From Paracyclopina nana (Eukaryota; Arthropoda; Copepoda; Cyclopoida; Cyclopettidae), in the NCBI GenBank assembly GCA_019096065.1, contig JAGUCH010000002.1:14148501-14212500 (forward strand): DNA of 64,000 bases. The letters are read 5' to 3'. A program made the position numbers and the translations under genes. Below the pieces are notes generated by a model, which was not told where the DNA came from, did no database searches, and was given only the letters and a program-made list of their open reading frames with translations. Positions 1-64,000 of this stretch are shown here, piece by piece; position 1 is the stretch's first letter; every line of letters begins with the position of its first letter.

Positions 1-89
1 AATTGCGAATACAAAGTCGAAGGAGCTGGCGGTTGGATATTCTGACATCTTTGGTGATCCGCATATTGTTACCGTTTAATTTTTTGCAG

Positions 90-1473
90 ATATTTGCCAA
101 ATCAGACTCGACTTTGACACTGCCGTATTGACTCAGCCGGCAGCTACCGGGGCTTGTGTGGATTCATTCCAAGCAATTAGCCCTACTTCTTACAGCCCAC
201 CTACAATCTGTGGCACTTTCTCTGGGACTCACAGTGAGTTAATGGTTCTCTTAGCTATGATAAACACGTGCAGTACCACAAGGCTACATAGATGGAGCTG
301 CGATTTGCGTTAGCGAAAAAGCCTGCAAGTCAGAGCTATTTTTGCCATTTCGGCCGTCAAAAAAAGCCAAAAAGTAGTAATAGTGCATACACCCACTTCT
401 GGTACTTTTGCTCCCTACTTTTGAGAGTTGTAGCGAAAAAACGCCTCCATTATCCTTACTTTTTGAATATCCGAATTGGCATGCTTGTTTGTGCTTTTAT
501 AGCCATGAAAATTAATGAGCTTTTCATCAAAATATTTTTCCCTTTTGGTATAACTTCTAACTAAAGCTGCTTCCACAAACCTTATTTGAATTAAAAGCAA
601 TTTTCATCATCCATAATGACTCATTTTCTTAGTGTATGTTGAGACTGGTCGACTTAATCCTGCAGCCACTATCCGAATCAATACAGGGGTTGGCACCGCT
701 GAACGTAAATGGAAGATTAAAGTCACCACAATAGAATGCTCGAATCCAAACAGGTTTGCACCAATCAAAATGAGATGAAAGCCAACTCAACATTCATGTT
801 CTAGGGCACCCACCGATTGTGTGCAGTACTATTCTGACACTAATGGCCGCATAAAATCGTTCAATTCTCCTACTCAAATGATCACCAATCAGAATTATGA
901 TGTCTGCATTAGACAAGTGATTGGATTCTGCTCGATTGACATTTCAGAGACATTTTTATCCACTGCAACAACCAAATCATTCCAATTGAAAGGAACAGGA
1001 GTGACATCCGCTCAGGTATGAAAAAAGCGTTTCAAGCCTCAATTTGAAATATGTCACCAATGCAATCCAGAAAACGCCAAACATATTGGTTTACTCGATC
1101 ACTTAAAGCCATTTAGGATACTTGCCATCCAGTTATTAGAAGTCTTATTTTGGCGAATTTCACTCACCAAGCTTCACCTTTCACTTTATTGCAGACTGGC
1201 ACACTTTGCACGCTGAGTTACATTTCCTTGAGAACTGGCCTAACTACTGATCGTTATTGCGGGGGATTTTTGGGAATAGCAAATACTGACGCAAAATCCT
1301 CGACAATTACCAGTAAGAATCACTTGGGTAACTTAAGAACTATGCATAATGATGACGCGTTTTCACTCTCTACAGGTAATGTGACGCCATTTAGGATGCG
1401 CGTTTTTGCCACTGGCGATGTAACTGTGGATTCCAAAGGATTTGATTTACTGTATGCTCAGAAGTCCTGCTAA
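90..1473 (+). CDS. CUB-domain secreted protein, 3' part (5' end outside window)
   Basis: Five exons are visible: 90-233, 633-753, 805-1015, 1195-1312 and 1376-1473, all with GT-AG borders and consistent phase. The spliced product contains CQIRLDF, then ICGTFSGTHMYVETG, NQNYDVCIRQ, GFCSIDIS, a YCGG motif and a C-terminal GFDLLYAQ..C. This is the pattern of arthropod CUB-domain proteins, where CQIRLDF and ICG.NTGQHMYV mark the CUB-like region and NQ.Y..CIR marks the following domain. Such proteins are secreted and largely uncharacterised. The first exon starts mid-codon after a clear acceptor (ttttttgcag), so upstream exons with the signal peptide lie outside the window. An AATAAA follows the stop closely. 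The family call is from motif recall; the function is not known. Confidence 0.8.
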
Positions 1474-1569
1474 CATGATTCGCCTTAATAAAAGCTTCAA
1501 TTCGCTGCTCTTTAAAAAAAAAACAATACTTACTTTATTATGCATAAGTGAACCTTGTTTTTCATGAGT

Positions 1570-1641
1570 GGCTCAATGGTCTAGGGGTATGATTCCTGCT
1601 TTGGGTGCAGGAGGTCCCGGGTTCAAATCCCGGTTGAGCCC
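1570..1641 (+). tRNA. tRNA-Pro (anticodon TGG)
   Basis: A 72-nt intronless cloverleaf. The 7-bp acceptor stem pairs GGCTCAA with TTGAGCC. The anticodon stem CCTGC/GCAGG closes the loop TTTGGGT, with anticodon TGG. The T arm is GTCCCGG..TTCAAAT..CCGG with a canonical B box. A T-run (cttcttttt) directly after the gene is a Pol III terminator. It looks functional. Confidence 0.96.
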
Positions 1642-2135
1642 TTCTTTTTGCATTTTGCATTCATCGCAAAAAATGCTCACATCTTGATAGCGAATGCCAA
1701 AGTCTTAGTTTTTGTTGGTGCAAACAAAAAACTAGCAATAAAAGGCCATCAGCGCCACCTTTGTTGAAAAATGTGAATTCCTTGATATTATTTAATAAAG
1801 CAAGTTGTTCTCTCAAGGTCACTAGAAAGAAAAATTGAATTTGCAAGAGAAAAGTGGATCAAGGTCAACCTCATGGTTTCATTCATTACATAGGAAAAAA
1901 TCGATGAAAATGGGGAATTTCAGGTATTTTGAACAACAGCAACTGAAGCGCTAGTAATGAAGTGTGCTCATCAAGTAGTAATGTTTGGTTGTTGAAGGCC
2001 AAGGGCTAATTTACTAAATGAGAAAGCTGTTATTTGCTCTAGCTTTTAATGTTTGGGTCAACCATGGCTCGTTGCCTTGACCTCGTCATCAAGTGTAATA
2101 TATTGTTAGTAGTACGTAAATGGCAACACACAGCA
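1642..2135. other. Intergenic, nothing recognised
   Basis: AT-rich DNA between tRNA-Pro and the Ly6-like gene. It presumably holds that gene's promoter and 5' UTR, but no motif can be singled out. Confidence 0.4.
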
Positions 2136-3545
2136 ATGAATGCCATCGTTATTTTAGCCAGTTTTTTCCTTCATAAAAGTGAAGGCCTTTCTTGCTTCCA
2201 ATGTTCCAACCTTGCAAATGGAGGCGATAATTGCCCAAATTCAAAAACTGACATTACTACATGGAGTAAGGCACCTTTTAATTATATGGACAACCCAGAC
2301 AATCCAGCCACTCCATATGCCTGTGCCCTTGGTTATGATAGATCTGAGTTAGTGTTCTATCAGGTAATAAGACTCTTTACTTTTAACAATTAAAAATAGC
2401 AGTTATGTTTGTAGTTACCTTAATTAATCCTGTAATAATCTTGAATATTTATGAAGTGATCATGATAAGTATTTTTGATGTTATCTGGATTATTTTTAAG
2501 AACTATTGCCCAAGGGAATATGAGACACTGAACTCATGTTTTGATTTGCATTTTAAAGGCCACAGTGCTCAACACAACATGTCAAAACTCCCAATTTCAA
2601 ACCACTATCATCATCAAGATTAACCAGAACAGCGATGTTGGAGGTGGCCAGGTCAAATGCTGCTACAAGGATGGGTGCAATTGGAATTACACTACCTCAT
2701 CATTGGGCCTATCTTTTGCTGAAATTGTTGCCTCCAATGCGAACCAAGCCTCGGCTGAAACCACCCTGTTATCAAGTACAAGCTGGATTCCAATTCTTGT
2801 GGTGATAATCATCATTCTTGTGATATTCTCATGCTGTTGCATATACTGTTGCATTGTGAAACGAAAAAAGGACAAAGGAAAGGAGAAAATTCAAGGCACG
2901 AGGCCAGCTGTCATTAGCCCTCATTACTTGGATGACAGAGCTGAAGTAGCTGTGACTCCCATCAAAAGGATCAAAGCCATCAATGTGGTTGAGCAAGACT
3001 CTAGGGCACAAACCCCCGTGAACTCAAAAGACCAAGAAAGATATTCAGCAATAGATGCTAAACTCTACAGAAGGTAAATAAACATCTTTAGCTATTCATA
3101 ATAAATTTCTCCATGGAGAGGTTTAATTCGTAACATTAAAGCCGAGCTTTACCCGAAAAAAGATAGTTGGTTGGCAAAATGGCGCTATTGAGCTTTCTTC
3201 TAGCTTATAATTCAACAAATAACGTTATGTTTATAATTCATTAGGGAAAAGGCTGTGCCTAAGGGGGTGAATGATTACAAGTATCATCATGATGAAGAGT
3301 CGCCGGTGCAATCTGGATATTCCAGTGCTGATCCGGTGACGTTTTACGCCAAAGAGCGTATTGGGCAAGTGTCCAAAGAGGTGTTCAACAATGATGAGTT
3401 CCACAAGGCGAACAAGAACATAACCCCTGAGGAGCTGAGAATGCCAAGGAAGGGCCAAGATTGGGTGCATATTTGGAAATCTGCTACTGAGCCTGGATAT
3501 ATTGAGAAAGGGTCCGATGTGAATGCTTTCCGTTATAGCAACTAG
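2136..3545 (+). CDS. Ly6/uPAR-like single-pass membrane protein
   Basis: Three exons: 2136-2363, 2559-3073 and 3245-3545. The chosen ATG (2136) gives a short hydrophobic signal peptide (MNAIVILASFF) just before the first CFQC; two in-frame ATGs lie upstream but would weaken the signal. The ectodomain has eight cysteines with CFQC near its start and CC....CN at its end, the hallmark of three-finger Ly6/uPAR domains. A strong membrane helix (PILVVIIIILVIF) is followed by CCCIYCC, likely palmitoylated, and KRKKDK as stop-transfer. The cytoplasmic tail is about 150 residues, basic then tyrosine-rich, with no domain I recognise. Most Ly6 proteins are GPI-anchored, so a true transmembrane helix with a long tail is notable. 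Partner and function unknown. Confidence 0.75.
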
Positions 3546-3736
3546 TAAAATTGAACAACCTTACTTTCATTGAAAAGTCCTCCATTAAAAATATTCACCA
3601 TTCTATGCCTGGCTTTTAAAAAACCGATTTGAGTGAAATATACTACGTTTAAGATAATTCTATGGCTCTATTCCTCGCGTACTATACATGTTAATTTTTG
3701 ACGTCATAATTACTTAATGATCATAAGAATATATGT

Positions 3737-4254
3737 TCAGGAAGAAGCTATACCGATAAAGAATCCCCCAGTGAATCCACCTGCCAAGTAAATATTCTTT
3801 TTGGCAAAGTCAGCAAATTTATCCATTGTTGATCTGGACTGGATCCTCAACTTGTCCTTGACCCGATCAGACAGAGTGGAAGTGTCATTGGCCATGCGAT
3901 TCCAGTCGACCTTCACGTAGCCTTTGTAGTGAGCGATTTGCAAAAGCAAAAGAGTCCCGCCAAAAGTTGTAGCCGCAGCTTTGCCCACTTTCATCAAGAG
4001 GTAACCAGACACCCATCCACAGGCTGCCCCAACGCCTATTTGCTTCGGTGCCGGAGCCTTTGACAATTCCTTCACCAATTTCTTGAACGTATTCTCGGTA
4101 TCCCGACTTATTTCTTGAAAAAAATATGCATATAATAGATGATTTCATGCTAGTTTCGGGTCTTACCATCATATGAGAGGACGACATTGCTGTCTTTTTC
4201 CTCAGAGACTTCTTTCTCGGCCATTAAATCGTTGAGCAGATCTTTTACCTTCAT
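3737..4254 (-). CDS. FUNDC1: FUN14 domain-containing mitochondrial outer membrane protein
   Basis: Two exons on the minus strand, 4254-4167 and 4113-3737, give 154 residues, the usual FUNDC length. The body carries the FUN14 signature: GVGAACGWVSGYLLMKVGK, then GGTLLLLQIA and YVKVDWNRM, ending in GGFTGGFFIGIAS. Family members sit in the mitochondrial outer membrane and act as receptors for mitophagy and ER-mitochondria contact. Residues near the exon junction read SYDEI, matching the LC3-interacting W/F/Y-x-x-L/I/V pattern at the place where human FUNDC1 has its LIR. The start at 4254 (MKVKD) is used; MAEKE at 4224 is an alternative. Whether it is closer to FUNDC1 or FUNDC2 cannot be settled here. 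Confidence 0.88.
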
Positions 4255-4704
4255 GGAATGACGAGATTAGATTCGGCAGGATCCTGCAGCAATGGTGCTC
4301 AACTTCTTTATTTTGCTTTTTGCGTCAGCTGGAAGCTAGAAAGGTCAATGGTACAATTCGGATCCATACAGAAATTGCTTTCATTCTTATATTTTGTTGT
4401 CCCAATCATTTGAAAAAAGTTTGTTTACTTCATAATAAAATGAAAAGGGATCAAAACTTGAAAAGGAAATTATCGAACGCAAAAAAGTTCGTCAAATCTA
4501 GGTGCGAAACGGGTAAATTTGCCTTAGAATTTATGGTTCGATTCATTAGTTTTTTTTTTGTCCACATGATTTGATAAGAAACAGCCCAAAATGACCAACT
4601 CACTGAACTAAGCTTTTTAAAAGTATCATCATAAGTCTAATTTGACAGTTGGATAAAGTAGGTGAATTTATTTTATCACAGATAAAAACAAAGCTATAAG
4701 TAAA
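4255..4704. other. Intergenic, nothing recognised
   Basis: Spacer of 450 bp between the zinc-finger gene and the FUNDC gene, both on the minus strand. It is AT-rich with no clear motif. It should contain the FUNDC promoter and the zinc-finger gene's 3' end. Confidence 0.35.
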
Positions 4705-6489
4705 CTATGATTGGGCTTTGATGGCTGTCAAGGGTTTGTCAGGGACAATAACAGGCTTGGTCTGTATGTAAGCAGGATCTTTGGTATGCTTCCACATGTG
4801 AAAGCCCCATTTCACCTTATTGTCTAATTGCACTCCGCAGATGGTGCATTTCAAGTCTGGATCGTCGATTTCAGGAGGCTTGCACACGTGCTTCTTTTCC
4901 TTGTTGGAGATCCCCTTGCCACACTTGTCACATTTGGGCACATTGTGCACCTTCATATGTCTGGTGAGGTCAAATTTCTCGAAAAAGGTCCTTGGACACT
5001 GAGGGCACTCGTGCATTGGCCCTATTTTGTCATGCACCCGTCTCATGTGCCTTTTAAGTCCGGAAGCATTGGTCAAGTGCAGGCCACATTTAGAGCACTT
5101 GAAAGGCTTCTCCAGAGCATGACCTTCCACGTGTTCTTTGTGGCTTTTGATGTCATCAAATTCAGCTGCACACTGGAGACATTGATACCTCTTGCCCCCT
5201 TGCCTCCCTTTATGAGCCAAGTCTATGTGCTTTTTCAGGTCTTGTCCAGTTGGAAAGGTGAGACTGCATTCGGAGCAAGAACCTGGAGGTTCATTCTTGT
5301 TATTGGTGCTGTTATTGGGAGGTGCCACAATCGTTGCCATTTCTTGCTGGAGTGGCTTTTCTTTTTCCTTGTCACTGCTAAAGTTCATTGCTAAATTGGG
5401 TTGCTCTTCAAAATTACTGGTGCTTGTTGACGCAATTGGCTCGTACACTTCATTCGCGTTACTTCCCCAGTTTTTGATCAAACTGTTGTTAGGTTGCTTG
5501 TTGAAAAAACTTGTAGATGGAGAGCATATGATGGCGTTGCTGCTGCTATCGAGCTGACTATTGTGCTTTTCAATGTGCTTATTCAGCTCGTTCGAAGATG
5601 TGAATTCTTGCGAACACGTCGAGCAAAAAAGGCGAATTTTGGCATTTTGCTGCTGCTGTATCTGGGGTTGTTGCTGTGGCTGCATCAGAGGCTGCTGTTG
5701 ATAATTGTAGTGAATATCTGTTGCAGCAGGTTGCTGTTGTGCCTGACAGTCATCGTAGTAATACGCACTGCTCTGATTGGAATATGCCATCAAATCATTC
5801 GAGTTGTAATTCTGGTAGCCTTGATTGCCACCGTTATTATTGAACCCACTAAAGTACTGATGCTGGTCAAACTTGTTGTTGTGCGTCAAATTCAAGGGTG
5901 AAGATCTGTGCTCCAAATTCAGCGGAGAATTTCTCTGGTGAGCGTCCAAAGTTTGCATTGATGGCAAACTGTCATTAGTAACTGCTCTATTGTTGGTATT
6001 CGCCTCAAATTGGCCGGAGTAATCAAAGTCGGTGTTGTAATAGTACGCCTGCCTCGTCAAATTCATGCCATTTTGCAGGCTCAAATTAAGGCCAACCTCA
6101 GAGTTGGAAGCTTTCTTGTCCGTCCGATTGGCAAAATGAGGATTCTGGCTGTTATGCTGTTGCTGTTGTTGTTGTTGGTGCTGCTGCTGTTGAGTCAAAT
6201 TGAGACCTGTCATCGTGGCCACAGTGGTTCCTTGTCTATTATTATGTTGATGTTGCTGGGATGATTGAGTGAGATTCAAGCAACCGTAAGTGGGACAAGT
6301 CAGGTCTAGGCCGTGATTGAGGCTCAAGTTGAGCCCACTCAAATGGCCAGTTGTGATAGGTGGGCCCATGATTCTGTTGGTGTTATTCACTGATGATGTG
6401 TTCACGATGAAGTTGTTAGGCATCGAGGTCGAAGACGAGGACAAGAGGAAGTCCTCTATCGGGTCGAGGCCGGTGCACATACTCATCAT
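4705..6489 (-). CDS. Q-rich C2H2 zinc-finger protein, probable transcription factor
   Basis: Single uninterrupted exon of 594 residues. The start is the first ATG of MMSMCTGLDP (6489); the frame extends upstream only to non-ATG codons. The N-terminal half is low complexity: S/T/N stretches, several CAG-encoded glutamine runs and eight copies of a short xLNL(T/S) motif. The C-terminal half has about seven C2H2-type fingers, starting CSTCSQEF...H...H and including CSKCGLHL, CPQCPRTF and CTICGVQL; one (CDKCGKG) is short and degenerate. The linkers are not TGEKP, so the fingers look dispersed. I infer a nuclear DNA-binding regulator. No orthologue is recognised. The lack of introns contrasts with most neighbours. 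Confidence 0.85.
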   Translation of the reverse strand: MMSMCTGLDPIEDFLLSSSSTSMPNNFIVNTSSVNNTNRIMGPPITTGHLSGLNLSLNHGLDLTCPTYGCLNLTQSSQQHQHNNRQGTTVATMTGLNLTQQQQHQQQQQQQHNSQNPHFANRTDKKASNSEVGLNLSLQNGMNLTRQAYYYNTDFDYSGQFEANTNNRAVTNDSLPSMQTLDAHQRNSPLNLEHRSSPLNLTHNNKFDQHQYFSGFNNNGGNQGYQNYNSNDLMAYSNQSSAYYYDDCQAQQQPAATDIHYNYQQQPLMQPQQQPQIQQQQNAKIRLFCSTCSQEFTSSNELNKHIEKHNSQLDSSSNAIICSPSTSFFNKQPNNSLIKNWGSNANEVYEPIASTSTSNFEEQPNLAMNFSSDKEKEKPLQQEMATIVAPPNNSTNNKNEPPGSCSECSLTFPTGQDLKKHIDLAHKGRQGGKRYQCLQCAAEFDDIKSHKEHVEGHALEKPFKCSKCGLHLTNASGLKRHMRRVHDKIGPMHECPQCPRTFFEKFDLTRHMKVHNVPKCDKCGKGISNKEKKHVCKPPEIDDPDLKCTICGVQLDNKVKWGFHMWKHTKDPAYIQTKPVIVPDKPLTAIKAQS

Positions 6490-6902
6490 GTCAAAATGTC
6501 CCAATTTTCATTCAAAAGCTTTTAGCTGTGCTTTTTTTGTTTTGTCAACTTTCAAGTCTTTTTATAAGGAATGCGTCAGTTATTGCTAAAAACAGCCAGA
6601 AATGTCCTTTCTTTAACTAGAAAAACCCAAATATAACCTTTTTAAAGAGACATCATTTTGCAGATCGAAATCAAGTCAAAAGCTAAAATTATTTAAGTCC
6701 ATAGAAGGTGGCGAAATCACATCCAAATTCAAACTATCACATGTGTCTAAAGTGAATAATCACTATTCGCGTAGATTCAATGCTATAAAGATTGAAATAA
6801 AAAACTGAACATTGATTACCTGCCTTAAAAAAGCTGGTGAACACGACACATTCAAAACAATTCGAATTTTCGGAGAACAAGAAAAGTCGCGAAATCGTCG
6901 TA
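6490..6902. promoter_or_regulatory. Divergent promoter region, zinc-finger gene / PRMT9
   Basis: About 410 bp between two divergent start codons, so both promoters must lie here. No TATA box is convincing at a fixed distance from either gene. The inference rests on gene layout only. Confidence 0.45.
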
Positions 6903-9084
6903 ATGCAAGAACGCGAGTGTTGTGACAGTTCCCTCCTCTTGGCTAGGAAATATCACGAAGAAGGCAAATTAGCCCGGTCTTTTGCTCATTATTTGGTGCA
7001 TTGGCACTTGGCTAAAATTTCGCCATCAGCTTCTGGATGCGATTTGAGCGAGGTTCTGCACGTTTTTGAGAAGCTCATTTCCAAGTTAGAGTCTGACAAC
7101 CGAACAGAAGACTTGTTGTCAACCTTTCAGCAATTTATGGAAGTCTTGCCTCACAGTGACAACACAAGCTTTCGATTTGCGAAGGCTCTCTTCAAAAATG
7201 GCTCTAACGTAAAAGCCATGGCTGTGCTCAAGAAATGTTCAAGCCTGAAATGTCTAGATCTTTTGGACACAGTGAAGTCCTACAGCCTCGAACGGTGGCA
7301 TTTCCCCATGCTGAACGACAAAGCTCGGAATCTGGCTTTTTTTCAAGCTTTGCAGCAAGTTGTCAAACCGGAAGACATGGTTTTGGACGTTGGAACAGGG
7401 ACAGGATTACTTGCTTTATTTGCTGCTAAAGCAAATGCCAAAAAAGTCGTTGCGTGTGAAGCCTCGGAAGAAATGTCGGAGATTGCCCAAATAGTATTTT
7501 CTGAGAACAAAATGGACCAGAAAATCGACTTACACAAGGCTCTGTCAACCCAGCTCAATTTAACAGGACTAAAAGGAAATGTGCTCGTTACAGAAACGTT
7601 CGATGCTGGCCTCCTCGGCGAGCATGTTCTAGAAATAGTAGATCATGCTTGGAAGTACTTGTTGGGCCCCAAAGCCACTGTTGTCCCTGGCAAGGCACGA
7701 GTCTATTGTTGCCTTGCATCATGTGAATCTGTTAAGCTTCGCAATAGGGTGGTAATTCAAGAATTTTGCAGTATCAACTTCAATGGCTTGTCAATATCCT
7801 CCACAGAGATGAAAACCGACCCCTACGACAGTCAAAGGTAAATTAATTTTTGAAAAATGCGTTACTCTTTATTTCTACTTCTGCATCTCCGTTCTTAGAG
7901 TGGCTAGAAGTCGAATGGTAAGTGATGCATCAATGCTTGTCGAGATCAATTTTAATGATAAGCAACAAGTTGAGAACTATTTGTCTGAGTCAACAATTTT
8001 GAAGCAAAGTTTGGTGGTTACCAAAAACTCCGAAATTGATTGTGTTGTCCTTTGGTTTCAACTTGTATTGGATCCTTCTAGTATTGTCACAATTGGCACC
8101 AGTCCGGAGGACAAGTCATGCTGGGAGCAAGCAGTGTTTCCATTGACTGGTATCATAAACGCCATTGCCGGTGATGTTATCAATGTCGAAATCAATTTAA
8201 AGGGCCATTTCACCCTAAAATCAGTTGAAAAAATGGGAAGCTCCAGTTTGAACGGACTGAATGTAAAGACTGAATTGACGCTACCGAGAGATTCAATAAG
8301 GTTCATCAATTTGGCCAAGCCAATTGTTGTCAATGCAAGTGAGAGGATTCTAGATTTCACTGAGATTCCCTTGATTTCTCTGACTTTGCTCAAGTCATAC
8401 CCAAACTGTAAACTGACTATGTTGAACATCTCCAAAGAGAAGATTGACTTTGTGTCCGAAATGGCTTCATCAAACGGGATTGATTTATCCAGAATTGATG
8501 GGATTTCTCAGCTGGACCAAGATTCGTATGACGTTGCTATTTTTGATCCTGTCCAATTATCAGGCAGGCTCAATCCTAGCTCTCTTATGACACTAAAAGG
8601 CTGCAGGAATGTCAGTCGTTTTCAGCCAAGTAAAATGTCCCTTCAAATGGCTTTAGTGCAAAGTGAAGAATTGGTGCGATGCTTCAAAGTTCCTAGCGAC
8701 AGCTCAGTGTTGGACTTTAAAATAGCCCAGTTTGTCAACACCTTGTCCATCAATCACGTGCAAAACATCAGACTGGAGGAGTTGAACTATGAGTTCCTGT
8801 CAGACCCTCTCAATGTGCATGACTTTGTCTTTTCACCTGAGCTCGGGAATGAAAAATCAGAATTGGAAGTGTCAGTCTCAAAGGCTGGTGTTGTGCATGC
8901 TGTCATCTACTGGTTTGACCTTCACTATGATGGCAATGAGCAAATTTGTACTATCAAAGACAAAACTTTTGATGTTGCTGCCATTCTGCTAAAAGAGCCT
9001 ATCCAAGTCGATATAGAGTCCATTTTAACCTGTGAGTTCTCTTATGAAGATGGTCTATTGGACCTTCAAGTATCATCAGAATAA
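6903..9084 (+). CDS. PRMT9: Protein arginine N-methyltransferase 9
   Basis: Two exons, 6903-7837 and 7899-9084, separated by a 61-bp intron in phase 2. The N-terminal third is a TPR-like helical region (LARKYHEEGKLARSFAHYL). Then come ERWHFPMLND, the SAM-binding LDVGTGTGLLALFAAKA and the double-E-like loop VTETFDAGLLGEH, which matches the VTET.DAGL.GEG of human PRMT9. A second, degenerate methyltransferase copy follows, with CWEQAVFP and a C-terminal VIYWFDLHYDG...I.VD. PRMT9 makes symmetric dimethylarginine on splicing factor SF3B2 in vertebrates. The start is the first in-frame ATG (MQERECCD); the frame is open upstream only through non-ATG codons. The stop codon overlaps an AATAAA (9083-9088), so the 3' UTR may be very short. 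Confidence 0.9.
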
Positions 9085-9220
9085 TAAAAGCATCATCAAA
9101 GGTAAACTTAGACTTAAAATATGCTATGTTGACTTAACCCTAGTTCTCAGTTTGAAATATTGCAATTATCTGTACACATTTTGACCCAATGATTTATGAT
9201 ACAATACTGATTTGGATGGC

Positions 9221-10013
9221 TTAGATGATCTTCTTTGTCATCTATATTTGTAGCATTTTGAGATGATTTTGTACAATCCTCATTTATATTTGGACAGCTG
9301 CCTGTGCTCAAGTGCGGTATAAATATAGATGATTCTTGGATCAGTCATCAATATCTGTACCAAATATAGATGATTTTAGACTTAAACCAAGCTCAAGTAA
9401 ATATGATGGCTTTTGAAATATCGCTCCTTATAATAAATACATGGCTCTTTTAAATCCTGAATTAGGAAAAATAATCCGAACAATTATAATTACTTTTCAT
9501 TTCATGGTAAGGAAAATCCAAGAATAACTTATTGAAGAACTAAAATAATGGCTCAAATTTTTTAGGGCCAAAAAGCTTGAAACATTTTGAGCTAGAAGTT
9601 CAATATTTCACTTGATTTTTGTCCAAAAAAAATCATTTAAAAAGTTGGTTTTTTGGCTAACTTGCTCATGCTTCAAAGTACAATTTATTTCGGCAATTCC
9701 TATGAAACTCTTTATTTTAATTTCTTTTATTTAGGTTTTAAGTAGTCTGGTCAATTGGCAGGTAGAATATATTTTAAAAATATTTTGGGTCCAGCTTAAT
9801 TTTTGTATTAACGTAGCTACTCATAGAGAATTGAAATTATCTAAATTAGTCCAAATATAAATGACAGCAAAAAATCATCTATATTTATACATCTTGTAAG
9901 TGCAGGAGATTGGTGGTACAAATATAGATGACAATCGGCAAAAAATAATCTATATTTGGACCAAAAACGGTACAAATAAAGACACGACAAAGATGATCAT
10001 CTAAATCATCTAA
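9221..10013. repeat. TIR element with inverted arrays of AAATATAGATGAT units
   Basis: The left end reads TTAGATGATCTTCTTTGTC and the right end is its inverted counterpart GACAAAGATGATCATCTAA. Inside, the 13-mer AAATATAGATGAT or close variants recur, mainly forward in the left part and mainly as ATCATCTATATTT in the right part, often next to TTGTACC or GGTAC. There is no open reading frame of note. It looks like a non-autonomous DNA transposon with subterminal repeats. No target duplication could be fixed. Confidence 0.6.
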
Positions 10014-10032
10014 CGCATCTATATTTATTTCA

Positions 10033-10228
10033 TTCTTTTCATCCTAGTGATTTTACTATAAAAAACCTAAGGTTTTTTTCTAATTTAGTATGATTGATTG
10101 CAGCTAATTATACCAAAATTTGAATTTTGCTACCTTAAGAGTCAATGGTACTCATATGTACTTTCAGAATACATTTGATTTTTGGGTGTTGTAAATACTT
10201 TGGGTTTGAGCCTGTACCATGTCAATAT
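10033..10228. repeat. Diverged dispersed repeat, copy A
   Basis: Shares ordered blocks with 39304-39537: TCATCCTAG.GATTTTACTAT at the start, ACTCAT...CTTTCAGAA in the middle, and TTGTAAATA..T..GGGTT at the end. Spacing is similar, so the two are diverged copies of one family in the same orientation. Family unknown. Confidence 0.5.
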
Positions 10229-10838
10229 GAAATGGTGATTGAATTTTTACTCCAAATCAAGTAAATACAGTTTCCATGAAAGTGGCTTTTCAGCACTGAA
10301 AATTAGGATTTGAAGTGGGGTGGTTTTTTTAGGATCATTTTTTGGGGCTTTTTTTTATAATTTCATAGCAATTACCAAGCTTTAGGCTACAAAATGATTA
10401 AAGAACGTTTTATTAGGCTTAAAATGCATCTTTATTTATAATGATCAAGTTCCCAGTCAATCTTATGGGAAGTTTAGCATATATTTGGCATAAAATTGGC
10501 TGTTCATGATTCATGATTTTAGGTTGTATCTTTTCATTTTGCTCTATTAATCCTTTAGAGAAATATTTTTAAAAATGTTATCAGAAAAAATTATTAAGAT
10601 TATTCAATCTTTCGAACGATACCCACTGTGTCCGGTTATTCTTTAAGTTACGCACCAATTATGAATTTCAAAGAGCATTCTCAACCAATTTGACCAAGAG
10701 TCACAGTTTCATGGCCTTGAGTGAATTCGCTCAAGCAGATGCTCTAGCTTAGGGATGCTTTCAGCTGTCTTCTGCTAAAGCCTCTCTCTATAGTTACCAT
10801 AGCACCATCTTTGGTTGCCATGGTGTCACAGTTCATAG
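10229..10838. other. AT-rich intergenic DNA, nothing recognised
   Basis: No gene or strong repeat is seen. It must hold the 5' exon and promoter of the following gene, whose start could not be found. Confidence 0.3.
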
Positions 10839-13534
10839 CTCTACTTCTTATCATTTTTGTCATCGAATTTCAAGGAGATAAAAAATGATGAAAAGTCCGT
10901 TGTTGCATGTTCGTTGATCAGCTTAAATCATAATGAAGCGCCAAGCGGAATCACGCGTTCATTTGAGGGCCCGACTACAGCATCAAAAGAGAACTGTCAG
11001 GTATATCTATACACAGTTTGCTCTCAAAAGGCAGTCAATCCCAATTTTAGCAGCTCTGACCATGATGATGACGACGATGATGCTCTCTGCAACTCCGGAA
11101 TAGACAAGCTGACACAATGGTGGGAGGCAGTTTGGAGCACTGACAGCAAATGCAGTCTTGGATTTGACACCCTGTTCGACGAGCAAGATTCCAAGCTGGA
11201 GAAATTCAACTACATAGGTATGCCAGTGGTTTCCATTGCGCCGGCTTTTGCATAACATTGAGAGCTTTTTAGAGCCGGATCGCATCAAGGCTCCAAAGGT
11301 GCTTCTGAATACTTCCAAGGAGCGGCCACCGAGCCCTAAGAAGATTTGGAGCAGTAGGAGCAGCGAGGCAACTGATTTGGATTTCGACTATGGAGCTGCT
11401 ATTGGGTTGCAGCCCGAAGAGTGGCCGAGCATCAGGTAACAGTACAAAAACCATAATCACAAAATATTATTGATGAAAAATGGATTGGATGATTTTGGCT
11501 GAATTTTTTATTGCATTAATTAATGACGCCAAATCTTCGACTTTTTTCCGTTTTAATCATGTCATTCCCTGGATTTCCTTTGAATCTCACATCTCTTAGT
11601 GATTATTTTTTAGTGACTCCGATTCCACTGTGGAGGCAATGGCTGTTTCCTTGGAGACTTGCCTGCAGACTGCGAAAAAAGTACCAGAAAAAGCCATGCA
11701 TCACCACCACTCGAGAAGCAATATTCGGGAAGTGAGTAATCATTTGCGTAGGAATTATAGCCAAGAGAGCAGCTTTGCTTGTTAAAAGATTAGAATCACT
11801 AAATGACATAATTGGATGATGCCTCATTAAAAATAGTGCAATGCTCCTAACTAACATCCTGCTCTAATTTATCAATTATTTGTAGCTAAAGGCCTCTAGT
11901 GCACTATCATCATGCAGTGATCCAGATTATACGACTGGCACGCAAAACACCAGCAGTATGCACGAAAGTGTTGAGAGGAATTGGGAATATTTCGAAAATC
12001 TGAGGAGGTGCTACGATCCTGACAACATCATTGTCTCACCATCTTTACATGAGAGAACCAGGTATGATCATAATTATGTTTCTAGGCTAATACATTGCCC
12101 CTATGCTTCATTCAGAGATACATATTTCTGCGCACTTTGAAATCAAAAGCTGTTAAACGAACTCCTGAAATACCTGACACAATCTTTTTTATCCACATCA
12201 TATTATATAGGTTTTAATTTTCGTTTTCTCATGTTTTTTAATCATTGCAACTAACGAGGTTGTTCAGGCTTTCCAACGATATATATCCATTATTTCCGGT
12301 ATTTCTGGAATTCGTTACACAAACTAATGATGTCAAAGCGCGCAGATATCTCCGAAACAGATTGTAAAAGTATGAATCACAATACATCATGCAAGTATTC
12401 TAGGTCAGAAGAATCGACTCCAGATTTGAAGGCCAAGCTGAAGAGCCAACAATCTTTTTACCTCACTGAGGGGATTTTGGGCGAAAAAAAGCTGCTACGA
12501 CGCGTGAGCTCGCCAGCATTTGCGACTCCAGAAAGCTTAGGGTACTTCAAACACAAGTACATTTACTAAACTTTAGCCCTTTTTCATCGTCGCACTCTAC
12601 CCTTGTCTTTTAAAAATAGAATTCTAGACATGAAAAGGAGGGACTCGAGAGCCTTGCCCAAAAGTGGGAAAAGTCTGAGGAGATCACAATCATCGTACGA
12701 TTTTAAAGGGCTCCTCAACGTGGGCAAATTGAGAGTAGTTAATGAAAATGAGGATGAGCTCAGCTTGCCTTTTGAGCCCATGGAAAAAGACCCTCAAGTA
12801 TTGAGAAAGATGAAAGGCATCATCACGAAGGGATTTCTGGTTGAGAGGGTTATCAATGACATAAAAAAGGAGATAGTATTCAAGGAGGAGGCCAAAGATG
12901 AACTTCATGGTAATAAATGAATTAGGCAACAATTACTCACTCGACATATATATTAGCATTTGCTACACAGACTTGCCTGATATAAGAAAAAGTGCCAGAC
13001 TGACATCACCAGAGCCCACAGATTTGCCAAGGGAATTCAGACAAATGAACTACAGGGACTTGAACAAATTTGGCTTGGCATCCCCAACTTCTCCCATGAA
13101 GGTGACTAAAAAACATTTTCAATTATTCACATTTTCAGCAACTAATTTTTCCCCATAGAATGGGATCAATTCTATATCACCAATTTTGAAAATGGCCACC
13201 GAAGGTGGTAAAAGAAAGGGTACTTTTAAGGCACCTACTCAAAAGCCTGGAAGGCCCTTTGCAAGGCTTTCAAGGCCAAGTCAAGGCTACACACCTTTGG
13301 TCCACAAAAGCCTATTTCAGTAAGTTTCGAAGCGCAAATTCACCCTTTTTCTGCAGCTTTTTGCTCTCAAGGTTTGACCTGGAAGCCAGACTTGAAGAGG
13401 ATTTGGCCAATATTCAAGTGTCTGACTCAGAGGAAGAAGTAGAAGGTAATTTGCCGAAGCCAAGCAGCATGCGAAGATTTGATTCATCAGCATGTATGAT
13501 TCTACCCAATAGCTATTGTTCAAAGGCAGATTAA
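10839..13534 (+). CDS. Unrecognised multi-exon protein, 5' end unresolved
   Basis: Ten chained exons with good splice sites and matching phases: about 10839-11217, 11273-11435, 11614-11731, 11886-12061, 12404-12556, 12620-12909, 12971-13101, 13159-13319 and 13372-13534 (the first may be preceded by another). The product is hydrophilic, rich in S, K, R and E, with an Asp run (residues around DHDDDDDD), a WWEAVWS segment, acidic VSDSEEEVE near the C terminus and several RRxSS-like phosphorylation contexts. I see no membrane helix and no known domain. There is no in-frame ATG in the first exon, and a TAG precedes it at 10836, which could be part of an acceptor (gttcatag). A missing upstream coding exon is therefore likely. 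Function unknown; probably intracellular. Confidence 0.6.
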
Positions 13535-13814
13535 ATTTTATTTTAAAAAACCTCTATGTGGAAAATCGCGTCATTTTCAATTAGGCAATTGATTCAAAAT
13601 ACTAAGATGAAATTCGGAACAATAAATTGAAGGTTCAAGTGCTTTAAAGCAATATGGAGCAAAAAATGTGAAAGTCCCTTGTGAGTGGTACGCGTAAAAG
13701 CCGGCCACCGAAAGCAGTCCATACAATGCAATGGCTTGCTTTCTAAATTGTAGCACAGACATTCAGCTGATGCTTTCCACAACAACACTTACATATATCA
13801 AAATATCACCTACC

Positions 13815-15689
13815 ATGTATACATTAAGGCAAAAAGTGTTTTTATGGGCGCTATACACTAGGATACTTATCATCACCATTCAGGTAAAAATCCTTTCAAT
13901 CTGCCTTTATTGAAATACGACGGCTCTTTTTTCTAGTTTTTTGCCAACTTGTGCCTGAATCAGACTGAGGCTGCAAAGAGAGAACATGAAGAACATAATG
14001 TCAACAAGTCTTCTTTTCAATGGGTTCAAGTTGAGCCATTCAACAAGAACGAGTCACATGTTGACTCACTGGAAGCATCAGATGTCATCTACCTTCTTTT
14101 TGGTGGCTTGGTTCCCTCCAATGATGAAGAATCTCAGCACAACTTGCATATTGCAAGCAATGGCTACACCTACGAAAGTAATTTGGACTACTTCCCATTT
14201 TATCCCTTGCTCATCAAAACAGTAGCCAGTTCATTCACCTGGTTGTTCAGTGCCAATGGAGGAGTCACCAATCCCTCCACCTTCATCTTGAGCTCAGTGA
14301 TTGTCAACACTTTGCTCTTTGCCTTGGCTGCAGATAGGCTGTACTTGCTATCTAGAATTGTGCTCAGAGATGAGTATTTGGCCTACAAGTCAGCCCTCTT
14401 CTTCTGTGTCAGTCCTTCTAGTGTCCTATTTGTGGCCCCTTTGACTCTATCCCTGCTATCTGTGACCTCCTTTGCCTCAATGATTTCCATTGAAAGGGGC
14501 ATGGGATTGACCACAGGTAATTAAGAGAAAAAAGCATTCTTCTTTCCAATTCAAAATCCTGATTTTTGTAGGGGTATTTCTGGCACTGGCAGTAGCTTCT
14601 CATCCGAGTGGACTGTCAGTATTGCTTATGGTTTTGCACTACAGCATGAGGCATGTGGCAACTCAAACAATTTTGTATGTGAAACAAAAGAGAAAAAACA
14701 AGCAAGAAGGAAGTGGCAATCCAATTAATAATCAATTGTTTGAAGCATGCTTCACTGTGGGCCTGTCAGCTTTGCTGCCTGGAGTCTGGTGCATCATGGC
14801 AGCCACCTCACCATTTGCAGCTTTCCAATGGTTCGGTTTCACTGCTTTTTGCAAGCTCAAAAGCTCAGAGCTGTCCACATTTCCAATACAAATTGAAGAA
14901 TATGGGAATCTTCGCAACATGACCATGCCAGGAAGTGATGTGAAGCCTGATTGGTGCGATTTGAGCCCACCTATTCCACTTTACCATATGACAATGAAAG
15001 CCATTGAAAGCAGAGATGTTCTGGAGCAGGATTGGCTCAGTTATGTTGCCAGCTTACCAGCCTTTGTGCTTGTCATGTGGCAATTGAGCATCTTTGTAAA
15101 AGTGCATAAAAGGTATTGCCTCAGGCTGGGTCTGGTTGATAATTCACTGTTAGGAATGGCCATGCCTAAAACACTGTCATGGGTTGTTTCCAGGTAAATT
15201 TCAATTATGTAGTTATGCTTAGCTATCCATCATTCTTTGCAGAGCTTTGCCAAGAAATGCCTTCATCTTCCTTGTCCATGCCTTTTCTCTGATTGCTTCA
15301 AGCATTTACCTCGGTTCTGTTCAGGTAATCCGAATTGAATCCTTGCTTAAGATGAGTAGTTTTAACTTTGATTGTTGCAGAGTGTGGGAAGAATATTGGT
15401 GGCTAGTGATCCAACATTATATTGGATAGCTGCTCTTATTACAACATCTAGTGACAAAGAAGCCATGCCAGTCCTTGCTAAGCACCAAAATGCCTTTCCA
15501 GATGGCAAAGATGCTGAAAACATATCTGTCACAGTTGAATCTGGGAGAAATTTGAGGAGTGCAGTCTCCACTTTAGTCTTGTCTGAAGTTTCCAACTCAG
15601 AATTGGCCAATTGGACCAAAATTTACTTTTTTGGCTACCTATCACTGGGCACGGTGATTTTTGCCAGCAATTTCTCAGGCCCCTTGTGA
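13815..15689 (+). CDS. PIGV: GPI mannosyltransferase 2 (PIG-V)
   Basis: Five exons: 13815-13883, 13937-14516, 14572-15193, 15243-15324 and 15381-15689. PIG-V is a multi-pass ER enzyme that adds the second mannose to the GPI anchor precursor. The N terminus (RQKVFLWALYTRILIITIQ) parallels the first helix of human PIG-V. Also seen are NGYTYESNLDYFPFYPLL, FFCVSPSSVLF, WCD...PPIPLY and the C-terminal GRILVASDPTLYW, which matches the TRFL.SSTPI.YW of the family. The start at 13815 is chosen because it aligns with the human start. The region matching the catalytic HWDAEHF motif reads PSNDEESQHNL, so the usual Trp is not evident. The gene converges on TUBGCP2, with only 77 bp between stop codons. 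Confidence 0.85.
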
Positions 15690-15766
15690 AGGCAAAAAAG
15701 TCTAAATATCTTTTTTTGAAAGTTAGGTATTTTAAATTTATTTATCTCCACATGTACAAAATAATT

Positions 15767-18497
15767 TTATTTGCTCTGACTGCGACCAAATGAGTCCAAG
15801 GCTTTGGAATAAAACCCATTAAAATCCAATCTGTAGAGAATGTTGAGCATTTTCTCATTGTAATTCTCCCTAGCAAGTTGAGATATTCTGTCCAACAATG
15901 AAACGAGCACAGCAGTGAATCTGAGGTCAAACTTGCTAACATCTTCTTCAAACGCCTCAAAATTGTCCAGAGTATCCAAGTCACTCATGTAATATGAGAA
16001 CTCTGAGCAAACACCAAGCAGCTTCTTGACTGTGGTTAAAAGTTGAGGGTTTGATAGCAAGCAATCATTGAGACAAGTGGACAAAAAGTCTGAATGGATT
16101 TGTAAAACCTGATCCACGTTGGCCACTTTTCCACCAGTTATTTTTGCAATCAGATCTACCCAGGTAGGCTCAAGAACCTCAAAAGTCATGTAGTATTCAA
16201 GGTTCTGAAGGAAATGCAACATTTTCTGCTTGAGAGCCAAGCTTGCTAGGAAAATATTTGATGTGTCATTCTTGAGAATCTTTGTGGTAATCCAGACACT
16301 AGTGAGAAGGGTTTCCACGTGCTTGCAATAGAGCAAGTGTCTAAGGAGCATTTGATAGCAAGCCAATGACTTCCTATTTAGCACCAAGGAAATTGGCCAC
16401 TGCACATCATATCCAAAAGCAAAAGCCTCCAATCCAGTTAGCTCAGAATTGGCAGGTTTTTTAAAGTCTGCCTCTGACTCTGTATCAATTGACAAAATTT
16501 TACACATCTGGAAAAAAAATCCAAATTGAGCCTTTCACATGAGCAATCCCATTATGCAGAATCTTAAAAAGATATTGTGAGCATATTTCATCATTCAACA
16601 AATCTGATAGCCAGATAAAGAATTGTGCGATGCGTGTAAGAACTTACTTGGAAAATGAGGTCATAGGGAAGAAGCTCCACTCTAACATTGTCTTTGTAAG
16701 GATCGTCTTTTGCAGCTGAGGTGCTCAATGCCAAAACTAATAGAGACTCCAGGCGAGTGGGCTCTACTAAGTCCACACTTTGGCAGAGCTCTTCACCGCA
16801 CAAATCCATGAATTGAACAATGAAATCTCCCTGGTCCAGTAGGAAGTAATGCTTGACAGAACGCAAATGCCCAATTAAATCGCGATCTTTCACAAGTAGA
16901 TCCAGCAAGTTTTTTGATGCAAAAGCATAAGCCTTTTCCAAGGGCGCATTGTAGTCTTCAGGATTTTCAAAGTATCTCAAGTCCTCATCCTCATCTTGGC
17001 TCTTAGCATCAGGTTCATCAGAGGGTTTTTTAAACGGGTTGAGGAGCAATTTTGGCCTGGTTCTCTCTGCCTTGTAAAAGGTCTTTTTTGCCTTGCCTTG
17101 CTCACACTGCTGAATGACATTCAGATACTTTCCAGTCCTCAATATCTTGTCAACGTTGGCATGCAAAAAAGCAGGTATTTGCTCTGCCTTGATGGAATAT
17201 CTGCGCTCCCAGTAGTCATCAGAGTACTCCAGAGGTAGCACAGTTCGCTCAATCACCTCATTGTCTTCTACAAAAAAATCTTTGCCAGGATCTTCAATGA
17301 TGCCTTGATGCAGCCATCTCCTTAAAATCTAAAAACACAAAAAATAAGTATCTATGGAGATCAAATAAGAGAGAGCATACCATAAAGTAGGATTCTGCGG
17401 CAGCTTTGGTCAATAGTAAACCCAAATCCCGCAACTTTTCAGTGCTGGCCAGAGATTGAGTGACACACTTTTCATGGAGCAAAGACAGAGTTTTCCCACC
17501 TCTCGCATGATACTTTTCAATGGTGGAGCACAAATCAGCCATGAATGACATGGCATCCATCGTTGGCTGGATATACGACCACATCTTGTTAAGTGTCAGT
17601 TCGCCTAAACGGTGCTGTGTCTCCAACTGTGCAACGAAAACGTAGTAGTCCTTGAGGACATCTCCTAGTGCTTGTGACAAGGCCTGATTTACGCAACCGC
17701 TGCCCATTTGAGTGTGTTTCTCTACGAAGGCAACCACTGTGGAGTAGTGGCTACATAATGGGGTGATTCTTTTCAGCAACTCCCTCAGAGTAGGGTTGAC
17801 TTTTCGATCGATGTCCAGGTGAATGCCGTCTTTTCGCACCGGTTTCACGTGGATGCCATTAATGCCAATGAAGCAGTAGAGTAAGTCCTGGACAATTGCA
17901 TTCTCTTGGCTGGAGACGGGGACACAGCTAAGTTCTCCATAGTCCCTGTTGCTTTCATCCTTGTAGTCCACAATGAAGTCATTTGTGAGCAGCGTTCGAT
18001 CTTGGAATAACTTGGGTACTTTAGCAGCCTGAGCCTCTTTGCAAGACTCCAAAAAGGCCTTGGAGCCTACTTGCTGCAATAGCTTTTCTTTCAGGCTTTG
18101 GTAGTCAGCTGAAGTTTCGTGAGACCTAGGCTTTAGCGTGAAGTAGTTCACCGTGTTCTGGTTGTCACTGATGCCATGCAACACCTCAAGCATGGGGGCT
18201 AAGTTGCCGCCAGAAATGCTGGAGGCCTCATCATAGCTTTGCAAGAAGTCTGCCTCGTTTCCAGACTTTTTGGCCAAATCTCGCAGTTTTCTCTGAGGCA
18301 ATTCTTGCAGCGTGCCCGAATTTCGGCCCACCAATGATCTCAATTGGGTGATGTGATTGTTCACAATATCCTACAAAATGATCAGAATTTGACCGCTCTC
18401 GAATTGGCAAGCAAAAAATGTAGCAAAAGTATATTACCGTGGGCACATTAGAGTTTTTGGTCAGCTCGTGCACGATACCGAAGACCCCTCCGTCCAT
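15767..18497 (-). CDS. TUBGCP2: Gamma-tubulin complex component 2
   Basis: Four exons on the minus strand: 18497-18438, 18370-17381, 17328-16648 and 16507-15767, in frame, giving 823 residues (human about 900). Diagnostic GCP2 blocks are VQDLLYCFIGI, LSLLHEKCV near the exon 2 end, DYWERRYSI followed by PAFLHANVDKILRTGKYLN, the GCP core EKAYAFASKNLLDLL, and VQWPISLVLNRKSLACYQ then LLRHLLYCKHVE. GCP2 pairs with GCP3 in the small gamma-tubulin complex that nucleates microtubules at centrosomes. The ATG lies 7 nt after a strong acceptor (ttctttcttctag), and the SLC7A6OS stop is only 86 bp upstream on the same strand. Confidence 0.93.
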
Positions 18498-18583
18498 AGT
18501 TTACCTAGAAGAAAGAATTTATTGCAAATTAATATTCTCGTCAAGCAGTTATTCAGTTGACAATGGAAGTGTTGTTGTGCATT
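18498..18583 (-). promoter_or_regulatory. Operon-like junction between SLC7A6OS and TUBGCP2
   Basis: Read on the minus strand: about 60 nt after the SLC7A6OS stop comes AATAAA (18523-18518), then TTCTTTCTTCTAG ending at 18505, then 7 nt and the TUBGCP2 ATG. A poly(A) signal followed at once by a pyrimidine-rich 3' splice site is the layout expected where a polycistronic transcript is cleaved and the downstream gene is trans-spliced. A 5' UTR intron running through the upstream gene is the alternative. Confidence 0.5.
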
Positions 18584-19603
18584 TTAAAATTCATCCCATT
18601 CATTAATGTCATCATTTGTAATGTCTTCTTCCTCCTCCTCTCCTTCGCCCATTTCCTTGAGCATTTTGCGTTTCCATTTTGCATACGCAGTCCCGTGCAA
18701 GTCACAGTCTTGCTCATACTTTGCATCCCTGCTGAACACCAGATCATCGTCATCAACATCTGACTCTTCTGGAGAACTGGCTATCTCCTTGTTGCCATGA
18801 CGCAAATGGAACTTGTCAAAGTCCAGCTCCAATTCCCCCTCATTGTAGTCATTGTCATCTTCTGAGCACTCCTCCTCATCAGGGTAGTCATTTCTCCAAT
18901 TATCTTCATCGTTCGAGTCAGAATCCTCGCCTTGCAACGTGTTTCGCCATTCAAGCTCATCTTGCTCGTAGTCTCGGCAGTCGAGAAAGCTGACATCCAC
19001 GATGTCCATGGCGTTGAAGAAGTCATCGCCAATGTAAGAGTGATCAGAGTCGGTGCTCGAAAAGGCATCATTTGTCATGGTGTACACGTCATAGACAAAC
19101 TCCTCTTCTGCTAGCTTGACCAGCGGAACGCCATTGCAAGTGATTTGATCAACGTGCTCAACTTTGCCGTTGTCTTCCTTCTTAATATAGGCCTCGTCTT
19201 TGACAAGATCTACTAATTTGTAAAGCCTGTCTTGCTCTTCTTTCAAGCCATCTTCATTATTTATTCCGCGAAGATCCGAAATGATTTTGTACCTCTTCTC
19301 ACTTTGCGTCTTTGTCTCATTACTTGAAGTTTTCGGCTTGGCTAGGATTCTCTTCATCAACTTCGGATCTGTCTTAGTATTCCTTTCTCCAGCTTTCTCG
19401 AGGGCTCGTTTTATCTCCTCATGGCCCGAGTTTTCCACAGTTGCGGCGAACTTGAAAATTGCGTTCGAAGGTGACTCGAGCGTTTCTTCATTTTCTTTAC
19501 GCTTTTTGGCAGAAAGATGAAGTAACAGCGCGCCAGCAGGAGACTGCGAGCGTCGTCGTTTCACCCTTAATATGGGCGTGGTGGGAGGTGTGGCAGTGGC
19601 CAT
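18584..19603 (-). CDS. SLC7A6OS: Iwr1-type RNA polymerase II nuclear import factor
   Basis: Intronless, 339 residues, starting at MATATPPTTPILRVKRRRS. The N-terminal LRVKRRR is the conserved Iwr1/SLC7A6OS start with a basic nuclear signal. Further blocks are NAIFKFAATVE, YKIISDLR, LYKLVDLV, FVYDVYTM and ENDWRN-like EDNWRNDYPDEEE, the most conserved part of the family. The C-terminal third is very acidic, ending GEEEEEDITNDDINEWDEF. In yeast, Iwr1 binds assembled Pol II and directs its import. The ATG at 19603 is preferred over an in-frame GTG upstream. It is divergent from RALGAPB and closely followed by TUBGCP2. Confidence 0.88.
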   Translation of the reverse strand: MATATPPTTPILRVKRRRSQSPAGALLLHLSAKKRKENEETLESPSNAIFKFAATVENSGHEEIKRALEKAGERNTKTDPKLMKRILAKPKTSSNETKTQSEKRYKIISDLRGINNEDGLKEEQDRLYKLVDLVKDEAYIKKEDNGKVEHVDQITCNGVPLVKLAEEEFVYDVYTMTNDAFSSTDSDHSYIGDDFFNAMDIVDVSFLDCRDYEQDELEWRNTLQGEDSDSNDEDNWRNDYPDEEECSEDDNDYNEGELELDFDKFHLRHGNKEIASSPEESDVDDDDLVFSRDAKYEQDCDLHGTAYAKWKRKMLKEMGEGEEEEEDITNDDINEWDEF

Positions 19604-20086
19604 TTCTGAATTCTGAATCACAATTTCAAAAGATGTTTTTGTTTTCTTTTAAGAGCGCTAAAATTGCAGACTATATCGTTTAACAACCCGATCAACTCTG
19701 ATATTAAACCAAAATTTCAAGTATTTATTTGCGCCCAAAAACTTTGAAAGAAGAAGACGCGACTTTAAATTGAAAAATCAGTAAATTGCTAAATTGATAC
19801 CAATCAGATTCAGTTTAGATTGCCTATTATACTTTTGAAATGTCGGTTTGCCTCAAAAAAGTTGTTTTGCTATTTAAATGGATCATGGTTGGCCGTTTTC
19901 AATTTCGAAACAGCAATACTAAGCTATGGCTTTTTGGCATAATATTTGCTTATTAACAAAAAGGTGCCGCACAGCGTTTTACGTCAAATGAGCGATTTCA
20001 CAACACTGCGCCGTCCTTCGAGTTGACTCAGTCACTCACGCCTAAGTGAAGATGATGATTTTCAGGTGAAAGTGAGGGAAGTGAAG
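19604..20086. promoter_or_regulatory. Divergent promoter region, SLC7A6OS / RALGAPB
   Basis: A 483-bp spacer between divergent start codons. A good acceptor-like sequence (gatgatgattttcag, ending 20065) lies 21 nt before the RALGAPB ATG, and one (attgtgattcag, minus strand, ending 19613) lies 9 nt before the SLC7A6OS ATG. No TATA box is convincing. Confidence 0.5.
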
Positions 20087-23000
20087 ATGTACAAAAATTG
20101 GGCCTCGTCCTCCACCTCGCAGTTTGGCACTGCCGGAAATGGTGCATACCAATCCGTGCTGTCCAAGCTCCCCTCGGAGGATGCCAAGCGAGTGGTCATG
20201 TCGGTGGTGAAAACCGTAGCTTCTCAACTAGGCCTCACCTCACCGAACCAAATCAAGCCTTCAACTTTGACAAGGGACGCCGAGGTCGCCTGGTTCATGG
20301 AAGTCATTGGATTCGGTTTAGCGCTGCCCTTCTCAGACCATGACACCATCAAGGATTGCGTCAACATCTACTGTGAATGGCTTTCTGCCCTTCTTCCCGA
20401 CCCCAAGGCCTGCGTACCCTCACCCATAATTCAGGACCCTAATTTGTACGCGAGGAAAATTGTCCAGCATTTGTACCACCTGTTCGTACCAAGGCCAGGC
20501 GATATCAGCGAAATGATCCATAGGCAAGCCGTGCTTTGCCACCGAGTCCTACGCAGGATCCAGGACATTGTCAAGCAGTCATCAGTGATGGCAACGGATA
20601 CGTGGGAATCCTTCCTGTCCTTTTTGTTGGCCATCAATGATGCCTTGCTTTCGCCGCCTGCGGTGAAAGAGGACGTTGGTGACCAACTTTGCGAACGCGT
20701 ATTGGGAGTCCTTTACGAGATTTGGCTCGTTGCGTGCCTCAGATCCTTTCCGAGTCCACCCTTGTGGAAAACTTTGAGAGAAATGTGCATGAACTGGAGG
20801 CACAGGTCAGGGTTGGTAGACCAGTGGAATAGAGTCAACTTGGCTCTGTTATCAAGGATGATCCCTCCAATGCTGGGGCCCAAGTTTCCTCTGCTCAGGA
20901 TTGATGACATTGACGCTGCTCTAGTCCCAGCTGAAATGCCCTATGAAACTGTGGCCCAGGCCTGGTATCGATTTCTCCACTCAATTGGCAACCCAGTGGA
21001 CCTATCTAGGCCTGAGGTGATTTCTCAGACACAGGCCTTTTATCAGTACGCCATTGTGGCAAAAAATGTGATTGACCCTACACATCATCCTTGCCTTGAG
21101 GCTTTACCTGACATTTTCCTCAAGTCCATGCAAAGCACGTCGAATATGGTGGACGCCTTCATGGGGATACCTAATTACAGACCGAATTTGGCCAGCCAAA
21201 GATTGACGAAATCCGAGTCTGTCAAATCACTGCAAAGTAAGTTTTCATAGTTCATATACCATATTAACGCATTTCATGATGAAAATTCAAGATACTCATC
21301 GAGCTTTTGCTCTTTTGAATTCCAGTTTAAAATTGAGCTGAAGCCTTGACTTCTAGCTGATAAGACCTGATTCCACTTAGTTTTAAATATGCATATAATT
21401 AAAGCCAAGAGTCGGTTAATGATTCCTATTATATTCTAGGTGAATACAAGAACCAAAACAGGCCGAATGTCAATTCAGTTTTACACCTTTTTGGAGGCTG
21501 GCTTTTTGAGGCTGCTTTCATTGGCAACGAGGATTTGGTGCCTGGCAAATCCCAAGAAAACGAAGTGAAGTCTGACAAGTCGATTGAAATGCCACCTGGG
21601 CTGTCACCTGGGAAATTCGAGTTGGGCAAGGCCGAAGCCTTGGGGGCTTTGTGCCGGGTGTTTTGCTTTAAGAAGACCGATGAAGAGATTTCTCCTTTGT
21701 ACTTGGCTCGATTTTACCTCGCCTTACAGCGTGGCCTGAAAATCAAGGGGAAATTATCAGACACTGTAGGAATGATACTTGTGAACTCTTGCGACATCTT
21801 CAGGTCGAATTTAGAAGGAGCAAACATTATTTTGCCACACTTTGTTTCTGCCTTGGAAGCCATTCTGTCTGACAAAGACATCAAGACACCACTTTCTTGT
21901 GTTACCTACAACGAAGTGAGGCGATCTGCCATTCAAATTTTGCTATCTATTCTTCCCCTTCCAAACCACTTCAAGGTAATTATTAAGTGACATTGAATGA
22001 AATGAATACTAATGTGCCTTCCTCCTTTTCTAGAATATGAAGAAAATTGAAGGCAATCCACTCACAGTAGATTTTGATGAAATTCAGGCAAAAGTCCACA
22101 AGTTGCTTTATAACGCGTTACAAATTGAAAATGATCCAATCAACACGCAAATTCTACTCGGTGGCCTGATGCTCAATATCCAAGAAGCTGGAAATTGCTC
22201 AGACATGCTTCCAAGTAACATTAAACTCCATCGTAAAGGAACCATAATTCATTAACTTTCTGATAGGGTCAGAGTTTGTAAATGCAGCCCATTTGGTGTG
22301 TCATCGGTTGATTTCATCATGGAAGTCAGATTGGAACTCTTCATTGGCAGCTCTGGAAGTTCTCAGGGGCCTGGCAAGAACCAAAATTCTAGAGAAAGGT
22401 AACTTTAAAAATCTTGAACTTTTTGTATGGATGAGCCTCAAAAAAGAGTTATTTTATGCGAAAACGTTGAAATGATGTAGAAATGATAAGAAAGCTCGTA
22501 AAACTGCAACAAAAGAAAATAACATGCATTATATGTTATGTAGGCGTTCTCGTAAGAAATTGGTATATTAAATGCGATTTTTTTCGTTTCTTTAGAGTCA
22601 TTGGAGTGCAAGAGGTCGATGAAATGGATATGCGACTTCATTGTTGCACAATGCTCAAGACCTCCTCCAGCTCATTCCAAGGACCTGCATAGTACAATCG
22701 TGGCTGCGTTCCATTGCTGCAAAACCTGGCTGCTACACCATCCGTATCTCCTCCAGGACAAAGAGTGTATTTCAACGGTGCTAGAAGTCATAGAATTGGG
22801 AATATCTGGCAGCAAGTCGATTGGCAAATCGAGTGAGCCTCCAGTTATGAAGGAACACAAAACAGCCAATCCAGCCTCGAGGAGGGTGAGAGAGGCTGCT
22901 GAAAGCCTTCTTTGTGCCCTCATGGAGAACGTGGACTTCTACACAGTCTATTGTGGAGCAGAGTCGTTGTCCTCTACCATAGACGAGGTGGCCTTTGTAT

Positions 23001-24687
23001 ATTTAGGCTCTGGAGAAATGCTCACCATGTTGCAGGCCGTGCAAAACTTCCGCTACTATGTCCTTGACAACAACATTCTGCTTGGAATTTTCGAAGACCT
23101 TAGTCGTAGCGGATACGAGCAGCAAGCAAAGGTACGATTTTTTTTTTTTAATTTTTTTTTTGAATTTTTTTTTTGAATTTTTTTTCTCGTTTATGCAACC
23201 TATTTCCAAAAAAATACAGTTTGAAAAGTTTTAGAACTTAGCTATCACACACAAAAATAATTAATTAGTTTTTTCTTTGAGACATTGAATGTTGTCAAAT
23301 CAACTGTCGTGTTATTGTAGGTTACTGTTATCATTTTGTCTTTCAGGTTTCTGTCATTTTAAGAGGCATGTCCTCTAGATCCGCTTGGACCATGCAACTA
23401 AGACATCTGCCTAGACACAAGAGCGGCCAGAAAGCCTCAAGCTCCAACCCTGGACGGCCATTACCCATTGAGGATCAAGCACTGAAAAAGTCCTTCAAGT
23501 CGAGCTACTTTCCAGAGTCCATTGACAAAATTCCACTGTGCAAGGCTGACAAAAGTATTCCAGCTGTGGAGAGTGTGGCTTTGGATGAACACTCGCTGCT
23601 CGAACTGGATAACTTATCTCACATGATGGATGAGCAAGCCCGCTTGGAACAGTCTTCTAGCCAACTCATTCAGTACGTGGAGAATCCTGAACTTGAGAGT
23701 CAATCACCTGAGCCGTGTCAAGAGTACCAAGCTGCTCGCCTGGTATTGTCCCACCTCGGCCTCTTAAGAATGCTGGAGCCGAAACAGCAAGCCAACTCGA
23801 CTCCCTCAATGGTCCCCTTGACCACGGATAGCGTAGATTTTGTCAACGACCTCGAAAAGCTGGACAGGTTGTCCACAAGGACGGCCGAGACTGTCTACGT
23901 ATTTTACATGAAGAGCGGCCAGAAGAACCCAGAGGAAATATTGAGGAATGTGTGCAAAGTTGAGGCTGTAAATTACGCCTTCTTGGACTTTCTGGCTAGC
24001 TTAGGCTGGCCTGTCAATGTCTGGCATCACACCGGCTGGACTGGAAGGTTGTCAACGTCCTGGAGGTCACAACACGAGCCCATGGTCCCTCCAACTTTGG
24101 TCAATCACGGTGGCGCCATTTTCAATGGCGATCATCATGTGCTTTACTGGGCTGACTCCGAGTCTGAGATAGCCTTTGTGGTACCAAGTGCCAAGTCAAG
24201 CTTTAAGCCAGACCAAGTGGACAGCGATTCCAACAAGATGACGAGGCAGCAGAGCACTGTCATGTTAAGTGACACAAAAGTATCGGTCGTTTGGCTGGAA
24301 AACTTCGATGATATTGCCAACTTCCCTGCCGAAGCTTTAATCATGAATGTCTCTGAGCTTGAGCAGAGTCCTGGGTTCAGTCTCAAGGATGTCGTTCTCA
24401 TTTTCGTCCATGTGATGAGCAACGGTCTGCTCAAAGTGAAACTTATGGGTCATCAAGGCAAGTTGGTGATCCCACTAATGAATGACATGGTGATGCCAAA
24501 GAGTTCACTTGGTCCGTTGGTGAGGCAGACTGTGGTCAATTTCGCAGATCGTCGTCGTCTGGAGCATGACAACTACCAACCACCCCTGGTCAAGCGAAAA
24601 CTGTTGATTCAAGAGATTCAGCGCAAGTATTGCTCCAATTTGAGTGAGGCAGACCTCTTCACCGATTTATTTTCTGAGCACAGTTAA
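20087..24687 (+). CDS. RALGAPB: Ral GTPase-activating protein subunit beta
   Basis: Six exons: 20087-21236, 21440-21975, 22034-22214, 22267-22398, 22596-23131 and 23347-24687, in frame for 1291 residues. It follows human RALGAPB along its length: MYKNWAS start, EVAWFMEVIGFGLALP, WESFLSFLLAINDALL, YEIWLVACLRSFPSPP, WFRFLH-like WYRFLHSIGNPVDLS, LHLFGGWLFEAA, RSSI-like RRSAIQILLSILPLP, SRPPPAHSKDLHSTIVAAF, ELGISGSKS, then the C-terminal FYMKSGQKNPEEIL, GWTGRLSTSW and SVVWLENFDDI. The beta subunit is needed for stability and activity of the RalGAP heterodimer, which turns off RalA/RalB downstream of Akt. Introns are 52-215 bp; the last contains several T runs (23139-23184). Confidence 0.95.
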
Positions 24688-25158
24688 ACTTTGTTTATAT
24701 TCATATATTTTTTATGGTTACGTGATAGATAGATGAATGAATAATATTTAGATTGTAGAACTACAAGCACAGTTGCTCTTATTCTCGGGCCAAAGGTCTG
24801 ATTGTCTCTCATTAGGGCAAGTTTGTGACCCCTTTAAAAGGTCGAAAAGGCTCAACTTTGACTTAGTCCAAGTGTGGTCAATTTTGGTGTTCATCTTTGA
24901 CTACCATGAAATGGAATCGTTTGGCCATCTAGGCTCAATTAGATAAGTTCTCCTTTTGCTAATTGCTAGATTAATTAATCTCGTGAAGAACTTGTCAACT
25001 GTAACTTAATAAGTACGCAAATAGCAGCATGTGATTGATGGTATACCAGTTTTACACTCTGGACTTAGCACTGTGTTTTCTTGCTCTCTGTCCACAGAGG
25101 GAAACTTGCTATGAAAAACAACACTCCGCCTGAAAGTAGAAATTATTGCAAATCGAGC
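24688..25158. other. 3' region between convergent RALGAPB and MFS transporter
   Basis: AT-rich spacer holding the 3' UTRs of two convergent genes. No other structure is seen. Confidence 0.4.
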
Positions 25159-27046
25159 TCATTGCAAAGTGATTGGGAATTTTTTACTGGCAGCCACAAA
25201 TCCAGCCCAGATGATGTATAGTGCAGTTCTCAGGTTGAAGGCATCTGCAAGGGGTGCCACAATCACTGGCAAATTCCCACCAACGTTGTTCATCAAAAAG
25301 AGGAATATTGCCAGTACCACGGATCTCACCTCGATTGGCACGATTTCTACCAGTACGGTGAACAGAATGGCAAACCAAGTCTCAGCTAAACTGAAAACTT
25401 AAACTTTTAATGTTTCAAATGCTTGAATTGATATACCAAAAAAGTAATAAGCCATTAAAAATCCAAATGCTGCCGGTGGGTCCACAGCTAATACTCCAGC
25501 TGCACATGGGGCTGCAATCACCTATAAGGTTGATGACAATAAATAAGGTATATTTATCATAGTCGGGAGCTGATTACGGTTGACACTGAGAGCAGCCAAA
25601 GTCTTGAGTGTAGGCCAAATTTTTTGACGAGGACATCGGATAGCCAACCTCCTGCAAATACTCCAATGCTGCCACCGAGGATTGAGCAAGCTGTCAGCCA
25701 CAAACCAGGATTGTAGTCCTGATAGTACTCATTCAAGTAGTTTTGCGTATTATAAGCCCAGCTAAATCCAGCTGTAAAAAAACTCTGTTTTAGGCTTGTG
25801 ACGGAATTATGTAGGTTTACAAATGGTAAAATGATTTTTAAGTAAATTGAATTAAAATCAATGCTTTTAAAAGTCAAAATATTGACTTCATATGGACGCA
25901 ATTTTTCCAATTTTTTTTTTTTTTTGCATCACACTTTTTAAAAAGGCAATTTACCAGTGTGCCTGACAGAAGTGGCCACAAACAGTAATACCATTGCAGG
26001 CTGGAGCAGCGAGTACAAAACAGTTTTAAAGTAGCTCTTTTCTTCTCGAATCACGAGCGACCTTTTCCTGGTCTTCTTTTTCTTGTCATCAGCATTACTA
26101 TTCATTTTCTTCACTTCACCCTCGAGTGGTTGAGCACATTTGTTTCTTGGGTCCTTGACAAATAGTAACAATAGGGCTATAATGAGTCCAGGTGCACACC
26201 CAACCACAAAAGCAACTCTCCAGCCTTCAAAGCCCCAAATTGTGGTGAAACCAAAGTAATTCCCAATGGTGAAAGTAAGGCCATATCCAATGTAGACTCC
26301 CCAAGAGAAAATTCCATTGGCCACACCTCTAGTATTTGAATGGAACATTTCTGCTATGAGAGAACCACTAGCGGGCCTGCAGGCAGCCTCCCTATTTTTT
26401 TTGAAAACATTCATTAATATGTTGTCAAATGAAGTTGGGTCAATGTCAAGTACCCAGCAGCTATGCCCATGCGTAGAATGACCAAATGCCAATATTCGGT
26501 GGCAAATCCCATGAGGCAACCGCAAATGCTGAACAACACCACAGACAGCGATAACAACTTTGTCCTGAAATCATCAAAAAACGCTTACAGTGAAAAATTA
26601 AGGGACATTTAATAGGGCACTATTTTCCTCTTGATTCATCCGCGGGAAAAACAACTGTTTGGTGTTGTTGGTTACCTCGGTATTTTATCCGCCAAATAGC
26701 CCATGAAAATGCCAGATATGGTGAAGACAACCACAAAGGTTGGCCCAGCTAGCACCTGGTACTTCATTCCCTGTCCATTTTCGACGTAAATGCAGCCTTG
26801 GTGGCTTTCACAAGCTTCTTGGGCCTCTTCATGGTCCACAGTGAACTTGTCACATTCGGAGTTGGTTCTGCCAAACCTCATGGATTCATTAGTGTGTTGA
26901 AAACAGGCTTTGTCACCATATTGCAAGGACCTGGCCATTTCCATGGAGACAACTCCGATAAGAAAATGGCTGATTTCACCCACCACAAAGGCCAAGGTCA
27001 GCAACGATAGCGTGAAACTGTTGCTCTTGGTGAAGCCAATCTCCAT
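25159..27046 (-). CDS. Major facilitator superfamily transporter, spinster-like
   Basis: Six exons on the minus strand: 27046-26676, 26564-26454, 26391-25955, 25771-25578, 25521-25437 and 25385-25159, in frame for 474 residues. Twelve hydrophobic segments are plausible. MFS features are the loop 2-3 motif GYLADKIPR, GEAACRPASGSLIAEMF, RGVANGIFSWGVYIG, a central basic loop (DDKKKKTRKR) and a second-half GGWLSDVLVKK. The layout resembles spinster/SPNS lysosomal or sphingolipid transporters more than sugar transporters, but the substrate cannot be told. The loop between TM1 and TM2 is long and has five or more cysteines (CFQ, SEC, EAC, GC), so it is probably a disulphide-bonded external loop. 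An acceptor-like sequence ends 12 nt before the ATG. Confidence 0.75.
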
Positions 27047-29374
27047 TTTTTGCCTCGGCTAAAAGTTTGAAAGATGCATTGCTATTTTCAAGCAGTTTTG
27101 AACCAGTTTATGATATATGAATTTTCATATGGCTTTCGATCGAAGGTGTAATTGGTATTTGAAATTTTTTTTTTACCTTGATTAAAAGTGATGCAGTGAT
27201 GATGATTGCTGCAATCCATCAAGAGAGGAAATTGGATTAAGATTCACTGACGATGGCACATTATTAGCATATGTATTTTCCAGTGCAATTATCGCAAACT
27301 ACTAAATAGGATATATGCTATATTTACACTATGCTACAATATGCTATGTGACATTGCCGCCGTTCGGCAATCATGATACTATTGCTGTACTTAAATTGCT
27401 CATTAAAAAAGTGAGATCACACTGTGGGAATCGAGTGATTAAACTTTCCGAAAAAAGTGCACTGCTGCACAGCTTGTTTAGTGACTGTCAATGTATAAGT
27501 GTCAAGATGAAGGCTGAAAGTTGAACAAAGAAAAAAAGTTTAAAAATCACTTCATTGCAGCTGTCCAGTGTGCACAGGTTGCAAATATCGTCTTATACAA
27601 GCAATAGCAATAACGGCCGTACTTTTATTACGTAAGTGATTATTTGGTGCACGCGCGCGCAAAAAAAAGGCAAAATATCCGGTCATATTTTCAACTCTAT
27701 TATAAGAATTGTCATGATGTAATTCAGAGAATTTTGGCGTCCCAAGTGAAATGTCAAGATTACGGTGTTCACCTACTACATATTGCTGAAGAGCAATTGT
27801 TCAACTGTACATTTCATTGTCAATTGTTTTGCCAAATGTCAACTAGCAAAGTGCAGCCTTGGCAGAAATCGCAAGAAAATGAAAAAAGTGGCTCAACAAG
27901 TCCACTATTATACTTGTAGCTTATGGCTTATTTGGTACATCAATTCACGAAGCTATTTACCAACCAAGGGGAATCACCTGAGGCCATAGCGTTCAAAATC
28001 ACGACTGCAGACCAGCTACTGTACTGCTACATTTCAAAGCCCCACAAATCAAGGCAAAAAAGAAGCATTCATCACCATTAACAAATATTTACGACTGAAG
28101 CTATAAAAAATATGCTTGAACACTTGCATAGGTTGCGCGTTCGATTTTGCGTTTCTTTGCGAAATCGCTGAGCAAACAAACAAAAAAATATAAAAAGTAA
28201 AATATAAAAAGAGTATGATTAGCTGAAACCGCTAATACTTTTCCTTAGCTATTTGGCAGCCAAAAGTGTAAAAAACCAATTAGACATTTTCAGTTCAAAA
28301 AAGTTTATTAGAGCTAATTCTAATTCAAATAGGGTCTATGAGTCCATTAGAAAATGTTAGACCCAGGGGCCAAATTCTCGTGCATACTACACGAAAAGAA
28401 GAAGGGCTGTTGTAATAATGTACCTGCAAATCATCACTGAGCTTGCGTCTGGAACAACTTGAGCGCGAGTGCTCCAGGTGATTTGATTTTGTTCCTGGCC
28501 GCTTTTTCTTTGGCCAAACTGCAGCCAGTCTTGGCTTTGGAACACTATCTACCTGAGAAACCAACTCGCGCGCTCCTTTAGTACATTCGCGCACATTCAC
28601 GCACAGGCTCGCCTTCTGCTTATTCCACAAAGACGTCAGTGACCTCAACGCAATTTGGCTTCACAGAGCTTTTTAAAAAAGTTACCCAAGACTTGCTCCA
28701 CTTTGCAGCCTAATGACTGAACAATAGCCCTTTTAAGTAACATTCGGAGGCGATAATAAGGTAAGCCAAATTACAGTTATTGGTTACACATTGCTTTTAA
28801 GTCGAAGAGAATGGCTGCAGGGCTAATTAGTTTTTCTGCAGGCCATTCACCTCCCATCACGAGAGCATAAATTAAGGGGAGAAGCAGCCTTTTTATAAAG
28901 TGTTTTTGTGTAGAGCATCCCCCTGAAAAAGAGGTAAATTTGAGGTGGTTATCGATGTAGGAAAGAGCAGCAGTTTTCATTTTTGCGGTCTCCTTTTGAA
29001 TGCGAGCAACATATGTTGCTGTATTTTATGCGCGTTTTCCCTTTTTGAATTGCTGCAGTTTTCAGTCTTCTGTGATCTTCATCGCGTGCTTTGGTTGTTG
29101 CTGTTGCCAGCATTTTAACTGTTGCTTCTTCATCATTTTCTGTTTTTTCCTACGCTTCACTGAACGGAAATGGATTTTCACACGACTTTTCTTCAAAAGA
29201 ATATTATGCTCTAATACCTCACTCACTGCATAGCAGAGTATTTGCCATGCTGAAAGTAGAGATTTGTCATCTTTTTTCTTTTTTGGGCGGCTACTTTCCC
29301 TTCTTCCACAGAATCTGAGTGAGATCTGAGTACGCAAGAAGACCTAAAATTATCCTGGTTCCGGTATTGCTTAC

Positions 29375-29873
29375 CACACACCATTGCATGCCTTTTCATA
29401 TTTGCCCTTTTTAATGTCAACACAACTTGTGGCTTTGAGAGCTCTGGAAAGGGGCAAACTTTAAGTTTCCCAAATTGGAGCTCATTTTCAGGAAGGTTAT
29501 AGTGAAGAAGCATGCTGAAAAGGGCTTTGTTTGCTGCGATTGAGACATGTCCTGCGCTTATCAGCATTTCATCACTCTTGCTAATTCGGACGTTGAATTG
29601 CAAATTTACTGGCAAGCGCCTCATGGCATTCTAATTTCTAGTGGCCTCTGCCAACAACTGTGAAACTTCCTTTGCAAACAAAAAACGGCCTGATGAATTC
29701 TCATAGCCTAATTCATGACACTTTTTGCACGGCGTCGTCTCACATGCCTCAACGCATGGAGGAAATGACTTTTGATTCCCAGCAAAAAAGGTTAAACAAA
29801 TGAATTTGAAATCGTGACAAGTTGTAATTTGCCGAGATGCTTCGAGATCACGATGAATGTCTATGGATATCAA
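29375..29873 (-). pseudogene. Possible broken coding exon, unknown product
   Basis: About 165 codons are open in one minus-strand frame, interrupted by a single TAG at 29633-29631. The first part contains PPCVEACETTPCKKCHE and SGRFLFAKEV; the second contains SAGHVSIAANKALF and CPFPELSKP and ends at a good donor (GTG|GTAAGC, about 29375). The composition looks protein-like, but no family is recognised and no flanking exon was found. It may be a decayed gene, two exons with a short intron I cannot place, or chance. Confidence 0.25.
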
Positions 29874-30284
29874 TCACTTTTGTTGGGCGGCCTTTTCATC
29901 GGAAAGAAGCCTCATAGAATCTCCACTTTCACTCGATATCCATTCATCTCTTATTTGTATTTACCTCCACCTTGACCCCATGGGGATCATTAGTCATTTT
30001 CTTGTCGATTTTCTTCCCCATATATGAATCGGACTAATGGTTCTTCGCCCCTCCACTTCAACAGCAGATGTGGGATGCCAAAAACAATCCATCCTGATTA
30101 CATCTCGAAATTCTTCTTGCCAAATTTGCCCTCACGGGAAACTGAAAAAAGACACGCGTGGACTTTCATCGAATCGCACTTTGATTTGTGAGAAAACACT
30201 CGATCGTCGCGTAATTCACACCTCTCAAATGCATTGTGAAAAGAATCGAAATCACGCGACCACGTGCTTTAGCTGTTTTCTTTT

Positions 30285-30660
30285 ACCGGAAACGTAAACA
30301 AAGAATAGTTGGCGAACAAAAATAATGATTGTTCACAATATTCTTTAACGACTTTTCGTTTTAACGTGCGCGTTTTTATTGTAACAGCTTAACCATGCAA
30401 GTGACCTCGTGCTATATTTTTGATTACTTTAACCGGAACTTACCTCATAGTAAGGAAATTTCAAAATAGTAAAGCTGTATCTACTTCGAACCGGAAATGT
30501 AAATAAAGAGAGGACAGGACGTTTGGCGGAAAAAATATTGATTGAGAAACTCTTGGCTTAGCTCCTAGTGAAATATCTTGCTCATTGTGATTTTCATTAA
30601 TTTTTTCTTCAACCGGAAGCAGGAACAAAGAAAAGGGTTTTAGCGGGGGAAAAAGAAATA
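30285..30660. repeat. Degenerate direct repeats starting CCGGAA
   Basis: Three units begin with CCGGAA, then A-rich AAAGA, a GGCG or AGCGG block and AAAAATA..ATTG or AAATATTG (starts near 30286, 30491 and 30612); a weaker CCGGAA is at 30434. Spacing is irregular (about 205 and 120 bp). Probably an old tandem duplication. Confidence 0.45.
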
Positions 30661-31837
30661 TTGCGAATTCTTCTCATCCATCACAATAGTGACAATACGC
30701 ATGACGGTTTGATTCCCCCAGGGGGAATAATTTTCTCTCTCTCTCCATCACACTTTGAGCGAGGAATTTGTTTATTAGCCTCAGAGAAACTACCACACAT
30801 AATACCATATTATATCAAAAGTGGGAGATTCTCAGCAGAGTTAACCATTTTTAGCCCACTTAAACTTTCCCTCTGGGAACCTTATCTGCTGTAAAGCTGG
30901 CAGAGTTTATATTCAATATGTTGAATAAGATTTGGAATTTCGCTATCTAGATGCAGCTCAGCCCACAAAAGCCACACTGACATGAAATCTAACAAGTTGC
31001 CTGCGGTCATTCTCAGATTATTGTGATCTGATGCAACCTGATACTTCATAGTATATTGGCCCATAATGACCCCAATCGAGCAGACCTACTTTTCCTGTCA
31101 TCATCCTCTTCTTCTTTGGGACAATTTTGGGATTATATCAAGTTTTTCTGGCAAGGAAACTGGTCTTACGTGATATAGGTACCTAGTAGTAGCTGGTATA
31201 TACCTGAAGCCAGCAATTGTTACCCAATTTTCCTCTTTCAAAAAAACATGACCCCAAATTCACCTTTTCTTGGCGATCCTCGAGACTTTTTCATGGGAGA
31301 AGATGGGTCATCTTCTATTGCAGGAAAATTGCGGCACCACTTTCACCTTATATGTAGTAATATCCTGCTCCCCTCGATCTCTACTTGCTGTGAGGTCTGC
31401 TAGTACAAATTTAATTGAGCCCATTCATAAGGTATGAAGCACTAGAAATGGGCGGTGGCGCACTTTCCAATTGAATTTCAAAGAAAACCAGAAAATACTC
31501 CCAATTGCTATTGCGAGATGGCTTCTTTTGTTCTGTTGCCAAAAACGCGTTTATTTTCATTTTCATGCCGTTTGGCTACGAAAATGAACTTGTTGCTTGA
31601 ATAGGTGACAAAAGTGGTCATCAAAATTGGAATTTTCCAATTCTCAACCAAGAACCAGTCATCAAAGATGACAAGTTTGAAACAAAAAGCGCTCCAACTC
31701 CCACATGTCATATGTAGAAAAATGTTTGTAGGGGAAATGTAGGCGTTCCTGCTTTTACAATTTTTCACAATTGCATAAATCACCTTATATGCCACAACTC
31801 GAGATATTTTTTCACATTTTTTACGCAGGCTTAAGAA

Positions 31838-33180
31838 ATGGCTGAAATACGTACGCCAATGGCTTGGCAGCATCGGGATGCCATGAATGGCCCACCAAGG
31901 CAAAACAATGACAACGGCAGAAGGTACACCCCGACCCCCAATTCTCGGTATGGCGGCCCACCAACCCCGAACTCTGCTCATTCCAGGAACAGCCGAACTC
32001 CAGACCAAAGGAGAGACACACGTGGCTCATCATCAGACAGGTGAGCTTTTAAGCGTGGATTAACCTGATTCATTTGCAGCAATAATAGAGTTGCATAATG
32101 GGAATCCGTGTGTTTTAGGTACAGTCACAATAGTACGCGCAAACTCGTGAGGGACACTCGGAGTGCTCAGGGCTCCTCAAGGGGCTCCAGAGGCGGTGGC
32201 TACCGATCCCAACCCAGCCCGAGTTCAACCGAGGAGACAGCAGAGGAAACCACTGAGACCGACTCCCAAATGGAGCAGCAGCAGCATCATCATCAACAAC
32301 GTGGTCATGCGCAAGAGTATCCACAATTTCAACAACCATTCATGTAAAAACTCAATAATTGCGCCATATGAGAGAACAACTTACTAACTATGTAGTATTT
32401 TCCATTGTAGGTACCCACAGCCAGGATACTTTCCAATGGGGTACCCAGTGCAGCCTCAACTTATGGGGCCAGTTGCCCCGCCCCAGTTTTTGATGGCCCC
32501 AAATGGCTCCATAAGATCGGTGCACAGCGTGCCCATGCTGGCCTCGGCAGCCTCGGCCACGCCCTCCATCCCGCCCCTATCGCACACTTGGGATGGAGAG
32601 CCCTGCCCAGTTCACCACCATCAAGCCATGCCGCTGGCAGCCCTTTATGGCCTCGGGCCTCACCACATGCTCACAGGCCCGGCCTCGGTTCCACCTTCCA
32701 TCATAAGTGGAGCAACCACTGTGCGAAGAGCAAGGTCCATTGCTGAGATTTCCAACTCCGGAATGTACCAGGTAATGCTCACGCAACCTTCCATATGGCA
32801 AAATAACACTGTAGTTTTTTGCTAGTTTCTGGCATTAATTAATAAACTAGTTGCTAACTAAGGCTTGATTCTTAATGAAGGTCCCATCGATGCCTGGCAC
32901 TCCTCACTTGGATCACAGATCGTTCCACGGGTCCATGATGATTAGAAATGGCAAATTTGTCGTGAGCGAGAATGGAGCTCCAAGTCAGTTGCCCATGAGG
33001 GAGCAGAAGAATGGAAAAGCTTCCACTCTGCCACATTCAATGAAGGATCAAGGAGGCTTTCGCAAGGAGAGTGAGGGAATTGCATGTTGCTCGGGACACT
33101 TTGTCGTACTTTGGATAATCCTGGGCATCATCACATTTGGAATCCTTTTAGGAGTTGTACTCATGTTCACCGTTGGTTAG
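31838..33180 (+). CDS. Disordered protein with C-terminal membrane anchor
   Basis: Four exons: 31838-32040, 32119-32343, 32411-32771 and 32881-33180, in frame for 362 residues. The N-terminal 110 residues are R/S/P/N-rich with repeats such as YTPTPNSRYGGPPTPNS. Next come a Q/H run and a P/G/M-rich part (GYFPMGYPVQPQLMGPV). A serine-rich RRARSIAEIS resembles a basophilic kinase site. The last 30 residues form one membrane helix after a double cysteine (ACCSGHFVVLWIILGIITF), ending three residues after the hydrophobic stretch, as in a tail-anchored protein. I recognise no named family. The start is supported by an acceptor (ttttttacgcag) 9 nt upstream. Confidence 0.7.
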
Positions 33181-33553
33181 CCTACACTTAGGCATCATCA
33201 TCGTGGTTGGAATATGCTTTAACGCTATAGTTTTCACATAGAAAATTAACTTAGCTACATGTTATCCTCACTGAATGGTTCAATAAACAGTTTAATCCAA
33301 TCAATTTAACGCAATAATTAATTGGGGCTTGAAAAATGGAGTTTCACGTACTTTTAAAAGCTGCTCAGAGAAGAAGTAGACATTCACGCAGCAATTGCTT
33401 TACTCGTAATTAACGCAATGAGATTTGTACAAAACAGCATAATTTATTATGAAGAACAGATTTCTTGCAAAGATTATTTATGAAGTACTTATACATTATA
33501 AAAAAATTGAGACGTCCAAGATTCCATTACATCATCATTATTACGATTGAGAT
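33181..33553. other. 3' spacer between convergent genes
   Basis: AT-rich spacer holding the 3' UTRs of the tail-anchored gene and the NDRG gene. An AATAAA lies at about 33281 on the plus strand. Nothing else is seen. Confidence 0.4.
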
Positions 33554-36500
33554 TCAGTTGTTTCCACTTGACCCAGTCAAGGACAGCCTTCGAATGTTGG
33601 GCTGGTCATAGTCTTGCATTGACATCCTGCGACCCGTGGAATCCTTGGATGACCTCCGCTCCACATTGGGCAAGTTCAAGGAGGTCAACCAGCCCAGGCC
33701 CTTGGCAAAGAGCAAAATGGAGTTGGCCAACTTGCCCGGAGCCTCGTCCATCACGTTGGCCACATCGTCAATCTTCAGCATTGAGGTCTTGGCCTTGTCG
33801 CAAATGCTGAAAATGGCCTCCATGCCCTTGATCTGGTTCTCAGCCTTGGATCCAGCCACGAGCAAGGTCTCAGAGTTGAGAGACTTCTCCACAATGGGCA
33901 GCACGTCAGACCTGTTCATGTATGAGCCCAAGAACTTGGCCACGTTCTTCTGGTTCATATGCTCCTGGTCCTCATTCGTGTCCTTTCCCGTCAAGCTCTT
34001 CAATCGCTCCTTTAAAAATAAGTTCACATTTTAGCCTAATCAGCTAAAAATTTAACATTATTTATGGGAATTTCAAATTACAGGCGCTGAATTATGTGTT
34101 TCTGCCATTCTGGACTATTTTAATTTTAACACAAATGGCAGCTATTATACCTAATAATAAACCCGAATCAATATATTTAATGGTGGCGCCACCGTAGATG
34201 GGGACAAATACCAGAAGTGAATTTAGTACGACTAACGCTTTTTAACCCCACTAGAAAAGTCCCTGATAAATCTAGTAAGAAACCGTCATAAAATCAAAAG
34301 TTGTTAAAATATGGTAAATTTTTGCTTTATTTGCTTCCTGTGTATGTGTGAAGGCGAAATATGAAAAAAAGTATCATATGATTAGTGAAATTTTTATGTA
34401 ATCCTTCGATTTTTGAAGTAATTTCCTCACCATTGGCTCATATAACATGGTTATGGAAGTATCAGCCATTTATAAGAGATAATAAAATTTGCATTTGATG
34501 GACTAATAACTGCTTCATCTCTTTGCTTGTCTTCATTGACATCAGAAAGGCTGCTAGTAGAGAGAAATTAAATTTCTATTCAGCACTTCTCACCAGACCA
34601 GTGCATGATAACTTCCCTACAAAATTATGACTGTTTTATTAGTGCAACAGTTCATTTGCTTACACTTTAGTTTCTGTGACGCGCTTGTGTTTGCTACATT
34701 ATTTTTTGTATTCAGCATCATAATGATGATAACTACCAAATTGCATAATTGCTTCCTTTTTCACTGACACATTTTTTTAAAACTTAGTTGATATTTCTTT
34801 CTCTTAAAAATACCTTATAAAACCCTTATGTCATAAGACTTTCATCATCTTATACAAACAATGCATGGAATCATAAGCAAATTCATTAATTTCCAAAGTG
34901 CCATCTGCATCATAATACTCCTATGCCGGAATTAGAGTTTTATTGCTTACATGACCGCCATAAAACAGTCATAAAAACTAAATGTGCTCAAATCAAGGAA
35001 AAAATAACTTAACATGATTCTCCTTCACCTGATTATTCAAAATATGTAAAAACAATTATCATACGATGAGTATTGAGAAAAAACTGATTTACTGAAATTT
35101 ATTATCCTTTATAAATCCCTGATTGTGTCATATAAAAATGAGTCTGGGGGAGACTTTTTGCATTTACCGTAATCAATGCATTTCACTACTTTTAATGCTT
35201 TCACTTAGTTTGGATAGGCTGCTAGATGAGTGAAATTCAACTTTTGTCCAGGAACTATGTCAATTTCCATTACATATGAATCCCTTATACCGTTATAAGG
35301 GATTCATAGTATACAATTTTATAAAATAATGCAAATTAGTTTGCCATATTGCAATCCTTTCAGTATATTTTGTGCATCTGGTATTAATGCTACATTCCTA
35401 ATTAGACATTCTTCTGTTCATGCAATTAAAGATTGCTTCTGTCAGCTTCTTTTAGACTTAACTTTGAAAAAAACTGCTCTCAAATAAATCACTAATAAAA
35501 GGCTTGTGTCATGAGGCTTTCATTACGTTATGCTCATAAGAATTAATATAGTTTCATAAACTGTTTGTAGATGGCGTTGTGACAAGTTTTTTTTATTTTA
35601 CTTTACTGTTTAAAAGAACTAGCTAAAATATATGCAGAAAATTTCAAGAATCATTAATATTATTTGATATAAACTTATTTACAACCAATAATTACACAAT
35701 AACAGCTTGTAATGCTTTCACATTTTTGATTTTTCCCTTAATTTTCAAATACATTTATTTTGGTGAAATATCTGAAGGTCAATTTTTTCAAAACTTTGCC
35801 ATGATATCTTAGATATTGATTTATCAAAGAGTCTTGCTTAATGCAAATCCAGAATATGGACAAGTGACAAGTCTCAGGATTCAATTTATCTTGGACAGAC
35901 TTTCATAAATTCTGAGCATAAGTTGATCTCTTATAATTCTCTCAATTTATATGAGGGTTTGATAAGGCTGCACCCATATAATCCCACATAAAAATCTCCA
36001 TTCACTCGTATGAATGCCTATGCCTTATGCCATATTATTTAAGGGATTTTTTTTTAAAAATTTCAATGAAAACTGCTGGCTTATAACACGCCTATGAAAC
36101 GCTTCATTTATTACCGTTTTATAACAGTTTCTTAGGGCACTGAAATTTCTTCTAAGTTTTAAAAAATAATAAAGTCTTATGAAACACTACTGAAATATGA
36201 CATTTATGACAGTGACATTTGTAAAGATTACTTGCTCAAAAGTCAACTCCAAACCTACAACTGACAGTGTCGACGTTCATGTCAGATTTTGGAGGTGGGA
36301 ATGTGATTTTCTACACAGTTGGGCCTGTAGCAATTAAAAGAAGTGCAAGTTTCATTGCTTACACAATGTTCACTGAAAATCGAAAACGAATATGAATCTC
36401 CAGATTCATACCAAATTCATTACACAAGAAAAGTTTGAATAATCATGCAATTGAGGCCTTTACATGATCCACTTGTACGCTGAGATCGAAAATTAACGTT

Positions 36501-37382
36501 CATTTCATGTATTCCTGCAATCTATGACATTCAGCAACTAATATTCGAAGGGGCTACTTTTGAGTGACCCTTATAAAAAACGCCTATAATGTGACATGAA
36601 ACTCTTATATATAAGCTAGTTATACGGGTTTTATAAGATATAAAACCCGTATGAAACCCTAAATTTATAAGGCTCAATTTCTAGTGGGGTTGTCATTTTT
36701 GTCAACAAATTGGCCCAAATCCGCTATTTAAGTTCCCCTAGAACGAAAATTGCGCCATCTCGCGGCTTATCTTTGCAAACATCTTGCTTTAGTCATGTAG
36801 CTTTTATATGAGCTAAGTTTCATTACCACTAAGCCATCGAGGATGGAGGGTGCCACTTCATTGGGATTGATGCAGACAATGCCGAGACACCTGGTCACAT
36901 GCATGGCCCCAAACCGGAGCATGATGTTGGCTCCCGCACCTTCTCCCAGGCCAATGACGCACTTGATCCTCAAGTGGTCAAGGATGTTGACGAGGTCTTC
37001 GCCGATTTCCTGCAACGTCGGGAAAGCCTCGGTGATGTCCTCGGCACCTTCCTCTTGGCCGAGCAGATCCACGTGGAGGAAAACGGACTTTTCGCGGATT
37101 TGCGCCATAAAGGGGGTATTGGCAAACCTGAGCAATTACAGTTATATACTGCGAGGGTGATTATCTAATTAACTGTGTATCTAATTAGTACCTGAGCCAG
37201 GCGTTATGGTTGGCGTTGACGTCGTGGACGGTGAGGAAAACGCAACACGAGTCCCTGGATTCCTTGTTTTGGGCCAATGACAAGTCCCCCTGGACCCAGA
37301 CGTTCAAGGCCCCAATCCTCTCAGTGGGAATGACATGGCGAGAGACGTTCTCGTAGGAGGGAGCAGTGTCCTCATCCGCCAT
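33554..37382 (-). CDS. NDRG-family protein (N-myc downstream regulated), apparently short
   Basis: Three exons on the minus strand: 37382-37192, 37127-36827 and 34009-33554. Exon phases agree if joined directly, giving 315 residues; NDRG proteins usually have 340-390. The alpha/beta-hydrolase-like fold is marked by VFLTVHDVNANH, HVDLLGQEEGA and CVIGLGEGAGANIMLRFG (the nucleophile elbow without a catalytic serine, as expected for this non-enzymatic family), then CINPNE. Exon 3 gives MNQKNVAKFLGSYMNRSD and FAKGLGWLTSLN. The tail has three basophilic sites (ERRSS, GRRMS, IRRLS), recalling SGK/Akt-phosphorylated NDRG tails. The cap segment between CINPNE and the FLGSY helix is missing; it may lie as an undetected exon in the 2.8 kb intron, which is mostly a repeat element. 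Confidence 0.8.
34245..36691. mobile_element. Non-autonomous TIR element in the NDRG intron, about 2.45 kb
   Basis: The left end is AACCCCACTAGAAA and the right end is TTTCTAGTGGGGTT, an exact 14-bp terminal inverted repeat. Imperfect similarity continues inward, including CGTCATAAAATC on the left against GGGTTTTATATC on the inverted right end. The interior is AT-rich and full of short TTATAA-, CATAAAA- and TTATGAAAC-type motifs in both orientations, with a local palindrome CCCTTATACCGTTATAAGGG near 35283. No transposase frame is present. Target duplication is unclear. Confidence 0.65.
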
Positions 37383-38100
37383 TGCGATTATCAGCCGATG
37401 TCTGATGATGTTGGAAAATGAAGGTGAAATGCGCAGCCTGTCTGTGTACTACATGGCTTGTTGCAGCTCCCCCACCCTGTTGCATTCACAGTGGGCCAAA
37501 CCCTATAGCCGCGCACAGTGCTGCACACTGGGCTGTGGCCACGCGGTGGCAGACTCGCGACAGGCTGAATTGAACCTGAACCAGGCTAGCATTGACGAAA
37601 AACTAACCTAGCCAGTGCAGTGCTATATATGCTTGTTACATGCATGCGATTACGCGGATTTTTTTATTGATCTTTTGCCCATAAATGGTGATTATTTTAT
37701 GTGTACGCACCTGAGTGTATGTAATGATGTGCAGGCGATAAAATATGCTGCTCTAGAAAGGGTGGGATGCGAGCTACAACTGCGAAGATCCAGAGAGAGC
37801 GAGGAAAACTCCAAGCGAGAGACTACAACATACGAAATATGAGGACGCGGGACGACGACGGAATTTGCTGTACGAATCACATCGTATAGCAAAATAGAGA
37901 CGCGCCTCCATCGCCTCCCATTCACAATTCTCTACTACATCCAAAAACTTAATCTAATTGACGCTAGCTGGGCCATCATTTCTCCGATTTTGACGCCCAT
38001 TCGCAAAAATTCATAGTCGGGAAGAGGCAAAGGAACGGAAATCAAAAATGCAAAACAATCAATTGTGGTTTTTATACTCAAATGCACGGATAATATCTAT

Positions 38101-38288
38101 TTATATATGTAAACAATTTATAAAACAAGCTAATAAAACAGCTGAGCAAATTTTGTAAAGTAAAAATCGAGTGGCAACTTTGCGGGCTCGAGCTTGCGAG
38201 AGCCAAGTAATGCTACGAGATTTTTACTTTACAAAATGAGCTCAGATATTTTGTAAGCATGTTTTGTAATTTGTTTACATATATATAC
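38101..38288. repeat. Foldback palindrome, arms about 70 bp
   Basis: Left arm 38101-38170 and right arm 38218-38287 are inverted copies with small gaps: TATATGTAAACAA against TTGTTTACATATA at the ends, and ATTTTGTAAAGTAAAAATC against GATTTTTACTTTACAAAAT next to a loop of about 47 bp. It would form a long hairpin and may be a foldback MITE. Confidence 0.7.
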
Positions 38289-38289
38289 G

Positions 38290-38875
38290 ATTTTATATGA
38301 TGGAAAGTAATTTTCAAATGTTAATGAAGTTACCAGACCAGGCAATCTTGACTTAGCATTTGATCCATTACTTTGATGGCTTGGGTTGAGAGGCCTTCAG
38401 TAGTGCAAGAGTAGCTGAAAGTGTTAATAAATCACTTAAAAAGTGTGCATTTTGAATTTGGCACTTTTTGAAGCTAAAAGATGTGTTAGATCAAGTTTTG
38501 TCTGGTATCTCTGATAGAGACTCTGCTCCTCTGCTGAACTTAGCTCAGCTTAGAAGAAGAATAAAAAGGGATTCTAACAACATTTTTTTCTATCTGTATT
38601 GGTTGCTCAGTCAGTAGAGCGTCGGATTCCTAATCTAGATGATCAGGGTTCAATCCCCATGCAAGGCATTTTTTCTCCTTTTTTCTGCAATGGGATTTAC
38701 TTCTTGGACAATATCTGGTCAAACAGAGGAGCAACACACCTTATAAAATACTTTATAATGTGTGTCACTTGATAAAGTAAAACGTCAGAGCCTTTATATA
38801 TGTGTAGTTATATGAACTGAGACGAATTGGTAAACTGAATTATACATGCGAAAATTACTTTCCATCATATAAAAT
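38290..38875. mobile_element. Short TIR element, 26-bp perfect inverted repeats
   Basis: Positions 38290-38315 (ATTTTATATGATGGAAAGTA then ATTTTC) are exactly repeated inverted at 38850-38875. The 586-bp unit starts right beside the 38101-38288 palindrome and contains a tRNA-like sequence. No coding frame and no clear target duplication. Confidence 0.65.
38596..38668 (+). other. tRNA-like sequence, probably a tRNA-Arg(CCT) relic or SINE head
   Basis: A perfect D-arm (GCTC AGTCAGTA GAGC), an anticodon-like loop TTCCTAA and a B box GGGTTCAATCCCC are followed by a T run. The acceptor ends do not pair and the anticodon stem is weak, so it is not a working tRNA. Confidence 0.5.
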
Positions 38876-39303
38876 GACTAAAACCCTCATGGAGAAGGGA
38901 AAAGGGAATATTTTCAGTTACGCTTTTTTACTTCTTAATGATTTAAGAATCATTATAATTCGCACTTACTATTGGCCACATTGACTTGCTGAAGATCCTA
39001 ACCCAAACTCTTTCCAGCACCAAAAATATGTATATTTTCTGAAAGCTCAATTGGCTGTATCTTTAAAATCCAGGCCTATTGCTCCCAATAAGATAAGTTT
39101 TTCAAATACGACTATCACCTACAATTTCTTATTTTTTGGGATTATTAATATCATTGACCCCCTCTAAAAAGGAAGATCAAACTTTAGTTATTTCATAGGC
39201 AAGTCAGTTAAATGCACTCAAATTGCGATATTTGCTACAAAACTTATTATGCAAAATTAATCAAGTTGGTTGCAATCAACTTTTAGCATGACTATACCTC
39301 CGT

Positions 39304-39537
39304 TTCTGCTCATCCTAGCGATTTTACTATGAAGTAACAAAAGTTTCATTTCCTATTTTAGAACAGGTCACTGAAGTTAATTAGCCTTAAAATATCAACC
39401 AATTTTTCACTTAACGTTTTTTTGTAAGCGATAGCCATGATTTTAATTTTAAAACCAAATGAGCCCTAGAGACTCATGCTTTCAGAAAATGTAGTATAAT
39501 TCTTGGGCATTGTAAATAGTCAGGGTTGGGTCCTTTG
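39304..39537. repeat. Diverged dispersed repeat, copy B
   Basis: Partner of 10033-10228: it shares TCATCCTAG.GATTTTACTAT, ACTCAT.CTTTCAGAA and TTGTAAATA.T..GGGTT in the same order. It ends just before the CYP stop codon. Confidence 0.5.
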
Positions 39538-39557
39538 CCAAGCCAATGTGTGACGGA

Positions 39558-40978
39558 TTACTTTTTTGGCTGAAACGTCAGCTTCACTGGATATTCAGGC
39601 TGATTGATGAGGTAATTAATGCAACCCAAGTCACCGTCATTGTCAGTATGAATGAAAAAGGCCTTGGCCACTTGCAGCAAGAGGATCTGCATGCTCATCT
39701 CAGCCAGCCGTCGGCCAATGCACATTCTTGGCCCGAATCCAAACGGCAAGGCCAAAAACGGATGCAGCCTCTCATCATTATGGCCTTCATTATTCAGGTA
39801 CCGAAAAGGCCAGAAGGAGTCAGGCTTGACTGGGCAAAACTCGGGTAGCCTGCAACTGATTTGGTTCTGCGTCACCACCAGCGTCCCCTTCGGGATGAAG
39901 TAGCCTGAAAAGGCCGCGTCAAAGGCCAAATTGCGGCCGATTCCAACAGAGATCGGGTGCAATCTCAGGCTCTCCTTGATAATGGCCTTGCCCAATTTGA
40001 AGGCCTTGAGGGAGTCGAAATCGACGTTTTGCACTTCCCTGCCAAGGCTCTCTTGAACGAGCTCATTTTTGGCCAATTCGTGGAGCAAAAAGGCCATGCT
40101 ATTGGCACTCGTGTCGATGCCAGCAAACAAAAAGTCCCCAATGATGGTGACAATGTCCTTGCTGTCCAAGCAGTTTTGATCCTTGTAGCAATTAATCAAT
40201 GAATTGCTGCTGAACTTTCTCGAGTCTCGCACATACTTGAGTGCAATTTCCTCAATTTGGCCTTGACTGGCCTTGATTTTTTTGTAGTCCGCTGTCTCGA
40301 AAAACCTCCATAGCCTCAAATCGTTGTCAGTCTTGAGCACGTGGGCATTGGTGTCCATGGCAGCCTTGATTAGGGTCTCGGCCTCGTTGTGGCCTTGCAT
40401 GGCCTTCAGGCTTGTGCCCAAGACAACAAGGCCAGTGACCTCAAGGAAGAACCCTTTCAGCTCCTCTAGTATATTATCAACTGACCTTTGGTGGCGGATT
40501 TTGCTGCAGAAATCCAGGCTAGCTTCGTTGATGGCCTTTTTGTGGCCTTCAAGCAAGGCCATTGTCAAAGGCTTCTGAGCGGCCAAGCGAAGGCGAGACC
40601 ATTCGCAGCCATTAGTAGGCAAAAGGCCGCCATTATTGTACACCTCTGGCTTTGATTTTCTGTAGTGCTCCAAGGCCAAGTGTGACCTTCGCGAGGGGAA
40701 TTTGCCCTCGGCCATGAACATGGCCTTTACATCTTGAGGGTCAAAAATCCACACGATGGGAAGGCCACTCACGATTTCCTCCTTGACCACAGGGCCGAAT
40801 TCTCTGTACTTGGACAGGCCATTTTTGTAGAGCCTTTGAAAGTCGTACTTTTTGCTCACTGTGTACTCGTGCAAGTTGCCTATCAAAGGCCAACTCCTCG
40901 GCCCTGGAATGCTGGAAAAAGGCTTCATCCTCACCAAAACAGACGATATTGGATGATGACAGTGCAGCTGGCAGCCAA
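39558..40978 (-). CDS. CYP302A1: Mitochondrial-clan cytochrome P450, CYP302A1-like (disembodied)
   Basis: One large exon with SIPGPRSWPLIGNLHEYT at the start, NGLSKYREFGPVVKEEI, PSRRSHLALEHYRKSKP and YNNGGLLPTNGCEWSRLR, a combination typical of CYP302A1. The I-helix is GDFLFAGIDTSANS, the K-helix KESLRLHP (ExxR) and the heme loop PFGFGPRMCIGRRLAE. CYP302A1 is the 22-hydroxylase of ecdysteroid synthesis and works inside mitochondria. The first ATG in frame (40928) gives only MKPFSSIPGPR with no targeting peptide. The frame is open back to an acceptor (ctgtttcag, ending about 40979), so a 5' exon is probably missing. It could be another mitochondrial P450, but the PSRRSH..LE.YR block supports this one. 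Confidence 0.75.
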
Positions 40979-41403
40979 CTGAAACAGATTAACATCTTAC
41001 CATGCTACATAGAAATCTACGTGAGCTGCATCTTGAAACCACTCTTTTGTATGCTGTCTATTTGCTGAGCAAGACTATCTTGACGTGGCAACTTCCAGAA
41101 TATTGAGGCGAGCACAACGCTACCAAGAATTACGTACGTATGATTAGGCTTCAGGTAAGTTTGAGTTAGTTTTAATTATCTTCTTGGCACCGTATTAGGC
41201 GGGATCAAAGACTTAGGTAAGATCAATCTATATTTTACAGTAGATTTTTTCAAATATAAGCACAATACTTTGATAGGAGATTGTGCGATGAAAGGGCAGT
41301 TAAATCAATTTTGGATGAAAATGGCATAAGAACCGCTGGTGTATGAGAAAAATTTCTCTGACTCTGTGTATACTTTGTGACAAATGGGTCTTTACATACA
41401 TGT

Positions 41404-41442
41404 AGTATATACTAAACACTAGTCTAGTGTTTAGTATATACT
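41404..41442. repeat. Near-perfect 39-nt palindrome
   Basis: AGTATATACTAAACACTAG is followed after one base by its exact reverse complement. It lies about 450 bp upstream of the P450 reading frame. Confidence 0.8.
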
Positions 41443-41974
41443 AGATTGATATTTCAGTATCAAAGTTTATACACTTACTGATTCTTAAGTACCTCATTTT
41501 ATCTTGATATAAAAGAGTTGTACCAGAAACAAGTCGATATAAATATATACAGGTATACAATATATATACAAAAGTTCTAAACATAGCTTAGATAGGATGG
41601 TGGGTATCTTTACTGTCTTAATTATCTTAGCTCTCCATATCACATTAGTATCATAACAATAACATTGATGTAGGGCGATCCCAGCGGCCTTTATAGGCAA
41701 CTTTTGGGATTTTCAGCTGACACTACAGCTCCGATCGGAACGAAAATTTGAGGTGTTCATGGTTTCTCGATACAATTACCAAATTGCGAATAAAAAATTG
41801 CACAACATAACATAAAAAACGGTGGAACAAAAGCAGTTGTCGTGCTACCGTAGGCCGGCCGGCCACCTTTAGGCTGTTTTTGTGAACTGAGTTTTGAGAA
41901 CGTTTTACTCATCAAAATACAGGGCTCTACATTATGTAACCGTTTTAGCAAGACCGTTTTCATTGTTTATTTTA

Positions 41975-42185
41975 GGGTTCTTGATATTCCTCCGCGACTT
42001 AGTTTTACTACGTTTTAGGGTAAAAAAGGGTAGCGCGTAGATGCATCGGCTGACCCCATTTTGTTCAGTTCATGGGGATTTCTATTAAGCGAATTGAACA
42101 AAATGAGTATTGAGTACAGCTGATTTTCTCTATGGTTCACCCAATTACGTAGTACTACGAAGTCGCGGAGGAATATCTAGAACCC
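41975..42185. mobile_element. MITE copy 1 with TA target duplication
   Basis: Ends GGGTTCTTGATATTCCTCCG and, inverted, GGGTTCTAGATATTCCTCCG, continuing with CGACTT.GT. The 211-bp unit is flanked by TA on both sides, as in Tc1/mariner-type insertions. An internal hairpin is formed by TTTTGTTCA and TGAACAAAA. No coding frame. Confidence 0.75.
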
Positions 42186-42218
42186 TAGTTTATTTACGTT
42201 TTTGGTTACTTTTTGCTA

Positions 42219-42405
42219 GGGCTTTAGAAATTCCTCCGCGACTTCGTTTTACTACGTTAATAACGTTATAGGGTAACATACAGAGGCAACAGCTGACCTC
42301 ACTTGGAACAGTTCATTGGGATTTTTACTAAGTAAAGTGTTCCAAATGAGTAAAGCTGATTTTCTCTATGGGTCCTACGAAGTCGCGGTGAAATTTCTAG
42401 AACCC
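42219..42405. mobile_element. MITE copy 2, same family, in tandem
   Basis: Ends GGGCTTTAGAAATTCCTCCG and inverted GGGTTCTAGAAATTTCACCG. It shares GCTGATTTTCTCTATGG with copy 1 and has its own internal hairpin (TTGGAACA/TGTTCCAA). The left flank is TA and the right flank AA. It lies 33 bp after copy 1, in the same orientation. Confidence 0.72.
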
Positions 42406-43093
42406 AAGTTTTGGGGGCTTTCCATGTGGTGCTTTTTTACGCTAATTTGCCAAAACTCGAGACTGCAATCAGTCCTAAATTCCAAGTTACCGTCACATCA
42501 CAGCACAACACATCACAAAGTCAGATGGACTAAAGCATAAAAGTTTGTTTTTCATCAAGAGTTACCAGACTAAGCAGAAAGTCACATAGCTTAAATTGGT
42601 GTTTTTTGTAAGAAAAAGAGGATAAATGAAATGAGTTATAAATTAAAGTTTGCTTTGGTTGCTTGTTACATGTACATCTGCCAGTCACTCTATGCGTACT
42701 AGCTGTTTACTTTTTTAGTTTTTAGCTACTTTTTTTAGCTACTTGGCAAAGACCAATTTTTTGTGCCACCAAAAACCGTTTTTGAGATATATTTTTGGTA
42801 CAAGCACACATAATGGGACTCATGAAATGGTTGACAATGAAGTAGGTGACTCTTTCATAATCATAATTTTGGTTTCTTTTTCGCGTTGCCAAAAGTGGTC
42901 AACTATTTTTAAAAAAAAGGCATGAGTAAACGGAGCATTAAATAATGAGTTTGAAATTTCCCGCCCTTTTCGAGTTTCGCGCTCATTTGTCATTTCAGTG
43001 AATCCAAAACAAAGTGAGAAAAGAATGTCAAATTGGAACATTTGATTTGTCTAACTGACGAGTGCATGATGCAGTGTTCCTGAGAGGGTAGAA

Positions 43094-44611
43094 ATGTCTG
43101 ATGGAGAAGAGGATACGCAGCCTTTGCTTGAAGTTTCTTTCAGGCTAGGTCAGTCCATTTCCGAGTTGAAGGAGCTGGTATCGGCGTGTCAGTGCTCAAT
43201 TTGTTACGAAGTCATGAAAAGCCCAGTCATGACAGGGTGCAGTCACAACTTTTGCTCTTTGTGTGTTCGAAAGTACCTGCTCTACAAGCCTCAGTGTCCT
43301 TCGTGTTTTCAAGAGGTTCGTGAAACTGATCTGAGGCCCAATCGAGTCTTGGCCACTTCCATGGAGGTCTATACTAGACTCTTTCCCAAGCTGGAGTCGT
43401 TGGTGAAAGAATTAAGGCCAGGCTTCACATTAAAACCGAAATCAACCGACAAAGCAGCATTGAAACCGAAAAGTCCTGCCAAGCCAACTGTAATAGTGCC
43501 TGAAACCTCTGAGAATATTGACAATATAGAAAATGAGGCTGCTGGCAAAAAGGTGCCTTGTCCAGTTTGTCATGTTCAAATCTTGGAGAAGAATGTCAAC
43601 TTGCATCTAGATAAGTGTCTTGCAGAGCAAAATGGTGAGAGAAAGCCACTCTTTGTGCAGGCTTCTAAGAGACTTAAACCCATGTCTCAGCCAGTCTTTC
43701 ATCTTCTGAAAGAAACAGAATTGAGAAAAAGGCTGAAAGAGCATGGCCTTGATACCAAGGGAGATCGTACAGCTCTCGTTGGCAGATTAAGAAACTTCAT
43801 TGTAGTGTGGAACTCTCAGTGCGACGTGGAGAGACCCATGACTAAACTTGAAATGGTCATGAAAGTGCACAAAGAGGAGAAGTCCTTGAAAACTTCCACA
43901 AAGTCAGCTCTGAACGCAAACAACACATCTTTGCTGAATTTCGACACCAAGACTGATCCTGTTATCATCGAGGCGAAACAAAAAGAATATGTGGAGAAAA
44001 ACAAGAGCCATTTCGCAATGCTCATTGAAAAAGCCAAGAAGACGAAGCAAGCAAAGTCTGTTGAAGCCTCGAAAAATGAAGAGCTTCCATTTTCTCCCAT
44101 AAAGCTAGATCCTCAGCCTTCTTGTTCTGGCATCATGAATAAAAATAGTGCCAAGACAGACATAACTTCAGAGATCAGCAGCTTGGTAATCACACCTCAA
44201 AAAAGGAGAGCAGACTTAATTGACATAGCCACGTTAGATGAAGATGACTTGATTGGCCCGAGCCCAGTGAAAAGGGCCAAGAATAGCTTGTTAGAATCCA
44301 AGAAAGCTAACTGCCCCGTGTGCAATAATTCCATCCCTGAGAGCCTGATTCAGAAGCATGTGGATAGGTGCTTGGACAATCCACCCTCAACTAGATCCAA
44401 AGCCAAACGCAGTGGTCATTCTTCAGAGTCCAACGCTAATTGCAGTGCGGATGAAATGGACACTGACTTGCTGAATGCAACTCCAGACATAATCATACAT
44501 GACAATGAAGTGATTTGTTCAACTCCCAAAATTTTCAATGATGACCCATCTAAAAATCAGCCGCGAAAGTTGCGCGCAAGACGAAAAGGAAATGCCAGTC
44601 CTGTTCTCTGA
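43094..44611 (+). CDS. RAD18: E3 ubiquitin ligase RAD18
   Basis: Intronless, 505 residues. The RING finger (about residues 33-73) reads CSICYEVMKSPVMTGCSHNF..C..C and CPSC. A UBZ4 finger follows near 155 (CPVCHVQILEKNVNLHLDKC), then a SAP helix pair near 200-235 (LKETELRKRLKEHGLDTKGD.. ALVGRL). This order is that of RAD18, which with RAD6 monoubiquitinates PCNA at stalled forks to start translesion synthesis. Near residue 400 there is a second UBZ-type finger, CPVCNNSIPESLIQKHVDRC, which human RAD18 lacks at this place. The C terminus is basic (RKLRARRKG). The start ATG fits MSDGEEDTQP and an upstream acceptor-like sequence is present. Confidence 0.92.
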   Translation: MSDGEEDTQPLLEVSFRLGQSISELKELVSACQCSICYEVMKSPVMTGCSHNFCSLCVRKYLLYKPQCPSCFQEVRETDLRPNRVLATSMEVYTRLFPKLESLVKELRPGFTLKPKSTDKAALKPKSPAKPTVIVPETSENIDNIENEAAGKKVPCPVCHVQILEKNVNLHLDKCLAEQNGERKPLFVQASKRLKPMSQPVFHLLKETELRKRLKEHGLDTKGDRTALVGRLRNFIVVWNSQCDVERPMTKLEMVMKVHKEEKSLKTSTKSALNANNTSLLNFDTKTDPVIIEAKQKEYVEKNKSHFAMLIEKAKKTKQAKSVEASKNEELPFSPIKLDPQPSCSGIMNKNSAKTDITSEISSLVITPQKRRADLIDIATLDEDDLIGPSPVKRAKNSLLESKKANCPVCNNSIPESLIQKHVDRCLDNPPSTRSKAKRSGHSSESNANCSADEMDTDLLNATPDIIIHDNEVICSTPKIFNDDPSKNQPRKLRARRKGNASPVL

Positions 44612-44709
44612 GTGCAACCCAAATTAAATATGATTGAATTATAACTTTATTGGAAGATTATAGTACGAGGTTTTGCCATGGCTTAACTCTGCTGTATTAG
44701 TTAGGATTC

Positions 44710-45407
44710 TTAATGACGACTGATACAATCAATGCACTCCTCGTGGTGCTCAGCAATGATGCATTCAACCATGCAGGTGAAGTAGTCAGGGGAGGAAGAG
44801 CATTGGAAAGCGCACAGAGTGATGTAGGCTGCGCACTTGATGTAATCCTCAGTATGGCAAGTTTTTGTGTCGAGTGACTTTGGCTTGGGAACTAGGAGTT
44901 CCTGAGCCATTTTGCAAGACTCACAAGTGTGGCAACCATTGCAATCGCAAAACCCATCACCGCATCCGTCATTTTTAGCAACTACACCGCGTTGAGGGAC
45001 AAGAGCTTCTTGGGCCAATTTGCATGACTGGCAAGTGTGGCATCCATTGCAATCGCAAAATCCAGGTCCACAGCCATCATCCTTGAGGCAGGAAGAGGCT
45101 TTCAGTTCCTCCATGATCTGAGCCTCCTTGCTGATGCAATCAATGCACTCTTCATGGTGCTCAGCAATGATGCATTCAACCATGCAGGTGAAGTAGTCAG
45201 GGGAGGAAGAGCATTGGAAAGCGCACAGAGTGATGTAGGCTGCGCACTTGATGTAATCCTCAGTGTGGCAAGTTTTGGGTTGGGCAACCGCACCTAAAGG
45301 GTTAAGTTATTATATTTTGTAGTAATTTGGGATCAAAGTATGTTACTGGATTGAACTGAAGCGGTGGCAACAGCCAAGGTCAAAATCAAAGCTTTGATTG
45401 CAGCCAT
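44710..45407 (-). CDS. Secreted cysteine-rich protein with internal duplication
   Basis: Two exons on the minus strand, 45407-45347 and 45293-44710, give 214 residues. A signal peptide (MAAIKALILTLAVATASVQS) is encoded by exon 1. The mature part has a module A of about 50 residues, CHTEDYIKCAAYITLCAFQC continuing to EECIDCIS, at both ends, and a module B, DGCG.GFCDCNGCHTC.SCK, twice in the middle: order A-B-B-A. All cysteines are conserved between copies. The pattern suggests a disulphide-rich extracellular or metal-binding protein. I recognise no family. A TATA box lies 41 nt upstream of the ATG. Confidence 0.82.
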
Positions 45408-45447
45408 GATTGCTTGCGTTGATTGAAAAGTGCTCAAAGAGATGCAG

Positions 45448-45455
45448 TTTATATA
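45448..45455 (-). promoter_or_regulatory. TATA box of the cysteine-rich gene
   Basis: TATATAAA on the minus strand, 41 nt upstream of the ATG at 45407, with TCA-type initiator candidates (TTTTCAATCA) about 25-30 nt downstream. This is the clearest core promoter in the window and suggests an abundantly or tightly regulated transcript. Confidence 0.65.
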
Positions 45456-45747
45456 CCCCTAAAAACTATGGTAAACCTTGTCAACAACAACATTTAGCTT
45501 ATGTATTTTTCCATGTTGTACCTTGACGTTTTTCTTGGGAATCGGAAAATTTTCCCCTGCAAAGTCAACAAATTCAGACGTCAAGCCCCTTTTACGCATT
45601 TCGGAGGGAGGATTCTAGAAGATTTGATCGTGATAAAAACAATGAATGATTTTTACTACGTTCTAACCGATATTTATCTGCTAAGTTTGATTGAACAACA
45701 GAACTTTAGATTTATTCATCAACATCTCTATTATGTATAAAAATAAT

Positions 45748-48700
45748 TCAGAATCTTTCAGTTGATGGTGTCTGCTTGTCTTTCGCAGTACTGGGGTCGT
45801 ACCAGATGTCTGGCAACAAGACAAAGTAGTTATCCATTGCCAGCATAAATCGCGCTTGGTACGCCATTGGAGAAATCACAGTAGGATCTTCCGCTGTGCC
45901 CTGCAATAAGATATTGGAAAATTCAATGGTGGACATCACATCAGCTCAGACAAAAATTGGGGGAAACATTTTTTGTCCGAAAATCTAGTTGCAAAATCTC
46001 CGAAAAGTTGAGTAGTTTTATCTCCGAAAAGTTGAGTATCACTATGTCCGACCAATTATGCACAGTTATAAAATGTCTGAACTCGCCTAGTTGTACTATC
46101 TCCGAAATGTTTTGCCAAGTTGTACTACCTCCAAAATAATTTGTTCAGTAGTAAAATGTCCGAACCTAGCTTCTAGTAGTATTATCTCCGAATTGAGTCT
46201 ACCATATATGCCTTTTATGGGGTTAAATCTATTTCAAGAACTTTATTAAAAATAACTTTTGCCAACAAATCATATCCTGTCCTTGATAGATGAATTAATA
46301 CCATCCTTACACTTTTAATAAATACAAAAAGTGTGAATTTCTTAAAAAAATATCTTTACCTCTACTGTTCAAATGAAGGGCAGGCTTAATGGTTGGATTT
46401 GGAAAAATTGAGAAACCAAAATTAGGTGAGAGTTGAGAGGCCAGGTTGATCAGGTCCTGTGCTGTGTGACATGAAATGTTTTCGGAGCAAATACAACTAG
46501 GCAGATATTTTCGAAGAAAGTACAACTAGATTTTTCGAAGATAGTACAACTAGATAGATTTGGTCGGAGATAGTATACTACCTGTCACCAAAAAAGAGTC
46601 AGACTAAAAACAACTAGGCAAATCTTTTTGACTAAAGTACATCTATACCGCAAATTTTCGGACAAAATGATGGCACCCAAAAATTGCTCAATAAGTTAAA
46701 ACAATGAGTCATACCTGAAAGTACCCTGAGGTTTTCTTCATTTGTGACTCGATCATTTTGTCAATAGAGAAAGGCCGAAGGTAGTCTATAATGCCTACGA
46801 CGAGTTCATGTGTGATCTCATCCTTGCCCACCAATAATGAGTAGTCCATAACTTTGATATCACTGAGAAAGAGAGAGTCTCGTGCCACTGCTTCCATTAA
46901 TGCTTTTTTCGTTTTTTGCCGCACATAAAAGGGCTTCTCGCATGCCATCCTTAAAAGGTTCTCATCCATGAGTACCAAATCTTTGCCCTTGTTGCCCTCG
47001 GGGTCCACAAGTCTGTTTCGCATGGACCCCTTCAGATCGTAGCTTTCCACGATTTTGTGCTTGAAGAACAAGTTTTCCAGGATAATCACGTTCAATTTCA
47101 GGCCACCCAACGCTGTTTTGTATCCCACGGTGAAAAGGCCAACAATTTTGGCCATCAAAGTGCGATCCTCCTCGCTTTTGGACATGTACTCGAAGTAGCG
47201 AAGAGCCATGTTCTGGAAGGTGATCATCTCATGCTTGTTCACCTGCTTTAGCAAAAATCTCTCATCCGAAGTCTTATAGAAGGTGGCTCCGGACTTGCCT
47301 CCTGAAGTCTCCCAAGAATCACAGCCAGCCATGGAGGCCATAAAGTCCTCTAAGAATGCAGAGCCAGGCTCGAAAATCTGCCGCCTGAATTGGTCAAACT
47401 CAGAGGCGAAGTAGACACGCACAAAAAACTTGCTGCTGGTGATGTCATCACTGAATTGGCAATCCAAATGGCGCTTCTCGCCCACTGGGTTGGACAAGAA
47501 CTCCAAATGCTCTTTGGAGCCTAAAGCGTACGCAATTATTGTGGACGGCTGGGCTTCATCCACAAGGATGTTTGGTCTAAGGAAAAGGCTGGGATGGATT
47601 GTGTGCTTGAAAGGGTTGTCAAGCGAGCCAAAATCTGCCTCAGTCAGCCCAGACATTGGAGCTGACTTCTTCTCGCTGATACCCGACGCCATGCTTGAAG
47701 AGATCGACACATTGTCATCAGCATTTGAGAGCAAATTGCCGCCAGAGGCTACTCGCGTTTTGGCCTTCAGCAGGTTCTTGTCCTCTTTGCGCTTAAGCTC
47801 AAAAAACTGGGCGAATCGAGAGCGCCACTTGAAAATGGTCTTGATCACAGCAATCTTCAACATCAGGGTATCAGACCGAGCCTTGACAAGATCACGAAAG
47901 TCTGACTCATCATTCAGGCTGACAATGATCTCGTCCAAGTGCTTTCTGTAAGCGGAGCAGTCCATTTCTTGCTCTTGGTCCATTTCTTGAATCACTGATC
48001 TCACGAGGCTGGAGAAGCACTCGTTTTCCAATTGGACCACTTTCTCATTAAGCTTGCCAAACACTTTGGAGCCGAGTATAGAAAGTTGCTTGATGTCTTC
48101 ACGCAAGGCTTTTTCCACGGGAAAGTGGTCGGGTAAATTCAGTTTCTTGGGCGGCATCCGGATGCCATGAGGGAGCAACTTTTGCATCTGGAAAAATGCA
48201 ATCATGTTGCCCTTGCCAAAGCAGGTGTACTGCTCGTTGTGTAGCGAGTGATCGCACTTGATCACGTCCCTCCTCACCATCTTGGTCTCAAAAGTAAGCA
48301 ACAATAGGAACATGGCATACGACATCATCCCTGCTTTTGAGCTCAGTGGCATCAAATCCGTCATGGTCCGGCACAATGGGCAAAACTTCCACATCATGAT
48401 CTCCTCGCCGCCCAACTTTGTGATGGGGCTTTTCAAGATCTGCATGATCATGGTGATGCTGGTGTCTCCTAAGCAAAATCGACGTCCATGATCGCTCATT
48501 GGAATGGGGCAAAACGTTGGTCCCTTCGATCCAGCAGCTCCTGCTGCTCCAGCCGCATTTTGAGAAATCCCAGACATATTCGATAAATCTTGAGTAGAAC
48601 GACACCTATGAAAATTAACGACGTAACATTAAAAGCGAAATGAAACAAAAAGTAATATAAAAAGTGTTGCTGAAAATCGTGAAGTTACCTGTAGTTTTTG

Positions 48701-51700
48701 TCGAAGCAGTAGGAGTGCAGGAAAATTACAAGGGGAACATCCCCGGCTTTATAAAGACTCATGATGGACACCCAGGGCTTTATGCAGTATCGTGATCCAC
48801 CCCCTTCTGGATTGGAGAGGTAAGAACTGAAACACATGGGCACCTGCTTGTCCAACACTTTATAAAACCGTGGTGCTGGCTTCAAAACTTCCTCTTTAGC
48901 TGGTCGCTTCACCACAATGCGGGGCCTTGTTCGTGAGGATCTGTAGTCGGCCAAAAGGTTCCTCACTTTTACATCTTTGGGCAATGTGGTCGTCAACTGG
49001 AGAGGTTTATCAAAAATGCCGAAACTTCTAAATTGGCCACTTTTAGAGCTGTCGATTTCGCTCAAATCTTCATCAGAGTCGCTCGATTGTTTATTCATAT
49101 CAGCATCTAATTCCTCAAGGTCCTCGGGGAAGGGAAATTCAACGAATGGAGACAAACTCATGGTGAAGAGGTGGGAATTCTTATGGTCGGGTATGATGAA
49201 GTTTTCAACCTTAAAAAAATGCAGCTTAGTAGCCTAATGTTCATGATTTCAATAAAAGTTGTGCTTACCTGCGCTGATTCATCGAGAAGAAATGCCTTTT
49301 CAAACTTAGCATGGGTCTTCACCAGCAACATTTGCCTCATGACACGCTTCACCTTAGCAAGTTCTCTAAGGTTTCCTCCCCGTAAAACGATGCAACAACC
49401 GTATTTGCTCAAAGTGTCTGGGCACTCCAAAAACACCAAGTTTTTGGCCTGCTCCTCGTAAAATTCGCTGTAGTACTTCTCGCAAGTTCCTAATCGAGGT
49501 ATGCTGATCATCGACCCTAGGCTGGTTAATAAGGGCGTGTTGAACAGCCGAGAGATTCGCCTTAGATTCTTCTCTTTAACGTTCTGAATGACACAAATTC
49601 CAGCTTCGGATAAAATGTCTTGAGCCAACCTGCAGACATTTTGCCCAACCAGGATGAGGTCAGGATTAAGTGCTTTCACCTTATTGCAAATATTTTTGAC
49701 AAATTCCTCCTCCACTAAATGCAGATTAGAGATGCTGACAAACTTGTCTGTTCTGTGATAAGAAATGGCATCTTGGACCAGCAGCAAATTAGCATTTCTC
49801 ATCTTAAGAGGCATTTCAGTCCTCACGACCTAAAAAGTGAAAACGTGCCCAAAATGAAAAATCAAGACTGCTCAGGGTGGCGCTAATCTACCTACCTTGA
49901 ACATCTACAAACATGCAAACTTGACCCCAATTGACCCTGAGGTGCGAATTCTAACCCTCTTGAAAGTTTGTATTTTAAAATTAATAAAGTACAAACTCAG
50001 TTTGGTGGTGTTAATCTATTAACAGAATGCAAACTTGACCTCAGTTGACCACTAAGTGTGAATTCACACTTGTCAATGAGTTTTCAAACAATACCAAATC
50101 AAACTGATATGATAAAAACGTCCGAATTGGGGAAATTTGCGTATTCTGTTTTTAATTATTATACTTATGCATTGTTCATGTAAAAGAACTGACTTAGGAA
50201 AGTTAATCAGCTGACGCTTATTTTCTTAAGGAGTTTGGGTCATACCAGCTAACAAAAAAAAGTACTCATAAAAGTTTCATTCAAATACAGCCAAAAAATG
50301 AAAGCTAACCTGATCACTGAATTGGCTTACGAAGTCTCATTAAAATGCTATTATTACAAGTAGATTTTCAAGGTACGTAGATTAGCGCCACCCCATTAAA
50401 ATGCTATTATTAGAAAAAAAATGCTTTCATATTAAAAAAGTGCCTTAGATTATTTTGAAGGACAGTTTCAATGAACCTTTAAGAAGCCACAATAATAAAT
50501 CAGCTGTGAAATTGGGAATTTTATCTGCCCAATTCGTGACAAAAGTGATTATCCAGAGTCTGTATTTTACTAAATCCTAATTGGCAAACTCACGCTTAGG
50601 TGTGAATTTTCGATTAATCATCAAATTGTGTTGAGTTTGCATGTTAGTCAATCTTCAAGGCGGTTCTGGGATTTCACTTTTTTAAGCTTACCTGGTTGGT
50701 GAAAACTTCACCCTTGACAATGATGGAATCTTTAATGCTGCCACCCGAGATGCATTTGATCTTGATCGAATCCCTGATGTCCATGGAGATCTGACTCGTC
50801 CACGGATTCACATCATGCATTAAGTCAACTTCCTCAACTAGTTTGTCGCAGTGTAACATAATGAAATCCCTCCATTTGGATTTGTCCAGCCTTTCCGCTG
50901 TTAGCAGCTTGTCAAGGTAAACTTTCTGGTGCCTGGCGAAAACCTCGTCAAGCACTGGACAAGGGATCTCGGACGATGACTTTGCAGAATAAGGGTCCTT
51001 AAGAAATAGGTTCAAGTCTTCATGGTCAACAGGGCTTTGCGCTGGAAAGCTCTGATTAGCAGCTGCCTGGGAGTTTTGAACTGACAAAAATGCTGGATTA
51101 ATCTCGGAAGGGATCTTGTCAGTCTCAGGCCTAGTCGCAAAATCCATGTTTTGAAGCCACTCTGGTGCCATGTCCATGTTGTCACTCTTGGTGTCACTGT
51201 TCTCGCTCTCCTCGATGATATCCTCGTTGGGCGATTTCTTCCGCTTCAATTTGTAGGGTCGGGTACTATCAAACCTTGAATGGTGAATGCCGCCTCTAGT
51301 ACCGTGAAATACATTGTTATTGCTGACATCCTCTATTAGCTCTGCATCTAACAATGCTTGAGCCAGGTCAATGGCATCTTTCCTAAGTGAAAGCTCTTGG
51401 TACTCATACAGCCAAACGATCAGTTGTTCGCCTAGAAATGAGTCGGGGTAAAATATTCCTCTATGCTTGATAACCTTTGTCTCAATTGGGGTATCACTGG
51501 TGAGGCTCTGCCACACCGACAGTAGCTTTTCAAAATCCAAATGATGTTCAACCTGAAAATAATTCGATGTATAACAAGAAATGATTGCGTTGGAAATTCA
51601 AATTACCATTCCAGAGGCGCTGGTATTAGCCAAGCTTGAAATGTTATCACAGCTTTCGCTCATGAAAGAGCTAGGTATGAAACCAGCATAGGAGGTCTTT

Positions 51701-52278
51701 CTGATTGAGATGCTATTATTTTGCTTAGACAAGTCAGACTCTGATCCAGACCTCGTTGCTAATTGGCTGAAGCGTTGAGCCAGCCTGTCATCGCCTGATT
51801 CCAGGCTTGACGTCTCAACAACAGCAGCAGCAGTAGCAGCAGTGGCAGAGGCTTCAGGAACAGATTCCTCAGCTAATAATAACGTTTTTAAGGTAGAAAC
51901 CCATTTTTTCCAGGATTTTTTACCTCCTCCTGCTCCTCCCATTGTTTCAGCACGAAGGTTGTCCTCAAAGAATTTGTAGCAGAGCGTGCATACCCTGAGA
52001 GAGCCAGTAACCTTGAGGTATTTGCCAGAAATGAAGATGCCGCAGCATTTAGAGCAAAAAATCTGGCCACAGATGCGACAGTGATGCTTTCGCCGAAAAG
52101 TGGTGAATTTAGAGGCACACTCGTAGCAATCATCAGAAACCGAGTCAGGCATCCAGTATTGCCTTAACGTGGACTCGGAATAAGAGGTCGACAACGAGTC
52201 TTCGACCTCACGGCTGTTCAACGGGCTGTTTGTCGCCGCCACGAAGCGCTCCACTAGTTTTCGACGCAGCGAGTCCAT
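45748..52278 (-). CDS. PIKFYVE: 1-phosphatidylinositol 3-phosphate 5-kinase (PIKfyve/Fab1)
   Basis: Six exons on the minus strand: 52278-51607, 51552-50692, 49829-49269, 49209-48689, 48605-46715 and 45900-45748, in frame for about 1552 residues (human about 2100). Domain order fits the family: FYVE (WMPDSVSDDCYEC, RRKHHCRICGQIFCSKCC), DEP-like (FYPDSFLGEQLIVWLYEY), TCP1-chaperonin-like region (LLVQDAISYHRTDKFV, ALNPDLILVGQNV, ISRLFNTPLLTS), cysteine-rich CHK-homology region (HEYTC-like NEQYTCFGKG) and the C-terminal lipid kinase (LKQVNKHEM, YDLKGSMRNR, KVMDYSLLVGKDE). The enzyme makes PI(3,5)P2 on endosomes. A 51-nt stretch (about 51929-51879) looks like an in-frame intron that may be spliced or kept. 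The last intron hosts a repeat element. Confidence 0.94.
45950..46680. mobile_element. TIR element with inverted arrays of short units, in last PIKfyve intron
   Basis: The left arm (45950-46200) repeats a unit close to TAGTTGTACTATCTCCGAAA, and the right arm (46480-46670) carries its inverse, TTTTCGAAGATAGTACAACTAG. Outer ends TTTTTTGTCCGAAAATC and ATTTTCGGACAAAATGATGGC are also inverted. No coding frame. It almost fills the 814-bp intron. Confidence 0.65.
49875..50394. mobile_element. MITE in PIKfyve intron, about 26-bp TIRs
   Basis: The left end GGGTGGCGCTAATCTACCTA and the right end, inverted, GGGGTGGCGCTAATCTACGT continue together to ACCTTGA. Inside there are direct repeats of GCAAACTTGACC..A.TTGACC. 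It lies in the intron between exons 2 and 3 and has no coding frame. Confidence 0.68.
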
Positions 52279-52943
52279 TTTTGCAAAAATAAACTCGCCG
52301 TGAATGCACCGAGCGAGTTCGAGTGGGATTTCTTAGTACAGCTCCACAGCTAATAAGTAAACCTTGCTGGTTTCACGAGATATATGACAATTTCCAGACG
52401 TGATAAAATAGGAGGTTTCCCACCTGCAGTTTGGCGAGGTATTTGACAGCTTCTTGCTTTGTTGTTGACATCCGCAGCTGCTGTGTAGAGGAGCGCGAAA
52501 ATTCAAACGTCATGAGCATTTTAATGCGACATCAGTTCTTTATTCGTAGCCCAGTGGGCTAATCTCGAACGGTTCTCAAACGAGAATTTACAAAATAGGT
52601 ATAATATAGTGGACAACATTAAGTGCACAAGTGTCTCAATAAAAGAATGCGTGCGAAACATCTTTTGTGTCATTCATTCAGTAACTTGCCAGATTTACAC
52701 GATCGCTAGCTGTAATGAAGAGATTTGCAGTTGGCTGTGTCATATGTTTTAAGCATGACATGTTTCTCCCTCTTCAAACTTACCTAGCTTATCTGCACGT
52801 TAACGAAATTTAACAACTTATCGGATAGTTTTCAAAAATCCCAATATTAGTCTGGGAGCACTGCGTAATTTCCCGGACAATTTTGAAAACAAAAACAAAG
52901 TTGCTACTTGCTAGAAATCCGAAAAGGGCATGCCGTTTTGAAG
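52279..52943. promoter_or_regulatory. Divergent promoter region, PIKFYVE / PTRH2
   Basis: A 665-bp spacer between divergent starts. No TATA box or other motif can be assigned. A small hairpin (agcccagtgggct, about 52546) is the only local structure. Confidence 0.4.
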
Positions 52944-53483
52944 ATGTTGAGCGAAATATCGTGGTTGCAATTCTTGGCAGGTGTTGGCCTGGGTGTAGGT
53001 ATCAGCTTTGCTCTGAACAGAATCCAAGCTCATCCAGAAGTGAAAGAAGATCACAATGAAGCTAATGAGGAGGAGGTGTCTGAAGAGGACTCCGACTGGG
53101 AGGACTTTTCTTCAAATGAAGATGATAACAGTGATGATGCCAAAATGGTGCTAGTTGTCCGCATGGACTTGAAAATGGGTAAAGGGAAAATTGCTGCACA
53201 ATGTTGTCATGCGGCTTTGGGCGCCTTCAAGAAGGCCAAGAGTAAAAACGTGGCCTTTTTGAAGAATTGGGAGCATGAGGGTGCGAGGAAAATTGCTGTT
53301 AAAGTGAACACAGAAGATGAGCTCTTGACCATCTATGCATTAGCAAAGTCATTGGGACTCGTGACGTCCATCATTCAGGATGCCGGCCGAACTCAAATCG
53401 AGCCTGGCTCCAAAACAGTAGTTGGGGTCTTTGGTCCTGAAGAGCTGGTCGATCAAGTCACCAGGCACCTAAGTTTATTGTGA
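52944..53483 (+). CDS. PTRH2: Peptidyl-tRNA hydrolase 2, mitochondrial (Bit1)
   Basis: Intronless, 179 residues, the same length as human PTRH2. An N-terminal anchor (LQFLAGVGLGVGISFAL) precedes an acidic linker (EEEVSEEDSDWEDF) and the PTH2 domain: MVLVVRMDLKMGKGKIAAQC, CHAALGAFKKA, W...G..KIAVKV, GLVTSIIQDAGRTQI and GSKTVVGVFGP. These include the conserved K, C/H and D/AGRTQ positions of the archaeal/eukaryotic PTH2 fold. It releases tRNA from peptidyl-tRNA and acts in anoikis signalling in vertebrates. The ATG at 52944 is chosen for the length match; the frame is open upstream without an ATG. Confidence 0.93.
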   Translation: MLSEISWLQFLAGVGLGVGISFALNRIQAHPEVKEDHNEANEEEVSEEDSDWEDFSSNEDDNSDDAKMVLVVRMDLKMGKGKIAAQCCHAALGAFKKAKSKNVAFLKNWEHEGARKIAVKVNTEDELLTIYALAKSLGLVTSIIQDAGRTQIEPGSKTVVGVFGPEELVDQVTRHLSLL

Positions 53484-53684
53484 TGTCCATAAAAAAGCTA
53501 AGAATTTTTTTGACTAATTGGACTTTCTCAAAAGACTTGCGAATGAATGTTGAGAAATCTCAAAAGATCATTTAATTATATTTTGAAGTAAGGTCACCAT
53601 AAAAAATAAATAATTTCTCAATAAGTTAGACAGTAACTTTTCTTCGTTAGTTTATCGTTGCATAAATATACCTAATGTTTCTTA

Positions 53685-55482
53685 TTAGTAGCGAGAGCAA
53701 GAGTGGCACTTGTCCAAGGACTTCTCGTTGATGTCTTTGAACTCGAAAAAGGACTGCTTTGTAGGCTCTCTGCACGCCTCTCGGTTTCCAATCATGTCCA
53801 TTGCTTCCCTCCTCAAATGCGTGAAAAAGATCTCAATCTCTTCTAGGGTTTTGCCGCTCGTCTCCGGCACCATGAGCCACACAAAAAGTGCTCCAAAGGC
53901 CGAGGTAGTGGCGAATGCCCAGTGCAAATAATGCGCACCGAATCTTGAGCAAATAATCGCGTGCAGCTGGAGCACTCCAAATTGTAATAATTGCTCCCAG
54001 GAGTTGCAGAGAATTGCAGTTTCTGTCCGGACTGAGGTGGGCACAATTTCAGACACCAAAATGTACGTGACTGAGCCCCAGCCTATTGGCAGGAATATCA
54101 CAAACCCAAGCAGTAACACCAAAGGGATCCACCTTTTTAAGAATTTCAATGTTACTGTGCTTTGATTTTGAAGTTAACAGAATGTCACCTGTAATGAATG
54201 AGGATGGCAGCAATTTCTGGGGATGTCAGCTCAAAGTAGAAGTAGGTGCCAAGTCCCGCTTGAGCCAAGGCCAGAAAGGCTGAGGAGATGTAGAGCAAGG
54301 TTTTCCTGCCCACCCTGTCAATCAAGAATGCCCCAACTAGGTTGCCCCCCATTTGGCAGAGTCCGATCAATATGGTGCCCACGTTTGGGTCCATGGCATC
54401 AGTGACCTTGGCCTGCACGAGCAGCCCCTTGGCATGGTAATTGACCACAGAGAAGCCCGTGGTCACTGTGAACACGAAGGCTAGAAGGCAAATCAAGACT
54501 GCTCTCCTCACTCCCGAAGAGCCTACCATGATTTTCAGCCTTGCTTTCAAATTGGCCTAAATTGCAAAATGATCACAATTAGCATCGAACTTTGAGTGTT
54601 TCAGCAAAGTGCGTTTGAAACCTGTCCAGCTTTGCTAAGTTGGTGCTCCATATCCTTGAGCTCGCACTCCACATGCTTGGCTAAAAGAGTGGTCTGCGAG
54701 CAGCCTCTGAAGTAAACGAGAGCCTCCTTGGCCTCGTCCAGCCTCTGCCTTGACACAAGCCACCTTGGGCTATCCTCGGAGACTGCCAAGACCACGAACT
54801 GCACCACAGGCACGAGGCAGGCTGACAGGGCAAGGTAGTTCCAATCCAGGACGGATCCCAAGGAGTAGCTGATGACAAGGCCAAACGTCCATCCCACGCT
54901 GAGGAGAGAGCCCAGAAAGCCCCTCGTTCTGGAGGACGCGATTTCGGCCACATAGGAATATGCGGCTGGAACTGCAATGGCAGACACCGCGGAGCACACC
55001 GCTCTCCCGACCAAAATCATCACTGGGTCAATGGCGAAGGTGATGATCAACCAGCCAGCCGTCATGGGGACTGTCATGTACATCATGGTCTTCCTCCTGC
55101 CCAAAATCGAGCACATGGGCGATGACAGGGGAGCACTGAGCATTGCTACCAAAGGCACAATTGAGCCTAAAAGAAATAAATGAGTTTCTTCAGTATGGAC
55201 ATGCTTCAAAAGGCCTACTGATCCAGGTTGCTTGCGTTTCGGTCATCTTCATGCTCGAATCTTCTTTCATCATGGATGGCAAAGCTTGAGCGGTGTAACC
55301 GGTTAACAACCCATGGCCCACACATGTCCACGTTGCTGACAGAGTTGCCAACAGCTATATAACGAAAAAGAAGCATGCAGTGCCATATTATGCGCGTACT
55401 GCAGCCATGATTAATCAATTACCTGCCTGACGAACGCGAGTCCCTTTTGAGACAGTGTCACTTGCTTGCCATGGAATCTCAT
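53685..55482 (-). CDS. Facilitated sugar transporter, Tret1-like (SLC2 family)
   Basis: Five exons on the minus strand: 55482-55423, 55354-55219, 55166-54622, 54556-54189 and 54132-53685, in frame for 518 residues. It has the arthropod trehalose-transporter layout: short N terminus, GHGLLTGYTAQALPSM, TWISSIVPLVAMLSAPLSSP, ILGRRKTMM (GRR/K motif), AEIASSRTRGFLGS, SEDSPRWLVSRQR (PESPR-W motif), DRVGRKTLL, PIGWGSVTYILVSEIVP and the C-terminal PETSGKTLEEIE. Substrate is probably trehalose or glucose; which one cannot be read from sequence. Confidence 0.88.
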
Positions 55483-58400
55483 GCTCTGCCAAGGTGTTTT
55501 TTGACACTACGATGAGTGCCCATAACTGAAAAGTCTTTGTCATACTGCTGCTGCTACAGCATCAATTTGAGGAGCAACAGGAGATATGGTATGGCTAACG
55601 GTCGCGTGGCTTACTTACGCCTTGTTCCAGGGAAAAAAGGCCCCGAGCAATGGTTTGAGTAAATGTGGTTTTGCAAGCCGTATCATCACCTTGAAAATTA
55701 AAGCACTTCATTGACATGATGCGCACACCTCGCGGGCAATAATAATTTGAGCATGAAACGCGCGGCTCGCATATCATAAAAAGTCCGTCAAAACTGCTGC
55801 TCGGGTCTTACGTAACGCGGCGCCATGTGCTCGCGCCAGCTGCTATAACTTCTCAAAATTCCGTAAACGCGGAACAAAAAACGGGCAATCTAGAAGTTGC
55901 ACTTTGGGCTAACGTAAAATATGGCAGGAGAGGGTTGGACCTGCAATTTCCGCGTTTTTTCGCATTACAACGATTACAAAAGGCTCATGCTTACATAATG
56001 AAAACTACTTTTTATCAGCCTGATTTTAAGTTACGAAAAAAGCTCATCTTGTATTGCCTGAAAAAAACTATCGTCTTGAAAGTATGCAATTCATTATGAA
56101 AGGTTGAGTGATTGAATTCAAAAATGTAGCTTTTAAGCGAATGCTTTTGTGCATTGGTTTGCGCAACTTTGTACCTAACCATCCTCAAATATAAAATACC
56201 ATAAACCTTTTTTAAAATGTATCCTGTGGTCACAAAGTGAGTGGTATTCCGCAGTACCTTTTAAAAACGCTACCAATTCAATATGGAGTCTTGACCCTAT
56301 TTTTCGCAAAACCCTTTTAAAGGGAGAAGTCACTAACAAAATAGGGGTAGGTTTTAGGATCTAAAATCATGGTGGGTTTAAAGATCTAAAGGTTTAATTT
56401 ATTTGATAAATATGTATTTTCTCTTCAAAACGTGAAGAGCCATTATAATATAAACAATTAGCTTGGCATGTTAATAATATGTGCTTTCCAGTAACAAAAA
56501 GAATGTTGTGAAAACTTCAATTTCTTATTGCCTTCTAGTTTTGAAACTGTTAGATCATAAAATCTTGCTCTTTAGATCTTGAAACCCAGGTACAGCTCAA
56601 ATCAATTTTACAACTTAGATCTTAGTACCCAAATCCAAAAAATTGCTGGCTTTAAAACCCATTTTTTTATATCTTAGGACCCACCTGTATTTTAGATCGT
56701 AAAACCCCCCACCTTTTAGGCCTTAGTGACGGCACCCCTTTTAAAAGCGAGGACGTACGTTTAATGTCTTTTATTAGCTAAATATCAGGGTTAGATGAAA
56801 AGGTCATACTCATAAAAACGCGACTTTCTGGCATATGCTACATTTTTGTCCAAAGAGGCCCAATCAAGACCCAACAATGAAGACCTAAAACCTTAGCTTT
56901 TGATTGGTATATCGTTGAACTGTGAACGAGCGACACGACGTTGAAGAGATACAAGCGTAAGAATATGTCGCAATATTCATGAATCAGACATTATCAAAGT
57001 GCCAACAAGCGCTTGAAAGTAATGAAGAATATGAAATGCTTACCCCATGCAAAATAGCTTAAGCCACTTAGTCAGAGGTGGCTCTTTATTTTTAGAACTA
57101 CCAAAGAATATATTCATGTCATACTACGAACCCAATTTGAAGAAAACTACAATTCAATATGCAATTTAGAAGTTCTTTCAGCAATGAAATTTCCCCAAGA
57201 ATGAAATGCATTGAATGAAATTTGGTCCAACAATGGGCATATCATTTTGATTTATTTGAAATATTATGGCTGAGTGCACTTGCACCAAAGGTAGTCTAGC
57301 TAAGCTCTTCCCATAATTATGGTAGTTTGTGAAAATATTGCTTTGTAGAAGGAGAGCTCTCTCTCTCTTTGTTGTTGCTATAGAAGTCTCCTTTCCTTGA
57401 CAGCAAAGGGAGAGCTTTCGGTGCACGTGTACTTGGCCGAGTGCGTTTTGAGTGCAAGTGTACCCGGAGCCAGCTGTCATATAGTGAGGGGCTTTCCAAG
57501 CAGAAGCACATCCATCTATTGACCGGAAAAACTAGCCTCCTAAGACTAATATTTGGCATTACAGTGAGTTTTCCTTTATATTCATACGCTTATTGATGGG
57601 AATAACTGATAGCTTTTCAAGTTATGCAGGGCTAGAAACGCCAAACCGGGTGCTTATCACATATTAGTGGCTTGCATTTTCGTTTAGAGCTCATTTAGTA
57701 GAAGGAAAAGAGGACTCCAGTGAAAATAGAAACTTTTTGCACAATTCAGTTTGGGCGATTTCATGCTTGCAAATGCAAATCATTTGATAATCTATGAGGT
57801 ATGCTGAATAAAGCAGTTTATTGGGCTAACACATATGCTTGAACTTAACTTAATCATGCCACTAATAAGGACTCATTTTTTCTAATATTATAAAATAAGT
57901 TCTTAACATGCTATGGCTAAAAAGAGACAAAATGCACTGTAGACTATTTTGGTCTCTTATGTTCGTAGGTAATTGTGGAGGTAGCTTTCTACCCATTTTT
58001 TCCGTTTAACTTTTTTGGCATTACTTGATTTTCCATAGCTCAGCTGATCAAAGAACTGCGACTCGCACGCTTACTACGCATGCGCGCGCGCCTCTTTTGT
58101 GTGGAAATTGAATGCTTCAAAGCCTTCATTGCTACTCGCTAGTCTGGCCTCAATTGCAGCAGCCTCAAAGGCCGACATTCCGAGTTAGAACAAAACATAA
58201 CATATACAAAAGGTAAGGCAAAAATCATCAGTTTCGTCGCGGGGGAGCTTTGAACTGGGTCATGTATTGCACTTGCATGATTGGTAATTGAATCGTCGTG
58301 CCCAAGTTCATCTGCAACATGTAAAATACATTTTTTTGTTTTGTACAAGAATGGGTGGAAATGGACCTAATCACCCAAGCGTTGTATTTGATCAATGAGC

Positions 58401-58866
58401 TCATTTCCGTAACATTTTGATATTGGCCAATTTATTTCTGGTTGAGATTAGAAAAGAACGAAAAGAAGCTGCAAACTACCTCAGTTTGGGTTCATTTCCC
58501 CACCAAGTTCACCAGTAATTGAACAAACAAAGCTCATATTTTTCTAATTTACGCGGAACTCCCACAAGTTAATAAGCCAGTAACTCACAAGAAATAAGGG
58601 AGTTGCTAAATTACTTTATATACTCCACTTCACTTAAAAACAGTAATATCTACATCCAATTTTACATTGTCTTTAACAAAAATGCAAGCAAATAAAGATT
58701 GGTAAATGTATCAATTTTAAATAAAAATTTTTATTATGCTTAATAATAATGTTTAAGTATTTTTTTTCTGCTCAAGATTGGATTGGCAAATTGGATTGAA
58801 ATACTATGAATTTGTTCTGGTTGGGCATCATGAATCTCCCTTCATTTGCAGGCCGTGAAATCAAGC
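55483..58866. other. Gene-poor region upstream of ABCG gene, 3.4 kb
   Basis: Apart from the TIR element at 56306-56752 no feature is supported. It contains GC-alternating tracts (58079) and AT-rich DNA. It should hold the Tret1-like promoter and the 5' UTR exon of the ABCG gene. Confidence 0.35.
56306..56752. mobile_element. TIR element with ATCTAAAA-type repeat arrays
   Basis: The left end (CCCTTTTAAAGGGAGAAGTC, ACTAACAAAATAGGGGTAGG) matches the inverted right end (CTTTTAAAAGGGGTGCCGTC, ACTAAGGCCTAAAAGGTGGG) over about 80 bp. Units like TTAGATCTTGAAACCCA or GGTGGGTTTAAAGATCTAAA recur inside, inverted between halves. No coding frame. Confidence 0.65.
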
Positions 58867-61800
58867 ATGGCTACCACGAGCTCAGGCCCAGCAGAGATGG
58901 TTATACCTGAAGTGGTAGTGCAACAGCCGTCTCTTGAAGAGCCAAAGAAGACCAACAACGGAGTGAGAAAAATCATGACTAATTTGCCCAAAAGGCCGCC
59001 AGCTTTAATAGAATACTCGGACCTGGTCTACACTGTCAGAGAAAAGAGTGGCAAATGGTTCAGCCCCGGCTTCAACCAGAATACCAAGCAGATTTTGCAC
59101 TCTGTGAGTGGTGCATTGAGGCCAGGGGAATTAACTGCCATCATGGGCCCTTCAGGGGCTGGAAAATCCACTCTCATGAACATTTTGGCTGGATACAAGA
59201 CCTCCAATGTCGGAGGGGAAATCAACATTAATGGCAAGCCGAGAAATCTGCGGAAATTCCGCAAAATGAGCGCTTACATCATGCAGGATGATTGCCTCAG
59301 CTTGCACCTCACCGTGGGCGAGGCCATGGATGTGGCAGCTAACTTGAAGCTTGGCGAAAAAACAACCAAGGAAGAGAAATCTCTGGTCACCAAGGTATTC
59401 CAACTGATCTGCTCTTCTAATAATAAAATACGCGACACTCATTTTGGGTCTGTTCACCTGCTTACTAAGGCCCTGTTCACCTGCATTATTATCAGCAAAA
59501 TAACGAGCGATATTATGCTGATATTAGCAAATATCCGGTATTTGTGTAATCATTTTTCAGATTTTGACTTCGGAATCGATCTATTGGTACCAAAAGCCAT
59601 CCTGCTCCAAAATAAAAATTCTCAGTTTCTCAGTATTTCTCTCCAATATTTTGCTAAAATAACGGCTATAATAAGCAGGTGAACAGGCCCTAAGACCGTA
59701 ATTATGCAAAAATTATATGCAATGCAATAGCTTAAAAAGGTTAAAAAGTCATAATGGCATTATCAAGAATTGATTAGTTAGGCCGATTGTGGCATCACAA
59801 TACTAGAAAAAAGCGAAGAAATGCGTAAATCGGTCAATTTTTATAAATATTTGGCCGTATTTTTGCCCATAACTGACCAGAAAAGAAGACTTAATAAAGG
59901 CTTATTTTAATGATAAAATACCTAATATATTGTGAAGGCTCACAAGCTTTAAGCGTAAAAGTATTTTTGTTAATTAGAAGTGTTATTGTTTATTTCTTTA
60001 GATTGTCGCGTATATCGCATATGTCTCGTATTTTAGTACATCCTCTTCAAATAGAAATGGGGGAACTCGGGACTAGGAAAGCATCGGGTCAATTTTAAGA
60101 CAACTTAAAAGTAAACACTCAAAGTTTTCATCAATGTCAGTGCCAAACGGGCACAAACTTCTGATTCAACATGTATAGCACGAATTAGTATGAACCAACT
60201 CTCAAATTGGAGAGTTATTACTACAAAGATACAGCCTAAATCATCCAAGTTTTTTCGAGTTGTGCCCTAAATTTGTCAGCTCGATTCTTGGCTTAACTAG
60301 TTGAGAATAGAGCTCTGCTCTAGTTGAGAAGTCCTTCTTAGCGGTTATGTAGCAACACTCCTTTGCCTTATGATAATTGTTTACTTTCCGAAAAGTAACT
60401 TTGCTCAAGCATATTTGACCTAAGGCTCATGAGTCTGATTTCAACAACTCAAATCAGCATAGTGAAGATCCATCACTTGACTTGTTAGCATATAGTCAGG
60501 CCACAAACTAGACTCATGCATCCAGATGTATGGAACTAGACTCATGTATATTTACTCTTACATCTACACTCATATGGATGCAAAGACGCCTACCACAAAA
60601 AATAGTGTAAAAGGAATAAAGCTCAGTGAGGAAGAATCTCTTACTATTTCTTGAAAAAAATGAAGGGAAGACAACTCGTTGAATAGGACTTGTGTACAAG
60701 ACTTGGGTACATTAAAAAATTGTAATTGGATATGCTTGCAGGAAATCCTGGATACCCTGGGCTTGTCAGAGTGTCTGAACACCAGAACATCAATGCTGAG
60801 TGGAGGCCAAAGGAAAAGGCTTGCTATAGCCTTGGAGTTGGTGAACAATCCTCCAGTGATGTTTTTTGATGAGCCCACTTCCGGCCTCGATTCAGCCTCA
60901 TGCTCACAATGTATCACCCTGCTGAAGCAGCTCGCCCATGAGGGCAGGACAATTGTCTGCACCATTCACCAGCCTTCAGCCAGGATTTTCGAAATGTTTG
61001 ACAAGGTCATAGTGCTATGTGAAGGCCAGACCATCTACAGAGGGGCAGTGAGTGGAATTGTTCCATTTTTTGGCAACATGGGCTACATTTGCCCAAGCTA
61101 CCACAATCCAGCGGATTACATCATGGAGGTAACATTTAATACCAGCCAGGTTTATGCCATATTATTCATTCATGCTACATCAGGTTGCTTCTGGAGAACA
61201 TGGGAATTGTGTGGAGAAATTGGTAGCTGCAGTAGAAGATGGGAAATGTGACAAGAAAAGCTTGAGCGGAAGCCAAGCCTCCACTGGGTCAGAGGTCAAA
61301 ATTGAGGTTGAGAAGAAAACCCTGAATGTGACCGAGTGCCAACAATCTCTATTGGGATCATCAGAGAGCCTGGATGATCATTGCCACAGCTTCCCCACCT
61401 CAACATGGACCCAATTCCGAATCTTGTTCATCCGGACTTTCTTCTCCATCATCCGGGATGAAACCTTGACCAAATTAAGGATCATCTCACATATTGCCAT
61501 CGGTATCTTACTAGGAGCTCTCTATTGGAACATTGGTAAGACCTAAAAATCTAGCCGTTTCATATGCATTATTCAGCTGGCTTTAATTGTTCACAGGCAA
61601 TGAGGCAAACAAGGTGTACAACAACAGTGCCATGCTCTTCTTTTGCATGCTGTTCTCTATGTTCACAGCCATGATGCCAACAGTAATGACATTCCCCATG
61701 GAGATGAACACATTCAAGGTACTAATTCACACGATGATGCCATTCACCTTTCTTTAAAATTGAGTAACTAATTTAAATTTCTTTAGAGGGAACACCTGAA

Positions 61801-62480
61801 CTATTGGTATAGCATGAAGTCCTACTACTTGGCCAAAGTAATGGCAGACATGCCATTCCAGATCATCTACCCGCTAGCCTTTGTCCTCATAGTCTACTTC
61901 ATGACCTCGCAGCCTCTAGACATTGCCAGGCTGGGCATGTTCATCCTCATGTGCATTTTGACCTCACTTGTGGCTCAAAGCTTGGGACTAGTCATTGGTT
62001 GTGCCTGTGATGTCCAGTCAGCTGTCTACTTGGGACCAATCTCTACCATTCCCATTCTTTTGTTCTCAGGTGAATTCACAGCTTTCTAATACCCAATTCA
62101 AGGGCTAATTATAATGCAAAGCTAGTGACTAAACATGGAATTGAGCTATCTTGAGTCAGGCTTTAAAGAAATATTCATGCACTGCAGGATTCTTCGTATC
62201 ACTGAACAATATACCAGTGTACATGCAGTGGCTCACCTACATAGCCTATGTGAGGTATGGCTTTGAGGGTGTCATGCTGGCCATTTATGGATTTGACCGG
62301 CCTACTCTGCACTGCTCAGTGCCCTACTGTCACTTTAAATACCCTCAAAAGTTCCTCGAGGAGTTGGACCTTCAAAATGGTGTCTTTTGGATTGATGTAC
62401 TCAGCCTGGTTGTCTTTTTCATCGGCCTCAGAATCATTGGGTATTTTGTGCTGCGCTACAAAGTCAGAAGCGAACACTAG
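58867..62480 (+). CDS. ABC transporter, subfamily G, ABCG1/ABCG4-like half transporter
   Basis: Six exons: 58867-59394, 60742-61128, 61184-61535, 61597-61718, 61787-62069 and 62188-62480, in frame for 654 residues. The ATP-binding domain is first: Walker [11 protein letters not shown]-loop YIMQDDCL, signature [15 protein letters not shown], Walker [16 protein letters not shown] and H-loop CTIHQPSA. The membrane part follows: [58 protein letters not shown] and [15 protein letters not shown], ending [11 protein letters not shown]. These match ABCG1/ABCG4 closely and not the white/ABCG2 branches. In vertebrates they export sterols as dimers. The first intron is 1.35 kb and holds a MITE. An acceptor (cttcatttgcag) ends 15 nt before the ATG. 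Confidence 0.93.
59469..59690. mobile_element. PIF/Harbinger-like MITE in ABCG intron 1
   Basis: TAA flanks both ends (59466-59468 and 59691-59693). The ends are GGCCCTGTTCACCTGC and, inverted, GGGCCTGTTCACCTGC, followed by TTATTAT on both arms. A 3-bp TAA duplication with GGGCC-type ends fits PIF/Harbinger elements. Length 222 bp, no transposase. Confidence 0.75.
59694..60741. other. Rest of ABCG intron 1, nothing recognised
   Basis: AT-rich intronic DNA between the MITE and exon 2. No conserved coding block or repeat is seen. Confidence 0.35.
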
Positions 62481-62688
62481 CATTTCCCTACTACTCCTAT
62501 ATAAATACTGTGATTGTAAAATCCATCCTAGACAAATAAATTTCGTAAGGTTTTTCTCCCTAAAATGGAGCGCACAAGACGCAGGCTAATTTTGCGCACT
62601 AAATCTTGATTTATCTGAAAGAAAACAAAACTCAGCACACGCTGATGCATACAAAGGGCAGGTAACTCTGAATTTAATCGAGCAAAGT

Positions 62689-63402
62689 TTAAGGATATTT
62701 AGCATCTCCTCTGCCAAGCAAATTAGACCTTTCACTCCATAGTGGATACACCCTGAATCTTGAAGATTCCATGTACTCTTTGATTGCTGGTAAAGCTTCA
62801 AACCTCTCAAGGAAACCTTTGAGCATGGGAAAATCATCCAGAATCGTGTCAAAGACAAGTCTATGATGATCCAAAGCTTCATAAGCCATGAAGTCCAAAT
62901 AGGTGAGTTGATCCCCTATAATCCATTTTTTGTCACCTTTTTTCTTGTTCAAGTAGTGAATTTTGGTCTTGGCCAATTCTTCAAATTGTTCTTTTTTCTC
63001 GTCAGTCAAATTGTGGTCATAGCAAATTGCGGTGATGCCTTGTAGCAAATCTTTCAGTTCTTCTCTGACGACATCAATATCGGCTAATATGGCTTCATCA
63101 TGAGTTAAAGGCCAAAGGCTTTCAGATGACCTCGCTATATGCATAATGATGGCTGTGGATTGGGTTAACTTGACACTCCTTTTAGGATCATGATAGTAAG
63201 GCAAATTGGGGAAATCAAAGCCGTTCAAAATGGCCTCTTTTTGCTTCATCCATTCTGATTTGTCATATTTTGGGCCAGGTCCAATCAAGTTAGTTGATGG
63301 TGTTTGAAACTTATATGGGACTTTAAGATATTCCAACATGAGAATCGAAGAGTGTACCAAGCCACGACAATCCCAATATCCAATTTTCACTAGATGCTCC
63401 AT
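62689..63402 (-). CDS. Glutathione S-transferase, mu class
   Basis: Single exon, 237 residues from MEHLVKIGYWDCRGL. The catalytic-site start GYWD.RGL, with Tyr near residue 8, is the mu-class signature. Also seen are FPNLPYY, QSTAIIMHIAR (the glutathione-binding SNAI-like QS), the mu-type C-terminal domain KKKGDKKWIIGDQLTYLDFMAYE... and FEALPAIKEYMES. It conjugates glutathione to electrophiles in the cytosol. The reading frame continues upstream to ATGs at 63468/63471, but the family start fits 63402. It converges with the ABCG gene. Confidence 0.92.
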   Translation of the reverse strand: MEHLVKIGYWDCRGLVHSSILMLEYLKVPYKFQTPSTNLIGPGPKYDKSEWMKQKEAILNGFDFPNLPYYHDPKRSVKLTQSTAIIMHIARSSESLWPLTHDEAILADIDVVREELKDLLQGITAICYDHNLTDEKKEQFEELAKTKIHYLNKKKGDKKWIIGDQLTYLDFMAYEALDHHRLVFDTILDDFPMLKGFLERFEALPAIKEYMESSRFRVYPLWSERSNLLGRGDAKYP

Positions 63403-63846
63403 TTTCAATTTTTTTTGCTTGTCACCTGTCAAACCTGTTATAGTCTGTGTTTGTTGATATAGTAGCATCATTTCATGAGAAATAAAATAACATTGTTGAT
63501 CTGGGATGGTGTCATGGTCTGAACACTAGGCAAAGGTTAAAACTTAGGCGTCCACTTTACAGTCTATGTGTACTGGCCCCCCTGATGTGGCATAAATCAA
63601 AACTGTATCATATTGCAAATCTATGCAGTAAGTGATGGGCATTGTCCATCCACAATATGAAATTATTGAATAAGACCTCTTTAAAATTTCAAACAAAATT
63701 TGGCATCCAGGGTGAAGTATTTGATCATGGAGATATTAGAGAAACAGCCATCCAATCAATTCAGACAAGTAAATCATATTTTTTTCAGTGTCAAGAATTT
63801 TAGAAGAAATTGGTGGTAAGAATATTAAAATGCAAAGGAACTTAGC
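63403..63846. other. Spacer between GST and partial gene, nothing recognised
   Basis: AT-rich, with no repeat or motif that stands out. It should contain the GST promoter and the 3' UTR of the partial minus-strand gene. Confidence 0.35.
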
Positions 63847-64000
63847 TCAAATTTGCTTATGGCAAAGAGGTTCCAAAATCTTGTTGAAGTGGTCCATTCC
63901 CAGTCTTGAGCATTCTTGCTTCAGGAAATTGACATCTAGTTCAGCTGCAATAGGGCAACTTTGCAATAAGACCAGTGCACCTGAACATTCATCTATGGAT
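63847..64000 (-). CDS. Partial C-terminal coding exon, unknown protein
   Basis: The minus strand is open from the window edge to a TGA at 63849-63847: about 51 codons including SCPIAAELDVNFLKQECSRL and ILEPLCHKQI at the end. The composition is amphipathic-helical and protein-like, with no known motif. The 5' part lies beyond the window, so identity and reality are uncertain. Confidence 0.45.
   Translation of the reverse strand, partial: SIDECSGALVLLQSCPIAAELDVNFLKQECSRLGMDHFNKILEPLCHKQI

What the first reader, a model, noticed from the sequence alone, without database searches (positions are those of the whole stretch)
18498..19603. Possible two-gene operon SLC7A6OS-TUBGCP2 with a trans-splice-type junction
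Both genes are on the minus strand with only 86 bp between stop and start. In that gap an AATAAA is followed about 12 nt later by a strong pyrimidine-rich TAG acceptor and, 7 nt on, the ATG of TUBGCP2. There is little room for an independent promoter. Spliced-leader trans-splicing and operons are established in several animal groups, including some crustaceans; applying that here is inference.
Basis: partly seen in the sequence, partly recalled or inferred. Interest (0 to 1): 0.7.

Follow-up and report, generated by a model that had tools for sequence, protein, structure and literature searches.

The report
Tightly packed SLC7A6OS and TUBGCP2 genes
Two ordinary housekeeping genes of an unidentified small-genome arthropod sit 86 bases apart on the same strand with a splice-site-like stretch between them, which could mark an animal operon but is more likely ordinary close packing.

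Summary
The letters are as described. SLC7A6OS (Iwr1 domain, 339 codons) and TUBGCP2 lie on the minus strand with 86 bp between stop and ATG: AATAAA, a pyrimidine tract ending TAG, then 7 nt to the ATG. The tract scores like accepted 3' splice sites of the window; 2.4% of non-coding windows have one as good and as close.

The operon reading is possible but unproven. The window lies in a 92-Mb genome that is probably an arthropod's. Near-ATG acceptors are common in it (13 of 51 starts against 6 of 127 controls). Of ten of those 13 examined further, seven have a strong cis donor upstream, so ordinary 5'UTR introns explain most. No spliced-leader gene was found: two copepod leaders and nematode SL1 gave no credible match, and the 5S units read carry none. 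That is weak evidence; unknown leaders could not be scanned for. No donor above 6.9 lies between 18545 and 20100, which leaves trans-splicing open.

I favour two separately expressed, closely packed genes (about 0.45), with a cis-spliced upstream exon and a leader-resolved operon at about 0.25 each. TUBGCP2 5' ends would decide.

The parts
18584..19603 (-). SLC7A6OS / Iwr1-like gene, one open exon of 339 codons plus stop
   Evidence: ORF; Pfam Iwr1 E 1.9e-8
18498..18583 (-). 86-nt gap between the SLC7A6OS stop and the TUBGCP2 ATG
   Evidence: read directly
18518..18523 (-). AATAAA, probable poly(A) signal of SLC7A6OS, 60 nt after its stop
   Evidence: use not shown
18505..18517 (-). TTCTTTCTTCTAG: acceptor-like tract, score 7.2 (ten accepted introns of the window 3.3-8.5); its first seven letters also fit a TCT-type initiator
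18528..18532 (-). TTAAT, one of two branch-point-like motifs (the other is TTGAC at 18544-18540); its A would be about 24 nt before the end of the AG
   Evidence: pattern match only
18438..18497 (-). TUBGCP2 coding exon 1 (MDGGVFGIVHELTKNSNVPT)
15767..18370 (-). rest of TUBGCP2, exons 2 onward
   Evidence: Pfam GCP_N and GCP_C in three ORFs
20087..24687 (+). RALGAPB, head to head with SLC7A6OS, leaving about 480 nt between the two ATGs
   Evidence: Pfam RALGAPB_N E 1.4e-38 in the first ORF; start by peptide position; later exons from the ORF list only

Best explanation
This is a tandem pair of unrelated housekeeping genes packed closely in a compact arthropod genome and expressed as two separate mRNAs. 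SLC7A6OS is driven from the divergent region shared with RALGAPB and ends at the AATAAA in the gap. TUBGCP2 has its own start site in the gap or in the last part of the SLC7A6OS gene, and its short 5' UTR is not joined to a leader. The pyrimidine tract is then either a chance acceptor look-alike or part of a pyrimidine-rich initiator. Shown: the gene anatomy and spacing. Inferred: the separate start site, the promoters and the poly(A) site.
For: Compact genome: 91.95 Mb in 10 contigs, nine of them over 6 Mb. A second close same-strand pair, two Ras-like genes with 104 nt between stop and ATG, has only a weak acceptor-like TTTTTAAG (score 0.7) before its ATG, so close spacing here does not always come with a strong acceptor. 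The tract contains the only YYCTTTY in 18900-18498, 0.44 expected. AATAAA within 300 nt of the stop is common (9 of 15 gene ends). The leaders sought were not found.
Against: A tract this strong so near the end is seen in only 2.4% of non-coding windows, and near-ATG acceptors in this genome are above background (13 of 51 starts against 6 of 127 control windows at score 7 or more), so the tract may be a real splice site. No TATAWA or TCAKTY in 18900-18498; the looser initiator YYANWYY has 2 hits where 4.5 are expected. Many promoters lack these.
Confidence: 0.45

Rival explanations
1. A two-gene operon: one pre-mRNA from the SLC7A6OS promoter, cut and polyadenylated at the AATAAA, with TUBGCP2 freed by trans-splicing of a spliced leader to the acceptor at 18505. 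The poly(A) signal and the acceptor nearly touch, as in zero-spacing operons.
For: 86-nt gap; AATAAA directly followed by the 13-nt tract that ends in the acceptor AG; branch-point-like motifs at 18532 and 18544; acceptor score 7.2, as strong as accepted ones; in-frame TAA right after the acceptor; no donor above 6.9 between 18545 and 20100. In the chaetognath Spadella three bases separate the poly(A) site of RPS14 from the acceptor of PCNA (passages of PMC2481426). Leaders are known in some crustaceans: copepods (PMC4664967) and amphipods (PMC7986045 passage).
Against: Calanoid leader core: 11 scattered hits with 2-3 mismatches against 1 hit of the reversed control; ten of the 11 were fetched and share no leader-like unit (one pair, L069/L071, shares a 272-nt stretch away from the hit). 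Siphonostomatoid leader: 0 hits. SL1 family: 0 matches, with only the best 50 of 27226 first-look candidates scored. No leader gene seen in the 5S units read. 7 of 10 strong near-ATG acceptors examined have a strong cis donor. PMC7986045 says operons had not been reported in copepods or amphipods (passage).
Confidence: 0.25
2. Cis-splicing of an upstream 5' UTR exon. TUBGCP2 transcripts start upstream of or inside SLC7A6OS, for example at the divergent promoter, and an exon there is spliced to 18505, skipping the SLC7A6OS reading frame, so the two genes share or overlap transcripts.
For: Ordinary 5' UTR introns seem common here: strong donors lie upstream of near-ATG acceptors, for example 11.5 at -79 in L089, 11.0 at -64 in L138, 11.7 at -402 in L149, 10.8 at -619 in L151; donors upstream of acceptor-bearing starts are stronger (Mann-Whitney p 0.017). 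A donor of 6.9 lies at 19302 and one of 10.5 at 20238, antisense in RALGAPB exon 1; two of five accepted donors score only 5.3 and 6.2.
Against: No donor above 6.9 within 1.5 kb upstream; random positions show this in 14% of cases. It needs a start site far upstream of or inside another gene's coding sequence.
Confidence: 0.25

Closest known systems
Zero-spacing operons resolved by spliced leaders (chaetognath Spadella RPS14-PCNA; Ciona and C. elegans SL1-type operons are recalled as similar)
   Same: Same-strand genes, poly(A) signal next to the acceptor, acceptor just before the ATG
   Different: No leader RNA gene, leader-bearing mRNA or polycistronic RNA has been shown here
C. elegans SL2-type operons
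   Same: Close same-strand genes
   Different: There about 100 bp separate poly(A) signal and acceptor (PMC1657053 passage); here 13 nt to the end of the AG
Spliced-leader trans-splicing in calanoid and siphonostomatoid copepods
   Same: Both in arthropods; the window's species could be a copepod, which was not established
   Different: No credible match to those leaders here, and operons had not been reported in copepods or amphipods (PMC7986045 passage)
Close tandem genes in compact genomes without operons (Dimorphilus gyrociliatus)
   Same: Small genome and short intergenic gaps
   Different: There absence of leaders was tested with RNA and chromatin data (PMC7854359 passages); here it was not

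Membership tests
Spliced-leader-resolved operon | Adjacent same-strand genes with a very short gap | tested here: met
   86 nt
Spliced-leader-resolved operon | Poly(A) signal of the upstream gene inside the gap | tested here: met
   AATAAA 18523-18518; use of it not shown
Spliced-leader-resolved operon | 3' splice site before the downstream ATG that has no cis donor | tested here: inconclusive
   Acceptor 7.2; best donor up to 20100 is 6.9 at 19302; accepted donors here can be 5.3-6.2
Spliced-leader-resolved operon | Leader RNA genes in the genome | tested here: inconclusive
   Nematode SL1, two copepod leaders and the 5S units read were negative; unknown leaders could not be scanned for
Spliced-leader-resolved operon | Leader-bearing mRNAs and bicistronic pre-mRNA | not testable with these tools
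   No RNA data at hand
Calanoid CopepodSL system | Leader core CCAAGCTnnnnTTGCTTGATTCAC in multi-copy genes | tested here: not met
   11 scattered hits with 2-3 mismatches, no shared leader-like unit around the ten fetched
Siphonostomatoid copepod leader (CopepodSL-like1) | CCAAGTAAATAATACGTGTCTCTGAC with up to 3 mismatches | tested here: not met
   0 hits
TCT-initiator promoter (motif recalled) | YYCTTTY at the transcription start | tested here: inconclusive
   TTCTTTC at 18517-18511, 0.44 expected in the stretch; start site unknown

The most novel reading that the evidence does not exclude
The pair is a true bicistronic operon of an arthropod with a small genome, in which poly(A) site and trans-splice acceptor abut and an undescribed, lineage-specific spliced leader frees TUBGCP2. 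In what I saw, some crustaceans have leaders but no reported operons (passage of PMC7986045; search listings).
Probability: 0.22. Interest if true: 0.72.

Novelty: already known. Interest (0 to 1): 0.33.

Why it matters
If it is an operon, it would bring operons to arthropods and make the question of whether genome compaction goes with trans-splicing testable in a small arthropod genome. If it is ordinary, it is a reminder that acceptor-like tracts before the ATG are common in this genome (13 of 51 starts at score 7 or more) and cannot by themselves mark trans-splicing.

Tried and rejected
Identity of the species. TTAGG repeats are at 3 of 9 contig starts looked at (C5, C6, C7; not at C1, C3, C4, C10; C8 and C9 read N there). 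80 Chitin_bind_4 matches, a family I recall as arthropod-specific, say arthropod. The arginine kinase piece compared is unusual: best PDB match 4rf6 (a sea anemone's, recalled), with 6ky2 (Daphnia, recalled) far down the list of 44. This made me consider chaetognaths and sponges until. A copepod is my guess, not a result. The 18S search gave no answer from the machine and was not repeated.

Promoter elements of snRNA genes as a way to find leader genes. Upstream regions of 9 U2 and 7 U1 genes were compared by eye; the shared motif, about TCAAA near -55, seemed too short for a genome-wide search, which I did not run.

Close tandem pairs by open reading frames and a codon score: mostly introns and 5S repeats by my reading, so not used. 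Ten ORFs from this and other loci were checked in Pfam (three had a match); no further secure tandem pair came out.

L124 (ARF/Ras-like) at first looked like a start with a strong acceptor 24 nt before the ATG. The upstream ORF's donor (9.0) is in phase 0 and the exon is open in the same phase back to the acceptor, so it is probably an internal exon. It is one of the 13 of 51; without it the count is 12 of 50.

Rows dropped before the 51: 71 E2 and Ras loci were fetched. 20 were left out by hand before counting: 11 with no in-frame ATG and 9 where an intron seemed to lie just before the domain or the upstream reading was long or ambiguous. With several ATGs I took the first in frame, except L097, L111 and L081. 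Other thresholds are less clear: at score 3 or more 33 of 51 against 67 of 127, at 5 or more 20 of 51 against 31 of 127, at 6 or more 15 of 51 against 10 of 127.

Donor tally. Of the 13 acceptors of score 7 or more, ten (L111, L122, L089, L103, L138, L100, L139, L094, L096, L124) were judged over 1 kb or were positive within 260 nt; 7 of 10 have a donor printed as 9.0 or more within 1 kb (L111 and L124 print as exactly 9.0), against 25% of 2000 random positions. Without L124 it is 6 of 9. L122 (8.0), L100 and L139 lack one. L095, L140 and L085 were not extended; their best donors within 260 nt are 8.2, 7.1 and 5.2. Twelve loci were extended in all: eight of these ten (all but L089 and L138) and four with weaker acceptors, of which L115 and L135 have such a donor and L101 and L129 do not, so 9 of 14 in all. 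The tally was made by hand from the printed rows.

Full report
Observation. The region was read on the minus strand. SLC7A6OS begins at ATG 19603-19601 and ends at TAA 18586-18584, one open exon of 339 codons. The gap 18583-18498 is 86 nt. It holds AATAAA (18523-18518), then TTCTTTCTTCTAG (18517-18505), then GTAAACT and the ATG of TUBGCP2 at 18497-18495. Pfam confirms both genes. The TUBGCP2 start has some support: with exons 1 and 2 joined, residues 52-101 line up with residues 53-102 of the GCP2 chain 7as4_A. That stretch is weak on its own (11 bits, independent E 1.8) but lies ahead of a strong match to the same chain; residues 1-51 are not aligned. After the AG the ATG frame is closed by TAA at 18503-18501, so the acceptor, if used, makes a 7-nt untranslated end and no longer protein.

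Context. The window is part of a 91.95-Mb assembly with nine large contigs and one small one. Three of nine contig starts looked at carry CCTAA/TTAGG arrays, and there are 80 Chitin_bind_4 matches, so I take it for an arthropod. The species was not identified. SLC7A6OS is head to head with RALGAPB, whose start is at 20087, and TUBGCP2 is tail to tail with an apparent PIG-V gene whose last ORF, not itself tested, ends at 15689.

Is the acceptor more than chance? With a hand-set score the tract gets 7.2; ten introns that I accepted in the window score 3.3-8.5, a set picked partly by score. Of 1318 non-coding 86-nt windows 2.4% have such a site in their last 20 nt, and 0.8% of shuffles of the gap do. 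The window holds some 20 genes by my reading, so one such site by chance would not be remarkable. But near-ATG acceptors are above background here: 13 of 51 gene starts (E2 and Ras families) against 6 of 127 control windows at score 7 or more (Fisher p 1.6e-4). At lower thresholds the difference shrinks (33 of 51 against 67 of 127 at score 3). One of the 13, L124, is probably an internal exon.

Cis or trans? If leaders made these acceptors, upstream donors should not be enriched. They are: donors upstream of acceptor-bearing starts (20, score 5.2 or more) are stronger than those of the other 31 (Mann-Whitney p 0.017). Of ten strong cases examined further, seven have a donor of 9 or more within 1 kb, against 25% of random positions; with four weaker cases it is 9 of 14. 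Three strong ones were not extended. So ordinary 5' UTR introns explain most of what I examined, and a minority remains open. For TUBGCP2 the strongest donor between 18545 and 20100 is 6.9, at 19302 inside the SLC7A6OS frame. Random positions lack a better donor within 1.5 kb in 14% of cases, and two of five accepted donors here score only 5.3 and 6.2. The donor argument therefore leans against an ordinary cis intron without excluding one.

Search for a leader. The nematode SL1 family has no match, though only 50 of 27226 first-look candidates were scored. The calanoid copepod leader core gives 11 scattered near-matches against 1 in the reversed control; ten were fetched and share no leader-like unit. 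The siphonostomatoid leader has none. The leader sequences came from Table 1 of PMC4664967, of which I saw passages and one section. That paper reports no hits of these leaders in cyclopoid and harpacticoid datasets and leaves open whether those orders have leaders of their own. It found copepod leader genes in tandem arrays or with 5S genes. The 5S arrays here, with units of about 471 and 347 bp, show only 5S and 5S-like copies by Rfam and by eye where I read them.

A second close pair. Two Ras-like genes at C4:4782746-4782010 have 104 nt between stop and ATG, no AATAAA or ATTAAA in the gap, and only TTTTTAAG before the ATG (score 0.7). Close packing here does not always bring a strong acceptor.

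Mechanism. Three readings remain. Separate genes with a TUBGCP2 start in or near the gap (0.45) need no special machinery; the tract would be chance or an initiator (TTCTTTC fits YYCTTTY). A cis-spliced upstream exon (0.25) fits the genome's habit but lacks a good donor. A leader-resolved operon (0.25) fits the local anatomy best: AATAAA runs straight into the 13-nt tract that ends in the acceptor AG, close to the chaetognath case where three bases separate poly(A) site and acceptor (passages of PMC2481426) and unlike the roughly 100 bp of C. elegans operons (passage of PMC1657053). But it needs a leader that has not been shown here. The probabilities are my judgement, not a computation. Operons had not been reported in copepods or amphipods as of PMC7986045 (passage); my own literature searches bearing on arthropod operons were made, of which I saw listings and the passages cited. 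A compact animal genome can lack operons altogether, as in Dimorphilus (passages of PMC7854359).

Verdict. Observation confirmed; interpretation cannot be decided from sequence. Interest 0.33, and 0.72 if the operon were shown.

Noticed in passing
L060, L061, L063 (own genome C8:2.69 Mb and C3:8.27 Mb): Arginine kinases that by eye look unlike the usual arthropod enzyme; the one piece compared has PDB 4rf6 as best hit.
   Followed up: partly
L032 and L042 (own genome C1:913-940 kb and C1:1275-1286 kb): Two kinds of 5S array: one with units of about 471 bp, each holding a main and a variant 5S copy where read, and one with units of about 347 bp.
   Followed up: partly
L099 and L090 (own genome C4:4782746-4782010): Two Ras-like genes in tandem with 104 nt between stop and ATG and a weak TTTTTAAG just before the ATG.
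   Followed up: partly
L013 and L022 (own genome C2:9131-9135 kb): U2, U5 and U1 genes lie within about 3 kb of each other.
   Followed up: no
window 15689-15767: An apparent PIG-V gene and TUBGCP2 end tail to tail with about 77 nt between their stops.
   Followed up: no
window 44713-45306 (-): Cysteine-rich repeated ORF of 198 residues with no Pfam match at E 0.01.
   Followed up: no
starts of own-genome contigs C5, C6 and C7 (L009, L008, L007): TTAGG telomere arrays mixed with variant units such as TCCCAACC.
   Followed up: no
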